Assembly: GCA_030145625.1 (NCBI GenBank)
Contig: JAQYVF010000005.1
Location: 25,312 to 89,311, forward strand
From: Desulfocapsa sp.
Lineage (GTDB): Bacteria; Desulfobacterota; Desulfobulbia; Desulfobulbales; Desulfocapsaceae
Length of the DNA: 64,000 nucleotides
Direction: 5' to 3'
The first letter of the stretch is position 1. Each line of letters starts with the position of its first letter. The notes below the pieces were generated by a model. That model was not told the DNA's origin, searched no databases, and saw only the letters and a list, made by a program, of their open reading frames with translations. Both the position numbers and the translations under genes were made by a program. Of the stretch, positions 1 through 64,000 are shown in pieces.

Positions 1-417
1 ACTTCTCACCTGATCCTGAGCATCAAATACTGGAACATAAGGCTTAATATCAAGTAAGGGTGTGTTATCCAAAACATCAATATTTTCCACATGAAGCTGC
101 CTGCCTTCGACGTTAAGCAACCGCACAATGGACAAACCTATTGGATTTGGACGCCTGGGAGCCCGGGTAGCAAAAAGGCCACGAGTGGAGGAATCCATAA
201 ACGGCACAACCTTGAGATTATAACCGTCGCTCTGATGAAAATGGTAGAGCAGGATGAGATGGGAAAAACCGTCGACATCTTGCAATCCTTCAGCAAAATC
301 ATCAAATACTTCCACAATCCCTCGCACGCCGGAGGCACCGGCAGGCTGAATGGGCATTCCCTCAGTTGTATGAAAAGGGGTATGGATTACCCCGATGGGA
401 TCACATACTATGGTCAT
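1..417 (-). CDS. trmO: tRNA (N6-threonylcarbamoyladenosine(37)-N6)-methyltransferase TrmO/TsaA-like, 3' part cut off by window edge
   Basis: Reverse-complement reading from ATG at 417 gives MTIVCDPIGVIHTPFHTTEGMPIQPAGASGVRGIVEVFDDFAEGLQDVDGFSHLILLYHFHQSDGYNLKVVPFMDSSTRGLFATRAPRRPNPIGLSIVRL, the TrmO/YaeB pattern (RAPRRPNPIGLS). Open to the window edge, so absent from the ORF track. Confidence 0.85.
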   Translation of the reverse strand, partial: MTIVCDPIGVIHTPFHTTEGMPIQPAGASGVRGIVEVFDDFAEGLQDVDGFSHLILLYHFHQSDGYNLKVVPFMDSSTRGLFATRAPRRPNPIGLSIVRLLNVEGRQLHVENIDVLDNTPLLDIKPYVPVFDAQDQVRS

Positions 418-698
418 ATCTCAATTCCTCCGGTTTTGTTACTGACAACTCAAGGCCACACCTTGCATAATTGCCATGCCCTCACCCCAGCAATCCCCAT
501 CGGCCGAAAAAAACTAAATACCAAGAACTTACTCTACAACCTTCCCTCATGAAATGATCACTGACCTTCACTTTTCCAGACTAACGCTATTCTCAGGATA
601 TATAAACTTATTCGTTGACATTTGCCTCAAACAACACCTAAGGTATGCTACAAAGTAGCAACACACTTCAATCCTTTTCCCTATACTTTTCCGGAGAA

Positions 699-1163
699 AT
701 GATGAAAAAACAAAGCCTCTTTCTATTAATCCTTTTCTTCATATCTGCCACAAGCTGTTTTGGAGCCATGAAACTTGGTGCTCCCCTTACCCTGCAGGAG
801 GTAACCAAGGTCTCAGAAATCAATAAACACCCGGAGCAGTACAAAGGCAAACGAGTGCTCATCGAAGGCCTTGTTGTCAATGTCTGTGCTGCCCGAGGCT
901 GCTGGATGGATATCGCCAGTGATGTCCCCTTTGAACAGATCAAGGTCAAGGTGGTAGACGGTGAAATTGTTTTCCCCCTGGAGGCCAAAGGACAGATGGC
1001 CAAAGTTGAGGGGATAGTTCAAGCCATACACCTTACTGAAGGTCAGGCTCGGTCCATGGCTCAACATCAGGCAAAAGAGAGTGGAGAGCAGGTTGATCTT
1101 TCCACCATCAAGGGTCCTACTACCTTCTACCGTATTCGTGGTCTGGGAGCAGAAATTAACTAA
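699..1163 (+). CDS. Exported DUF4920-like protein
   Basis: Signal peptide MMKKQSLFLLILFFISATSCFGA, then GKRVLIEGLVVNVCAARGCWMDI, typical of DUF4920-type OB-like proteins. Confidence 0.6.
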   Translation: MMKKQSLFLLILFFISATSCFGAMKLGAPLTLQEVTKVSEINKHPEQYKGKRVLIEGLVVNVCAARGCWMDIASDVPFEQIKVKVVDGEIVFPLEAKGQMAKVEGIVQAIHLTEGQARSMAQHQAKESGEQVDLSTIKGPTTFYRIRGLGAEIN

Positions 1164-1165
1164 CA

Positions 1166-1717
1166 ATGGCCTGGAGAAAATGGAATTTCATCCTCCATCG
1201 GGATATGGGCTACCTCTGCATCGGCCTCACTCTGCTCTACGGAATCAGTGGATTGTTGGTGAACCACACCTCACACGACTTTAACCCAAGCTACACCATA
1301 ACAACGCAGAAAGGCCGGGTATCTCCCCTGGCATCAGGAAAAAGCCCTGACATGAGCTATGTCAATCAGTGTCTGGAAGAACTCAGCATTACTGCTCAGT
1401 TCAAAAACGTTGCCGTGCTCACCCCGGGAACGATCCGAATCTTTGTGGAAGGAAATACCATTGATGTCACTACCGCCACTGGCGAGACCGTCGAAGAAAA
1501 GATTGCACGCAGGCCAATCCTCTTTGGCCTCAACTACCTGCACTTGAACAAGGGAAAGGGGGCTTGGACCTGGATTGCTGACATTTATGCCTTGGCCCTC
1601 TGTCTCCTTGCTCTCACAGGAGTTCTTATGATTCGCGGTAAGCGTCGTCGCCGAGCGCTGTTCCTTACCACAATCGGTTTCCTCTGCCCCCTGCTCTACC
1701 TGATTCTCCTGCCTTAA
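1166..1717 (+). CDS. PepSY-associated TM helix family protein
   Basis: LHRDMGYLCIGLTLLYGISGLLVNH and C-terminal WTWIADIYALALCLLALTGVLMIRGKRRRR; immediately follows the previous gene. Confidence 0.7.
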   Translation: MAWRKWNFILHRDMGYLCIGLTLLYGISGLLVNHTSHDFNPSYTITTQKGRVSPLASGKSPDMSYVNQCLEELSITAQFKNVAVLTPGTIRIFVEGNTIDVTTATGETVEEKIARRPILFGLNYLHLNKGKGAWTWIADIYALALCLLALTGVLMIRGKRRRRALFLTTIGFLCPLLYLILLP

Positions 1718-1748
1718 CAGAAAATCAGGGGTATCACTCTCCAAAATA

Positions 1749-2963
1749 TCAGAAGAGGTGTTGACCATACTTCACGGCCTCAAGATAGGCCTCGCCCAGG
1801 CCATCCGTCATCACCCCGGTTTTTTGCAGGATATCCAGACTTTCCCGGCATTCCCCACGCTCATACCTTTCCACGGCCTCAAGAATTGAGACATAGGGAC
1901 CGGTCCTGGAAACAAGGACATCCTTCACCTCATCGGCCAGCGGCATTTGCTCCATGAGTTCTTTCATGGGCTTGTCCAGCATGGCATCAATTAGTGAAAA
2001 AAGCCCCACAAGAAACAACTCCCCGGATTTTTTCCGAAAAGGCCCCTGTTCGGCAAGCAGTTCACAAAATTTGGCCCGTACCACAGCAAGGCGTACCAGT
2101 TCTTCCGGCTTATCACTGGCAATCTCGGAGATGAGCACGAGAAGAACAAAACGTCGAAACCGCTTAGCACCCAAAAAAACAATGGCCCTGGAAACCGACT
2201 CTACGTTCTCCAGAAGATAGAAATGAGCCGAGTTGAGATAGCGAAGAAGCTTATAACTCAGGGCCACATCAGCAGAAACAATCTGTTCCAACCGGGCAAT
2301 AGTTGTCGTTTTCTGGCTCACCTCGGCCAAAAGTCGAAGCAGATTGACCTTAACCGAAGTCAATTCCTGGATACGGATCAATTCTGGTTTACTGAAAAAG
2401 AACCCTTGGAAATAATGAAATCCTAGTTTCAGTGCCTTTTCAAATTCATCATAAGTCTCCACCTTTTCCGCCAACAGCTTCAAATGGTCAAAACGGGCCA
2501 GGCGATGCAGCATCTTATGGACACCATCCACAGGAGTCAGGGTAAAGTCGACCTTGACGATATCGGCAAGGGCCAGGAGAGGATCAAACCGATGATGATA
2601 GACAAAATCATCGAGAGCCAGGGTATATCCTTCCTTTTTGATCCGACGACAGGCCTCTACAATGGCGGGAGTCGGCTCAACATCTTCGAGGATTTCAACT
2701 ACCAGCCGATTTTTAGGGAAAGCGACCGGAATATTTTTCAGAAGTAATTTTTCAGGAAAATTGACAAAGCAGGGTTTTGAACCGGTAATTTTTTCTATCC
2801 CTTCGGTGAGGAAAGTACTACTGAGAAGAGAAGTGGTGGCTCTGTTCCCCTCGGTATTCTCCAGGTTCCATTCTTCTGTCCCCCGGTACAGGAGTTCATA
2901 AGCATAGAGTCGCTTGTTAAAAGAGAAAATTGGCTGCCTGGCAATGCAAAATTCCACATCCAC
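1749..2963 (-). CDS. EAL and HDOD domain signal transduction protein
   Basis: N-terminal FCIARQPIFSFNKRLYAYELLYRG (EAL-like) and C-terminal HDOD region (DVALSYKLLRYLNSAHF). Confidence 0.9.
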   Translation of the reverse strand: MDVEFCIARQPIFSFNKRLYAYELLYRGTEEWNLENTEGNRATTSLLSSTFLTEGIEKITGSKPCFVNFPEKLLLKNIPVAFPKNRLVVEILEDVEPTPAIVEACRRIKKEGYTLALDDFVYHHRFDPLLALADIVKVDFTLTPVDGVHKMLHRLARFDHLKLLAEKVETYDEFEKALKLGFHYFQGFFFSKPELIRIQELTSVKVNLLRLLAEVSQKTTTIARLEQIVSADVALSYKLLRYLNSAHFYLLENVESVSRAIVFLGAKRFRRFVLLVLISEIASDKPEELVRLAVVRAKFCELLAEQGPFRKKSGELFLVGLFSLIDAMLDKPMKELMEQMPLADEVKDVLVSRTGPYVSILEAVERYERGECRESLDILQKTGVMTDGLGEAYLEAVKYGQHLF

Positions 2964-3267
2964 CTCCGGTACAAAACCATAAAATTACATCCAATGGCTA
3001 CCTTGAAAATTCTGGAAACCACGGGGACATGTAAACCAGGAAGTACCAAGAGTCACCAGGTACAACTTCCATAACGAATTCCTGGGGCCATCATGGAAAG
3101 ACCAGGCCACCTCACTTCAAAAACAGATGAAGAAAACACAAAAAAAGGCAGTACTATCTTTCCAACAAACTTTTTTTCCTGTGTCTCAGGAAACCTAATC
3201 CGTCAATAGAGATGATATCAGGTGAGCTTTGCGAAAGTCAATATTCTGTGGATAAATAGAATGGATC

Positions 3268-4617
3268 TCATTTCTTCTTTTTTTTGTCCCGATTTTTATC
3301 ACGTATAAAAAGCTGGAGAGGAACCTTGTCCAAACCGAGACCGTCACGAAATCTGTTTACCAGATACCGTTCATAAGAAAAATGGACACCCTTCGAGCTG
3401 TTGCTCATGACCACAAATTTTGGCGGACGACTGCCCACCTGGGAGGTGTAATAAAATTTAAGCCGCTTATTCTTATAAATGGGAGGCGAATGAGCCTCCA
3501 CCGCATCCTGCAGCAACCTGTTCAAGGCCGCAGTGGGAAAGCTTGCAGTAAACTGCTTAAAAACAGAACCAATGACAGGAAAAAGGCGCTTAATTCCATA
3601 CCCCGTAAGTGCTGAAGCAGTCAGCAGTGGAGCAAATCCAACAAAGGGAGCAGCAAGGGCAATCTCAGCCATAATCTGCTCCTGGCGTATTTTATCGTCT
3701 TGGACCAGGTCCCATTTATTAACTAAAAGAATCAATCCCCTACCCTGTTCTTGGGTATAGCCGATCACTTTGGTATCCTGCTCAGTAATGCCTTCACTTG
3801 CATCGATGAGCACTACTGCGATATCACATTTTTCCAGAGCCGCCAACGCCTTGAGAATACTAAATTTTTCCAGCTTCTCCGTGGTTTTCCCCTTTCTCCT
3901 AATCCCGGCAGTATCGATAAGCAGATAGTTATATTTACCGTAACTGAGCAAGGTATCTACAGAATCCCTGGTTGTACCCGAGACCTCGGAGACCACCATA
4001 CGTTCCTGCCCCAGGATCTGATTGATCATAGAGGACTTGCCAACATTGGGACGACCAAAAAAGGCAATCTTAATAGTTCCCTCCGGCAGATCGACTTCCT
4101 CATCATTTGCCTGCAGACTATCCTCCAGCCCATTCATAAGGTCAGTAAAACCATATTTATGTTCAGCCGACAGGGGCCAAAACCGATCAACACCAAGCTC
4201 ATAAAACTGGTACAGCTGCTCTTCTTCCTGTTCCGGGCCATCGATCTTATTAACCACATAAAAGATGGTCTTTTCGGTGCGGCGTAAAAGATTGGTCACT
4301 TCCTTATCTGCAGGAGTCACTCCCTCTCTGCCGTCGAGGAGAAAGAGAATAATATCGGCCTCTTCAATGGCTGCCATGGCCTGATCCCGAATATGATCCC
4401 CCATGACATCACCACTACTGTCTTCGATGCCGCCGGTATCAACCAGCATAAAGAGGTTATCATTCCATACCACCTTTTCATAGTGGCGATCACGGGTCAC
4501 ACCTGGGGTAGGATCAACCAAAGCCTTTCTTGACCGGGTAATGCGGTTGAACAAGGTCGATTTTCCTACATTGGGACGTCCAACCAGAGCGACGATCGAA
4601 TGAGTTTGTGTGGGCAT
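3268..4617 (-). CDS. der: Ribosome biogenesis GTPase Der (EngA)
   Basis: Two tandem GTPase domains (GRPNVGKSTLFNRITRSRKA..DTPGVTRD and GRPNVGKSSMINQILGQERMVVSEVSGTTRD) plus KH-like C-terminus. Confidence 0.97.
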   Translation of the reverse strand: MPTQTHSIVALVGRPNVGKSTLFNRITRSRKALVDPTPGVTRDRHYEKVVWNDNLFMLVDTGGIEDSSGDVMGDHIRDQAMAAIEEADIILFLLDGREGVTPADKEVTNLLRRTEKTIFYVVNKIDGPEQEEEQLYQFYELGVDRFWPLSAEHKYGFTDLMNGLEDSLQANDEEVDLPEGTIKIAFFGRPNVGKSSMINQILGQERMVVSEVSGTTRDSVDTLLSYGKYNYLLIDTAGIRRKGKTTEKLEKFSILKALAALEKCDIAVVLIDASEGITEQDTKVIGYTQEQGRGLILLVNKWDLVQDDKIRQEQIMAEIALAAPFVGFAPLLTASALTGYGIKRLFPVIGSVFKQFTASFPTAALNRLLQDAVEAHSPPIYKNKRLKFYYTSQVGSRPPKFVVMSNSSKGVHFSYERYLVNRFRDGLGLDKVPLQLFIRDKNRDKKKKK

Positions 4618-5289
4618 AATTTCCTGTTTTTTAACAAAGGCTTACAGCCTCAAATGAACTATCTAATATTTCTTCTCTTTTATCCCCCTCACATGTACAC
4701 CAAAACAACAAAGAATGCACCTGATTCAAGGGAATGAAACGAAGAACAAGTTATCAATCGCTACAGGGTATTTCAAATAATGAGAATTTTTGCTCAGGAT
4801 CGGGAAACGTGAGAATGCCCCCACCCGGAAAGCAGGGGGATAAAGTAATGCCTATCCATAATCCAGCAGACAAGAGAGAGATGAGCATTTTTTATTTCTC
4901 CGTGACGAAGAATTCAGGTGAAATAGCAGTTAACCAAGATGGCCTATACAGGATTCACTGGAAAAGAATGAAACGCAGAAAAGCCACGACCCGTCTACAA
5001 CAAATTTTCACTTTATGCTCCTTACGGACACCTGCAGAAGCGGTGTGAAGGAAATGAGCTGTTTGACTTCCCCTACTCTTTTCGATACAATATGTCTAGT
5101 TGGTATCCAGACATTGACTTTCACTCTCGGCATCAACAGGCCATACGCATTTCTGACGATAATCAGTGAAGACAATAACCTGCATACTTCTAAAACTACT
5201 CATAACAGACCATCTACGTCCTCAAGGTCTTCACTTATCTGTGTTAATGTCTAAGCCAGAAGGCCTAACCATCGGATAAGGAAATCCAC

Positions 5290-6144
5290 ATGAAAACCCT
5301 AACAGCCTGTATCGGTTTCAGTCTACTCCTCTTCCTGACAACTTCTTTAAACGCGGCCCAGCCTGCCCTGAAATTCTGTGTCTATCCCAGTAAAAGTCCC
5401 AAATTCATAGCTGTCACCTATGGCCCCCTGGTAAAATATCTCAGTAAAAAAATCGACAGGCCTATCAAACTAGTCACAGCACCAGACAGAAAAACCTTTC
5501 AGGTCAGGGCATTGAAGGAAGAATATGACCTGGCCCTTGCCTGTGTTGCCTGTTATTTCGAACTTCTCGACAAGACCAGCTATTATGCCATTGCCCGAGG
5601 AGAACCATCATTTACCGGAGGGATTTTCGTAAAAAAAGAGAGCGCAATAACCAGTCCCGAGCAGTTACTTCAGGGAAAACGAATCGCTGCCGTCAAACAA
5701 TACTCCTATGCCGGATTTCTCTTCTGGTATGAATATGTTATTGAAAACAACCTGCAGGACCAGCTCACAAGACCTCCTGTTTTCCTCGAAAACCAGGACT
5801 CCATTATCTATGCCGTACTCAACAATAAAGTCGATGCCGGCATTTTCCGAACCGATGCTCTGGATACCTACAAACTTACCCCCCTAAAAGATCAATTCCG
5901 AATCATTCTGCAATCACGTGAGATACCCCACTTTCCTTTTATTGTCTCAGCAAAACTTGATAAAGACCTTGTTCAGAAAATCAGCGACAGCCTGACTTCT
6001 CTTTCAATCAATACCCCGGAAGGAAAAAAATTGTTCCAGGCCATGGGAGTCCAACGCATTGATGCAGTCTCCGATAGAGATTACGATACCTTTAGACAAT
6101 CCTATAACAAGGCGTTAACGGCCTGGAAAGAGAACAACAGGTAG
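5290..6144 (+). CDS. PhnD/SsuA-type periplasmic substrate-binding protein
   Basis: Signal peptide; KFCVYPSKSPKFIAVTYGPLVKYLSKKIDRPIKLVTAPDRKTF; SBP fold features. Confidence 0.85.
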   Translation: MKTLTACIGFSLLLFLTTSLNAAQPALKFCVYPSKSPKFIAVTYGPLVKYLSKKIDRPIKLVTAPDRKTFQVRALKEEYDLALACVACYFELLDKTSYYAIARGEPSFTGGIFVKKESAITSPEQLLQGKRIAAVKQYSYAGFLFWYEYVIENNLQDQLTRPPVFLENQDSIIYAVLNNKVDAGIFRTDALDTYKLTPLKDQFRIILQSREIPHFPFIVSAKLDKDLVQKISDSLTSLSINTPEGKKLFQAMGVQRIDAVSDRDYDTFRQSYNKALTAWKENNR

Positions 6145-6147
6145 CTG

Positions 6148-8778
6148 ATGATCTCTCTTCGTCTCCGTACAATTCTCTTTTCAGTCTTCTCCCTGATCAC
6201 TGTTCTGCTGACGGGCACGATCATCTTTTTTTACACCCAGTCTCTCAAAGAACAGGCTATCCAGGGAATCACCCAGTGGGGGAAATCACTTTCTTCAAGC
6301 GCCTCTGCAATTATCGTCGATTATATCATAGAAGAAGATTACGCCGGCCTTCAGGAAATTGTCACCGGATATGCTAATACCCCTTGGGTATTGCGAGCCC
6401 TTATTGTCGATCCGGAGGCGATAATCCTGGCCGACTCGCAATTTTCGGCTTTTGGCACCAGCCTCCCCCTGCTCAACAATGACGCCTTCCTGAAACAGGG
6501 CAGAACATCCATTTTCGTGGAACAACATCAAGACTCTTTCATGGTGACCACTCCTGTTCTCTTTGATGACGTATCTTTCGGCTATATCTACGTTGTTATT
6601 TCCAAGCAACCCCTGCTCGACCAACTCTGGAACTTAAAGAAAAAAACAGTCCAAGTCGGAATATTCTGGGGAGCCATCTGCCTCTTGTTAAGTTGGTTCC
6701 TGGCCAGGTTCCTCACCCAATCGCTGGAAAAACTAGCCGGAGTTGCAGAAAAAATCGCCCTTGGTTCCTATCAGTTAACACCCCAGCAGAAAGGCATTGT
6801 GGAAATAGAAAATCTCTGCACCAGTCTCCACAACATGTCCTCCACCTTGGAAGAAAGAGAGAAACTCCTGCTTGCCTCTGAAAAAAAATACCGAGAAATT
6901 TTTGAAAATGCCATCGAAGGTATCTTCCAGGCAACCATAGAAGGTCGGTTCATGACGGTCAATCCAAGAATGGCCATTCTCCTTGGATACAACACTGCGC
7001 AGGAACTTCTCCACCACATTGCAGACATCGGCAATCAACTTTTTGTGGAGCCTCAAGATCTGGCGTACCTCCAGGACCTGCTGAAACGCGACAACACAGT
7101 ATTCGGATTTGAGACCCGTCTTTTCCAAAAGATGGGACACATTATCTGGGTCTCCCTGAATGTTCATATCGTCAAAGATACAGACGACACTCCCCTCTTC
7201 CTTGAAGGACTCATCGAGGACATTACCGAACGCAAGAAATCCAGTGAAGAACTGATGGCGGAACGGGAACGGCTGAGTGTCACGCTACGAAGTATTGGAG
7301 ATGCGGTCATTACCACTGATATCACAGGCAGAATCACGCTTATGAACAAGATGGCAGAATCAATAACCTGCTGGTCGCAGAAAGAGGCATCAGGCCTTGC
7401 TCTGGAAGAAGTATTTCGGGTTATCGATCGCAAAAGTGGGGAGCCAGGTGAAAATCCGGCAACCAAGGTCCTTCAAAGCGGGCTTGTGGAACATATTGCC
7501 AACGACACCATCCTTATCGATAAAACAAACAAAGAGAAATCTATTTCCGACAGCGCCGCCCCCATACGAGACAAAGAAAGCAAAATCATCGGTGTGGTTA
7601 TCGTTTTTCGTGACGTAACGGAAAACAACAGGATGGAAGAAGAACTCCTGAAGGTAAAAAAACTCGAATCAGTGGGAATCCTGGCGGGCGGCATCGCTCA
7701 TGATTTCAACAACATTCTGGCAGCCATTGTCGGCAATCTCAATCTAGCCCTCATGGACAACAGTATCGAAGAGAAGACCAGAAAGCTATTGATCGGAGCT
7801 GAAAAGGCGTCTCTCAGAGCCAAAAATCTCACCCTCCAACTGCTCACCTTTTCTAAAGGCGGAGAACCGGTAAAAGAGACTTCCTCTGTTGCAGAGATCA
7901 TCACAGATTCTGCAGACTTTGTCCTGCATGGATCTAATGTGATCTGTCACTATAATTTTCCACAATATTTATGGCTGGTTGACATCGACAAAGGGCAGAT
8001 GAGCCAGGTGATCCAAAACATCATCATCAATAGTCGTCATGCCATGCCAAAGGGAGGTACCATTGACGTTCAGTGTGAAAATGTTGTCTCAGCCAAAGTT
8101 GGTAGTTCTCTGCAGAATTTTCCGCAAAACGGTATCAAAATCACCATCAGCGACACAGGAGTTGGCATTCCAAGCAATGTCATTGATCGAGTTTTCGACC
8201 CCTATTTTTCCACCAGGCAGAAAGGAAGCGGACTGGGACTGGCCATCAGCAATTCTATTATCAGAAAACATAACGGCAGGATTCTGGTGCAATCACTCCC
8301 TGGTAAGGGCACAACCTTCACCATTTATCTCCCTGCCTCCACTCACCAGGAAGAACCCGAGAAGCAGCTAAAAAATCAGAAAAAAAATCTACCATCCTCA
8401 CGAATCATGGTGATGGATGACGAAGAATTGGTTCGAGATGTTGCCGAAGCCATGCTGCTTCAGTTGGGCCATAAGACAATCCTGGTTGAGGACGGCGCTG
8501 AGGCCCTGAGAACCTACCAGGCTCAAATGGATAACGACGAGCCGGTGAATGCGGTTATTATGGATCTCACCATACCTGGTGGTGTCGGAGGGAAAGATGC
8601 CGTTCAGAATATCCTGGCTATCGACCCAACGGCCCGAGTTATTGTCTCTTCCGGTTACTCAAACGATCCCATCATGGCTAACTATCAAGAATACGGATTT
8701 GTCGCAGCAGTGGTCAAGCCCTACCAGGTGAACGAGCTGGAGAAAATCTTAGAAAAGGCTCTGGCAGCACCGGAGTAG
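6148..8778 (+). CDS. Hybrid sensor histidine kinase (TM-sensor-HAMP-PAS-PAS-HisKA-HATPase-REC)
   Basis: PAS motifs; GGIAHDFNNILAAIVGNL (H-box); GSGLGLAISNSIIRKHNGRI (G-box); C-terminal REC (RIMVMDDEELVRDVAEAML...AVIMDLTIPGGVGG). Confidence 0.93.
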   Translation: MISLRLRTILFSVFSLITVLLTGTIIFFYTQSLKEQAIQGITQWGKSLSSSASAIIVDYIIEEDYAGLQEIVTGYANTPWVLRALIVDPEAIILADSQFSAFGTSLPLLNNDAFLKQGRTSIFVEQHQDSFMVTTPVLFDDVSFGYIYVVISKQPLLDQLWNLKKKTVQVGIFWGAICLLLSWFLARFLTQSLEKLAGVAEKIALGSYQLTPQQKGIVEIENLCTSLHNMSSTLEEREKLLLASEKKYREIFENAIEGIFQATIEGRFMTVNPRMAILLGYNTAQELLHHIADIGNQLFVEPQDLAYLQDLLKRDNTVFGFETRLFQKMGHIIWVSLNVHIVKDTDDTPLFLEGLIEDITERKKSSEELMAERERLSVTLRSIGDAVITTDITGRITLMNKMAESITCWSQKEASGLALEEVFRVIDRKSGEPGENPATKVLQSGLVEHIANDTILIDKTNKEKSISDSAAPIRDKESKIIGVVIVFRDVTENNRMEEELLKVKKLESVGILAGGIAHDFNNILAAIVGNLNLALMDNSIEEKTRKLLIGAEKASLRAKNLTLQLLTFSKGGEPVKETSSVAEIITDSADFVLHGSNVICHYNFPQYLWLVDIDKGQMSQVIQNIIINSRHAMPKGGTIDVQCENVVSAKVGSSLQNFPQNGIKITISDTGVGIPSNVIDRVFDPYFSTRQKGSGLGLAISNSIIRKHNGRILVQSLPGKGTTFTIYLPASTHQEEPEKQLKNQKKNLPSSRIMVMDDEELVRDVAEAMLLQLGHKTILVEDGAEALRTYQAQMDNDEPVNAVIMDLTIPGGVGGKDAVQNILAIDPTARVIVSSGYSNDPIMANYQEYGFVAAVVKPYQVNELEKILEKALAAPE

Positions 8779-8792
8779 GGCAGCTAAACCGT

Positions 8793-9548
8793 TCATTTAC
8801 AATTGCGTTCTCGTCCCCGCCCCTGCCACGCTCCATCAACATACAGATAATGGGGAAAAAAGCGTGCCTTATAATTCATGGAAGCCACCTCCTCAATGTA
8901 GTAACCAAGGTAGAGATAACTGATATCCAACTCGAGACAAGTCTTGACCAGGGTCAGAATGTTGAACGTCCCTAAACTACGGGCAGAATCATCCGGATCA
9001 AAATAGAAATAGACTGCGTTCATCCAGTTTGCTCCCACATCTACAATGGCGTTTCCCACCAGTCGTCCCTGTAGATGGAATCGGATCTCCATCCCCGAAA
9101 CAATCCGGTTAAGAAAAAACCCCTCATAGTAGGATTGAGCGTCATTGTTTTTATGGGGGTACCGGCTGTTGAGAAACTTTTGACAGAGGCTGACATTCTC
9201 TTCACTGAGTTCCAGAGAAGAGAATTCGATTTCCAGATCCTGATTTTTCTTCAGCACTCGACGCTGATTCCGATTCGGCGTAAATGTCGAAGGCTGAAGG
9301 CGAATAGGAACACATGCACGACAGTTCGGGCAATGCATGGTATAGAGGCAATTCCCATTACGCCTATACCCCGAAGCCAAAAAAATCTCCATGGTTCGAT
9401 CAGGTAGCGGGCCAAAAAGGGCCTGGTAAAAGACTGCCTCTCTGGGAAGATGGTAGGGACACTCCACAGCCATCTCAACAAAGTAACGTTCCAGCTGGGA
9501 TTCCAACTGGGCAGATTCCCGCGCACACTGTTCATCATAGAGTGACAA
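8793..9548 (-). CDS. bpt: Aspartate/glutamate leucyltransferase (Ate/Bpt family)
   Basis: CPYHLPREAVFYQALFG, YRRNGNCLYTMHCPNCRACVPIRL, LYLGYYIEEVASMNYKARFFPHYLY. Confidence 0.9.
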   Translation of the reverse strand: MSLYDEQCARESAQLESQLERYFVEMAVECPYHLPREAVFYQALFGPLPDRTMEIFLASGYRRNGNCLYTMHCPNCRACVPIRLQPSTFTPNRNQRRVLKKNQDLEIEFSSLELSEENVSLCQKFLNSRYPHKNNDAQSYYEGFFLNRIVSGMEIRFHLQGRLVGNAIVDVGANWMNAVYFYFDPDDSARSLGTFNILTLVKTCLELDISYLYLGYYIEEVASMNYKARFFPHYLYVDGAWQGRGRERNCK

Positions 9549-9746
9549 AGCAGCACCAATTTTTTTTTTCTTCGTAACACTTCATCTAAAACACTATCAA
9601 ATTACGTAACCCTCCATACTGTAGAAGGTTAACATTTCTTTATCTATGCTGATTCTATCTTATAGATTGAATCAGTTATTCGCCTACAAACTCTTTTAAA
9701 AATCTGATATTGCAAGAGGTTACCAGTGCCACAGATTCGCTCGACC

Positions 9747-11096
9747 TTAAACTAAGCCCTGATCCAACATAGCATTCACCACCTTGACGAAACCTGCAAT
9801 ATTAGCACCGGCAACGTAGTTCCCCTTCACCCCATAGTTCTCACCGGCATCAAGACAGGTTTTATGAATAGACTTCATAATTTGTTTTAATCGTGCATCC
9901 ACCTCTTCTCGTGGCCAAGCCAAGCGCATGGAATTCTGGGCCATTTCCAGACCTGAAACGGCAACCCCGCCAGCATTAGCTGCCTTACCCGGTGCATAGA
10001 GGAGAGCATGCTCTACAAAGAGGTCCACGGCCTCGGGCACCGATGGCATATTAGCCCCTTCACTCACCAGCATAATCCCGTTGTTCACCAGATTTGCTCC
10101 ATCCTTGCTGCCAATCTCATTTTGAGTGGCACTGGGAAAGGCACAATCCGCCTTATGGTCCCAGAGAGGATTATAATCAAGCGTTGAATCAACAGGAATG
10201 TAGACTGCTTCAGGATAGGTTTCCACATACTCAGCAATACGCCCTCGACGGATATTTTTCAACTGCTGAACAAAGGCCAGTTTTTCCTCATCTATCCCCT
10301 GCTCGTCATAAATATAGCCTGAAGAATCAGACAGAGTCAACACCCGCCCGCCCAGCTCAATCAATTTTTCTGTGGTAAACTGGGCCACATTACCAGATCC
10401 TGAAACCAGACAGGTTTTCCCTTCAAAGGTCTCTCCACGAGTGGCCAGCATCTCTGCGCCAAAATAGACGGTGCCATATCCGGTTGCCTCAGGACGAATC
10501 AGGCTACCACCCCAGTCCAGGCTCTTGCCAGTGAGGACACCGGTGAACTCGTTGCTCAATTTTTTATACATGCCAAAGAGATAACCGATCTCCCGGGCTC
10601 CCACCCCGATATCTCCTGCAGGAACATCAGTGTTCGGTCCGATATGGCGATAAAGCTCAGCCATAAATGCCTGGCAAAAACGCATGACTTCAGCATCCGA
10701 TTTCCCCTTGGGATTAAAGTCGGACCCACCCTTGCCACCACCCATTGCCAAAGTGGTCAGGGAATTTTTAAACACCTGCTCAAATGCAAGAAACTTGATA
10801 ATACCCAAATTTACAGAAGGATGAAAACGCAAGCCTCCCTTATACGGACCAATGGCCGAATTCATCTCCACCCTGAATCCGCGGTTAACATGCACCTGCC
10901 CGTCATCGTCCATCCAGGGCACACGAAACATAAGCACCCGCTCAGGTTCAGTGATACGAGCCAAGACCGCCTGTTGTCTATATTCAGGATTTTTTTCGAG
11001 CACCGGTTTTACCGACTCCAAAACCTCATCAACGGCCTGATGAAACTCGCGCTGTTCTGGATCTTTATTTTTTATCATGCTGAGTATCTCATTCAT
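9747..11096 (-). CDS. gdhA: NADP-specific glutamate dehydrogenase
   Basis: YKGGLRFHPSVNLGIIKFLAFEQVFKNSLTTLAMGGGKGGSDFNPKGKSDAEVMRFCQAFM; full-length GDH. Confidence 0.95.
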   Translation of the reverse strand: MNEILSMIKNKDPEQREFHQAVDEVLESVKPVLEKNPEYRQQAVLARITEPERVLMFRVPWMDDDGQVHVNRGFRVEMNSAIGPYKGGLRFHPSVNLGIIKFLAFEQVFKNSLTTLAMGGGKGGSDFNPKGKSDAEVMRFCQAFMAELYRHIGPNTDVPAGDIGVGAREIGYLFGMYKKLSNEFTGVLTGKSLDWGGSLIRPEATGYGTVYFGAEMLATRGETFEGKTCLVSGSGNVAQFTTEKLIELGGRVLTLSDSSGYIYDEQGIDEEKLAFVQQLKNIRRGRIAEYVETYPEAVYIPVDSTLDYNPLWDHKADCAFPSATQNEIGSKDGANLVNNGIMLVSEGANMPSVPEAVDLFVEHALLYAPGKAANAGGVAVSGLEMAQNSMRLAWPREEVDARLKQIMKSIHKTCLDAGENYGVKGNYVAGANIAGFVKVVNAMLDQGLV

Positions 11097-11245
11097 ATCT
11101 TTTCTCCATAAAATCACATCCAGTACCTAAACAAAAAAAGCTCAAGCCCATGTTTATTTCAATAAAACTGTAGTCAGCCAAATCGATTTACACTTCTCAA
11201 GTATCCTTACTCTTTTTTTATTACCCCAAGGTAATGCTACACCAG

Positions 11246-14200
11246 TTACTTGCCACTGACGGGACAAATTTCACCGGGTTGAGCCCCTCCGCCTTTCACA
11301 TATAGAACAGCCAGCTCTTCCTTACCGTTACACTTCATAACAAACGGAGACGGCAGGCGAATATGACGGACAAAAGGCCCTTCATATTCTATCTTCTGCT
11401 CCAGAAGCCACTGCCAGTTCAGACAGTCTCCCCCTGCCTTACTGCTACACTTTTGGGAGCTCCCATCCACCTCTTCCGTAACTGTAAGATAAGGAATTCC
11501 CAGCGAAGTAATATTTTGAAAAAAATGAGACCCCTGCGATGGATCGACATGAAGGGAAGTATTTTGCAATTCAACGATTGCCCCCACACCGGATATATCA
11601 CGCCACTGTACCGGCACTCCAAGCCAGGGATCGGCAGAGCCCCAGCGACCGGGACCAATAAGCATATAGCGACGATCCTCTGCCTGTAGCCTGGAATTAA
11701 GCGAGCCAATTTCTTCTGCAATTTTTTGAGTCTCGGCAGGATTAAAGGTGTCTGGCCTGACCATAACGATATCTGCCATATTTTCAAATCGTCCATGTCC
11801 TAGACAGGCCGTTGAATAACAGAATGCCGTATCAATATCTAAAGCACAGATAGCGACATCAGCACGTTCTCCTCCGGTGACCATGGGCCGCATCTGAAGA
11901 AAAAAGAACTCACTCCTATTCATCTTTTCATCAAGACGCACGGCAAACTCAATCTCCACCTCACACCCCATACCTCGCTTTCCAAGGTCGAGGAGTTCCT
12001 GCAAAATCCCGGGCAACGGATAAAGTTGATGCTTGAGTATCCTGGCAAAGGTAAGGACCTTGAGGCCGGGTAACACAGAATCACGAATGCGATCTTCCTC
12101 TGCAATATAAGTGGAGGCAAGTAGTTGCACCGGCCCTTCCTGTTCCGCATCCTGTACTTCACGCCGAACCAGATTCGACCGTTCTCTATTCAGATGTTCG
12201 GAACTACTCATATCCAGTGCATAAAACTGTCGCTGACAGTTCCTCAAAATATCTTCCACTGTAGAAAACTGGACCAAGTGTTCAGGATGAACCGGAGAAA
12301 AACGCAAAGACTTTTCTCCCTCAACAACGGTTTTACCCACTCCCATGGCAATATGGCATATCCCATCCTCTGCCTTCATCTTCATAATAGGGTAAAAATT
12401 ATGCGACTGGCCAACACCTGAGATATCGGGATACCAGTAACCATCGTACTCCTGCCCTACCACCTGCTGAATGATCACGGCCATAGAATCTTCCCTCCCC
12501 TTTTCGGCTATCTTGGAAAAAGCACGAGGACCTTCATACCAGGTAGAAGCATAAACTAGTTTTATTGCCTGTTCCAGATTCTGACAGCGCACAGAAAGAT
12601 CGGGGTGATTGTTGGGCAGGAAAAAGGTGGAATAGAGACCTGCATAAGGTTTAAACTGAGCATCTTCAAGAAGGCTTGAGGAACGAACGGACAGAGGAAA
12701 AGTTACCCGAGAAAGAAAGGCTCGCAGATCTTCCCTCAACCAATCAGGGAGTTCGGCTGCAAGAAAACGATTGCCAATGGCCTCATCATCCTCTTCCATG
12801 AAAGAAAAATTATTTGTCCTGATGAAGTCATCAAAACCATCTGCAGTCAGGACACAGGTCTTGGGCAGACTTACATTATTCTCTGCCAAGGTCTGGTGGG
12901 ATCCTCGCGCCTGCTGAAGCTGCATCCACATGAAAGCCAAACCACGTGCCTTACCTCCCATGGACCCGTCCCCAATCTTTACGAAGTCCATGATCTCAGG
13001 GTCATAATGTTTACGGGAAAACTTGACGACAACCCCCTGTTGCCTCAATTTGCGCAAGGAATGAAGCTTGAAGACGATATCCTCACGCATATCGGAACAA
13101 CTTTTGATCCCGCCAATATGATCACGGTGAAGACGGGTTGCCAGGGCCACCTCGGCCCGAGCCATAACCCAGTTGGAAAAATGATTATGCCGCGCATGAT
13201 AGCGAAGGGACTCATCCGGAATAGTCTGAATCTTTTTCTCGAACTCAGACAAATTAGATGCATGATCAATGGCTGTACCATCCGGCAGGCGAAAAACAAA
13301 ATCTCCAAATCCGAGGTAATTGAGAAAAAAGGAATGGATCTCTTCTTTGACACGAGGTGAATTCTTATCAAGAAAGACCGCAGGAATGTTCTCAGCCAGC
13401 TCCCTGTTTTCTGGCTCGGATGATAACATCAACAGGGGCAAATCCGGTACATCTTCCCGTACGGTCTCCATGAACCGCACCCCTGCCTCAGAATCCATTT
13501 TCCCCTGTCTTGGAAAGCGCACATCGGATATTATGCCAAAAACAAAGGGTTTATAGGCTTGATACAGGGTCATAGCCTCTTCATAATTAATGGCGCAGAG
13601 GATCTTTGGCCGAGCGCGCATACGCAATAATCGATGTCTTTCATTAAGGCTCTCATCAAGAACACCCTGAGTCTGGCGTACGACCTCGTGATAAATGAGA
13701 GGAAGAAAAAAAGATCTGTAAACAGGGGAATCTTCCACCAGGATGATCACCCTGACCATGGCTCGTGCGGTATCGGCATCTACATTGACATGGTCTTCAA
13801 AATTCTTAATCACCGCCAGCAGGAGATCGGCCTCACAGCACCAGAGAAAGATATTGTCGATAGACTGACAGTCAACATTCTTTGGGAGAGGATAAATACC
13901 TTGCAGGCTGTGGGAGATGAGTACCACCTGTTGAGTAGGACGGATATTCTTGATTGCAGGCCCCAGAGTAAAGGCATCCATACCACCGACATTGGGCATG
14001 GTTATCACCAGGTCAAAGGATCGGCGTCGCAGAACCTCCAGAGCCTCGCGTCCGGAGGAGACCAGGGTCAAACGGGGAGCACCAGTCAGATTCAACCCCT
14101 GGTATTCATTAACAATCCGAGTGGCAAGGGAACCATCCTCTTCCATAATGAAGGCGTCATAAGGACTGGAGACAAGGAGAATTTCCCCCACTTTAAAGGG

Positions 14201-14335
14201 CATGAGCTCATGAAAGATCTTAAAATGGGGATCAAAATCAGAGATCATTCTTCCAGAATCAAGCCGCATACAGAGTGTTCCCCCTTCGGATTCTTGCATT
14301 AACAGGTCGCCCCAAGCCCCCCTGTGCCAAAACAA
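11246..14335 (-). CDS. Receiver-domain/PEP-pyruvate-binding (PpsA N-terminal-like) protein
   Basis: Two REC-like segments (LVSSGREALEVLRRRSFDLVITMPNVGG; VIILVEDSPVYRSFF...GIISDVRFPR), then PPDK_N-type domain (GSMGGKARGLAFMWMQLQ; SVRSSSLLEDAQFKPYAGLYSTFFLPN). Start uncertain. Confidence 0.8.
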   Translation of the reverse strand: MFWHRGAWGDLLMQESEGGTLCMRLDSGRMISDFDPHFKIFHELMPFKVGEILLVSSPYDAFIMEEDGSLATRIVNEYQGLNLTGAPRLTLVSSGREALEVLRRRSFDLVITMPNVGGMDAFTLGPAIKNIRPTQQVVLISHSLQGIYPLPKNVDCQSIDNIFLWCCEADLLLAVIKNFEDHVNVDADTARAMVRVIILVEDSPVYRSFFLPLIYHEVVRQTQGVLDESLNERHRLLRMRARPKILCAINYEEAMTLYQAYKPFVFGIISDVRFPRQGKMDSEAGVRFMETVREDVPDLPLLMLSSEPENRELAENIPAVFLDKNSPRVKEEIHSFFLNYLGFGDFVFRLPDGTAIDHASNLSEFEKKIQTIPDESLRYHARHNHFSNWVMARAEVALATRLHRDHIGGIKSCSDMREDIVFKLHSLRKLRQQGVVVKFSRKHYDPEIMDFVKIGDGSMGGKARGLAFMWMQLQQARGSHQTLAENNVSLPKTCVLTADGFDDFIRTNNFSFMEEDDEAIGNRFLAAELPDWLREDLRAFLSRVTFPLSVRSSSLLEDAQFKPYAGLYSTFFLPNNHPDLSVRCQNLEQAIKLVYASTWYEGPRAFSKIAEKGREDSMAVIIQQVVGQEYDGYWYPDISGVGQSHNFYPIMKMKAEDGICHIAMGVGKTVVEGEKSLRFSPVHPEHLVQFSTVEDILRNCQRQFYALDMSSSEHLNRERSNLVRREVQDAEQEGPVQLLASTYIAEEDRIRDSVLPGLKVLTFARILKHQLYPLPGILQELLDLGKRGMGCEVEIEFAVRLDEKMNRSEFFFLQMRPMVTGGERADVAICALDIDTAFCYSTACLGHGRFENMADIVMVRPDTFNPAETQKIAEEIGSLNSRLQAEDRRYMLIGPGRWGSADPWLGVPVQWRDISGVGAIVELQNTSLHVDPSQGSHFFQNITSLGIPYLTVTEEVDGSSQKCSSKAGGDCLNWQWLLEQKIEYEGPFVRHIRLPSPFVMKCNGKEELAVLYVKGGGAQPGEICPVSGK

Positions 14336-14528
14336 TCAATCTCACACAACCAATATATCACATATACACTCTATGGGAACACTCCTTTTAGCCGGAATCT
14401 CTCAAAAATCCTTGGCGTAAAGTACAAAAGATAAAATGATTTCCGAAACAGATATGTAAAAAAACTTCACAGCAGGCTATACGGAGAGTTGCACCAAGGA
14501 CCAGCCCCTATCCCATGCGGAGACTCTA

Positions 14529-14741
14529 TTGTCAACCGACCCCATGGAGCGCATCTGGAGTATAGAAGAAGATCAGCTTGTTGGTAACATGGGAAGGTAT
14601 TTGGCCAAGAAAACACCAAATTGCAAGGCCATCTTTATTCCCAACGGAGAACATTTGTGGGTAATGGAGAATATGAAAGAGGTGGTATCAAATTTAGTTC
14701 CGCCCAATGAATTAAATGATAAAGGCACCAAACCAACCTAA
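14529..14741 (+). pseudogene. C-terminal fragment of an alpha/beta hydrolase
   Basis: EEDQLVGNMGRYLAKKTPNCKAIFIPNGEHLWVMENMKEVVSNLV resembles the catalytic-His tail of alpha/beta hydrolases; no N-terminal part present. Confidence 0.4.
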
Positions 14742-14842
14742 CAATTTCAAGGGAAAAGATATCGGAATGCCGAATGCTGATACCAACTGCGGAATACCAG
14801 AAAAACGCCCTTTGACAGAAGCCAAAAAGAGAGAGAGAAATA

Positions 14843-15250
14843 CTAGTATAACAGCCTGTGCCTGATGAACTTCGGCATATGAGAGCTGATCGAAGCCATG
14901 AAGAAGGTTATCAACACCACTGTCGCCGTCCCTGGCAAGAGCCCATGGTAAGCGGCACCGAGTACTATAAGCTTGATAAAGATGCTCACACCGGACGACT
15001 CCCGGTAAAACTGTCTGTGCCTCATTCCCTCGGTCACCATGAGCGCCCCCCCGCTTATGACCACAATAGCAAAATACAACGCCGGGGGACTGCCTATCTC
15101 GTCCAGCAGAAAAGAAGCTAGAAAAACTGCCGCACCTACCTGATGCACTGCTCTGATAACAATTGAGAGAGTCAGCACCCAGAAAGGGCGGTTACCAATT
15201 CTTCCCTGCCTACTCTGGTCACACTCTGCCACTTTCTCCACTTCGATCAT
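14843..15250 (-). CDS. Hypothetical membrane protein (about 4 TM)
   Basis: Internal start MIEVEKVAECDQSRQG followed by hydrophobic helices; the track ORF begins upstream at 15349. Confidence 0.5.
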   Translation of the reverse strand: MIEVEKVAECDQSRQGRIGNRPFWVLTLSIVIRAVHQVGAAVFLASFLLDEIGSPPALYFAIVVISGGALMVTEGMRHRQFYRESSGVSIFIKLIVLGAAYHGLLPGTATVVLITFFMASISSHMPKFIRHRLLY

Positions 15251-15828
15251 TCTTCCCCCCTGAATTTCCAATTCCAAGAGAAACATTACACTTCTATTGG
15301 AAAGTATTTCCCATCGAATTTTCTCATCATCCTTACCAACATCCAGCATATTTTTCTATTCAGGATGAATAATTGTATCAGAAAAGCGATAGAACTAATT
15401 AGAAAAGACGGAAAAAAGAATAAAACGTCAGCAAAATACGACATGAAAAATCGATAATGCAATTGACATCTGAGAACGTTTGTTAAATTTGACTACAGAT
15501 GCCCCATAAAAAACATCCTTGTAAACCATTTCCAGAAGTTGAACAATGTTACCACCCTCTGTGAATCATAGGCGTTCAGGAATACCCTCAAGCCCCCGGC
15601 CTTCTCTCTTTTCTTGACATTACAAACCGTTAATCCTTTAGATACTATAGAGCACACACCCGGCGTGCTAAAAACTTGTAACCAGATCTTATTACGATGA
15701 ACCTTCAGTTATCTATATTTTCTTAAACTTGTTATTGCCTAAAGAAACAATTGTTTTTACAACCATTCCCACAAGTGATTTAATGGTTGGATACATGCAA
15801 TTTCGTTATTAAAATTATAGAGGGAATC

Positions 15829-16623
15829 ATGAAGCAATCTTTATCCATTCTAATCGTAGCAACAGTTTTACTGTTTGCAGTGTCTGCAATGGCACAATCC
15901 GAGGTAGTTCTCGTTCCGGAAATCTCATTGCTTCTCAATGCTAATAAAGATTGCAATGGAGATAAAGATGGTACGGCATATTTGGACATGTGTGGTAACT
16001 GTGTAGGTGGCAATACTGGTGATTCTTCATGTTACGAAGAGGTAACTTCTTTAACTGGTAGAGTCTGGCTTGACCGTAACCTTGGCGCTTCCCAGGTGGC
16101 AACAAGTTCAGATGATCCGTTAGCCTATGGCGATCTGTACCAGTGGGGCAGATTAACAGATGGTCACGAGAGTCGGACAAGTCAACCAACTTCTACTGAT
16201 CCAAGTTTTATTAGTTCTATTGATGTTCCTGAGCATGGTGATTTCATCACGACAGTTACCGATCCCTGGGATTGGCGAGTCCCGCAAAACCATAACTTGT
16301 GGCAGGGCGTTTCCGGTACCAACAACCCATGTCCTGCCGGTTTCAGATTGCCGACAGCGGCGGAATGGGAGACAGAACGACTGTCCTGGGCCCCTAACAA
16401 CAACGCAGCAGGGGCGTTCGCCTCTCCATTGAAGCTCGTTGTTTCCGGCTACCGTGGCAGCCAAGGGGTGTTCGGTAGCTTAGGCAACGTCGGCTACTAC
16501 TGGTCGAGTACGGTGATTGGCAGCCACGCCCGCATCCTAACCGTTAGCAGCAGCAGTGCCAGCGGCATGTCCTCCTATAACTACCGTGCGTACGGCCAGA
16601 CTGTCCGTTGTCTTAAGAATTAG
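15829..16623 (+). CDS. Exported FISUMP/C-type-lectin-like protein, candidate DGR target
   Basis: Signal peptide MKQSLSILIVATVLLFAVSAMAQ; DKDGTAYLDMCGNCVGG; VWLDRNLGASQVA; CPAGFRLPTAAEWETE; C-terminus GYYWSSTVIGSHARILTVSSSSASGMSSYNYRAYGQTVRCLKN. Confidence 0.85.
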   Translation: MKQSLSILIVATVLLFAVSAMAQSEVVLVPEISLLLNANKDCNGDKDGTAYLDMCGNCVGGNTGDSSCYEEVTSLTGRVWLDRNLGASQVATSSDDPLAYGDLYQWGRLTDGHESRTSQPTSTDPSFISSIDVPEHGDFITTVTDPWDWRVPQNHNLWQGVSGTNNPCPAGFRLPTAAEWETERLSWAPNNNAAGAFASPLKLVVSGYRGSQGVFGSLGNVGYYWSSTVIGSHARILTVSSSSASGMSSYNYRAYGQTVRCLKN

Positions 16624-16912
16624 GCTACTTTGCATTTCTTTGACCATTGTGTCACCTTGACGGGATAGTCGCGCAGAGGTCGATCAATATTTGAAGACGA
16701 TGAGTAATCGTGGCAGAATTGACCAATGTATTATCAATATTGCCAGTGGCAAGGTTGAATAGTTGACAATTAATGAGAATTGTACCTTCTCTGCGACAAG
16801 GTCAAATTTGTGCTAAACAAGAATCCCAAAAGTCATTGAAAGATAAATGCTTGAGCTTCGACCTGCCATTCTCAAGCACTTTCCTCTCTATGCAAACTTG
16901 AACTTGCTACTA

Positions 16913-17108
16913 ATCTTCGATTTCGGGAGTCAAAACATCTCCTTCCTCAAAACTTTTGATCGATCCTGCGGTGTTCAGGGCATGTTAACTTCCTGTATGT
17001 CTGGAAAAAGTAAACCTTACCCCTGCCAATACTATTTGACTTTCCTCCTCCTCATATCATAGACTGCGAGAAGATTGTATCAAATCTTGTTTCGATACAT
17101 CTTCAGTT
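16913..17108 (+). repeat. ~196-bp direct repeat, copy 1 (with 19293-19491)
   Basis: atcttcgatttcgggagtcaa(a/g)acatctcct..ctcaaaacttttgatcgatcctgcggtgttcag ... gactttcctcctcctcatatcat..gactgcgagaag.ttgtatcaaatctt shared with copy 2; the last ~60 bp and beyond also match 15677-15739. Confidence 0.9.
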
Positions 17109-17376
17109 CTAAATATTTTCTCAAACTTGATATTTCCATTGGTAACTTATCATGTTTGATTTTCGGGACTGAAAATGATTTATGAATAAAAGCTTTAGTG
17201 TAACCGATATTGTTGGAACCAGTGATTCGGTTACATTCGATATTGAGGTGGAAGAATCTACGGTAGGCACATTGCCAGCTATCTACTTCTTTCTGAAGCA
17301 GCCGATTTAACGGACAAAAAGCCCAACGAATCATTTATTCAAAACAAAGGGATTCACTACAATGTCGAGGTGAAAA

Positions 17377-18084
17377 ATGGCAGATCTAAAAGAGCTTTTC
17401 GCTACACACGTGTCATTAGTCCTTGAAGATAGTGAGGTAGAAATACTTACCGCTATTGCAGAGTTTGGAAACTATGAAAAAGGGGAAGTGCTGTTCGAGG
17501 CAGATGACCCTGGTGATTCCGTCTACATGATCAGCTCTGGTGCTGTGGATCTATATACTATTGTCAACAGCGATATAGAACAAACTTTGTTGAGTGTGAG
17601 AGAAGGAGGTTTTATTGGGATTATGGCGTTAATTGATGATGGTGCTCGTGATATCAATGCTCGCGTGAGTGAAAAGGCAGACCTCTATAAATTTGAAAAA
17701 GACAATCTCTCGCATATCATCTCAGATGGGGGGAAATTAGGTTTAAAGTTACTAAGATTGATAGCAGATATTGCCAGTACAAGGACGCGCATTGTCTTAA
17801 ATAGTTTACGTCAAAACCTTGAGTGGACAATGCAGGTTTCAGGACTTGCTGCCCTTGATATAAGCCAGCTCATCATTGATCACGTCAAGATCAAGATAGA
17901 AATGATGAATGGTAAAAATATTACCGGAACTATAATGAAAGCCGAAGAGCATCCCCAAGGGTATGAACTTTTTATTAAGACGAGTGATGGTGCGCTTCAC
18001 TTCATTCCCTATCATGCGATTGCTTCAGCATCTTTTCCCCTTGGTGATATCGACAATGATAGTGGCAGAATCAAAGGAATGTGA
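17377..18084 (+). CDS. Cyclic nucleotide-binding domain protein with C-terminal Sm/Hfq-like segment
   Basis: cNMP fold (NYEKGEVLFEADDPGDSVYMISSGAVDLYT); C-terminal VKIKIEMMNGKNITGTIMKAEEHPQGYELFIKTSDGALHFIPYHAIASAS. Confidence 0.75.
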   Translation: MADLKELFATHVSLVLEDSEVEILTAIAEFGNYEKGEVLFEADDPGDSVYMISSGAVDLYTIVNSDIEQTLLSVREGGFIGIMALIDDGARDINARVSEKADLYKFEKDNLSHIISDGGKLGLKLLRLIADIASTRTRIVLNSLRQNLEWTMQVSGLAALDISQLIIDHVKIKIEMMNGKNITGTIMKAEEHPQGYELFIKTSDGALHFIPYHAIASASFPLGDIDNDSGRIKGM

Positions 18085-18092
18085 GGTGTGCA

Positions 18093-19181
18093 ATGGCTAA
18101 AATAGATCAACTTCTCAAATTCATGGTAAAAGCTGGTGCCTCCGATCTACATCTTAGTTCCAACAGCCTGCCCAAACTAAGAATTGATGGGGATATGCGT
18201 TCCGTTACAGGTGAAAAATCTGTTAAACTGACTGCTGTGCAGGTGCATGGGTTTCTGGAAGAGATAGTTCCCGATCGTAATCAAAAGGAATTTGCCGACA
18301 CACGGGATACGGATTTTGCTTATGAAATAAATAGGTTAGGCCGATTCAGGGTAAACGTTTTTAATGATTTGAACGGGATCGGGGCAGTTTTTCGTTATAT
18401 CCCCCAGAAAATTATGAGCTTGGAAGATCTCAATATGCCGTCGGTTTTTAAAGAGTTCTGCGCATTGAGTAAGGGCCTCGTACTGGTTACAGGGCCTACG
18501 GGCAGCGGTAAGTCAACAACGCTGGCGGCAATGGTCGATTATGTAAATAGGCAGAGACAGGATCATATAGTAACTATTGAGGATCCAGTAGAATTTGTCC
18601 ATCAGAACAACAAATGTCTTATAAACCAACGTGAGGTTCAAACACATACCGATAGCTTTCAAAAGGCATTGAGGGCAGCATTGCGGCAGGATCCAGACAT
18701 CATTCTGGTTGGTGAATTGCGAGATCTGGAAACAACTGCAATAGCCATTGAAACCGCCGAAACTGGTCATCTGGTCTTTGGAACGCTTCATACATCGACC
18801 GCTGCCAGCACCATCGATAGAATTGTCGATCAATTCCCCGCTGAAGGGCAGGCCCAAATACGTACCATGCTGGCTTCATCCTTAAAAGGGGTCGTCTGCC
18901 AAAATTTATTGAAGAAAATAGATAAAGGCCGTGTTGCTGCCATGGAGATTCTGGTTGTCAATGCCGCCATTTCCAACAACATCCGAGAAGGTAAGACCCA
19001 CCAGATTCCAAGTGCAATTCAAACAGGAAAACGACTCGGGATGCAACTTCTCAACTCACACCTTATTGAGTTAGTTCAACAGAAGATAGTTGCCCCTGAT
19101 GAGGCGTATCTCAAGGCCGTTGACAAGGACGATATCACTGCCAAGTTGCGCTCTGCTGGTTTTGCCATACAGGTTGAGTAA
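18093..19181 (+). CDS. pilT: Type IV pilus retraction ATPase PilT/PilU-like
   Basis: GLVLVTGPTGSGKSTTLAAMVDYVN (Walker A), VTIEDPVEFVH, RAALRQDPDIILVGELRDLETTAIAIETAETGHLVFGTLHTSTA. Confidence 0.93.
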   Translation: MAKIDQLLKFMVKAGASDLHLSSNSLPKLRIDGDMRSVTGEKSVKLTAVQVHGFLEEIVPDRNQKEFADTRDTDFAYEINRLGRFRVNVFNDLNGIGAVFRYIPQKIMSLEDLNMPSVFKEFCALSKGLVLVTGPTGSGKSTTLAAMVDYVNRQRQDHIVTIEDPVEFVHQNNKCLINQREVQTHTDSFQKALRAALRQDPDIILVGELRDLETTAIAIETAETGHLVFGTLHTSTAASTIDRIVDQFPAEGQAQIRTMLASSLKGVVCQNLLKKIDKGRVAAMEILVVNAAISNNIREGKTHQIPSAIQTGKRLGMQLLNSHLIELVQQKIVAPDEAYLKAVDKDDITAKLRSAGFAIQVE

Positions 19182-19292
19182 AGTCAGGTTCTCAAGAACA
19201 GCCTGGAAAATCAAACAATAAGAAGTTAGAAGATCTCCATTGCCAATCGCCGTAACAATACTTTATCTTGTGTATTGAGATTATTCCTATTC

Positions 19293-19491
19293 ATCTTCGA
19301 TTTCGGGAGTCAAGACATCTCCTTTCTCAAAACTTTTGATCGATCCTGCGGTGTTCAGGAAGCATGTTAACTTCCTGTATGTCTGGAAAAAGTGAACCTT
19401 ACCCCTGCCAATACTATTTGACTTTCCTCCTCCTCATATCATATGACTGCGAGAAGGTTGTATCAAATCTTATTACGATAAATCTTCAGTT
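19293..19491 (+). repeat. ~199-bp direct repeat, copy 2 (with 16913-17108)
   Basis: Near-identical to copy 1 apart from small indels and a few substitutions. Confidence 0.9.
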
Positions 19492-19670
19492 TTCCCTTTA
19501 CTCATTAAGTTGAGATTGCATTGGCAAGATCTCAGATTCAACTTGTTTACAAACAAATCAATCTGTCTCTCTTTATTTTCACCTACCACAAGGTAGGTGT
19601 CGTAATGTATAATAATAATTGTTTAGAATTTGTATATAAGCGGCAATCTTTATTCTCTTTTGGGTAAATA

Positions 19671-19737
19671 CCCCGCTGCTTGCAGCGTTAATATGGTCAA
19701 CAATAATTGTTGAGATCCCCCGTGGCTTGTCGCGGGG
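19671..19737. repeat. REP/BIME-like palindrome cluster
   Basis: ccccgctgcttgcagcg (19671-19687), perfect palindrome caacaataattgttg (19698-19712), ccccgtggcttgtcgcgggg (19718-19737), just upstream of the DUF3604 gene. Confidence 0.55.
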
Positions 19738-19773
19738 AGTTCCATTTAACAAAAACGTACCGGAGGTAGAAAA

Positions 19774-21717
19774 ATGAGCATTAGAAATAATCTGCTAAAA
19801 GTGTTTTTTCTGTCCTTGGCGATGATGTCATTGCCGGGCGGGGCGATCGCATCGGACATCGGGAGTCCCAACCTTGAGGTTATCAAAGGACTTTACCCCG
19901 GCAATGCCTATTCGCCTTATGCCAAGCGATTATTTCCCAGCCGGGTGTACTGGGGCGAGACACACCTGCACACTGGGCTGTCGCTCGATGCTGGCTTGTT
20001 CGGCTGCACTCTTGGCCCCGAGGACGCCTACCGCTTAGCGCGCGGTGAAGAAATTATAGCATCGAGCGGCCAGCCGATCAAGCTGAGCCGTCCTCTCGAC
20101 TGGCTGGCGGTCACTGACCATTCCGACATAATGGGCGTCGCGACTGATATCCAGAATGGAGCGCCTAATATTATGGCTATTCCAAAGGGTAAGGAATGGG
20201 CTGAAGGTTTTGCAAAGGGCGGTGAGGCTGCGGCCAAAGCCGCGTTCGACCTGATTTCCCATTTTTCCCAGAATAAGATTCCCGAGGAGATTCTCAAACA
20301 ATACTCTCCCGGTTCTCCGATCTACAACAAGGTCTGGGAAAGGATCATTAAGGCAGGAGATCATTTCAACGACCCGGGCCACTTCACGGCCCTGATCGGT
20401 TTTGAGTGGACCTCGGTCCCCAAAGGCTTCAACCTGCATCGTAATGTAATCCTGCGAGACGACGGGATTCGGGCGCGACAGGTGGTTCCGTTGACCACTC
20501 AGCCGCCCATAGGCACTACGGACCCGCTGGATCTCTATCAGTGGCTGGCTGACTACGAAAACAAAACTGGTGGCCAGGCCTTTGCTTTGGCCCATAACGG
20601 CAACATGTCCAACGGATGGATGTTCCCTACGGTGGAAACCTATGCCGGCGGCAAGGTTGACAAGAACTATGTAGAGCAGCGCGCCAAGTGGGAACCGCTC
20701 TACGAGGTGACCCAGATAAAAGGTGACGGAGAGGCACACCCGTACCTGTCGCCCACCGATGAATTTGCCGACTACGAGACCTGGGAAGTGGGCAACCTCG
20801 ACATCACGGAACTCAAGAAGCCGGAAATGCTGAAACGGGAATACGCGCGCGAGGCGCTGAAGATTGGCCTTGCCCTCGAGACGAAGCTTGGCACAAACCC
20901 TTACAAGTTCGGCATGGTAGGTGCAACAGACAGCCATACCGGTCTGACAACAGCTGAGGAGGAGAACTTTTTCGGAAAATCCACCAGCACCGAACCTTCC
21001 GCAACACGAATATCGCATCCCTTTGTAGAAACAAAACTCGGCAGTTATCCGGGATATTCGTTAGCTGCTTCCGGCTACCAGGCAGTATGGGCCATGGAGA
21101 ATACCCGCGAGGCGATCTTCGACGCCATGAAACGCAAGGAGACCTATGCCACCACCGGACCACGCATGCTGGTACGTTTTTTCGGCGGCTGGGAGTTCGA
21201 CGACAATGACCTGCGCAGCCGCACCCCGGCCTTCATCGGCTACGAGAAGGGCGTGCCAATGGGCGGTGATCTTACCAAGGCCCCGAAAGGCAAGGCAGCG
21301 TCTTTCATGGTCTTTGCGCTGCGTGATCCGATCGGAGCAAATCTCGACCGTGTTCAGATCATCAAGGGTTGGCTCGACAAGGACGGCGAGACCCACGAGA
21401 AGATCTACGACGTGGCTGTTTCTGATGGCCGAACAATTGGAGCAAACGGACGCTGCAAGACGCCGGTAGGCAATACCGTAGACCTGGAGGCCGCGAACTG
21501 GACAAACACCATCGGCGCTTCTGAGCTCGCCACGGTCTGGACCGATCCTGATTTCGATCCGAATGTAAAGGCCTTCTACTACACCCGGATTCTTGAGATT
21601 CCGACACCACGCTGGGTGTTATATGACAAGGTTCGCCTGGGTGTGAAAATTCCGAAGGAGGCAAAACTGACCCACCAGGAGCGGGCCTACTCATCTCCGA
21701 TCTGGTACACACCATAG
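19774..21717 (+). CDS. DUF3604 domain-containing exported protein
   Basis: [59 protein letters not shown]; family-typical. Confidence 0.9.
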
Positions 21718-21733
21718 GAGTTAATTGTAACCA

Positions 21734-22630
21734 ATGAAATCCTTATTGCGTGAGCCCCTGATTCATTTTCTGTGCATCGGTGCAGCGCTTTTTCTTCTCT
21801 TCGAGTTGTTTGACGATCCGGCAGGTCCGCAATCCAGCCGGATCGTCATTACAGATGGTCAGATTGAGTTCCTGAAAGCAAGTTATGCCCGGTCCCGGCA
21901 GCGCCCACCAACCGAGCAGGAACTACAGGGACTCATCGACAGCTACGTGCGCGAAGAGATCTTCTACCGTGAAGCACTGGCCCTGGGCCTGGACAAAGAT
22001 GACACGATTATCCGCAAACGTTTGAACCAGAAACTGGAGCTTATGAGCGATGATATCGCCGGGATTACAATTCCTTCTGGTGAACAACTCCAGGAGTTTT
22101 TGGAGACCCATGCAGAGAGTTTCAGAACCGAACCGCAGGTAGCGTTCCGCCATGTTTTTATTGATGTCGCTCAACGTGGTTACCAGGCAGACGATGAGGC
22201 TTCCAAACTACTTGCAGTATTGTCCGATGAAAAGAGCAACTCAGATCCGGTTACTCTGGGTGACAGACTGATGCTGCCGAAAACGTACATTCTTACCCCT
22301 GTCGGTGAAATTGCAAAGATGTTTGGCAAGCCATTCAGCCTTGAACTTATCAACAGCAAACCCGGCCAATGGACCGGTCCGGTTCAGTCAGGCTACGGTC
22401 TACACCTGATCCTGGTAACCGAGCATGTAGAAGGCAAACTGCCGCAGTTGGATGAAATCCGGGAGACTGTTGAATGGGAATGGTCTGCTGCTCACAGGAA
22501 AGAACTTAAAGAAAACATTTACAAGGAGATTCGCGAAAAATACACCATCGAGTTTGAACAACCGACAAGCAATGCAGGGAACTTTCAGGCGGTATCAGCA
22601 GCACAGGCAGCACAGGAGAAACAGCAATGA
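21734..22630 (+). CDS. PpiC-type (parvulin-like) peptidylprolyl isomerase
   Basis: N-terminal TM, ELQGLIDSYVREEIFYREALALGLDKDDTIIRKRLNQKLE, C-terminal GQWTGPVQSGYGLHLILVTE. Confidence 0.85.
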   Translation: MKSLLREPLIHFLCIGAALFLLFELFDDPAGPQSSRIVITDGQIEFLKASYARSRQRPPTEQELQGLIDSYVREEIFYREALALGLDKDDTIIRKRLNQKLELMSDDIAGITIPSGEQLQEFLETHAESFRTEPQVAFRHVFIDVAQRGYQADDEASKLLAVLSDEKSNSDPVTLGDRLMLPKTYILTPVGEIAKMFGKPFSLELINSKPGQWTGPVQSGYGLHLILVTEHVEGKLPQLDEIRETVEWEWSAAHRKELKENIYKEIREKYTIEFEQPTSNAGNFQAVSAAQAAQEKQQ

Positions 22631-23640
22631 TGCGTTTGGCCTGGTTTCTTGTTTCTTTACTGTTGATTGCCTGCTCTATAGTGCCAGCCCTCGCCCACGA
22701 ATCCCAACCTGGAACGCTGGAAATACAACAAATGGCTGCGGACAGGTACGATGTCACCTGGAAAGCACCAATCTATTACGGTAAACCACATCCCGCCCGT
22801 TTGCAGTTGCCGGAAAACTGGAAGGACATTGTCCGGCCAACCGAACGGCGCATGGCTAACTCGATCATTTTTCGCTGGGTTGTTGACGTTGGCCCAGAAA
22901 GTATAGAGGGAGAAGTTCTCCGCTTCCCCGGTCTAGAATCCACCATAACAGATGTATATGTACGATTGACCCGACTTGATTCCACCATGATGACAGCGGT
23001 TGTCCGGCCGACCAAACCTTTTGTCGAATTGCGTGGTGAACGATCTTGGCATGCCACGGCTGCAGAATATATCGGTCTTGGTTTTTACCACATCTTGCTT
23101 GGAGTCGATCATCTCCTCTTCGTATTGGGCCTGCTGCTCATCGTGCAGGGCAGGATGATGCTGATCAAGACTATCACTTCTTTTACCGTTGCCCACAGCA
23201 TTACCCTCGCCATTGCCACCCTCGGCTTTGCCAGTATACCTCTGCCGCCACTTAATGCCGCCGTGGCACTCAGCATTCTTTTCCTGGGACCGGAGATCGT
23301 CCGCTCCTGGCGGAGTGAAACAAGCCTCACCATCAGCTATCCCTGGATCGTTGCCTTTGTGTTCGGCCTTCTCCACGGCTTTGGTTTTGCCAGTGGACTT
23401 TCCACAACCGGAATGCCCAAGGCTGAACTGCCCTGGGCCCTGCTCTGCTTTAATATCGGTGTCGAACTGGGACAACTGGCCTTTGTCTTCATCGCTCTGG
23501 CCCTTGCATGGTCGTTCAGGACTTTGGAGATTCGTTGGCCTCGTTGGGCACTGGCAATGCCTGGTTATACAGTGGGGAGCCTGGGTGCATACTGGACCAT
23601 CCAGCGGACAGTTATTCTCATCGGAGGCCTTTTGAAATGA
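22627..23640 (+). CDS. HupE/UreJ family membrane protein
   Basis: GFYHILLGVDHLLFVLGLLLIVQGRMMLIKTITSFTVAHSITLAIATLG; start overlaps previous stop. Confidence 0.88.
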   Translation: MMRLAWFLVSLLLIACSIVPALAHESQPGTLEIQQMAADRYDVTWKAPIYYGKPHPARLQLPENWKDIVRPTERRMANSIIFRWVVDVGPESIEGEVLRFPGLESTITDVYVRLTRLDSTMMTAVVRPTKPFVELRGERSWHATAAEYIGLGFYHILLGVDHLLFVLGLLLIVQGRMMLIKTITSFTVAHSITLAIATLGFASIPLPPLNAAVALSILFLGPEIVRSWRSETSLTISYPWIVAFVFGLLHGFGFASGLSTTGMPKAELPWALLCFNIGVELGQLAFVFIALALAWSFRTLEIRWPRWALAMPGYTVGSLGAYWTIQRTVILIGGLLK

Positions 23641-24248
23641 AAAAGGAATTGAGATATCTGAATTCGCTTGTCTGGTTACTCGTGTTGGCAGGATATTTTT
23701 TCTTCACACCGTCTGCCCATGCCCATGTTCAACAGGGCCAGGCTGTCAGTTTTTTGACCGGCATTGAGCATCCCTGGTCAGGCCTTGACCATGTTCTGGC
23801 AATGATCGCCGTTGGTCTCTGGGGTGCACAACTTGGCAACCCTGCCATCTGGATTCTGCCGATAACCTTTCCCCTGGTAATGTCCTTTGGCGCCATGATG
23901 GGACTAATCGGCATACCGCTGCCAGGTATCGAGATTGGTATAGCAGTCTCGGCGATTGTGCTGGGGATAATGATCCTGGGCGAAGTACGTCTGAAATTGA
24001 TCGTGGCGGCAATCATAGTCGGCTGTTTTGCTATTTTTCACGGCCATGCCCATGGCACTGAACTGCCCGCTGGGCAGAGCGGGCTTCTCTACAGCATGGG
24101 ATTTGTCATCGCTACGGGATGTTTGCACGCTGTTGGTATCGGTATCGGCCTGATCCACCGCTGGCCTATAGGTAAACTTGCGCTACGTGGTTCTGGAGGA
24201 TTGATAGCGGCAATGGGCATTTTTTTTCTATGGCAGGCGGTAGTATGA
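23637..24248 (+). CDS. HupE/UreJ-like metal transporter protein
   Basis: HPWSGLDHVLAMIAVGLWGAQLG, FHGHAHGTELP; ATG at 23637 overlaps the previous stop. Confidence 0.85.
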   Translation: MKKELRYLNSLVWLLVLAGYFFFTPSAHAHVQQGQAVSFLTGIEHPWSGLDHVLAMIAVGLWGAQLGNPAIWILPITFPLVMSFGAMMGLIGIPLPGIEIGIAVSAIVLGIMILGEVRLKLIVAAIIVGCFAIFHGHAHGTELPAGQSGLLYSMGFVIATGCLHAVGIGIGLIHRWPIGKLALRGSGGLIAAMGIFFLWQAVV

Positions 24249-24859
24249 AAACACATAAAGCATTAACAGCAGGTTTATTCTCCGGTGTAGCTGCTGCGAT
24301 GGTATTCCTCATGCCCAATGTCGCTGCAGCCCACCTGGTGACAACAGGCATGGGCCCTGTCTATGACGGTATCGGGCATTTACTGCTGACACCCGAGGAC
24401 CTGGTACCGGCAGTGGCAGTTGCCCTGTATGCAGGTCTACGTGGAAAAGCTCTTGGGCGGCGTGCCCTTTTCTTTTTCCCGCTTGCCTGGCTGGCAGGAG
24501 GTTTTGCAGGACTTATGACAACCGGAACTCCCGCCTTTCCTTTGCCAGTGCTCTCGTTTCTCCTCCTGGGAAGTCTTATAGCGGCTGACTTAAACCTTCC
24601 AGACAATATTGTCAGCACACTAGTTATAGCTATCGGCATCACCCACGGTTTTTATAATGGTACAGCCATGGAAGGTAGGCCGGGGATTTCGGGATTGTTC
24701 GGTATTACTGCTACATTGTTTGTCATGGTCGCCATTGCCTCTGCCTTTGTTGTTTCTCTCCAGGCTGCCTGGACAAGAGTGGCGGTCAGAGTCACCGGCA
24801 GCTGGATAGCGGCCGTGGGGCTACTTATGCTTGGCTGGCTGGCAAAAGGAGCCGGTTAA
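24245..24859 (+). CDS. HupE/UreJ-like membrane protein, third in series
   Basis: AAHLVTTGMGPVYDGIGHLLLTPEDLVPAVAVALYAGLRGKALGRRALFFFPLAWLAGG; ATG overlaps previous stop. Confidence 0.7.
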   Translation: MKTHKALTAGLFSGVAAAMVFLMPNVAAAHLVTTGMGPVYDGIGHLLLTPEDLVPAVAVALYAGLRGKALGRRALFFFPLAWLAGGFAGLMTTGTPAFPLPVLSFLLLGSLIAADLNLPDNIVSTLVIAIGITHGFYNGTAMEGRPGISGLFGITATLFVMVAIASAFVVSLQAAWTRVAVRVTGSWIAAVGLLMLGWLAKGAG

Positions 24860-24871
24860 GCTAAGTGTTAA

Positions 24872-24929
24872 AATTGCCACTTCAAATCTCAACGAAATAA
24901 CAATTCCTCTCAAGTTGAGGTTGTCTGCG
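24872..24929 (+). repeat. Dispersed intergenic repeat, copy 1
   Basis: aattgccacttcaaatctcaacgaaataacaattcctctcaagttgaggttgtctgcg; matches 43253-43311. The flank 24925-25000 also resembles 16791-16850. Confidence 0.8.
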
Positions 24930-25209
24930 ACAGGATCAGATTTGTGCTGAACACGGATTCCAAAAGTCATAGCAGGAAGTCATTGCAGGACAAGCATTTA
25001 ATATTTTCCCTGCTATTCCATATAGTTGGCCGACTCCCACCAAGTTAAGATACCCACCCATCGCCGCTTTAAGTATCCGATTCAGAAAATAAAAAATTTC
25101 CTCTATATCATACTTGATCTCACCTTTTCTCCAAAACCATCAGATCAAGAATAACCTACTGTTACTCAGGCTCTTATCCTGGATAACCAACGCGGGCATA
25201 TATTCCTAT

Positions 25210-27789
25210 TCAATTTTTTTCCTGATCCAGCAATTCTCTTACAACTCTTACAAGGTTATCCATCATCAAAGGTTTCGGAACATACCTGCTAATGCCAAGA
25301 GCCAGAGCTTTTTCTTTGTAGATTGTTTCGCTGTAACCGCTGCAGAGTATTATTGATAAATCGGGGCGAATTTCTTTGATTTTCTGAGTGAGCTGTAGGC
25401 CGTTCAGGTAGGGCATGGACATATCGGTAATGACAAGGTCATAATCGTTCGGATGTTTTTCAAAATCTTGCATCGCCAACAGAGAATCCGTAAAAGTAGC
25501 TATTTTATAACCGTATAGCCTAAGAACTTCAGATGCAAGATTGACTATGATTTCCTCATCGTCAACAAACATAATTCGTTCATTGCCGCCACAGACCGGT
25601 TCTTCATCTACTTGTGTCAAGTAATCAACCGACCTCGCATTAACCACAGGTAAATATACATGAAAAGACGTACCTTGACCGGGTTCACTGTAGACATTTA
25701 TATATCCATTGCACCCCATAACGATTCCATGGACAACTGCAAGACCAAGTCCGGTCCCCTTGCCTAGTTCTTTGGTAGTGAAATAGGGTTCGAAAATTTT
25801 TTCCTTTGTTTCCTTATCCATACCACATCCAGTATCACTTACCTCAAGGCAGATATATTTCCCCGGCATAATTTTCAATTCAGAAATCATGCCACTATCA
25901 TCAATGGTAACCTCCTGCAATGAAATTCCCAATATACCACCTGATTCCATCATGGCATGGTAAGCGTTTGTGGCAAGATTCATTATAATCTGGTGAATCT
26001 GAGTCGGATCAGCCAGGACATTTGCATCGCTGTTAATATTCCGCTTCAGTTCAATTGAACTCGGGATTGACGAACGCAGAAGTTTTAGAGCTTCTTTTAT
26101 AATGAGAGATACCTGCAGAGGTCTTTTGGCATATTCAGTCTGGCGACTGAAGGTAAGGATCTGACCAACAAGATCTGTTGCCCTCTCAGTAGCGCAATGG
26201 ATCTGTTTCAGGTCATCACTGATCTCCGCATCATCACCTACTCGCCTCATGGCTAACTGGCAATACCCGTAAATTGCCGTCAGAATATTATTGAAGTCAT
26301 GGGCAATTCCACCTGCCAAAGTACCAATGGCTTCCATTTTCTGGGCTTGTTGCAGTTTAATTTCAAGCTCTTTTTTCTCAGTAATATCTTTGGCGATATG
26401 AACAACATGAGTAAACTCACCGTGTTCATCAAGAACAGGCGATGTGGTTATCAAAAAGTTTTTCCCGAGATTCCGGTGTTCAATCTCAGAGGAGCTTACC
26501 TGACAGCTGCTTATTGTATCAATACCAGGACAGCCATCGCAGGCCGACAATCTGTCATTAAACACTTCATAACAAAATTTGCCTATTAAGGTACCAGGTT
26601 CCGCATTAAGTATTTTATACGCTGCCTGATTTGCCTTGATAATCTGGAGTTTACTGTTCATGATAGTAACAATATCACCAATGCTGTCAAAAGTCCTTTC
26701 CCACTCCTTTTTGCTTTTAGAGAGCTGTCGTTCTGCTTGTTTTCGTTCATCAACCTCCATACCGAGTTTGGCAACCGTTTTTTTCAACCTGGAACGAGAA
26801 CTCTCAAGCTTACCAATTAATTTACCAAAACTGAGACAAAGGACGACCAGTGAAACCGCCAACAAAAAGCAGGAAAAAGTAACTGACCGAAAAACAAAAG
26901 TCTTTTTTGCTAAAAGCATCTCAGTGAGATCCTGCATCACAACAAAACCACCTATTGATTTACCCTGAAAATCATGAAACACCGGATAGGCATGCAAAAG
27001 ATATGAATTTCCATCAATGGTCACTGGTTGGTTATCACCTATAATATCAAGATCAAGAGATAGTTGTTGAAAAAAAGGGTCATTATGACTGGTTAAGATG
27101 TATTCCCCAAAGGAAAGAGATTCATCTTGCAGAAAGTTGGTCACCTTTTGCCACCTATCCGCCACAAAAAAGGTGGCCAGATGGCCAGAAAGCTGTTTGC
27201 GCAAGGATTCCAAAATACTACGCACATCAAATCCTAACTCAACTACACCGATATAGGAGCCTTGATAAAAAACAGGCTGAATAATCCGGTAAAAGGCACC
27301 ATGAACGCCGATTTCGTAACATGTTAAAGGAGTTTTGGTTTTATGGACATGTTGCACCGCAGGTCGAATTTTTCTTAGATCGTCACCAAATTTCTCCGGT
27401 TTGTGCATACGTAGAAAAGAGCTACCATCCGGATAATGAAAATGCATCACATGCAGATGTTTATTTTCACGTTTCAATTCCTCATAGAGCGGAAGGGTAA
27501 GACGATAAAGTGAATCACGATCTTGGGCAGCCAATGCCCTAAGAATCTCTTCATTGGTATTTAAAAGGGTAACGAGCCGTTGTTCATACGGCATGAAAGA
27601 ATAAAGGGTTATATCCTTAACGACAGAATATATGGACTTTTCTTTTTCAAGAATAACCTGATCAATTGTCCTGTTATGGAGTTTGATGCCTTCATAACAA
27701 AAAAGAACAGCAAGAGATGTAACAACAAGCATGACAACTATAATCGCTTTACTTTTCTCGCTTCCGGGGAAAAATTTAGACAGATGCAT
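25210..27789 (-). CDS. Hybrid sensor histidine kinase (Cache-like sensor, PAS, HisKA, HATPase, REC)
   Basis: GGIAHDFNNILTAIYGYC; GKGTGLGLAVVHGIVMGCNGYI; MFVDDEEIIVNLASEVLRLYGYK...LVITDMSMPYLNGLQL; N-terminal extracytoplasmic sensor. Confidence 0.92.
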   Translation of the reverse strand: MHLSKFFPGSEKSKAIIVVMLVVTSLAVLFCYEGIKLHNRTIDQVILEKEKSIYSVVKDITLYSFMPYEQRLVTLLNTNEEILRALAAQDRDSLYRLTLPLYEELKRENKHLHVMHFHYPDGSSFLRMHKPEKFGDDLRKIRPAVQHVHKTKTPLTCYEIGVHGAFYRIIQPVFYQGSYIGVVELGFDVRSILESLRKQLSGHLATFFVADRWQKVTNFLQDESLSFGEYILTSHNDPFFQQLSLDLDIIGDNQPVTIDGNSYLLHAYPVFHDFQGKSIGGFVVMQDLTEMLLAKKTFVFRSVTFSCFLLAVSLVVLCLSFGKLIGKLESSRSRLKKTVAKLGMEVDERKQAERQLSKSKKEWERTFDSIGDIVTIMNSKLQIIKANQAAYKILNAEPGTLIGKFCYEVFNDRLSACDGCPGIDTISSCQVSSSEIEHRNLGKNFLITTSPVLDEHGEFTHVVHIAKDITEKKELEIKLQQAQKMEAIGTLAGGIAHDFNNILTAIYGYCQLAMRRVGDDAEISDDLKQIHCATERATDLVGQILTFSRQTEYAKRPLQVSLIIKEALKLLRSSIPSSIELKRNINSDANVLADPTQIHQIIMNLATNAYHAMMESGGILGISLQEVTIDDSGMISELKIMPGKYICLEVSDTGCGMDKETKEKIFEPYFTTKELGKGTGLGLAVVHGIVMGCNGYINVYSEPGQGTSFHVYLPVVNARSVDYLTQVDEEPVCGGNERIMFVDDEEIIVNLASEVLRLYGYKIATFTDSLLAMQDFEKHPNDYDLVITDMSMPYLNGLQLTQKIKEIRPDLSIILCSGYSETIYKEKALALGISRYVPKPLMMDNLVRVVRELLDQEKN

Positions 27790-28490
27790 ATTACAGATGA
27801 CAATTAATTGGTTTTTTAGATCATCATTTTGAGAGATAAGGCCAATTGCTCACTCACGCAATTTATACCCACCCAACATTTCAACTCAACTTTCGAGAGT
27901 AGTCCCCCGAACATACTTCAGGTGTAACCCTACGAATATATATATTTTTTCACAAAATCAAAACAAAAACAGTGAGCATAACAGGAGACATACAGCTCAC
28001 TGAAGAATGCAAGATACCAGATTTTTACATTTTTGAAAGCAGATTACAAATACTAGACCAATATCCCACCAAAAAAGATGAACGACATAGAATTGTTTAT
28101 CTTTCTCAAATTGTAAACAATTTCCGCAATTACAAAACCGTGCTTACTCCAATTTTTGCCTAACTATACAATGATACTAGAATCCACCGAATAACAATAA
28201 AGGGAAGCACAACAGGTATTGGCGCAGCTCACAGGGCATACCTATATTGCTGCAGAGAAGACAAAACAAGGAAACCGAACAAGAGAAGAAAGCGATTTTT
28301 GATCATCTGGCCGCCTAAGAAATCCGCAGGTAGCAAGATAGGCTAAGCAATTCAAAACAATGCTTACTCTGCAACTCATACAGGGCAATAAGGGGCATCA
28401 GTCAGGAGCCCCTTGCCTTCCCCGAACATGAAAAACAGTATCTTTTTAGAATGCTTATTAAGAAAATACCAAAGAGAACATGCTTCGTTT

Positions 28491-29279
28491 TTACTTGGGC
28501 TCCAGGGCCTCAACAATCTTTTCCGCTACCTTATACCCAGGTAGCACCCGGCCGTCAGGCATAATGAAGGTGGGAGTGGAGCTAATATGTAATTCCTTGG
28601 CAAGAACAATATTTTTATCCACCAGATCACTATCACAATCGGGAGCAGGCAACTTCTTTCCGGCCAGACTGTCGGCCAGTAAGAAAAGGGCCAGCTCATT
28701 TGACTTCTCAGTCCTGGCACAAACTATGGCTCTGGCCTTATCATAGGCTGCAGGATGCATGGCCAAGGGAAACATCTTAATATAGAAGGCAATATCATCA
28801 TACTGCGCCACAACCTTTTCCATCTCCGGATGAAGTTTACGGCAATAGGTACATTGCGGATCATCAAAGACAATGATTTTCCGCGCTGCTGCCGGGTTGC
28901 CGATGATAACTGCATCATGCAGAGGGATTCGGGTAACATCCACCCTGTTCATATTGATAAAGCTCTGCTGGGTCAGGTTTTCGCCGCTGACCAGTTTGAC
29001 AATGCTTCCACTGATCAAATATTGTTTTGAGAAATCAATGTAAAGAGGCACCTTCCTACCTTGATAGATCGCCTCAACATCCCAAAGACCGGGAACCTGA
29101 CTGAGTTTGACATCAATAACCTCGCTCACCTTGTCTTGCAGCAGAATGGCTGCCTCTTTCTTATTCAAGGTGTGACAGTCCCGACAAGAACCGGCCCCAC
29201 AACCTTCAGCCTGAAAAGCCAGGACCGGTGACGACAGAAGAAAAATGAAAAGAAAAAGAAATAAATTTATTTGAATCAT
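28491..29279 (-). CDS. dsbC: DsbC-like thiol:disulfide interchange protein
   Basis: DDPQCTYCRKLHPEMEKVV active site; SSTPTFIMPDGRVLPGY; signal peptide; extra N-terminal GCGAGSCRDCHTLNKKEA. Confidence 0.85.
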   Translation of the reverse strand: MIQINLFLFLFIFLLSSPVLAFQAEGCGAGSCRDCHTLNKKEAAILLQDKVSEVIDVKLSQVPGLWDVEAIYQGRKVPLYIDFSKQYLISGSIVKLVSGENLTQQSFINMNRVDVTRIPLHDAVIIGNPAAARKIIVFDDPQCTYCRKLHPEMEKVVAQYDDIAFYIKMFPLAMHPAAYDKARAIVCARTEKSNELALFLLADSLAGKKLPAPDCDSDLVDKNIVLAKELHISSTPTFIMPDGRVLPGYKVAEKIVEALEPK

Positions 29280-29394
29280 AACACCACCAAGAATTCGAAA
29301 GATGTCTCTGCCTTGCCCTCTCCTGTACCGCGATATACAAGGTACCCTTTAGGTTTAACCAAAATACTCCTACCCTGGATCCAGTTATGCCTAT

Positions 29395-29745
29395 TCACCA
29401 CTTTATCTTGGAGCTCCAGGAACAACCGCCACTCCTAAAGGGCAGGGATTTCTCACTGGTCACAGCGAACATGCCAACACCACTGCAGCCACAGCCATCA
29501 TCATTTTCCTCAATAAAATTAAGCTTAATAGCTCCACAAAGAACGCAAAGCTCCTTATCAACCACAAAACTGACACCATCATGTTCAAAGACATTGTCGT
29601 TTTCCCGGGCTTCATCCATGGCAAGCCAAAGGCCTGGCCCGGCGCAGGTCTCAGACCTCACAGCAATCCGAACGACTGAGTCCATCTTTTGCTCACTCAG
29701 AAAATGCTTGAGATTGACAAGTGCAGAATCTGTGATTTCAAACAT
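29395..29745 (-). CDS. HesB/IscA-like protein
   Basis: ALVNLKHFL..VRIAVRSETCAGPGLWLAMDEARENDNVFEHDGVSFVVDKEL, A-type carrier/HesB pattern with divergent Cys-rich C-terminus. Confidence 0.75.
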   Translation of the reverse strand: MFEITDSALVNLKHFLSEQKMDSVVRIAVRSETCAGPGLWLAMDEARENDNVFEHDGVSFVVDKELCVLCGAIKLNFIEENDDGCGCSGVGMFAVTSEKSLPFRSGGCSWSSKIKW

Positions 29746-30879
29746 GATTGCACCCTCCTGTTAAAATAGTTTGTCTTGTGCATTATTTATCTACCCCACC
29801 GGGATATGCTATGCCTTGGCGAACTTGGCGGCACAAGGCCGGCACTAATAAAACGCAAGGTGACGCACACAAAACAAATCAGACAGTTCTCTGCCTGTCT
29901 AATACCGTAAGTAACAAGGATACCCCGCCCTGATTCAGGCCGGAAGGATCAGGAGGGAGGAGAGACCATCACCAACATCTTTTGCCAACCCGGACCAGGA
30001 TGGCTGTCATGGAGACATTCTCAGTACATATTGTTATGGTTAACGGTCAACATACAATTGCCCTTGAAACTACACAAAAACATTACAGACATTGACACAT
30101 AACCTTCAATAACACAAATAGAAAATACCTATACCACCAACCCATTATACCGATTGGTTTTCTATAAGGTATCTGAATTAGTAGAATCTTCGTTGAAGAA
30201 TGTAACGCAAGAAATCCCCCACAGAAACCGAGGGGACCGATTCCTCACCTAGTTACCAGGTAAGCATTTTTCATTTCATCAGGATGGAGAACATTGGGAG
30301 AATGGCATAGAAGCCCTCGCCCACACACACGATCAAACAGCGTGTCAGGCTAAGTGTCCTTTTAATGGTTCATCCGGTTTAAGCGTACTTTCCGCCAACC
30401 CATTGTTACACAAGGGATGTAGGGACGTGCAAGGTTTAGGAAGCAGCATCGTGCAAAATTTGTCACTGCAATTTATTGTAATTCTCCCCTTCCCTCCCTT
30501 TGAAAAAGGGAAGGGAAAGAAAATCCAAGTTTCCAGCTTTCCAAGCTTTGAGCGAGGGAGAATTTGCTCAATCTCAAGCCCTATTGGCCCCCAATGAAAT
30601 TGGCCTGTTAAACCAAAAGTACGCTCAATCCGGAAGAACCAATCATAGGTGTTCTGGAAGAAGGTTAAGTTCTAGCTTCCCTTCAGCCTGTTGCCCTCAC
30701 CACTGCCAATCCTATTTTACGACAAGCTGGGATTGCCAATACGAAACTCAGCCCTCCTCCTTGTAATAATTGACTATAACACATAACATACTACCAAACC
30801 AACTTGATGAGGAAGGGACAAGATTTATCAGGGAGAGGCCGTTATCCGTATACTAAACAGTAAGGTAGTAAAATGTTTT

Positions 30880-31809
30880 TTGATTACAAGCTTGATTATT
30901 GGCTTGGCAGGTTTCAGTTATTCCATGAGTCAACGACCGACCGAATCGGTTGCTATGGAATTTGTCCGTGTCAGTTATGAAAAGGACGCCCAGGCTATCG
31001 TTATCGAACTAGTGGTTCCCAACGTAGAAATCATTGAGAACCTGTCCCGTCTTGAGCTGCTGATCTCCCACGACAATAGCGAACCAACGTTTGGCATGAT
31101 GCTGAACGTTGGTGACCGGTTAGATCCGATCCCTCCCGGCAACTTCGGGGTGGTCATCGATCCAGCCAGTGACGATCGGTCCATCAAGAATGTCTCAAGT
31201 GCCGCTGGTCTGCCTGGTCGGTTCGATCATCTTTCTCCCCGTGGCAACCTTCTCAAACAGAGTGCCAGGGGGGTCGTCAATGGAAATCTAGGTATCAGCA
31301 TCTGGATCGCTCCGCAGGATTGGGCTCCCGGCAATTATACCATTAAGACCCGGGCGGTACAATGGAAACACCTTCCCGCTTCCTGGCAGCAATTGGCGAC
31401 ATTTAATTATTCAGAAAAAAATGTTAGTCAGCTCATACAGAACAGTCCCTTGGTAAAACCAGTTTTTTTCATATTGCCATGGAACAGGAATTCTAGACCG
31501 GGTGATCACATTGATTCTGCAATCCTCATACGTTACGAGAAACAGCCGCAGGATGAAGGGGTCATTGTCAAGCGCTGGGCCGGGGATACGGCCAGCAAGT
31601 ATAAGTATATCGAAAAAGAAAAACGATCCCTGAAACTCAGCGACTTGCAGGGAGGGCTCATCCCTGTCGAGCCCGGTATCTATCAGCTCAAACATAGCTC
31701 CGCGTACGGGCAACCCCCGTCGGGATTTTATGGTAAGAGCAATTTTTTTGAGATAAAGGCTGAAGACGAGATTGTTGAAGTGCAGATTCCTTTGTATCCA
31801 GCTATTTAA
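30880..31809 (+). CDS. Hypothetical exported/anchored protein, first gene of large operon
   Basis: Open frame with N-terminal hydrophobic segment (TTG start in track), close coupling to the next gene. Confidence 0.65.
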   Translation: MITSLIIGLAGFSYSMSQRPTESVAMEFVRVSYEKDAQAIVIELVVPNVEIIENLSRLELLISHDNSEPTFGMMLNVGDRLDPIPPGNFGVVIDPASDDRSIKNVSSAAGLPGRFDHLSPRGNLLKQSARGVVNGNLGISIWIAPQDWAPGNYTIKTRAVQWKHLPASWQQLATFNYSEKNVSQLIQNSPLVKPVFFILPWNRNSRPGDHIDSAILIRYEKQPQDEGVIVKRWAGDTASKYKYIEKEKRSLKLSDLQGGLIPVEPGIYQLKHSSAYGQPPSGFYGKSNFFEIKAEDEIVEVQIPLYPAI

Positions 31810-31820
31810 GGAGCATATCC

Positions 31821-33212
31821 ATGCAATATGGCCTGTTAGTGTGGCGAATTCTCGCCGTGGTTACGGCCCTGCTTCTGGCCTTTCTGATAACTTTCTTCTA
31901 TGGTGCCGTGGGTTACGGCAGTGGTATTGGATGGACCTATAAAGTCGTTGTTCTGGGCTACCCCGGGACGGTGATTATGGGACTTATCTTCTGGCATCGC
32001 AGCATCCGGAGCAGTTCTGCCGCCGCTTTGTTTCGCGTTTCTGCGTGGATAATTTTTTTACTGCCACTCTTCTTGCTCATTGGCTGGACAGGCTGGGTCG
32101 CCGGTCTTGGCGATGCGTTTGTCTCCACTCTGAGTCATTTGGCTCTGGCTGCCCTACCCGCTATTCTAGTTGTTTCAGCTTATCTTATTTTCTATCATTC
32201 TATTCGTTTTGCCTGGATAAATGTCATTTTTCTGGGAAGTATCGCCGTGCTGCAGGCGGTTATCACTCGACGTGGCAGCGCTACCCTTGGCGACGCTTTC
32301 AGCAGCGTCAGTCTGGATGGTCTGATCCTCACCATCCTTATTGTAGCAGTAGCGGCGGTCATTGCACTGCTCAATTATCTGGCCATCCGTAAGGTGCCAT
32401 CGTACCAAGAACCCGAGCCACGTCCATCTCGCTTTGTGCCGCTTTGGTGGGGATTAGCGTTTCTGGCGCTGTCTGTGTCCGGGCTGAGCTCTTTCGGCAT
32501 AACAGCGCGTGCTGTTCAGGAAATCGGACAAGACGCTTCGCGAGACTGGAGCGACACGCTGATTGCTTATATTGAATCAGATAATTTAATCGCTCTGCGG
32601 GAACAGCTCAACGCACGGCGCTCAGGGATCTCCATTGCCCCAAAAGCATTGGTAATGGCGGTAAAGCTTGGCCGAACTGAAGCCATCATGTCAATGATCG
32701 AAGCAGGTGCGGATATCGAGGGCGAAACCATTATTGATTATGAAACTGCCCTCACCAGTGCTGCCTCAATGGGTGATACGGATATGGTGCAAACACTCCT
32801 CAAGTATGAGGCAGATCCGGATCATGGTGGCGGGGTCTACGTTCCCGAAGAAGGGCGTTATGTCTGGATCACGCCGCTCAGCGCAGCTGTGCTCTGCTCG
32901 AACACCGATACTGTTGACGTCCTGATAGCCGCAGGAGCAACACCTGATCTCGCTTTGGGAGATGGAATGACGCCTCTGATTCGGGCATCTAAGCTCGGTG
33001 ACATGAAATCGGTACGTATTCTGCTGACAGCTGGAGCGGATCCGGATCTGCAGGACTCGCTGCTGGGATGGACATCACTGCATTACGCTGCCGCTAATGG
33101 ACAGGGAGATGTATACAAGACTCTGCTGTCCGCTGGTGCAAATCCAGGCTTGCACGATGAGCAAGGGCGTACTGCAGAGAGATTACTGAAAGATGGCAAA
33201 AACTTACCGTAA
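31821..33212 (+). CDS. Multi-TM protein with C-terminal ankyrin repeats
   Basis: Several N-terminal TM helices; ankyrin units (GMTPLIRASKLGDMKSVRILLTAGADPDLQDSLLGWTSLHYAAANGQGDVYKTLLSAGANPGLHDEQGRTA). Confidence 0.88.
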   Translation: MQYGLLVWRILAVVTALLLAFLITFFYGAVGYGSGIGWTYKVVVLGYPGTVIMGLIFWHRSIRSSSAAALFRVSAWIIFLLPLFLLIGWTGWVAGLGDAFVSTLSHLALAALPAILVVSAYLIFYHSIRFAWINVIFLGSIAVLQAVITRRGSATLGDAFSSVSLDGLILTILIVAVAAVIALLNYLAIRKVPSYQEPEPRPSRFVPLWWGLAFLALSVSGLSSFGITARAVQEIGQDASRDWSDTLIAYIESDNLIALREQLNARRSGISIAPKALVMAVKLGRTEAIMSMIEAGADIEGETIIDYETALTSAASMGDTDMVQTLLKYEADPDHGGGVYVPEEGRYVWITPLSAAVLCSNTDTVDVLIAAGATPDLALGDGMTPLIRASKLGDMKSVRILLTAGADPDLQDSLLGWTSLHYAAANGQGDVYKTLLSAGANPGLHDEQGRTAERLLKDGKNLP

Positions 33213-33220
33213 TGATAACT

Positions 33221-33343
33221 ATGTCAGGACTACTCTATAGCACCCATAACCTCACCACCAGTATATTTCGCAAATCAGAGATGCCTGAGATCCTCAATGA
33301 TATATCGACCAACGTCACCCTCCTGCTTGAAGAGGCTCTGTAA
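33221..33343 (+). CDS. Possible 40-aa small ORF
   Basis: ATG..TAA frame MSGLLYSTHNLTTSIFRKSEMPEILNDISTNVTLLLEEAL filling the gap before the giant gene; below the track length cutoff. Confidence 0.35.
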   Translation: MSGLLYSTHNLTTSIFRKSEMPEILNDISTNVTLLLEEAL

Positions 33344-33346
33344 ATC

Positions 33347-36300
33347 ATGCGTAAAGTCATTCTGCTTCTACTGATTACACTACTTCTCAGCAGCCCCCCC
33401 AGCCTGCAGGCTGCGAACGATCACCCAAAACTCAGCAACGCTCAGCTACAGCAGGTTTGGAGTGAATTCAAAACCACATCTCAAAAGTGCGGGCAAAATG
33501 AAACCAAAGCACTGTTTGGAAAGCTTGATGGTATCGGCCCCAAAATGCCGGTGATTGAAAAACTTCGGCAAATGAAAGCGAAATTTGGGGGAACATCAGA
33601 ATACGGTGGATACAAGTCCATTGAAACCGGCGTCATGAGATCCATTTTCAGTGCTGCAGATTCCGCCCGTACAAAGGCCTGGATAAACCTTAATGCAAAA
33701 CCCGGTCAAATGCGAAAGTACTTCGGTATGGGTGATATCGGCTCGTGGGTAAACCCATCTGTAGTAGATTTTTCCATGGACGTAGACTTTACAGCCTTTG
33801 CAATTCAATCAGGGGGCAAGACTCCTACCTCATACGATACAGAATTTTCAACCGAGTTCGGCAAACTCCTTGGTCTTACACCTGGTGACTTTGATGTAGT
33901 GGTTACTACCTCTGGTAATGAAGCACGGGCCGGAGTTTTTGTTTCAAATGGTGGACAAAAATACGCAATGTCCGATATGAAGATTTCCTCCATCGAAGTA
34001 AGAAATGGTAAGATTATCTCTCACCGTGTGGATTCTGCAGAGATTACCTATCATAAGCTCATGGCGGAGATGAAAGACGATTCACGTATGTCCGTGTTTT
34101 TCGAGGATCCCGGCAATCCTGTCAATCTTAAAAACATGTCCCAAACCGAGGCGAATGCTTTTTCAAAAGCCATGGAGAAGTTTTATCCGGAGGCCCTCGA
34201 CCACCTAAAGTTCACCGCCATTGACGCTTCTCCGGCTATCCAGGATTTTTCACTGCAGCTTTGGGACCATGTGATCCAGGACCAGGAACTCAGTCAGCGA
34301 ACCCGCGTCAAGCGGGCCGCCAAGTATGCAGCGCGCGGATCCAAGGCACTCCGCAGAGGAATGGCGCAGCTTAGGGCTAAAGGTATTGACCCATCTAGCC
34401 TACTCACTCCGGAAATGAAACAAGTTGCCGATCTTGCCTTAAAACTCGACCAACTGCGCAGTACAAAACAGAAAGCCTACGAAGACACCCTCCAGAAACA
34501 TTTTGGACGGCCTCCTGATGCTGACAAAGTTACCAAGTTTGTTGATGCCGCTGATTCCCTTTTGAAAACCCAGATGGATCTGGCTCACAAGGCGAGCATG
34601 CTGGACATCCTCTATATCAAAGGAGGAGATGAGGGAAGCAAGCGTACCAGAGCGCTTGAAGATGCACTCGAACAGTATAAGCAGATTGAAGAACAGGCTA
34701 GCAATCTAAAAAACAAGGAAATACTCGAAAAGAACCGGGCCATGATTGTCGAGGTTGAAGATCTTCTACAGAAACAGAAGGCAGGCGACCTTGAAGGCAT
34801 TGGCAAGGCACTTGTGGAACTTGAGGGTATTGTTAAAACCCCTAAATCCAAACGTGCCGGACTATTAAATTTTCTGGACGCGACAGATGCAGGGAAGGTA
34901 CTTGCCGATCCCTTACGCACGTTCATGGATGAGGGCAGTGCTTATTTCAAACATCAGGCGTCAACACTACCCGGCAGTACACTAAAGGGTGTCAAAGCTC
35001 TGATGGCTATTCCCGTTCAAACTGTGCAGGAAGAGATTCAGCAAAAAGGCGCTACCCTTGTTGCCTTAGATTACATGACATTAGCCTCGCAATGCCTGCA
35101 GAAATACACCGATGCCGTACACACTGATGCAAATGCAGCCATGGCCATCACCGAAGTAATCGGATTTGAGGTAATCAGCAGGAAAATCCCTTTCTTCAGT
35201 TTGATCTATGGAGGCTGGGGTGCCGCACAGGCTGGCGACATAAAGCAGATAAGCAAAATGTTCATCTACTTCCTGGCACCGCCGGCCATGATTCCTGATC
35301 TGCTTAAGGGCATTGGGGACATGACCATTTCAGCATCGCAGACCTGGATATTTGACGACCAGCTTGAATCGCTGTACCAGGCCGCAGTCTTTGAACCTGC
35401 GAGCGGCAAGGAACCCACATCATGGAACAAGATTTCCGATGCAGGCGGGAGCATCAAGTATACCTATAAATATTTTAAGAGCACAAAAGACACCTATGAT
35501 GGCGCCGAAGGCCTTAAAGAATTTTTTCTGCGTGTACTGAATGGCATAGATATTGGCACTGCGTATAAAGCCGGCGGCAGTGAGATGCAAACAGGGGTGA
35601 CACAGTTGAAAAATTTGATGGTCAAACCTGCTCTCCTGGCCATGACGGTTGAGGGTAAACATCTTCTATTCCACCGGGACGAGGGACTTAAACAGCAGAT
35701 TGCCGCCCTGACAGAAATTGACCGCGAGCTTTCCATGTTTGAATTAAACCCTCACCCAAAATTCAAACACAGTGATAACTCCTTGAACCTTGGAATCGTC
35801 CTGAATCCGACGCGGGATTCCTTACAGGGTGAAGGTCGGCTGAAAGTCGTCGTCTCCGGTAAAAAAACCACACAGCAATCCTACATTGAAGGGCTGATCA
35901 AGAAACGTGTTGAGACCAGGGATAAGTTACTGATGCGCCTTGCCGAAGCCGCCGTGAAAACATTTGAAGCACGCAAACGTGCTGAGTTCCTTGTTAAAAG
36001 GAAAATTCTTAAGCAGACAGTTTACGAACAACTCGTAGATGCCGCAAAAGTTCTTCATGTAGAGTACAAACTTCTGGGCACCATAGAAAACAAGGTTTCC
36101 GAGCAACTGGCCGAACTGGGCGAAAAAGATAAAGGAAAAATCCAGTTCATGGTGAATAAATGGGTCAACACCTACAATCAATTGGCAACCTGGCGGAAGG
36201 AATTAATCCAACTTGGCATCTCGCTGGGTGTGAATGAAGGTTATCTCAAAGGCCCCAAGGGACCTTTAGCAAACATCCCCCCCCTTCAACTGGATCCAGA

Positions 36301-39300
36301 CAAGGACATGAAGATGGGGCAAAAAGCAATTAAAGATTTCGGAGCTATTGCCGAGCAGAACAAAATAATGCTCAATAAAATTACCGCTGCCAATGCAGCA
36401 GACCTGGGACTTGATAAAAACGCTGTAAAACAACTCATTCGTATTCGGTTCGAAGCCATGGTCCTTGAGTACTGGTTCCGAGGGCCCGAAGGGGCGTCTA
36501 AACGCACGTGGACAGAATTCACCGACTGGCCTGAAACGGACGATGAATTCCTGACCAAGGTGAATACAACCATAGATGACGGTTGGAAAAGCTGGCTTTC
36601 TGAATACTGGCAGGACAAAGCACAGCAGCACTACACGACGCATAAATTCCAGATCATGGATTTAGCGAAGGAGTACAATCAACTCAGGAATGAAATCTGG
36701 GCAAACACCCAGCTCTCCGTTAAGCCGGCACCCTCCCCATTTATACTTCAACCGGGCGAAAAAGTTACCATGGGGTTGATTCCAACCAATGGGAAAGCAT
36801 CTTTTAAATGGCATCTCAATAAAAATCCAGACGGGCTGAAAGTTATAGGTCTACAAAGCGGCACCTTTGTTCCCGGCAAAACCGTGTCCCAACTTCTGGA
36901 AATACAGGCTGGGAGCACCACTAAACCCGGTGCGTACACAATCGAGCTTCTCCTCACCCTGGTTAAGGAAAACAAGCCCCTACAAGTAAGTATTCCGGGC
37001 AAAAAAATGGTGGGTACCCGAGTCGTTAAAATACCCATCACAATCGGAGAACCTGCACTTACAACATTAACTGTCAAAGTTCTCGGCAAACTGAAAGACA
37101 AGAACACTGATACTCCAGTTACAAGGGCCGACGTTAAACTCTACCAAGGCCAACAGAGCACGACTCTGGTTGAATCCGAAGCAGGAATCTACCAGACTCA
37201 CGATCTGGTGAAAGGTTCCTATAGCGTCTACGTCAGCAAGAATGGTGAGAACGTCAAAGAAAACTGGGATGTGGCAAATGAAGCCGACTCGACATTCATC
37301 ATCTACCTGCCGGTCAAACAGGAAAAAGAAGAGCATGCGGTCACCCTAAGCGTCCAGGATAAATCAGATCAGTCACCCCAGGATGACGTACAGATCTCCA
37401 TCACGCATCCCGACGGGAAAGTCACCCATCATAAAACTCGATCCGGAAAAGCAGAAGCCTTGCTGCCACCGGGTGCCTATATGTTCAGCCTCACAAAGGA
37501 TGGCTACAAAGAACGTATTACACGCAAGAACAGTACAGGCTCCGGCATGCTTACGTTTGAGATGTCGTCGACCAAAACCATTTTTGCAAGCACACAGCAG
37601 AAGTTTCTCAAGTTTGCCATCAATCCGACATCTATCAATATGCGCAGCGGTGAGCAAAGGTCTATCTCGGCTACAGCACTCATGATGAAAGGACCAGCAG
37701 TCGTTCCGAAAAATGTCAGCACCGAGGCTACCTGGACTTCAAATAACCATAAACTAATAGCGGTCAGCGCTGGAATCATCAAAAGCCTGGGTAGCAGCGG
37801 TGTGGCAAAAGTAGAAGCCAGTTATTCCCCCGACCCGAAACTTCCACCCATGACGGCAACCTGCACGGTCCGCATTGAAGAGAGTGCACCTGATCTGCCA
37901 GGGATCAGTATCGAAGTAACACCTGACAAGCGGACGTATGAGCCCGGGGAAGCCCTAACGTTCAAAATTATATCCGGTGACTCAACGGGGCCGTGGGAAT
38001 ACGCCTGGAACCTGGGAGGGGCTGAACGAAAGGGACAGCAGACAACTTTTACCTTCATGGATTCGGGTAAATACACGGTTACCGCAATTGTTCGATCTAC
38101 CATAGATCCGAGTAAAGAGGACGCAATTAGAAAATCGATCGAAATCGGCAGAAAGCAGCCCACCCTGAGCGGTGCAGGCATCTCCGTATCACCCGGACCG
38201 CCTTATACAGCCCCTGCGGATGTGGAAATTGAACTCAAGGGCGCCGACGGCGAATGGATACAGTGGCGAATTAATGGACAGGATGTACGAAGAGGAGAAG
38301 GCAAATGGGCATGGACCTTTAAAGAGAAAGGCACCCACACCATTAAGGCCACCTATTGGCAAACCGACCCCGTGAAGTCGTTTTCCAAAAAAATTACCAT
38401 TGGCGGACAGGCTACCTCTGGCCCCATCGCCTCGCAGATTAACAAGTTTGACCATGTCCAGGAAAAAGGTGTCTTCCACGTTCGTTCCAGCTATTGGAGA
38501 GAAAAGGATACAGGGTTTGGCGAATGGACTAAATTTACTGCCTTCGACAATATCGGCGCATGCAGTAACTCTCTTGTCGCAACCGGCGACCAGACAAACG
38601 GTTATAACGCAGGGTGGGTTATCTATGTCCCCACGGGAAAAAATGCGGTTCGTTTTAAGGTATATGGATTTAATTTTGGCAATCATTCCGGACGACACAG
38701 CTATGAGGGCTCCTTTGACCTGCACAACAAAACCATCAACCCGGAAAGCCTGCAATTTACAGAAGTACATGCAAACGAAGTTATCGTTGACTGGAAAGGT
38801 ACCGACGGCAGCCTGGGCCGGGTCAGGATTCACAAGTATCGCGAAGCTGCACCCGGGAAAACGGGCATGCAGGAACTAGCCTTCACCGAACCCCGAAAAG
38901 CTGTTGAAGAAGCTCCTGCCGGCTTTGAAAAGATTGCCCCTGGCATCTTTGTCTATACCGACAAGAAGACTCATCTTACTCATGTAAAGGTTGCCCCCCC
39001 CTGTGAATATGTACTGGCCAATGTCGTCCCCATATTCGGCCAAGGGAAGGACTTCGATGGAGTAATTGGCCGCAAGGGAATCTTAAAGCTTTACTCCAGC
39101 TATAAACATCATGGTGACTGGTTGATGCGACTCGATCATGGAACCTACACATTACCCTACCCTAGTCAGGCTGATGCAGAATTGTATGGCATCATGGGAC
39201 TAAAGAATTACATCTGGGGCCCAGATGATAAGCCATTTCGGCCCAATCAGGCCCTAGCAGATAAAAGCCCCGTGCCCATCGCGTTAAGCAGCAGCTCCGG

Positions 39301-39721
39301 AGCCCCAACGACCCTCACACGACCTATTATCTCCGAAGTAGTTTTTAATTCCAGCCGCTGGCCTCTTCGTCTGCAGGATGGTATTTTACAAATCCAGGGT
39401 GAACGCACAGGCCATTACCCGTGGCACAAGGAATGGAAACAGCTTGGCACCGACGTTGAGAACTTTATAAAATTCGGCACGCGTGAAGGGCCACTGGTCG
39501 TCTTCCAGGCAAAGGACAGGTGGCATGCCATAATTCTGAATTATGCATCCGGACGAAGGGAAAAAGAATATTCATCCCATAAGGAAATTGATATCCAGCG
39601 GGGCGGAACCTATGGGGCAGTTCTCTTAATTGATGAACGCTGCTATGAATTCACCCCTAATAAAAAAATGATGGCCGAAGTGGATTGCGGTTCAGGGATG
39701 TATATAGGTAAAGGATTATAG
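33347..39721 (+). CDS. Giant (2124 aa) secreted protein with Ig-like/PEGA-like/Big2/PKD segments
   Basis: Signal peptide MRKVILLLLITLLLSSPPSLQA; long helical N-terminal half; C-terminal half with CarboxypepD_reg/PEGA-like units, INMRSGEQRSISATALM (Big2-like), SIEVTPDKRTYEPGEALTFKIISGDSTGPWEYAWNLGG (PKD-like). Confidence 0.85.
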   Translation: MRKVILLLLITLLLSSPPSLQAANDHPKLSNAQLQQVWSEFKTTSQKCGQNETKALFGKLDGIGPKMPVIEKLRQMKAKFGGTSEYGGYKSIETGVMRSIFSAADSARTKAWINLNAKPGQMRKYFGMGDIGSWVNPSVVDFSMDVDFTAFAIQSGGKTPTSYDTEFSTEFGKLLGLTPGDFDVVVTTSGNEARAGVFVSNGGQKYAMSDMKISSIEVRNGKIISHRVDSAEITYHKLMAEMKDDSRMSVFFEDPGNPVNLKNMSQTEANAFSKAMEKFYPEALDHLKFTAIDASPAIQDFSLQLWDHVIQDQELSQRTRVKRAAKYAARGSKALRRGMAQLRAKGIDPSSLLTPEMKQVADLALKLDQLRSTKQKAYEDTLQKHFGRPPDADKVTKFVDAADSLLKTQMDLAHKASMLDILYIKGGDEGSKRTRALEDALEQYKQIEEQASNLKNKEILEKNRAMIVEVEDLLQKQKAGDLEGIGKALVELEGIVKTPKSKRAGLLNFLDATDAGKVLADPLRTFMDEGSAYFKHQASTLPGSTLKGVKALMAIPVQTVQEEIQQKGATLVALDYMTLASQCLQKYTDAVHTDANAAMAITEVIGFEVISRKIPFFSLIYGGWGAAQAGDIKQISKMFIYFLAPPAMIPDLLKGIGDMTISASQTWIFDDQLESLYQAAVFEPASGKEPTSWNKISDAGGSIKYTYKYFKSTKDTYDGAEGLKEFFLRVLNGIDIGTAYKAGGSEMQTGVTQLKNLMVKPALLAMTVEGKHLLFHRDEGLKQQIAALTEIDRELSMFELNPHPKFKHSDNSLNLGIVLNPTRDSLQGEGRLKVVVSGKKTTQQSYIEGLIKKRVETRDKLLMRLAEAAVKTFEARKRAEFLVKRKILKQTVYEQLVDAAKVLHVEYKLLGTIENKVSEQLAELGEKDKGKIQFMVNKWVNTYNQLATWRKELIQLGISLGVNEGYLKGPKGPLANIPPLQLDPDKDMKMGQKAIKDFGAIAEQNKIMLNKITAANAADLGLDKNAVKQLIRIRFEAMVLEYWFRGPEGASKRTWTEFTDWPETDDEFLTKVNTTIDDGWKSWLSEYWQDKAQQHYTTHKFQIMDLAKEYNQLRNEIWANTQLSVKPAPSPFILQPGEKVTMGLIPTNGKASFKWHLNKNPDGLKVIGLQSGTFVPGKTVSQLLEIQAGSTTKPGAYTIELLLTLVKENKPLQVSIPGKKMVGTRVVKIPITIGEPALTTLTVKVLGKLKDKNTDTPVTRADVKLYQGQQSTTLVESEAGIYQTHDLVKGSYSVYVSKNGENVKENWDVANEADSTFIIYLPVKQEKEEHAVTLSVQDKSDQSPQDDVQISITHPDGKVTHHKTRSGKAEALLPPGAYMFSLTKDGYKERITRKNSTGSGMLTFEMSSTKTIFASTQQKFLKFAINPTSINMRSGEQRSISATALMMKGPAVVPKNVSTEATWTSNNHKLIAVSAGIIKSLGSSGVAKVEASYSPDPKLPPMTATCTVRIEESAPDLPGISIEVTPDKRTYEPGEALTFKIISGDSTGPWEYAWNLGGAERKGQQTTFTFMDSGKYTVTAIVRSTIDPSKEDAIRKSIEIGRKQPTLSGAGISVSPGPPYTAPADVEIELKGADGEWIQWRINGQDVRRGEGKWAWTFKEKGTHTIKATYWQTDPVKSFSKKITIGGQATSGPIASQINKFDHVQEKGVFHVRSSYWREKDTGFGEWTKFTAFDNIGACSNSLVATGDQTNGYNAGWVIYVPTGKNAVRFKVYGFNFGNHSGRHSYEGSFDLHNKTINPESLQFTEVHANEVIVDWKGTDGSLGRVRIHKYREAAPGKTGMQELAFTEPRKAVEEAPAGFEKIAPGIFVYTDKKTHLTHVKVAPPCEYVLANVVPIFGQGKDFDGVIGRKGILKLYSSYKHHGDWLMRLDHGTYTLPYPSQADAELYGIMGLKNYIWGPDDKPFRPNQALADKSPVPIALSSSSGAPTTLTRPIISEVVFNSSRWPLRLQDGILQIQGERTGHYPWHKEWKQLGTDVENFIKFGTREGPLVVFQAKDRWHAIILNYASGRREKEYSSHKEIDIQRGGTYGAVLLIDERCYEFTPNKKMMAEVDCGSGMYIGKGL

Positions 39722-39723
39722 TA

Positions 39724-40479
39724 ATGACCAAACGGAGTTGCATATTCTTCCTTTTGGTCTTTGCGGCAGGAATAGCCTATGCGGGACCAGACTTGAAAAA
39801 TATCCTGATCACGACGGCTTTCGAGGCCGAATGGGAAAGCATGGATATTTCCAAAACAACTGGTGAAAACTATTCCGGCGTCATCCTGGAAACAGAAAGC
39901 GGTCTCCTATCCATTTCCAGGTTCCAATCAACCGGTAATGCCGCGGCCCACCTGGACCAAGCAAACGGTATCCCGTCAACCTTTCAGCACCACCCTTCCA
40001 AAGACGTACAACTCAACAATATTACCTATTCCATCACCTGGCAATCCGGTGCCGATCTCTACACTGTAGCCTCCGTGGAGAATGCTGAACAAATTGCATC
40101 TATCTTTTACAGTGGACTGGCTAAAGCTGGCCTTATTGCACCGTTAGCCACCGTGAACAAGACTACAACTGAACTCCCTTCCGCAGTTGACAAGGCTCCG
40201 TCACGGAATGCAGCTATTACAGTCTTGGAGGTGAATGGGAGAACAATTAAAGTTACCATTTCCTGCAGAGGTCTTGAAACAGAACTGCTGCTCCATGGAC
40301 AAATCAGGTCACTGGATACAGGGAAAATTTTGCAAGTCGTCCCAACCCTTCTTCCCCCCGACGGCAAAGCCTCTTTGGAATTTGTGAAACCGTTTGGCGA
40401 TTGGTCGAAGGGTGAGTACACGGTATCAATTCTAGTCAACGAAGATGAAATAGGAACAAAAAGGTTTTCTGTACCCTAA
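39724..40479 (+). CDS. Hypothetical exported protein
   Basis: Signal peptide MTKRSCIFFLLVFAAGIAYA; coupled to flanking genes. Confidence 0.7.
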   Translation: MTKRSCIFFLLVFAAGIAYAGPDLKNILITTAFEAEWESMDISKTTGENYSGVILETESGLLSISRFQSTGNAAAHLDQANGIPSTFQHHPSKDVQLNNITYSITWQSGADLYTVASVENAEQIASIFYSGLAKAGLIAPLATVNKTTTELPSAVDKAPSRNAAITVLEVNGRTIKVTISCRGLETELLLHGQIRSLDTGKILQVVPTLLPPDGKASLEFVKPFGDWSKGEYTVSILVNEDEIGTKRFSVP

Positions 40480-40493
40480 ACAAGGAGGATATA

Positions 40494-41252
40494 ATGAAGA
40501 GCTTACCGATAGTTCTTGTGGCGTTACTGTTCACAACGGGATGTGCAACCGACACCCAGCTCACGCAACTGAAAAAGGACAACAGCGTCCTCTCCGCACA
40601 ACTCAATACCGCTAACAACGATATCAACAAACTGAAACGCGAAAAAGAAACCCTTCAGCAGGAAATAGATTATCTGGATGAAGTCAAAAGCGTCCTGGGC
40701 CGTGAGAAAGAAGCACGCATTACCCAGTCTCGCGCTACCGTTTCCGAAGTGCAGGGATTCGTACGAAGTCAGGTCAAAGCACTCAGCCTTTTTTCCAAAT
40801 CGGAAGGCATCCTCGATTACACCGGCGGAGAACTTTTAGATAGGTCTAAGCTTTCTGGTAAAAACCAGCTTCTGGTTGATTTGAAACATCCGGTTTCCGC
40901 CGATGGATCTGTTATGGGTGGCCGGGTTTATGCCCGCCATGCTGGCATAGTTTCTTTCTGCGTTCTTCGCCCGGCAGGTTCTGGCTATGTGGTTGTCTGG
41001 AAAAGCAAAGACTTCAGCGCAATCGGTTCCGGCGCCGAGAGATTTACCTTTGGCACCATGATATCCGTTAAGAGCGGCGATATACCAGCACTTTACTGTC
41101 CCGGGATAGTGCCAGTTCCATTTGATGAAGGAACCGGGAAAACCGGTGTGCGTTCAGGAAAAGTCAAACCCAACTCGTCTATCTCCAACTCAGACCTTTC
41201 TACGAGCGGAAACAGGACCTATTCCTTCGGCATCGAGGGATTGATTCACTAG
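40494..41252 (+). CDS. Coiled-coil lipoprotein
   Basis: Lipobox LLFTTGCATDTQ; coiled coil QLKKDNSVLSAQLNTANNDINKLKREKETLQQEIDYLDEV. Confidence 0.75.
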   Translation: MKSLPIVLVALLFTTGCATDTQLTQLKKDNSVLSAQLNTANNDINKLKREKETLQQEIDYLDEVKSVLGREKEARITQSRATVSEVQGFVRSQVKALSLFSKSEGILDYTGGELLDRSKLSGKNQLLVDLKHPVSADGSVMGGRVYARHAGIVSFCVLRPAGSGYVVVWKSKDFSAIGSGAERFTFGTMISVKSGDIPALYCPGIVPVPFDEGTGKTGVRSGKVKPNSSISNSDLSTSGNRTYSFGIEGLIH

Positions 41253-41394
41253 GAGCTTGTCCGAGAATAGAAATTTCTTCTCAAGTCGAGAAATTTTCAA
41301 AAAATAAACACAGCCGTATGTTTGATATTGCGAGCATTATTTTTTGAGATTTCCGAAGAGTTGGGGAGAAAGGGCATTCTCGGACATGCTCCTA
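41250..41394. mobile_element. 145-bp MITE-like element with terminal inverted repeats and TA flanks
   Basis: Left end TAggagcttgtccgagaat; right end attctcggacatgctccTA: 17-bp near-perfect TIRs bounded by TA; no ORF of its own. Confidence 0.8.
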
Positions 41395-41448
41395 GCTATC
41401 GAAGGCAAGATATCGAATACGATAACTAAACTCAGAGACAAAACTATC

Positions 41449-42621
41449 ATGTTTAACTTATTGAAACGATGGGTGACATATTTCTTCATTCCTGCCGGAT
41501 TGGTTCTGCTCCTCTTACCATTGAATACCTACCGATCTAAACAGATCAAAAAGAACTTTGTGTTTCTGGAAATCACTGAAACACTCATGGCCAAGACTCT
41601 GAAGGAGGTCAAGCCGCCAGACTTTGGAAGCAACAGTTCAGGTCCAAATTTATCACAGCAGGTTATGGAGTATCTTGAAGAATCTCAGAAGGTCTTATCA
41701 GATGAATTCTCAAATGATACCACCCTCATCAATCCATATGGATATCCGATAATAGATGCTCAAAAATTAACTGGTTATCCAGCTCTTCACAGGCAGGTCG
41801 ATAGTATGGTGCAGATGAACCCGACCGGACGTGGAATAAGCCTGCGCCCGAGACGATTGGATGATGTTCCCATTAACGAATGGGGGGCTTTCAAAAATTC
41901 CCTAGGGGGTAATGCTGATGCCAATGCGTTCCAGTATGGAAAGCGAATTTTCAAAGGACATGTTGACTCAGATTACACCTCAATCAAAGTTGAAGTTGAT
42001 AACCTCAGGATGAGTACCAAGGTGGCAGGCAGTATTTTTTTATTCCTTGGCCTGTTTGCTTTGCATGGAATGTATAAGACTTCTTCAGCAGGTATCCAAA
42101 TCGGAAATAGGACGGCCATTATCATATGGGATATTATCAGCATAGGGATTGGGATAATGTTTACGTGGTGGTTCCTGGATGCCATGCTGGTAAAATACTT
42201 CCAGACTGTTGCAGTATGGGGCGACGAGCAAAGAGTGTTATTTATGGGCGTTTTCTGGGTCGCGTTCGGCATCCCTGCTATGGCTTTATTTACAACTGCG
42301 ACAGCCATACAAACACTGCAGATTACCCGGGATAAAATTACCGTGAGAGGCCTCTTCGGGCAAAGTACCTTAGCCTGGTCCGATGTAGAATATATTCAGT
42401 TGAATGAAATCTTTGCCCCACGAAAAGTGAGTGGTTTTTTTGCCCCTCGTAAGATTGCAAAAATACTAAAAATAAGCGGAGGCCCATCCACACTACACAT
42501 TATGGAACCTCCCTTTTCTTCTACCAAAAGAGAGATACTCAGCACATTAACCGAACATGCTCCGGAAGAATTGAAGCAAACAATATTGGACCTTTCGGAA
42601 AAGTGGCTATCCGTATGGTAA
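41449..42621 (+). CDS. Membrane protein, hypothetical
   Basis: MFNLLKRWVTYFFIPAGLVLLLLP..; two further TM regions. The track start at 41344 lies inside the MITE; MFNLL at 41449 is more plausible. Confidence 0.7.
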   Translation: MFNLLKRWVTYFFIPAGLVLLLLPLNTYRSKQIKKNFVFLEITETLMAKTLKEVKPPDFGSNSSGPNLSQQVMEYLEESQKVLSDEFSNDTTLINPYGYPIIDAQKLTGYPALHRQVDSMVQMNPTGRGISLRPRRLDDVPINEWGAFKNSLGGNADANAFQYGKRIFKGHVDSDYTSIKVEVDNLRMSTKVAGSIFLFLGLFALHGMYKTSSAGIQIGNRTAIIIWDIISIGIGIMFTWWFLDAMLVKYFQTVAVWGDEQRVLFMGVFWVAFGIPAMALFTTATAIQTLQITRDKITVRGLFGQSTLAWSDVEYIQLNEIFAPRKVSGFFAPRKIAKILKISGGPSTLHIMEPPFSSTKREILSTLTEHAPEELKQTILDLSEKWLSVW

Positions 42622-42745
42622 ACTGTCCAGCAGAATGATGGTTTCTCATTCACTGCTTGTTCCAAGAGATAGCAGGTTTTGTTTACGCTATGAGCTGACT
42701 GCAGACTGATTCAGAAAAAACGATTAACTCAACGTCCTGTCAAAT

Positions 42746-43126
42746 ATGAAAACAAAAAACATACTGTCAATATCTGTTATTGGAATCATAGGACTTATTG
42801 GAATCATAGTCTTTTTACTCTGGCAGAAAGATCCCTGCATTAACCTTGAGTCTTGTGAACAATATAAGTGCCTAAACCCACAGTTCTATTGTAGCCAAAC
42901 ACTATATGAGTCTAATATCCAACCGACCAGTTTCAAAGAAGCTCAACAAATTGTCATGGATTATATTCATAACAAACTAGGGTTGACTGCTGAAATCACA
43001 TCCTCCTGGAAAGTGCGGGATCCATACCAATGGTATCAAATAACCTGTAATTTGAGTGATGGTTCCGAATATGGCTTTGAAGTAGGACCGGATGGCAATA
43101 TCTATGAGATTAAACATTTAAATTGA
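42746..43126 (+). CDS. Small single-TM hypothetical protein
   Basis: MKTKNILSISVIGIIGLIGIIVFLLWQ then a soluble domain with several Cys. Confidence 0.55.
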   Translation: MKTKNILSISVIGIIGLIGIIVFLLWQKDPCINLESCEQYKCLNPQFYCSQTLYESNIQPTSFKEAQQIVMDYIHNKLGLTAEITSSWKVRDPYQWYQITCNLSDGSEYGFEVGPDGNIYEIKHLN

Positions 43127-43252
43127 TTAATTAAGCTCTCGGATGTGAAAAATAGAAAATTGTGGACAGGCTTGAGAAGCGGCCTTGAGAGGATAGCAAT
43201 GACCTTCAGGATAGCCCCAAGAACACTTTGTAAATCGATGCCTTTCACATAA

Positions 43253-43311
43253 AGATTGCCACATCAAATCTCAACGAAATAACAACTCCTCTCACGTTGA
43301 GGGTATCTGCG
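43253..43311 (+). repeat. Dispersed intergenic repeat, copy 2
   Basis: agattgccacatcaaatctcaacgaaataacaactcctctcacgttgagggtatctgcg; see 24872-24929. Confidence 0.8.
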
Positions 43312-43624
43312 TTCAACGACCCGCAGAAGAGCAAACTCAGAATCAGTATTTTGTTTTATCAATTAGTGGTTTCCTAGGAATTTTAATTCATCTAGAAGTT
43401 CCTGTTCGCAATTTTTTTTTGCGGGGTGTGGCCTGTTAGGCTTTGATATTGCGTGCTTTTTTGTTTTGACTTGTAGGCTGTTTCTTTCTTGACAAAGACT
43501 CTTTTAAAATCGTATCACCCATCTTAGGTATATGTGTACAATATACCTGCTTTGGAATCATCTCTGATCCTTTTTTTGTAAGGGAGAATCCAAGCTGTTA
43601 ACTTCATCATGAAGTTTTTTGGCA

Positions 43625-43658
43625 AAAGCTACACTTTCTTTTCAGAAAGTGTAGCTTT
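43625..43658 (+). promoter_or_regulatory. Strong hairpin 20 nt upstream of the Kelch gene
   Basis: aaagctacactttct-tttc-agaaagtgtagcttt: 15-bp perfect stem, 4-nt loop, no downstream T-tract. Confidence 0.7.
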
Positions 43659-43678
43659 AATGTGAAAAAGGATAAGAG

Positions 43679-46600
43679 ATGATTTCAAAAAATGTACGAT
43701 TATCCAATAAACTCAATTTCTTGATGTTGAGTTTCATGCTCGTTTTAGCAGTGAACGAAATAGGGCATGCCGCAGGTTGGTCTGCCGGTGGTTCTATGGT
43801 TACCGATCGAGTGTATCATAGTGCTACTCTTTTGCCTGATGGCCGTGTCCTTGCTGCAGGTGGGAGCGGTGGTGATTCAAGTGCTGAGTTGTACGATCCA
43901 GCCTTGAATACATGGTCTGCTACCGGCGCCATGAGTACTGGTCGAAGTGGGCACAGCGCAGCCCTTCTTGCTGACGGCCGTGTCCTTGTTGTCGGTGGAT
44001 CGGGGAGTTCCGGCACTCTTTCCAGCGCTGAGTTATACGACCCAGCCACCAGTACCTGGTCCGCTGCCGGCTCCCTGACCACTGGTCGATCTAAACTGAG
44101 CATCACCTTACTTTCCGACGGCCGTGTCCTTGTTGCAGGCGGCTGGGATGCTAGTTATAATGAACTCTCCAGCGTGGAGATCTACGATCCCGCCACCAAT
44201 AGCTGGTCTGATGTCGGCTCTATGACCACTGCTCGAATTCATCACAGCGCAGCCCTTCTACCTGACGGCCGTGTCCTAGTCGCCGGGGGACATGGTGATT
44301 GGTACATTTCCAGTGCCGAGCTGTACGATCCCTCCACCAAGACCTGGTCTGCAGCCAATTCCATGGCAGACCCCCGAGAGAAATTCAGCGCCACCCTTCT
44401 TCGTAACGGTCTGGTTCTCGTTGCAGGTGGATGGAGTGGTGCAATTTTAACAAACAGCGCTGAGCTATACGATCCAACGACCAATACTTGGTCATCTGCC
44501 GGCTCCCTGGCCGATACTCGAGCTGAGCACACCGCCACTCTTCTTCCTGATGGCCGTGTCCTTGTCACAGGCGGGCAAGGGGAGGGAGCGGAGAGTCACG
44601 CCAGTGCGGAGCTGTACGATCCCGCCACTAATAGCTGGTCCACTGCCGGTTCCATGGCCGCTGATCGTTCTAAGCACAGCGCCACTCTTCTTGCTGATGG
44701 TCGTGTCCTTGTTGCAGGTGGTGATTTTAACAGCACCGAGCTCTACAACCCCGCCGTCGGTTCCTGGTCCGCTGCCGGTTCCATGGTAACCGGCCGAGGT
44801 TCACATAGTAGCGCTCTCCTTGCAGATGGTCGGCTCCTTGTTGTCGGTGGAACTGGGGGCGGTACTCTTTCCAGTGCTGAACTCTATAACCCTTCCACCG
44901 ATAGCTGGTCTGCTACCGGTTCCATGAGCACCGCACGAACCGGTTCTAATGCCATTCTTCTTGCAGACGGTCGTGTTCTTGTCACCGGAGGAGAGGGCGG
45001 TTCTGGTTATCTTGCCAGCGCCGAGCGCTACGACCCAGCCACAGGCAGCTGGTCAGCCGCCGGTTCCATGAGCACTGGTCGATTTTATCCTGGCTCCACT
45101 CTCCTTGCAGACGGCCGTGTCCTTGTCGCAGGTGGCGCTGATAGTTCTTATGATGGTCTTTCCAGTGCCGAACTCTATGATCCAGCTACCAATAGCTGGT
45201 TAGCTGCCGGCTCAATGACTTATGCTCGAAAGCGTTCCAGTGCGACCCTTCTTCCAGATGGCCGTGTCCTTGTTGCAGGGGATGCTTCCGGTGCCGAACT
45301 CTACAACCCCACAACCAATAGTTGGTCTGCAGGCGGCACCATGGCCATTGGCCGTACTGCACACGGTGCCATCCTGCTTCTTGATGGTCGAGTTCTTGTC
45401 GTAGGTGGAGACGGAGGGGCTCGTGCCAGTGCCGAGTTGTACGATCCAGCCACTAATAGTTGGTCTGCAGCAGGCTCCATGGTAACTGGTCGAGGTTTTA
45501 TTAAGCCCATCCTCCTTCCTGATGGTCGAGTTCTTATCGCAGGAGGTTGGGATACTAGTACTCTTGCCAGTGCCGAGTTGTACGATCCAGTTACTAATAG
45601 CTGGTCTGCAGCGGGCTCCCTGTCAACTGGTCGATTATATCCCAGTGCGACCCTCCTTCCTGATGGTCGGGTTCTTGTGGCAGGGGGGAGTGGTACTTCC
45701 AGCGCTGATATCTATGATCCCGGGCTTGGTTTTAATAATGCCTGGCGACCTATCATAGCATCGGCACCTTCAACAATTACCCTCAAGACTGCATTCTCTG
45801 CCATTACCGGATCCGGCTTCAGGGGTGTGGGAAATACGGAGGCATCGTCAGGGGGATATAACAGCTCCGCAACGAACTATCCACTGGTGCGAATTAAAAG
45901 TGCTATAAACGAAGAGATACAGTGGGCTAGTCTGCAGAGTTTTACTGCCACAAATTATACGAGTGGGGTGTTTAGCGATTTAACGGCAGGTCCTGCCTGG
46001 ATGACCGTTATCGTTAATGGAATTCCCAGTCTTGACAAGTATGTTGTTATCGAAAAAACAACCGTACCGGTAAGCCTTGGCAACCTGAGCCAGACCTATG
46101 ACGGTTCAGGGAACGTGCCGACGGCAACGACTACTCCCGGCAGCTTGACGGTTGATTTTACCTATAACGGTTCAGTAACAGCGCCGACCACTATCGGCAG
46201 TTATGCAGTTGTCGGCACGGTGAATGATATTAATTACGAGGGATCCGCCAGTGGTACCCTGGTGATTACCAAGGCCACGGTTCCGGTAACTCTCGGCAGC
46301 CTGAGCCAGACCTATGACACTTCAGCGAGAGTAGCAACAGCAACTACCACTCCCGGCGGCTTGACGGTTATATTTACCTATGATGGTCTAGTAACTGCAC
46401 CGACCAATGTCGGCACTTATGCGGTCGTCGGCACGGTGAATGAGGTTAATTATCAAGGATCGGCAAGCGGTACCTTGGTGGTTAATAAGGCCACGGCACC
46501 CGTAAGTATAGGCAGTCTAAGTCAGACCTATGACGGATCAGCAAGAGCGGCCACGGCAACGACCACTCCCGGCGGCTTGATGGTTGATTTTACCTATGAA

Positions 46601-47521
46601 GGATCAACAACAGCACCAACTAATGCGGGCAGTTATGCAGTTGTCGGCACGGTGAACGAGGCTAATTATCAAGGATCCGCTAGTGGCACCCTGGTTATTG
46701 ACAAGGCTACTGCAACTGTCAGTCTCGGTAGCCTGAGTCAAGGTTGTAGCGGGACAGCGAAAGTGGCCACGGCAACTACCACTCCCGGCGGCTTGACTGT
46801 TGATTTAACCTATGATGGATCAAAAACCGCACCCATCAATGTCGGCAGTTATGCAGTTGTCGGTACGGTGAATGAGAGCAATTACCAGGGCAGCGCCGGC
46901 GGTACCCTGACTATTTCACCGGTTGTGCCTGCAGTCACCACCCTGTCCCCTTCAGATGTGACCTCAATAACGATCCAGGCCCGTGGTAATGTGACCTTTG
47001 ATGGCGGAGTGCCAGTTGAATGGCGCGGAGTGTGCTGGAATACCGTCGGCATGCCAACCACAATGGATGGTTGTATGAGTCCAGGCGCTGGTGGCCTTAT
47101 GGGCGCGTTTACATACATAATGGACGGTCTGACACCTGCGACGACCTATTATGTCCGCTCAATGGCTGTGAACAGCGTTGGCGTAAGCCTAGGCAATGAA
47201 GTGGTGATAACAACCTATCCCTTGCGGAAACTGACCGTGAGCAAGGTGGGCAGAGGTACCGGCATTGTGACCAGTACGCCCACCGGCATTGATTGCGGAA
47301 CGGATTGTGAGGAACTGTATAATGATTCCACAGAGGTCACTCTCACCACTACCCCGGATGAAGGTTTTACCTTTTATCACTGGTACGGCGATGAGGACTG
47401 CAAAGATGGAATCGTTACTTTGACAAGCGATGTGCAGTGTGTCGCGAAATTTTATTCACCTTTTCCATGGAATGTCTTACAACCTATCCTGATCTATAAT
47501 ACCTCTCGACCTTTGCCGTAA
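43679..47521 (+). CDS. Secreted Kelch-repeat protein with four MBG-type domains
   Basis: About 14 copies of (S)AELYDPATNSWSAAGSMxTGRxxHSATLLPDGRVLVAGG; four copies of VPVSLGxLSQTYDGSxxxATATTTPGGLTVDFTYDGSxTAPTNVGSYAVVGTVNExNYQGSASGTLVI; ends SPFPWNVLQPILIYNTSRPLP. Confidence 0.92.
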   Translation: MISKNVRLSNKLNFLMLSFMLVLAVNEIGHAAGWSAGGSMVTDRVYHSATLLPDGRVLAAGGSGGDSSAELYDPALNTWSATGAMSTGRSGHSAALLADGRVLVVGGSGSSGTLSSAELYDPATSTWSAAGSLTTGRSKLSITLLSDGRVLVAGGWDASYNELSSVEIYDPATNSWSDVGSMTTARIHHSAALLPDGRVLVAGGHGDWYISSAELYDPSTKTWSAANSMADPREKFSATLLRNGLVLVAGGWSGAILTNSAELYDPTTNTWSSAGSLADTRAEHTATLLPDGRVLVTGGQGEGAESHASAELYDPATNSWSTAGSMAADRSKHSATLLADGRVLVAGGDFNSTELYNPAVGSWSAAGSMVTGRGSHSSALLADGRLLVVGGTGGGTLSSAELYNPSTDSWSATGSMSTARTGSNAILLADGRVLVTGGEGGSGYLASAERYDPATGSWSAAGSMSTGRFYPGSTLLADGRVLVAGGADSSYDGLSSAELYDPATNSWLAAGSMTYARKRSSATLLPDGRVLVAGDASGAELYNPTTNSWSAGGTMAIGRTAHGAILLLDGRVLVVGGDGGARASAELYDPATNSWSAAGSMVTGRGFIKPILLPDGRVLIAGGWDTSTLASAELYDPVTNSWSAAGSLSTGRLYPSATLLPDGRVLVAGGSGTSSADIYDPGLGFNNAWRPIIASAPSTITLKTAFSAITGSGFRGVGNTEASSGGYNSSATNYPLVRIKSAINEEIQWASLQSFTATNYTSGVFSDLTAGPAWMTVIVNGIPSLDKYVVIEKTTVPVSLGNLSQTYDGSGNVPTATTTPGSLTVDFTYNGSVTAPTTIGSYAVVGTVNDINYEGSASGTLVITKATVPVTLGSLSQTYDTSARVATATTTPGGLTVIFTYDGLVTAPTNVGTYAVVGTVNEVNYQGSASGTLVVNKATAPVSIGSLSQTYDGSARAATATTTPGGLMVDFTYEGSTTAPTNAGSYAVVGTVNEANYQGSASGTLVIDKATATVSLGSLSQGCSGTAKVATATTTPGGLTVDLTYDGSKTAPINVGSYAVVGTVNESNYQGSAGGTLTISPVVPAVTTLSPSDVTSITIQARGNVTFDGGVPVEWRGVCWNTVGMPTTMDGCMSPGAGGLMGAFTYIMDGLTPATTYYVRSMAVNSVGVSLGNEVVITTYPLRKLTVSKVGRGTGIVTSTPTGIDCGTDCEELYNDSTEVTLTTTPDEGFTFYHWYGDEDCKDGIVTLTSDVQCVAKFYSPFPWNVLQPILIYNTSRPLP
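46057..46914 (+). repeat. Tandem ~213-bp coding repeats (4x MBG)
   Basis: Recurring ggtaagcctyggcarcctgagycagacctatgac...gcagttgtcggcacggtgaat. Confidence 0.85.
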
Positions 47522-47599
47522 TTACACATGAAAGTGCAACCTGCTCACATGTTCCATGAGCAGGTTGCACTTTTAGACGCCAGCCAAGACAAAAAAAGC

Positions 47600-47825
47600 C
47601 TTTGGAGCGAATCAATTACTATTGGCAGCGAGGGCTTTATAAAGAAGATACAGCAGTAACTTGGCTTACGAGCTAAGGGGCAATCGGTTGTATCAGAGAA
47701 GGAAGGGACTGTTCTGAAGGAGGCACCGGCACCTTACAATACACTTTTTGAGGGTGAAAAGAGTACTCTAAGGACAGACAATAGCTATTTTATTGACTTA
47801 AATGCCGACAATTCAACCTGATAGC
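47600..47825 (+). pseudogene. 3' remnant of a RAYT-type transposase, degenerate copy of 50880-51108
   Basis: gcctttggagcgaatcaatt..attggcagcgagggcttta..aagatacagcag.aacttggcttacgagc.aaggggc.. is shared with the C-terminal part of the 50305-51105 gene; carries a stop (cagTAActtgg versus cagCAActtgg). Confidence 0.85.
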
Positions 47826-48002
47826 TTGGCCCTACCCCATTTATTTTATTTATAACCGGCCACATCAGGCAGATCCGGAAGACGGGCCAGGTGATCAAGG
47901 TGTGCAGGGACTTCTCCCGGCCCCGAAAGGACCACTTGCTCTATAAACACTACAACTCAAGCTATCACCCGGTGTAACCCACACTTTCATATTTTTCTGT
48001 TC

Positions 48003-48115
48003 AGTGTTTATCCTAATCCAGCAACTCTCTCACAACCCTTGCCGGTTCATCCGTCATCAATAGTTTTCTGACATACCCGCTAATACGAAGAGCCAGGGCT
48101 TTTTCTTTGTAGATG
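48003..48115 (-). pseudogene. Remnant of a hybrid kinase/response regulator 3' end
   Basis: atcctaatccagcaactctctcacaacccttgcc..ttcatccgtcatcaa..gttttctgacatacccgctaatacgaagagccagggctttttctttgtagat matches the 3' end of the 25210-27789 kinase (~25215-25325). Confidence 0.8.
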
Positions 48116-48583
48116 AAACATTGTGGGACAAACCACGGTGTCTTCAGAAATTGAAAAATGTTGCCCCCCTCTGTGAATCATAGGTGTTCTGGAAACATCT
48201 TAACCGCTGAATTATTCACCTCGTTTGACCTTGCCCTTGGCACCCTCTCAAGATGCATTTTTTTAAGAAAATAGAAAAAATAGGTATTTCTACCTATATG
48301 AAATTTTCGGGAAGCATGTTCTAGTGAATGGTGATTCATTTTAGAGGGGCGAGAATAACCAGGAAGTATCTCAACATGTAGGCTACCTCCTGCCATTTCA
48401 GATTTCCAACACACGTCTTTCATTCCTTCTGCTTGACATTCAACTTTTTTTGGGAATACCCCCTGATAACAGGATAGATAAAACTATACCCGTCGCAAGG
48501 TGGGCATGGTAACCCAAGGGTCTCAATAGATAAGTGGGCTATCTTACAAAGAGTGGCCTTGCTGTTTTTTTTCAGGTGAAATA

Positions 48584-50109
48584 ATGCAAACATCTCCTTA
48601 TCTCTTTAGTATTTTTCGCTATATTAGAATAATGCTAATTCATACTTTTCTTTTGCCAGGTTTTTTTTCTGTCACCCTTGTTTATGCCGACGATGGTGAT
48701 TTTGGTTGGGCTAGGGCCATGAGTGGGACGTCCACCGGATGGGGAAGGGCAATCTCCGTAGATGCTTTCGGCAATGTATATACTACTGGTTATTTCTTTG
48801 ATACTGTCGACTTTGACCCTGGACCAGGAACCGCTAATTTGGAGAGTAAAGGTTCTTCGCAGGATATCTTTATCAGCAAACTTGACAGCAACGGCGACTT
48901 TGTCTGGGCCAAGGCCATGGGGGGGATGACATCGATTCTGTGATGAACATCGCCATAGATAGTTCCGGTAATGTGTACACCATTGGCAAATTCCGAGACA
49001 CTGCCGACTTTGACCCCGGACCAGAACTATTCAACCTGACCCCCCTAGGTAGTTCTGATGCCTTTATCAGTAAACTTGACAGCAACGGCAATTTTGTCTG
49101 GGCCAAGGCCATAAAGGGAAGTTTAACAGTTAGTGGAAATGGTATCTCCGTAGATGCCTTGGGCAACGTCTATACAACCGGCCACTTCTACGGCACTGTC
49201 GACTTTGACCCTGGAATAGAGCCATACAACCTGGAGAGTAAAGGTTCGCAGGATATCTTTATCAGTAAACTTGACAGCAACGGCGACTTTGTCTGGGCCA
49301 AGGCAATAGGTGAGACTGATATAGATTCTGGGAAGGCTATCTCCGTGGATGTTTCCGGCAACGTATATACCATTGGTGTCTTCTCCGGCACTGTTGACTT
49401 TGACCCCGGATCAGGAACAACCTTCAACCTTGAGAACCCAGGTTCTCAGAGTATCTTTATCAGCAAATTTACCAGCGACGGCAATTTTGTCTGGGCCAAG
49501 GCAATAGGTGGGAATAATAACGACTCTGGGGATGATATCGCCATAGATGACACCGGCAACGTATACACTACCGGATTTTTCCAAAGCACTGGCGACTTTG
49601 ACCCCGGACCAGGAATCTTCAACCTGGAGAGCGCAGGTTATGACGATATTTTTGTCAGCAAACTTACCAGTAACGGCAATTTTGTCTGGGCCAAGGCAAT
49701 AGGTGGGAATGAGAACGACTCTGGAAAAGGCATCGCCACAGATAGCTCCGGCAACGTATATATCACCGGATCTTTCTTCGAAACTGTCGACTTTGATCCA
49801 GGACCAGGAGCCTTCAATTTGCTCAGTGCAGGTGATACGGATATCTTTATCAGCAAACTTGACAGCAACGGCGACTTTGTCTGGGCCAAGGCCATGGGGG
49901 GAGAGGCATATGACGAAGGAGAGGGTATCTCCGTAGATGGTTACGGCAACTCCTACACCACCGGTTACTTCTTCGGCACTATGGACTTTGACTCAGGATC
50001 AGGAACCTCCAACCTGATCAGCACAGGAGAAGACATCTTTGTCGTTCACCTGATTGGATCACCCTTCCCATGGCCTATCTTCCTACCAGCAATTAACGGC
50101 CAGCATTAA
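48584..50109 (+). pseudogene. SBBP-type beta-propeller surface protein split by a one-base shift in a poly-G tract (pseudogene or phase-variable)
   Basis: ORFs 48584-48943 and 48940-50109 encode the same repeat (DSNGDFVWAKAMGG..ISVDAFGNVYTTGYFFDTVDFDPGPG). Seven Gs at 48919-48925; eight would restore ..AKAMGGDDIDSVMNIAIDSSGNVYTIG... Confidence 0.85.
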
Positions 50110-50304
50110 CAATACAAGGGCGTACAAGGGCAAGGGCGGCCAAGGGCGGCGCACAATGGGTCGGACACGGCAACTTACTGTTCTGTCGTTAAAGTATACC
50201 GGAAAGCACCCATTTCCCGCCCTTAGAAGCTCCTTTTTCACCCCCAAAAAAACCTTCTAAGGAATTAGAGATTACTGGAACAGAAACTAGAACCAAACTT
50301 ATTT

Positions 50305-51105
50305 ATGCCAAGAGCTCACAGACACTACATACCGGGATGCGTCTGGCACATCACCCACAGGTGCCATAAGCAGGAGTTCCTGCTCAATTTTGAAAAAGAC
50401 AGGAAACGACGGCGTCACTGGCTCTTTGAGCCGAAAAAACGATACGGCTTGTGTGTACTCAACTATATTGTGACCTCTAATCATGTTCACCTCTTGGTTG
50501 TCGATACTGAAGAGGACGTTATTGCCAAGAGTATGCAGTTGGTTGCCGGAAGAACCGCCCAGGAGTTTAACCAGCGCAAGCAGAGAAAAGGAGCCTTCTG
50601 GGAAGACAGGTACCATGCCACTGCGGTGTAGACAGATGAGCATCTGGCAAAATGTATTGTCTATATCGATCTCAACATGGTGCGGGCAGGAGTGGTTAGA
50701 CATCCCTCTGAATACAGGTTAAGCGGGTTCAATGAAATCCAGAATCCACCAAAACGATATGCAGTGATTGACAGGAAGGTTCTACAGGATCTTTTTTCCA
50801 TAGACAATCAAGAGGGTTTCCGACAGGAGCATAAGCACTGGGTGGAAACAGAGTTACAGGCTGATGTAAAGAAAAGAAAGGGCCTTTGGAGCGAATCAAT
50901 TGCGATTGGCAGCGAGGGTTTTACAGACAAGATACAGCAGCAACTTGGCTTACGAGCCAAGGGGCGCTCGGTTGTCTCAGAGAAGGAAGGGACTGCTCTG
51001 AAGGAGGCTTCTGCCCCTTACAATACACTTTTTGATGGTAAAAAGAGTACTCTAAGGCCTAACAATAGCTATTTTATTGACTTAAATGACAGTAATTCAG
51101 ACTGA
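50305..51105 (+). pseudogene. REP-associated tyrosine transposase (Y1_Tnp/RAYT) interrupted by in-frame TAG
   Basis: MPRAHRHYIPGCVWHITHRCHKQEFLLNF..NHVHLLVVDTEEDVIAKSMQLVAGRTAQEFNQRKQRKGAFWEDRYHATAV*TDEHLAKCIVYIDLNMVRAGVVRHPSEYR; both halves in the same frame, stop at 50629-50631. Confidence 0.88.
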
Positions 51106-51188
51106 TATCTTGGTCCGCCCCCCTTACTGTCTTACTGTTGCTACAATTTATTGAAGGGAAGTGTTGTTACAAGACAAATGCAAGATTA

Positions 51189-51298
51189 GTGTAACTGACT
51201 GAAATAATAAAGTTATTGACAGGAACTGTTTGGTGGCCAGAGGCGGAAAACGTTGGCAATTTTAACCCTGGCCGACTTTTTCTACAGACTCGTTAGCG
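51189..51298 (+). other. Possible integron attC site A
   Basis: GTGTAAC ... GTTAGCG with partial inverted repeats (tggccag/ctggcc inside); next CDS starts 24 bp downstream. Confidence 0.4.
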
Positions 51299-51321
51299 TC
51301 AGAAAACAAAAGGAAAAATAT

Positions 51322-52782
51322 ATGAAACCCAAATTAGCTTTATTCATTGTCATAGCATTCTCCCTTACGGGGTGTTCACACCTCCATTATGGTTCAAGTT
51401 CTGGTAATGCAAGTATAAATGAGGTCAAGACCGCATTATTTTTCAATAACATCATTGAAGGTGAGTCTCCGAATATTGCTCAACTGAATATTTTCTTTTC
51501 TGAAATGCCTAAAGGGGGGGATCTCCATCATCACTATTCGGGGAGTATTTATGTGGAGACTTATTTAGATTGGGCCGAAACAAACAATCAGCATATAGAT
51601 ACGAAAACACTAAAAATAAGTAACGACAAAACGGATACGACTGTAACGGTTAACGAGTTACGTTCCGATACAGCGCTATACAGAAGACTATTAACCCGTT
51701 GGTCCGACAAAGACTATAGCAACCATTATCATTTAGAGTTAGCGCCGGATACAAATTTTTTTAATACATTTGGTTATTTTGGATACGTTTCTGGAAGCTA
51801 TGAACAAGGCCTGATGGTCTTGAAAGAGCGGGCCATAAAGGAAAATGTTAGCTATATTGAGACCATGATTAAATCCGTTGGTTATTCACATTCGGACACC
51901 GTATTTGATGAAAACACTAAAAAAAATTATGACTACAAAGAGATTTCTTCGCTTTTAGATGGACAATTATCAAGGATAGACGGAGATGCTTCATTTAAAA
52001 AGAAAATTGATGAATTTATCAAAGGAATTGAAAAAGCTCACGAGGGCGTGAGTGTTGACGATGATCAATTTATGATGCGGTATCAAACATATGCATCACG
52101 AAATAGTACACCGAGTGTAGTATTTTCTGCCTTATATGCAGCATTTAAGGCTGTCGAAAAATCCGAACTCCTAGTTGGCGTTAATTTTGTGGGGCCTGAA
52201 AATGGCGTGGTGGCAATCGAGGATTACAAATTGCATATGCAGTTTTTCGCTTACCTAAGAAAGAGATTCCCTGGCGTTAACGTGGCGTTGCATGCCGGAG
52301 AGCTTACTCTTGGCATGGTGCGCCCGAAAAATCTGAACTTCCATATTTCTCAGGCATTACATGTTGCTGGCGCTCAGAGGATTGGTCATGGCGTGGATTT
52401 GCCTTATGAAGAAGATGCCATTGACCTTTTGGAGGAAATTAAAAAAAATTCAGTGGTCGAGATTAATCTTACTAGCAATGAATTTATATTAGGGGTCAAA
52501 GGCCAAGAACATCCTTATTTAATTTATTCCGTATATGATGTCCCGATAGTTATATGCACGGACGATTCAGGGGTTTCCAGAAACAATTTAACTCGTGAAT
52601 ATGTTTTGTTAGCTGCGAGATATAAACCAAGCTATAAGACTGTAAAAAAATACGCATACAATAGCATCAAGTATTCTTTCCTTTCTGACGTTGATCAAAA
52701 GACTTTAATAAAATCTCTTGATCAACGTTTTGAAAAATTTGAATCTGAGATGGCCAAGTATTCCGATCGAATAATGAAATAA
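51322..52782 (+). CDS. Adenosine deaminase-family lipoprotein
   Basis: Lipobox IAFSLTGCSH; MPKGGDLHHHYSGSIY, NVALHAGEL, QRIGHGVDL, CTDDSGVSR metal/active-site motifs. Confidence 0.88.
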   Translation: MKPKLALFIVIAFSLTGCSHLHYGSSSGNASINEVKTALFFNNIIEGESPNIAQLNIFFSEMPKGGDLHHHYSGSIYVETYLDWAETNNQHIDTKTLKISNDKTDTTVTVNELRSDTALYRRLLTRWSDKDYSNHYHLELAPDTNFFNTFGYFGYVSGSYEQGLMVLKERAIKENVSYIETMIKSVGYSHSDTVFDENTKKNYDYKEISSLLDGQLSRIDGDASFKKKIDEFIKGIEKAHEGVSVDDDQFMMRYQTYASRNSTPSVVFSALYAAFKAVEKSELLVGVNFVGPENGVVAIEDYKLHMQFFAYLRKRFPGVNVALHAGELTLGMVRPKNLNFHISQALHVAGAQRIGHGVDLPYEEDAIDLLEEIKKNSVVEINLTSNEFILGVKGQEHPYLIYSVYDVPIVICTDDSGVSRNNLTREYVLLAARYKPSYKTVKKYAYNSIKYSFLSDVDQKTLIKSLDQRFEKFESEMAKYSDRIMK

Positions 52783-52786
52783 AATA

Positions 52787-52846
52787 TGCTAACCATCTCT
52801 TTCAGCGGATCGCAAAAAGCCGCGCCCGCTGAAGAGTACGTTGTGC
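52787..52846 (+). other. Integron attC-like site B
   Basis: TGCTAAC-catCTCTTTCAGCGGatCGC-aaaaagcc-GCGCCCGCTGAAGAGtac-GTTGTGC: imperfect palindrome with bulged bases, start codon of next gene 10 bp downstream. Confidence 0.7.
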
Positions 52847-52855
52847 CCAAAAAAT

Positions 52856-53560
52856 ATGAATGAAACAAACAACAATTTGACGGAGATTGTTAGTAAAAAA
52901 GAACTTCCATGGGGAGCAAGAAGTTCAATATTGGTGTTCGTGATAAGTTTTTTGTCGATACTATTTCCATCCCTCTTTTTAACTGAATTATCTCTAAACG
53001 AATCAACACAATATTTTATTGCTGAAGCTATCCTCCCAATTCCATTTCTTGCTTTCTTCTATTATTGGTTCAGTAAAAAGAAAATACAAAAAAAGGAAAT
53101 TGGCCTATGTTTTCCTAACTCAAATGTCCTGTTAGTCACATTAGTGGCCATTATGATAGCAGCAATATTTAAAGGCATTGATTTTGTACTATTCTTTGGC
53201 TCTATCACTGAATTAAATTGGAGTAAGTTTTCCATAATTGAAGGACCATTATTCGCTGTTTCATATGGAATCGGCAGAGTAATTATTACACCGTTGATGG
53301 AAGAGTTAGTTCACAGAGGAGTTATTTACGGCTACTTGCGCAGTAGACTTGGCTGGCGGGTTGGACTTATTTTACAGGCATTAATTTTCACCCTGGTTCA
53401 TCCAAATGTTTACCAGGGCAATCTTACCATAATTCTTTTTTATTTCGCTTTTGGTTTAGGATTTGGCGGCTTATACCAGTTCTATAAGAGTTTATATCCT
53501 GCTGTTGTATGCCACGGCGCCTTAAACTACTTTGACGCAACTATCCAGGTAGTTTCCTGA
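52856..53560 (+). CDS. CPBP-family intramembrane metalloprotease (Abi-like)
   Basis: TPLMEELVHRGVIYGYLRSRLG (EExxxR), LIFTLVHPNVYQGN, YPAVVCHGALNYFD. Confidence 0.88.
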   Translation: MNETNNNLTEIVSKKELPWGARSSILVFVISFLSILFPSLFLTELSLNESTQYFIAEAILPIPFLAFFYYWFSKKKIQKKEIGLCFPNSNVLLVTLVAIMIAAIFKGIDFVLFFGSITELNWSKFSIIEGPLFAVSYGIGRVIITPLMEELVHRGVIYGYLRSRLGWRVGLILQALIFTLVHPNVYQGNLTIILFYFAFGLGFGGLYQFYKSLYPAVVCHGALNYFDATIQVVS

Positions 53561-53565
53561 AAAAA

Positions 53566-53628
53566 ATTGAACAACAAGCAGCTGCAGTGGACGCCAAAAG
53601 GCTGGTGCCACTAAGCTTAACGTTCAGC
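53566..53628 (+). other. Integron attC-like site C
   Basis: ATTGAAC-aacAAGCagctgcAGTGGaCgCC-aaaa-GGctgGtGCCACTaaGCTTaac-GTTCAGC; next start 26 bp downstream. Confidence 0.65.
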
Positions 53629-53653
53629 AGAAAAATATCACAGGAGGCCTGAT

Positions 53654-54295
53654 ATGGTTAATGAAACCGAAAAACATCATAATTCAGAAAGTCACCACGA
53701 TAAAGTTGGTTTAATGAAGCGGTGGTTTAAGGAGGTTTGGAATGACCATTGCACTGAAAGAATAGATGAACTTATGTCGTCAAACTTTGTCGGTCATTAT
53801 GAGCATGAAGAAATTTCAGGTATCAACCACTGGAAAGAAATGATTTACGATGTCCTATTAAAAGCTATTCCATATTTTCACATTGAAGTTAAAGATATTA
53901 TCGCTGATAGGGATATGGTTGTTTCTCGCTGGCAAGCAAAAGGTGTCCTCTCAGAAGAGTTATTTGGTGTTTCTCCTTCTAATGAAGAGTTTGAGTTTAG
54001 TGGAATTTCGTGGGCTAGAATAGTCGATTGCAAAATAGTTGAGAATTGGAACAACTGGAATATGAGTTACTTATTTCGGCAGCTGCTTTCGGAAGTCAAA
54101 ACTCTAAGAGGAATTTTACCTCTATGTTCATTCTGTAAAAAGGTTCGTGATGACAAAGGGTACTGGGAACAAGTTGATGTTTATATTCACAAATATTCCG
54201 AAGCTGATGTCAGCCATAGTGTGTGCCCTGAATGTATGAAGAAAAACTATCCAGAGGTTTATGCTTCAATTTTATCCGACAAAGTCAAAGAATAG
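53654..54295 (+). CDS. SnoaL-like protein fused to a C-terminal Cys-rich (CxxC..CPxC) module
   Basis: SnoaL-like N-terminus (MKRWFKEVWNDHCTERIDELMSSNFVGHYEHEEISGINHWKEMI) and LPLCSFCKKVRDDKGYWEQVDVYIHKYSEADVSHSVCPECMKKNYPE. Confidence 0.8.
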   Translation: MVNETEKHHNSESHHDKVGLMKRWFKEVWNDHCTERIDELMSSNFVGHYEHEEISGINHWKEMIYDVLLKAIPYFHIEVKDIIADRDMVVSRWQAKGVLSEELFGVSPSNEEFEFSGISWARIVDCKIVENWNNWNMSYLFRQLLSEVKTLRGILPLCSFCKKVRDDKGYWEQVDVYIHKYSEADVSHSVCPECMKKNYPEVYASILSDKVKE

Positions 54296-54373
54296 CCGAA
54301 CCAGACGGTTCACTTGACGCCGGGAAGTGCGGCGACGCTAGCGCGGCAAGCTCTTGGTCGACAATGGTTCAAC
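54295..54373 (+). other. Possible integron attC site D (degenerate)
   Basis: GCCGAACC...CTTGaCGCCG...CGCGGCAAG...GGTTCAAC imperfect palindrome directly after the stop codon. Confidence 0.45.
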
Positions 54374-55302
54374 CTGACCCCTATTTCTTTACGATAAACT
54401 GTCAATTAATCGTGTAAAATGGTCATTTTGAACCGATTTTCCTATAAATATTGGCTTTTTTAAGAAAGCGTTAAGCTTGACCAAAATGCCCCTGTTTTTT
54501 CTTCGTCACCAGGCGGAGAGACAAGAAAAAGGCCGGCACCGTTAACTGAAAAATCAAACAACACCAAGTTGCAAGACCATTCGCGCTGATTAGCATCGAA
54601 ACTTTCTTCAATCTTAACGCTTTCCAAAAAACGTGATATAGAGAGGGGAAATACTTGGTTTGGGAGGATAATGACCGTATGGATGTTGGCCTAATCAGTC
54701 CCCCAGCCAGAGAAGAAAAACAGTTCTATGCGGTTATCAAATAATATTTCTAATGAAAGCTGAAATTACTTATGAAAAAAGAAGAAAACCAGACCTTTAT
54801 AGTAAATTCCAAGGCCTTGGCCGAGATTAAGCGCAAAGGTAGCCATGCGACTGTCTATCCTGCAATGGAACCTGCGGCAGACGGCTGATGAAAAAAAGTC
54901 AAAACCCCTGCGGTTCGTATGGGAAAGCCTGAAAAGAGTACACAGAATTTGTTTGTTCCGGTGAATGTCAAGGACATCACGATCTGGAAATCAGTGGAAA
55001 TTGAAAAGGATGAAAGCAAAGAGGCCATTCAAATTGGTCTTACGCAATTTCTTATCTTTAAAAGTCTCACAATAAAGGGTGGAAAAATTTCAGATACCTT
55101 CGAAGTGTGAGCTCTGAAGAAATTAGGATCAGTCAATTCACTGCCGGGGTGGACAGCTACCTTTTTGTCATTGATGGAGATAGTTATGACCGCTGGTATG
55201 TCAACCAGGAAGTCCAGACCCGTTTTACAGACGTCAAACGTCTAACACCCCACAAGGGGGTATAAGTGCCCCTCACAACCCTCTGCCCAAAGGAGAACTC
55301 AA

Positions 55303-56787
55303 ATGTCCTTCCCACACTACGACGAAGTTCATATTATTTCCGATCTCCACATGGGAGGTGAAACCGGTTTTCAGATCCTCCGCGAAACCAAAAAGTTGGC
55401 AGGATACATTCGCTGGGTCGGAGAACAGCGACCAGACGGCAAAGTGGCCCTGGTCCTGAACGGTGACGTCATCGACACCCTGGCCGAAAAGAACGACGGC
55501 TACATCGCCGTGGACAATGCCGAGGCCATCGTTCAACGGATCATGGCAGATCCCTCCTTTGTCCCGATCTGGGATGCTCTGGCGGAATTTACCAAAATAA
55601 AAGACCGCACCCTGGTCATTGCTCTTGGCAACCACGACCTTGAGATGTCCTTTCCCGTGGTGCAATGTGCGGTTATTAAAAGACTCGCCGACACTGATCT
55701 TGAGGCCCGAGGCCGTATCGAGTTTTCCACCATGGGGGCCGGTTATTCCTGTCTGGTCGGGGACTCACGAATATTCTGCACCCACGGCAACGAGGTGGAC
55801 AGCTGGAACTACACCCGCTATGAAGATCTCGCCAAGGTGGGCCGACGGCTGAACACCGGCCGCAGCCTCAAGCCCGGCGAATGGGAACCCAACGCCGGTA
55901 CCAAGATGGTCAAGGACGTCATGAACACCGTGAAAGGGCGTTACGCCTGGATCGACCTGTTAAAACCTGAGATGCAGGCCGCAGTCGGCGTACTTCTTGT
56001 CCTCGACCCCAGCCAGCTCAGCAAGATTAAACGTCTCATCCCTGTCATTGGAGAAAAGATAGAAGGCAGTCTAGAGGTTGACCAGCGGCTCTCCGCAGAG
56101 GGTTTCACCTCCCCAACAGGCACGAGTCCCCAACCCGCCTCCGTGGACAGCCTTCTCGGCCCAAATCTCATGGCAGGACTGCGCAGTGGTGCGGACGGTA
56201 ACCGTCACACCGCTGATTCCCTGCTGCGCGCTGCTGAAAAGGAATACAAGACCGGCAGTTCCGTCACCGACCCCGAAGACAAGACACTCGGCACCGGCCA
56301 GTATCTTTGGGATCGGTTTACCAGCTGGATCACCGGCGTCAGCGAGATTGAGGCCTTGCGCCGGGCGCTGCAGGACTGGCTTAAAAATGACAAGACCTTC
56401 GAGATAACGGATCAGGACGATACCTGTAAGGAAGTGCTTGACTCGATAGGCCAGGATATCCATTTCCTCGTTACCGGCCACACCCACCTTGAACGTGCCA
56501 TTGATCTTGGCGGCAGCCGTTTCTACTTCAATTGCGGCACATGGATTCGTCTGCTCCGTTTCACAGAAACAATGCTTAAAGACGAAAAGAGTTTCCAGCC
56601 GGTGTACAACTTGCTCGAGAGTGGCCGGATGAAGGACATAGACGAGGCCACGTTTGATTTTGTCCTCCCTCAGCAGAGTGCTGTCTGTATCAAGACCACC
56701 AAAGATGGAAAGGTGGTCGGCGAACTGGCCCACATAGAAGGAACCCATCCTGTCACCCGCAAGATCATCAAAAAGTTCACGAGGTGA
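55303..56787 (+). CDS. Calcineurin-like metallophosphoesterase
   Basis: IISDLHMGG, LNGDVIDT, ALGNHDLE, CTHGNEVDSW, LVTGHTHLERA: complete MPE motif set. Confidence 0.92.
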   Translation: MSFPHYDEVHIISDLHMGGETGFQILRETKKLAGYIRWVGEQRPDGKVALVLNGDVIDTLAEKNDGYIAVDNAEAIVQRIMADPSFVPIWDALAEFTKIKDRTLVIALGNHDLEMSFPVVQCAVIKRLADTDLEARGRIEFSTMGAGYSCLVGDSRIFCTHGNEVDSWNYTRYEDLAKVGRRLNTGRSLKPGEWEPNAGTKMVKDVMNTVKGRYAWIDLLKPEMQAAVGVLLVLDPSQLSKIKRLIPVIGEKIEGSLEVDQRLSAEGFTSPTGTSPQPASVDSLLGPNLMAGLRSGADGNRHTADSLLRAAEKEYKTGSSVTDPEDKTLGTGQYLWDRFTSWITGVSEIEALRRALQDWLKNDKTFEITDQDDTCKEVLDSIGQDIHFLVTGHTHLERAIDLGGSRFYFNCGTWIRLLRFTETMLKDEKSFQPVYNLLESGRMKDIDEATFDFVLPQQSAVCIKTTKDGKVVGELAHIEGTHPVTRKIIKKFTR

Positions 56788-56791
56788 AAAA

Positions 56792-58729
56792 ATGTCCGAT
56801 ATCCACAACGTCAAACTGGAAATTTTGCGACCCGGCCCGGCGCACAACCAGCTTCTTTCTCCGCTTACTCCCTACCTCGTCCTCTGCGGTGCCGACGGAC
56901 CGGTGAGCGTGAGCCTGCCTTTTGAACAGCGGCAGCTGCGCATTCGCCTGGAACGGCTCCGTTATTTTACGGAAGGAACAGATGTTCCCCCCAACCAACG
57001 TGAGGCCGAGCTGCGCGAATTGGGGGAGACCATCGGGCAGATGTTCGGCCAGGTCCCCGCACTGCTTACCGAACTGGGCAGTGTCCGAGCCCAGAAGGGA
57101 AAGTTTGTGCATCTGCGACTGTCGCTGTCCGCCTCCGAACTTGCTCTTTTGCCCTTTGAGACAGCCATCGCCCCGGATGGCTTTCCCGGCTCCGGTTCGC
57201 CGCTTTTTCTGCAATCCAAGACCCCCATTACCCTGACCAGGGAGGTACGTCGCGGCCGACCACTGCCTGTGGAATGGAATCGTCCACCCCGCATTCTCTT
57301 CATCTGTGCCTCGCCTGACGGGTTGGCCCAAGTGCCCGCAAAGCAGCACCTGGTCGCCCTGCGCCGCGCCATTGACCCATGGGTGAAAATCAAGAATAGT
57401 GAGGAAGAGCGCCTGGCCGAGGTGAAAAAAATCCTCACCATACTGCCGGAAGCAACGCTTGAACAAATCCGCCAGACCTGCATGGACACGGAATACACCC
57501 ATGTCCATATCCTGGCCCACGGCGCCCGCTATGAGCATGCCGGAGACCAGCGCTACGGCCTTGCCTTGTGCAGCAGCTCAAACCCGGCAGAGATTGATGT
57601 GGTTGACGGCGAACGACTTGCCATCGCCCTCACTACGGACCGCGCTTTGACCTGCAGCACTCGGCATCGACCAACCATACTCTCGCTTGCCACCTGTGAT
57701 TCCGCAAATGTGAACTCCGTGCTCACCCCCGGTGGCAGCATAGCTCACGAGTTGCACGCAGCCGGTATCCCCTGGGTTTTTGCCTCCCAGTTTCCTCTCT
57801 GGATGCGCTCCTCGAACATCTTCACTGAAGTACTGTACAAACGTTTACTCAAAGGGGCCGATCCCCGCTGCGTCCTCCATGAATTGCGACAACGTCTGCG
57901 CACCGCCTGCCCGGAGACACACGACTGGGCTAGTATTGTAGCCTATGCTACCGTGCCCTGGAATTTTGAAAAACAGGTCAGCGATTTTCGTGATAAACAG
58001 ACCCGCGGGCGCATCGAAACTAAATTCGACCGGATCGACGATCTGCTCAAGGAAAAAAAATCCAATGATCTCGATAAGCAATCGTTATCACCGGAAATAG
58101 GTGATCTCTGTGATGTCATCCGTCGGGAACTCCAGGCATGGCGGGAAGAACCTGAGGCACAATCCTGCGGGAAAGAACTTGCCGAACGTCTGGGAGTCAG
58201 TGCTGCCAGCGAAAAGCGGATGGGCATCACTTATGAGCCCGTCCCCAACAAGGCAAAAGAAAAACTAGACGCCTATCAAACGGCCTGCCAGTTCTATAAA
58301 AAAGCCATCGAAGCCGATATCTCAAATCATTGGGTCATTACCCAATATCTGTCAATGCTCGCGGTCACAAAACTGGCAAAAGGCCGTGGTTTGTCAGGAT
58401 TGGCAAGAGATTATGGGCATTGGTGGCATGCTGCTCGACAAATCAGCCACTGGCAGTTGCCCGCAGCAGTGGGGATAGAACGGGCCTGGGCATACGGAAC
58501 ACTGGCTGAACTAGAAATGTTGGGTGCTGTTTATGGAGGCAGAAAATACAAAGCAGAGGAAGCCAAAAAGACAATCATCCATTACTGTAAGGAAATTATG
58601 GAAATCTATGGTCCGCAGGATTTTCCTGTACAATCAACCGTGCGGCAATTCCGCCGCTATGCTGATATCTGGAAACAGGAAAAATGGGATAATCTTGCCC
58701 GGGCCGCGCTTGACGTCCTCGGTTCATAG
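56792..58729 (+). CDS. CHAT-domain (caspase-like) protease with C-terminal helical/TPR-like region
   Basis: Catalytic dyad THVHILAHGARY (His243) and PTILSLATCDSAN (Cys302), IAHELHAAGIPWVFASQFPLW; 4 bp after the MPE stop. Confidence 0.9.
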   Translation: MSDIHNVKLEILRPGPAHNQLLSPLTPYLVLCGADGPVSVSLPFEQRQLRIRLERLRYFTEGTDVPPNQREAELRELGETIGQMFGQVPALLTELGSVRAQKGKFVHLRLSLSASELALLPFETAIAPDGFPGSGSPLFLQSKTPITLTREVRRGRPLPVEWNRPPRILFICASPDGLAQVPAKQHLVALRRAIDPWVKIKNSEEERLAEVKKILTILPEATLEQIRQTCMDTEYTHVHILAHGARYEHAGDQRYGLALCSSSNPAEIDVVDGERLAIALTTDRALTCSTRHRPTILSLATCDSANVNSVLTPGGSIAHELHAAGIPWVFASQFPLWMRSSNIFTEVLYKRLLKGADPRCVLHELRQRLRTACPETHDWASIVAYATVPWNFEKQVSDFRDKQTRGRIETKFDRIDDLLKEKKSNDLDKQSLSPEIGDLCDVIRRELQAWREEPEAQSCGKELAERLGVSAASEKRMGITYEPVPNKAKEKLDAYQTACQFYKKAIEADISNHWVITQYLSMLAVTKLAKGRGLSGLARDYGHWWHAARQISHWQLPAAVGIERAWAYGTLAELEMLGAVYGGRKYKAEEAKKTIIHYCKEIMEIYGPQDFPVQSTVRQFRRYADIWKQEKWDNLARAALDVLGS

Positions 58730-58857
58730 TAATATATCATCTCATATCCATCAGACCTGGAACCGATTCATCTTGAATTCCTCTCATGATCAGCTTCAGA
58801 TAACAGGAATTGCAGGCAAGGAACAATGAAGGGAAGCAACTGGACAAAGGAGAATTC

Positions 58858-59175
58858 TTGAGCACGACAAGACAGAAGGTTGAGACCCCTTTCGGCGACT
58901 ACGAGCCGCAAATCGCGAGTCATGACGAACTTGCGCGCGCCGCTTCAATAATGGGCGACACGGTGGAGGCAATCGCCAGGATCAACCATGATCAGTGGGC
59001 TGCAGAGAGGATTGCCCAGGGGTGGCGTTACGGAACACAACGGGATGACTCCAGGAAACTGCATCCAGGACTTATTCCCTATGACCGACTAACGGAAGAG
59101 GAAAAACGAATCGACGTGGAAGGTGCCAAGGCTATCGTTGCCGAACTGATCAGGCTTGAAATCCTTCATACATAA
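58858..59175 (+). CDS. RyR-domain protein
   Basis: TTG start preceded by GGAG; INHDQWAAERIAQGWRYGTQRDDSRKLHPGLIPYDRLTEEEKRIDVEGAKAIVAELIRL is a canonical RyR repeat. Confidence 0.88.
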   Translation: MSTTRQKVETPFGDYEPQIASHDELARAASIMGDTVEAIARINHDQWAAERIAQGWRYGTQRDDSRKLHPGLIPYDRLTEEEKRIDVEGAKAIVAELIRLEILHT

Positions 59176-59249
59176 GGCTGAATCCACCTGGAAAATTCCG
59201 GGAAAATTCACGGGACAGACCACGATAAAAAAATAAACGGCAGAAAGAC

Positions 59250-60002
59250 GCATAATCGGGATAGAAAGGGGTTTTTTATCCCCCCTCCTCCCACACCAAC
59301 CGGCATGCGGGTCCGCACCGGGCGGTTACCAAGAGTGTCGGATCGTAATCGGACAAGCCAACCAAAGGGAACCCATTTTGATTAACTTTGAAAATTCCAT
59401 TTCCATTACCGCGCCTAAGAACTCTTATGTGAACCAGTCGGCTCATACTGAGGATAGAGCATAATGGGGAATTTTCTCTCTTGGCTTCAGGCCTTCGCTT
59501 CATCAAACATGAATCCACTACTATGCCTTCTGCTGACTTCTGCCCAATCACCCCATGCATTACTACAGGAGGCGCTACCATCTGATGGTCGCAAAGTCGG
59601 GCAGATCTCCCCGGGCTCAGTTCAGTACCCCCTTGAGGGGTGTAAGAACATGATCCTTCCCTGCACAACTGCCGCATTTACCATCTCCCATGTTCTCCAG
59701 ACGGGTTTCGTGATGTTGTGCTCACTCACCCAGGGGTTCGGCCTTATATGCGGTTTCTGTCCGTCAGCTCGCAGGTTTGCACTTAGGCTTCTTTCAAACG
59801 GTCGGTCGCCCTTCCGCCCTTGCCATCGGCTAGTACTTTTAAAAGGTGACACTTTGTCTCCTTCCTGGAATATGTACAGGGGACTTACACCCCATAAAAT
59901 CATGCCCATGCCGGGCACACACAATCACATTCACTCGGACATCAAAAAGCGTCGCTCGTTCCTCGCTCTGCTTTTTGATACCGGTGATGTGTAGCGTTAT
60001 GT
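59250..60002 (+). other. Integron attC site F, interrupted by the intron at 59255-59920
   Basis: Joining 59250-59254 to 59921-60002 gives GCATAACaatCACATtCACtCGGacATCAAAAAGCgtcg...GCTTTTTGATaCCGGTGATGTGtagcGTTATGT: R''/R' boxes and a long stem with bulged bases. Confidence 0.8.
59255..59920 (-). mobile_element. ORF-less (~666 bp) group II intron inserted in the bottom strand of an attC site
   Basis: Minus strand begins GTGTGCCCGGCATGGGC (GUGYG-type 5' end at 59920), ...GGTGTAAGTCCCCTGTACA..., and ends with DV/DVI-like ...ACCGCCCGGTGCGGACCCGCATGCCGGTTGGTGTGGGAGG...CTATCCCGAT. Flanks on that strand are ...GATTGT | TATGCGTC.... No RT ORF. Confidence 0.75.
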
Positions 60003-60028
60003 GAGACCGCAGAATGAACAGAGGTAAT

Positions 60029-61186
60029 ATGAAAAATATTCTTGATTGTACTGGTCATAAACTAAAGATCCTCAATATCTTAGATAGCAATGGAGTATAT
60101 TTGTTTGATGCTCAGGGAAAGAGATACATGGATTTGGAGTCAGGGATATGGTGCACATCTCTGGGACACAAAAATGTCAGAATTAACAATGTGATCAAAA
60201 AACAACTTGATAGCATCATGCATGCTGGGTTTTGCTATAGCAGTGAGATAGTAGATAACGCAGCGAAATCAATTTTGTCAGTAACAGGTTTGAAAAATGG
60301 GCGATGCGTATTTCTTAGTTCTGGAAGCGAGGCTGTAGAAATACTTAGGCAAGCAGCTAGGCATTCGGTAAAAACCCCAAAAACGCTGGTTTTGCATAAT
60401 GCTGAGCTTGGTGCGTATGATTCACTTACAGATAGAAAGCATGGATGGTACGGCTTTGAATGGAAAAATTGTGAGGAATGTACAGACAGCATTATATGCG
60501 ATCTGCACAGTGAAGCACTTAATAATATCCCTGAAGATGTCACTGAGTTCATCTTTGAACCAGGAAGTGATGCTGGCCTTGTAGGCTTTCCTCCCAAAGC
60601 ATTGATTCAGAAAATTGCCAGCTTGGTTCGCAGTAATGGTGGTAAAATAATCGCAAATGAAGTTACGACAGGAATCGGGCGTACAGGTAAATGGTTTGGC
60701 TATCAACACTACGATATAAAGCCGGATATGATTGCTCTTGGGAAAGGTATTGGAAATGGTTATCCTGTAAGTGTTGCTGTATTCTCCGAGAATACCACAA
60801 GTGAATTAGATACTTTTAAATACTCGCAGAGTCATCAGAATGATCCAATGGGAGCAGCTGTTGCAAATGAAGTTATTAACATAATAAAAGATCGTGATCT
60901 AATTAAAGATGCTGCGAGAAAAGGAAAGATTTTTATTTCTCAACTCAAATCCCTAGAAAGAAGCAATATAAAAATTCGTGGAAGAGGATTGATGTTCGCC
61001 ATTGATTTTATGAATGAGAAGACAGCAGAGAAAATATACAGTGAGCTGATAGAAAGCGGATATATTGTATGTAACAGAGGTTCTTTTCTTAGAATTGATC
61101 CGCCTCTCACAATAACTGAAGATGAGTATGGGGAATTCATTACCACACTCTCTTCTATAGTAGATCGAGAGATGATTTTCACATAA
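60029..61186 (+). CDS. Class III (PLP) aminotransferase
   Basis: MDLESGIWCTSLGHKNVRINNVI, FLSSGSEAVEILRQAAR, GGKIIANEVTTGIGRTGKWFGYQHYDIKPDMIALGKGIGNGYPVS. Confidence 0.9.
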   Translation: MKNILDCTGHKLKILNILDSNGVYLFDAQGKRYMDLESGIWCTSLGHKNVRINNVIKKQLDSIMHAGFCYSSEIVDNAAKSILSVTGLKNGRCVFLSSGSEAVEILRQAARHSVKTPKTLVLHNAELGAYDSLTDRKHGWYGFEWKNCEECTDSIICDLHSEALNNIPEDVTEFIFEPGSDAGLVGFPPKALIQKIASLVRSNGGKIIANEVTTGIGRTGKWFGYQHYDIKPDMIALGKGIGNGYPVSVAVFSENTTSELDTFKYSQSHQNDPMGAAVANEVINIIKDRDLIKDAARKGKIFISQLKSLERSNIKIRGRGLMFAIDFMNEKTAEKIYSELIESGYIVCNRGSFLRIDPPLTITEDEYGEFITTLSSIVDREMIFT

Positions 61187-61267
61187 CAATAACATGCACT
61201 CAGATATATTTATATAGTGTTTGACTATGCCTGGTTACAATCACCTAAAAAGAATACGGAGAAGAAA

Positions 61268-61579
61268 ATGAAGAAAACAGCATTGTTCATAAGTTGTGTT
61301 TTCATACTGTCTGTAACAGCCGTCTGTTTTGCTGCTGAAGGAAATCCCGAAAATGGTAAATTGCTTTTTTCTGATCCTAAACTTGCAGGTAGTCAAAACG
61401 ATACAGCATGTACCAAATGTCATCCTGGGGAAAAACCATTCAAATCCATTTCGAAGGATAAAGACCTAAACAAAATAATAAACATGTGTATTACAAAACC
61501 GTTAGCAGGAAATGCATTGGAAAAAGATTCTCAAGAAATGAATGACTTGAAAAGTTATATATTATCTCAATCAAAATAA
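61268..61579 (+). CDS. Small monoheme c-type cytochrome-like protein
   Basis: Signal peptide MKKTALFISCVFILSVTAVCFAAEG; CTKCH heme motif; PLAGNALEKDSQEMNDLKSYI. Confidence 0.8.
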   Translation: MKKTALFISCVFILSVTAVCFAAEGNPENGKLLFSDPKLAGSQNDTACTKCHPGEKPFKSISKDKDLNKIINMCITKPLAGNALEKDSQEMNDLKSYILSQSK

Positions 61580-61608
61580 CATTTCTGAAAAGGTCTGAAT
61601 TCAGAAAA

Positions 61609-61740
61609 ATCTAACAAAGGTATCAAGAGGGACTTGCAGGCAGCGCGGTTTTCCGAAACTCGGCCATGTTAACAAGCGCACCGGTAACCCGAACATGGTT
61701 GCTACAAACTCCCGCAAGCCCCTTATACCGGCCGTTAAAC
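61609..61740 (+). other. Integron attC site H (132 bp)
   Basis: R'' ATCTAAC (exact RYYYAAC) and R' GTTAAAC (exact GTTRRRY); arms aaaGGTATcAAGaGGGaCTTGC / GCAAGCCCCTTATACCggcc pair with three extrahelical bases. Confidence 0.85.
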
Positions 61741-61869
61741 CTAAGCATACATGTGTAAGTGATAAAAAACAGTACGGGCCAGGGAGTACATGCCCATGCG
61801 TCGATTTTTTAACAATACAACACGGCAAGCTTCTGAAATTGTTGGATAACAAACAAACAGGATAGAAGC

Positions 61870-63774
61870 ATGAACGCACTAAAATCCGCAATGGACGGCT
61901 TGAAAAGAGGGCTGCCTATAGTTTTCAATAGGATGACTGTCACTCTTTTGATCATTTGTTTTTCTGCAACGGGTTGCTTTTTAGCAAAAGTAAAAAAAGA
62001 AGTGCGCGAGTACTTGGCCTCCACCGTCCTGGTCGGGCAGATTTCTACCGCCTTTCCAGGCAAAGGGCCCATTATTGTGGCTGCCTACGCCAGGAATCAG
62101 GGCAAAAGAGAGGTGGTCCATTATACCGTTCTGCATGATTTTGGTGAGTATGAACTCATGGTTGCCAAAGGAAATTATTACGTTTTTGCGTATTGGGATA
62201 AAAACAGCAACCTGATTTATGACGCAGGCGAGCCGGCTGGGCAGTATGGTGACCCGAAAATGGTTACCGCACCGGCTGGAGGCGTTATTGGGAATATCAA
62301 TATTGCTATTCCGGAAAAAGCACAAAATATTGATGTGCCCTCTGGATTTGAAATCTCATCGGTTAAACCCCATAAGCTTCACAGTCGGCTTGCTGGTGCA
62401 ATAATCGATTTGGATGATGAGCTGTTTTCAGAGGAACATGGAAGCAAAGGCTATTGGGAAGGTATTTCATTTTTTAAGGAGTTTGGGGGCAACATCTATT
62501 TTCTCGAGGAATATGATCCTCAGAAAATACCTATCCTCTTTATACACGGTGCTACAGGCACGCCGAAAGGCTGGAAATATTTCGTCGATAACATCGATAG
62601 AACTCGGTTCCAGCCTTGGTTTTTTTATTATCCAAGCGGGGCCCGCATTCAAGGCATGTCCCAGCTGTTGCTCTGGAAATTAGAAAACCTGAAATCCAAG
62701 TATAACTTTGAACAGCTATATATTACGGCGCACAGTATGGGGGGCCTGGTCGCCCGGTCCTTTATTATGGATTCTAGTGCCCGTTTTCCCTATGTAAAAC
62801 TTTTTGTTTCACTGGCCACCCCGTGGGGGGGCGACGGGATGGCCGAGTACGGTGTTGAGCAATCTCCTGCGGTAGTACCGTGCTGGATCGATATGCAGCC
62901 GGAAAGTGCGTTTATCCAATCACTATACAGAACAAAAATGCCCGAGACCATCAGCTTTTACATGTTTTTCGGCCACCAGGGAAGCCGTAACCCCTTTCGA
63001 TCGAATAATGACGAAACCATTGCTTTTTCCAGCCTTCTGGACCGCAGAGCTCAGTCAGAGGCGAAAATGAATTATGCATTCAATGAGGACCATGAAAGCA
63101 TTATCTACAGCAAGGCTGTGTTGGACCAGTACAATGCGATTATCAACTCCTTTTCCCATCCATCCGGAGGATACCTCAAGATCCACTTTTCATACAACCA
63201 CCATTTCGCGGGCGAAAGGCCTGAGCCCACACTTATACTACAGCCTATTGGCAAAAAGCGTGCGGAAATGGAAATCAGACTAAGTGCCAATGATAATGGC
63301 AGAATACTCGGCCCTTTTCCTGCTGGTGACTATTTAGCAAGCTTTGGCGCTTTTACTGCCATCGGTAAAGGATACGTACCTGTTACGATTGAGAACAATG
63401 AAACAAATGAGTTGAAATATGTGTTGACCCCAGACAATATAATTTATGGGACTTTAATATCCGCTTTGCAATCGAAGGACTGGGCCGCCGGAATGCCGTA
63501 TCAGGAGAACTTCACGATACAAGCAATTACATTGAAAGGCACCGGGATTCATCGAAAACTCCGTCTGCTTGAAGGTGAAGATGTCAATATATTAGACTAT
63601 CTTATTCCACGTGCGGATTGCTACTACAAAGGAAATTTCTTTTTCTTTGGATTACCCCCTGGTGAATTCGATCTCGTTATTCGTGTGCAAGGCTACAAAC
63701 CCTTCGCAAAAAAGTGTTTTGTCAAGGCGGGCATACAATTAGATCCGATGCTTATTGAGTTAACACCAGAATAA
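61870..63774 (+). CDS. Lipoprotein alpha/beta hydrolase (PGAP1/lipase-like)
   Basis: CFSATGCFLAKV lipobox; PILFIHGATGTPKGWKYFVDNID; YITAHSMGGLVARSFIMD; C-terminal carboxypeptidase-regulatory-like segment. Confidence 0.82.
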   Translation: MNALKSAMDGLKRGLPIVFNRMTVTLLIICFSATGCFLAKVKKEVREYLASTVLVGQISTAFPGKGPIIVAAYARNQGKREVVHYTVLHDFGEYELMVAKGNYYVFAYWDKNSNLIYDAGEPAGQYGDPKMVTAPAGGVIGNINIAIPEKAQNIDVPSGFEISSVKPHKLHSRLAGAIIDLDDELFSEEHGSKGYWEGISFFKEFGGNIYFLEEYDPQKIPILFIHGATGTPKGWKYFVDNIDRTRFQPWFFYYPSGARIQGMSQLLLWKLENLKSKYNFEQLYITAHSMGGLVARSFIMDSSARFPYVKLFVSLATPWGGDGMAEYGVEQSPAVVPCWIDMQPESAFIQSLYRTKMPETISFYMFFGHQGSRNPFRSNNDETIAFSSLLDRRAQSEAKMNYAFNEDHESIIYSKAVLDQYNAIINSFSHPSGGYLKIHFSYNHHFAGERPEPTLILQPIGKKRAEMEIRLSANDNGRILGPFPAGDYLASFGAFTAIGKGYVPVTIENNETNELKYVLTPDNIIYGTLISALQSKDWAAGMPYQENFTIQAITLKGTGIHRKLRLLEGEDVNILDYLIPRADCYYKGNFFFFGLPPGEFDLVIRVQGYKPFAKKCFVKAGIQLDPMLIELTPE

Positions 63775-63867
63775 TGGGTGTGATTCCGGTTTCGCGCGTA
63801 TTTTTTTAGAAAGGAGAAAGGGGTCAAGTCGGCTTTTACTCTTGTCGCAAATTTTTAATAACAAAAT

Positions 63868-64000
63868 AATGCACCGGGTGCGACCTGAAAGTCGCCTCTT
63901 TTATTGCTGACCTATGAGTCAGCCTGCCGTTTCGTCGGCAGTTTTCTATCCCGGCACGCATAGCTGGTAACGGCTTTGTGTGAAGCCCGGGTGACAATGA
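63868..64000 (+). mobile_element. Possible 5' portion of a second group II intron, running off the window
   Basis: gtgcgacctgaaagtcgcctcttttattgctgacctatgagtcagcctgccg...ggtaacggctttgtgtgaagcccgggtgacaatga resembles a GUGCG-type intron 5' end and domain I helices. Confidence 0.4.

Follow-up and report, generated by a model that had tools for sequence, protein, structure and literature searches.

The window analysed here, a 64,000-nt stretch of a Desulfocapsa sp. contig, carries near its right end what looks like a decayed integron cassette array, one attC site of which is split by a group II intron that lacks a reverse transcriptase (RT). The features at this locus are as follows.

58810–59175, + strand: RyR-domain gene, upstream of the attC; paired with a CHAT gene (56792–58729) in relatives without this attC
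59250–59254, + strand: GCATA, left piece of the split attC R'' box; on the intron strand the 3' exon starts TATGC
59255–59920, − strand: ORF-less group IIC-attC intron, 666 nt, 5' GTGTGCCCGGC ... CTATCCCGAT 3'
59255–59294, − strand: J5/6 and domain VI with bulged A; 3' end CCCGAT
59295–59327, − strand: domain V; CGC triad at 59324–59322, and U at 59299 where a G should pair with the last C of the triad
59411–59460, − strand: retained domain IVa hairpin; in relatives with an RT, it overlaps the start codon of the RT gene
59490–59574, − strand: ribozyme stretch from the domain I core to domain IV (RF01998, group-II-D1D4-1; Rfam match)
59616–59642, − strand: 27-nt insertion of a dispersed palindromic repeat (CACCCCTCAAGGGGGTACTGAACTGAG), missing at this point in L188 and L196
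59647–59815, − strand: domain I core (RF02001, group-II-D1D4-3; Rfam match)
59716–59719, − strand: putative EBS1 (ACAA) in domain I, complementary to IBS1; placed from the D1D4-3 alignment
59921–59924, − strand: IBS1 (TTGT), end of the 5' exon
59921–60002, + strand: right part of the attC (AC of R'', L'' and L' arms, R' box GTTATGT at 59996–60002), recognised from homologous uninterrupted attC sites
60014–61186, + strand: class III aminotransferase, probably a gene cassette, starting 11 bases past R'
61180–61205, + strand: left half of a second attC of the same type (CACATAACAATAACATGCACTCAGAT), from comparison with homologous attC sites
61609–61740, + strand: likely third attC (R'' ATCTAAC, R' GTTAAAC, folding z −2.5)

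The half attC comes after the aminotransferase gene, and the integron integrase genes of this genome are located on other contigs. At 56792–59175, the gene for a CHAT-domain protease-like protein adjoins the RyR-domain gene, and the pair is kept as chromosomal neighbours in two relatives (CHAT identity 89% and 80%), both of which are without the attC.

Read on the minus strand from 59920 to 59255, the element is an intact 666-nt group II intron, GTGTG...CCCGAT, with both ends present. Its domain I core matches group-II-D1D4-3 with 127.3 bits (E 1.3e-27), and the stretch leading to domain IV matches group-II-D1D4-1 with 62.7 bits. The Rfam model of domains V and VI (RF00029) matches 59255–59327 on the minus strand with 31.8 bits (E 3.9e-4), under the gathering score of 40, and the match ends exactly at 59255; the same cut-off is missed by an intact RT-bearing relative (L064). 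A domain V/VI covariance model made from 30 relatives gives 77.4 bits, a match by construction, since the window intron is among the 30. The sub-threshold RF00029 score is what could be said for a chance resemblance, or for some unrelated insertion into attC, with no group II intron present. That reading is refuted by the D1D4-3 E value, by the covariation described below and by dozens of homologues with the same ends, and we give it practically no credence. Domain V has the CGC triad, one pair of which is C•U, and an AU bulge, in keeping with the AY expected of the class; domain VI has a bulged A, and the 3' end, AT, fits the AY rule. Pairing of EBS1 with IBS1 would be short (ACAA/TTGT, with the position of EBS1 taken from the alignment), and a stem-loop lies upstream in place of IBS2. 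The longest frame inside the intron encodes 133 amino acids and has no Pfam or NCBIfam match. A preliminary description of this DNA had called the element a group II intron ending exactly at 59255 and 59920 and lacking an RT; the three Rfam matches, the Infernal placement of the domain V/VI end on the proposed 3' boundary, the full-length RT-bearing relatives with the same ends, and the absence of any RT family match bear this out. The element is an ORF-less derivative of a group IIC-attC intron rather than a full autonomous member.

Comparison with relatives confirms the window intron as a member of the known group IIC-attC family (PMC7923331). Relatives with and without an RT have common boundaries, ..GT/GTACGCCC...CCCGAT/T, and an RT-bearing intron in a class 1 integron region of Vibrio cholerae (NZ_CP007636), beside sul1, qacEdelta1 and aadA16, has the same ends as the window intron. 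The 5' exon ends in TTGT at 29/39 sites and in TGGT at 6/39, and the next base is T at 36/39. An alignment of domains V and VI from 30 introns supports the CGC triad, the AU bulge and the bulged A of domain VI with strong covariation; domain V has 39 compensatory cells compared with 11.1 in shuffles (0/500 shuffles as high). In the ribozyme tree, the window lineage groups with introns of V. cholerae, Citrobacter, Methylocalor and Synoicihabitans (UFBoot 90). The RTs of the family, as found in relatives, have RVT_1 and GIIM domains only; it is this class C RT/maturase, free of an endonuclease domain, that the relatives encode and the window intron lacks. Several IIC-attC introns, including most of the window lineage, end in CCCTCT, that is, in CT and not the usual AY (L196, L188, L149, L173, L019, L080, L302).

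The intron lies in the attC in the manner expected of this family. Its bottom-strand junctions read GTGATTGT/GTGTGCCC...TATCCCGAT/TATGC, which places the insertion point, ATTGT/TATGC, at TTGT/T in the R'' box of the attC bottom strand, and the intron is oriented opposite to the cassette genes. With 59255–59920 excised, the flanks join as the attC-like sequence GCATAACAATCACATTC...GATGTGTAGCGTTATGT, in which GCATAAC...GTTATGT is restored with 6/7 complementarity. The rejoined 92-nt bottom strand folds at −19.8 kcal/mol compared with −9.5 ± 2.1 for dinucleotide shuffles (z −4.9). A search with the joined flanks found homologous attC sites free of the intron in the host genome itself (G000:C45, 82%) and in G009, G023, G055, G031 and others, most of them with a continuous TAAC at the insertion point. 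Thus, the restored attC arms and the TTGT/T target, both proposed from the bare sequence, hold up, and the empty sites sought as a check on them exist in the same genome and in relatives. As a group, the insertion sites of the family fold better than random TTGTT sites (p 8e-9), with 4/33 individually below 0.05. Because seven-base R'/R'' complementarity across all insertion sites did not separate them from shuffles (median p 0.6), we claim attC status site by site, and only for the window and for the C121/C97 site described below.

A deletion within domain IV removed the RT gene: a conserved motif that precedes domain IV lies 215 nt from domain V in the window intron, compared with about 1420–1450 nt in RT-bearing relatives. 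Domain IV of ORF-less introns still starts with the hairpin that overlaps the RT start codon in RT-bearing introns, which is domain IVa, and recognisable codons of the RT ends persist in many of them. In 21 ORF-less sequences, standard pairs fill 88% of the cells of the domain IVa stem and at most 49% when the arms are slid, and there are 41 double changes compared with 13.9 in shuffles (0/500 as high); for this measurement the two stem arms alone were aligned, since a whole-hairpin MAFFT alignment shifted the 5' arm. Part of this covariation may be inherited from RT-bearing ancestors and thus be older than the ORF loss. In IIA introns domain IVa is the RT-binding site (PMC2882425), and by analogy the hairpin presumably serves the same role here. 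Two other readings of these introns were rejected. First, the domain IV element is not a new RNA but domain IVa, overlapping the RT start in RT-bearing introns. Second, the ORF-less introns do not form a single clade, as RT-bearing introns are interspersed in the tree; on the sequence evidence, ORF loss occurred more than once.

The window intron is no isolated case of ORF deletion: IIC-attC introns without an ORF are common in Desulfobacterota and are present in other groups as well. In 96 related genomes, most of them, like the other genomes compared, drafts or MAGs, 24 IIC-attC introns have both ends; 10 of these are compact and ORF-less, 5 have an intact RT (at least 460 aa) and the others are partial or decayed. 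Two ORF-less copies in Desulfobulbaceae BRH_c16a, at different sites and with different exons, are 99.7% identical over 712 nt; identities between ORF-less copies are 94.9% in Syntrophaceae UBA4767, 94.5% in Desulfosudis and 92.4% in Desulfoluna. Four ORF-less copies in G013 are about 90% identical, and three have a 27-nt domain V loop insertion in common. Judged by sequence, these introns do move without an RT of their own, because some are 99.7% identical at different sites. About 27 extra bases are found in the domain V apical loop of several ORF-less IIC-attC introns (L054, L089, L090; G004:C2:55384–55479); the extension did not block copying, since the three G013 copies lie at different sites.

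These distributions also bear on whether the window intron was ever mobile in its present form. A full-length intron could have inserted here and had its RT deleted in place, leaving a dead derivative that never moved as an ORF-less element; the window copy shows visible decay (a triad mismatch and a repeat insertion), and ORF-deleted remnants at single sites are known in G030 and G007. But the same domain IV junction recurs at other sites and in other genomes, namely in G023 (C124), G039 (C101 and C2), G002 (C23) and the MAGs L188 and L196, and because independent in-place deletions would not share a junction, this reading is largely refuted and we regard it as unlikely. The two G039 copies differ at one position in 140 nt and have different 3' exons. 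L188, from a MAG labelled Gammaproteobacteria, is 90.4% identical to the window intron over 636 nt, and L196, from a MAG labelled Methylococcales, is 76% identical; L173, a near-identical fragment from the L188 sample, is labelled Nitrospirae, and binning errors are possible for single MAGs. A phage collection gave no match, and E. coli genomes just a 41-nt match, in two of them. Elsewhere in the family, Citrobacter freundii plasmid pLNU-11 (L067) carries a 554-nt ORF-deleted IIC-attC intron (1292–1845) adjoining a full-length 1914-nt one (2497–4410) that is 81% identical. At least 13 IIC-attC 3' ends occur in G102, a MAG of Ca. Synoicihabitans palmerolidicus, where three introns with 529-aa RT frames and several ORF-less copies form a natural helper/non-autonomous pair, and in the closed genome G024 (C1) a related lineage of class C introns has about 12 RT-bearing copies that are nearly identical.

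A candidate source of RT exists in the same genome. Contig C97 ends within an IIC-attC RT (C-terminal 51 aa, 71% identity), which is followed by domains V and VI and the 3' exon TCGGC, and contig C121 starts with the 5' 133 nt of an IIC-attC intron. Joining their exons creates the core GTTCGGC, perfectly matched by GCCGAAC 117 bases upstream (R'/R'' 7/7 complementary, fold z −3.9); joining C121 to C19, which has the third IIC-attC 3' end of the genome, gives no such core match. Very probably, C121 and C97 carry opposite ends of a single RT-bearing intron, the middle of which is unassembled. The preliminary description held that an RT would be needed in trans; the presence of this probable IIC-attC intron in the genome makes that plausible, and it is a possible helper. 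The 5' 136 nt of the window intron are 72% identical to it. Searches of the 96 relatives, of 251 genomes of the order of L196 (Methylococcales) and of 395 genomes of the host phylum turned up no member of the window lineage with an RT, so that any helper would need to recognise an intron that has diverged from its own. The sole other group II RT of the genome, on C175, was rejected as a helper because it belongs to another class, with ribozyme model D1D4-7 and an extra RVT_N domain. The start of a second group II intron, also of the D1D4-7 class and cut by the contig end, lies at 63923–64000 on the plus strand of the window; the RT-bearing intron on C175 matches the same ribozyme model.

The window copy itself is probably dead or weak, with splicing now impaired, because it combines the C•U triad mismatch with the 27-nt repeat insertion. 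The U at 59299, which replaces the G partner of the last triad C, occurs in the window intron only among the 30 aligned sequences, and given this mismatch the copy may not splice at present. A REP-like palindromic repeat around ACCCCTCAAGGGGGTAC is dispersed in the window (59616–59642), L003, L004, L005 and many relatives, and also lies within IIC-attC introns of G002 and G039 (L047, L061). A fragment of a Y1_Tnp transposase (PF01797) of the REP-associated kind, at 50305–50631 on the plus strand of the window, could be linked to this repeat. Alternatively, the window intron might still splice unaided, leaving the cassette array unaffected, with no helper RT in its present function. Retention of ORF-less copies in the closed genome G031 and the nearly complete genome G013, both devoid of a close IIC-attC RT, fits such a state; however, an RT must have been at work when near-identical copies arose at different sites, and the triad mismatch speaks against efficient splicing of the window copy. 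We judge this possibility very improbable.

We favour, with good confidence, a non-autonomous group IIC-attC intron that lost its RT, kept its ribozyme and domain IVa, and was moved by the RT of another intron. First, in an RT-bearing ancestor, the RT gene would have been deleted within domain IV, while the ribozyme stayed complete and the domain IVa hairpin was retained. Next, the spliced intron RNA would be bound by the RT/maturase of another IIC-attC intron; both splicing at the RNA level and use of the C121/C97 RT in trans are steps that we infer. The RNA could then recognise the folded attC bottom strand through the stem-loop and TTGT/T, with EBS1 ACAA pairing to IBS1 TTGT, and reverse-splice into it, and subsequent copying into DNA would split the attC. 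Finally, the triad mutation and the repeat insertion would have followed, probably ending activity and leaving a cassette array with one inactivated attC.

More broadly, we lean slightly towards a model in which IIC-attC introns have repeatedly become ORF-less, non-autonomous, attC-targeting retroelements, with the RT-binding hairpin under selection and with spread between genera, possibly phyla, via helper RTs; the window lineage would have diversified while ORF-less. There would be several implications. First, a parasite of a parasite would target attC sites: integron recombination sites would be put out of action by short RNA elements with a borrowed RT. Second, natural helper/ORF-less pairs could serve for testing RT specificity in class IIC. 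Finally, such introns would inactivate attC sites in chromosomal cassette arrays and escape annotation that relies on RTs.

Like S.ma.I2-type group IIC-attC introns (for example, that with ltrA WP_040118558 in V. cholerae NZ_CP007636; PMC7923331), the window intron targets TTGT/T in R'' of the attC bottom strand in an orientation opposite to the cassettes, and has a 5' GTRYGCCC, a 3' CCCGAT and the CGC triad. In contrast to them, it lacks an RT, its domain IV consists of domain IVa plus small end remnants, and it has a triad mismatch and a repeat insertion. UHB.F1, from a soda-lake metagenome (PMC7923331), is likewise an IIC-attC intron in a cassette array, but it is truncated at the 5' end and keeps RT domains, whereas the window intron is complete at both ends and has none. 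C.te.I1 of Clostridium tetani (PMC4424553) is an ORF-less bacterial intron without a related RT, as are those of G031 and G013 without a close RT; it is a single splicing-type intron that does not target attC, whereas ORF-less IIC-attC introns have recent copies. A close parallel in mechanism is the ORF-less TeI3 of Thermosynechococcus elongatus (PMC2882425), from which trans-mobilised ORF-less introns are already known: there too a deletion in domain IV took out the ORF but left domain IVa and N- and C-terminal remnants in place, breakpoints are common to copies, and proliferation depends on an RT in trans. Of the marks of a TeI3-type element, a domain IV ORF deletion with domain IVa kept and a breakpoint common to copies at different sites are found here. 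The T. elongatus introns belong to another class, use base-paired homing sites, and represent a single ORF deletion in one genome, whereas the ORF-less IIC-attC introns target attC hairpins, occur in many genera and reflect several independent ORF losses. A genome-wide count of ORF-less introns exists (PMC8919778), with attC absent from its main text, and we found no earlier report of trans-mobilised ORF-less introns in the attC class in the open-access literature searched. As far as that literature shows, a large ORF-less fraction with lineages of its own is thus a new feature of the attC-targeting class IIC introns, set beside the trans-mobilised introns of T. elongatus.
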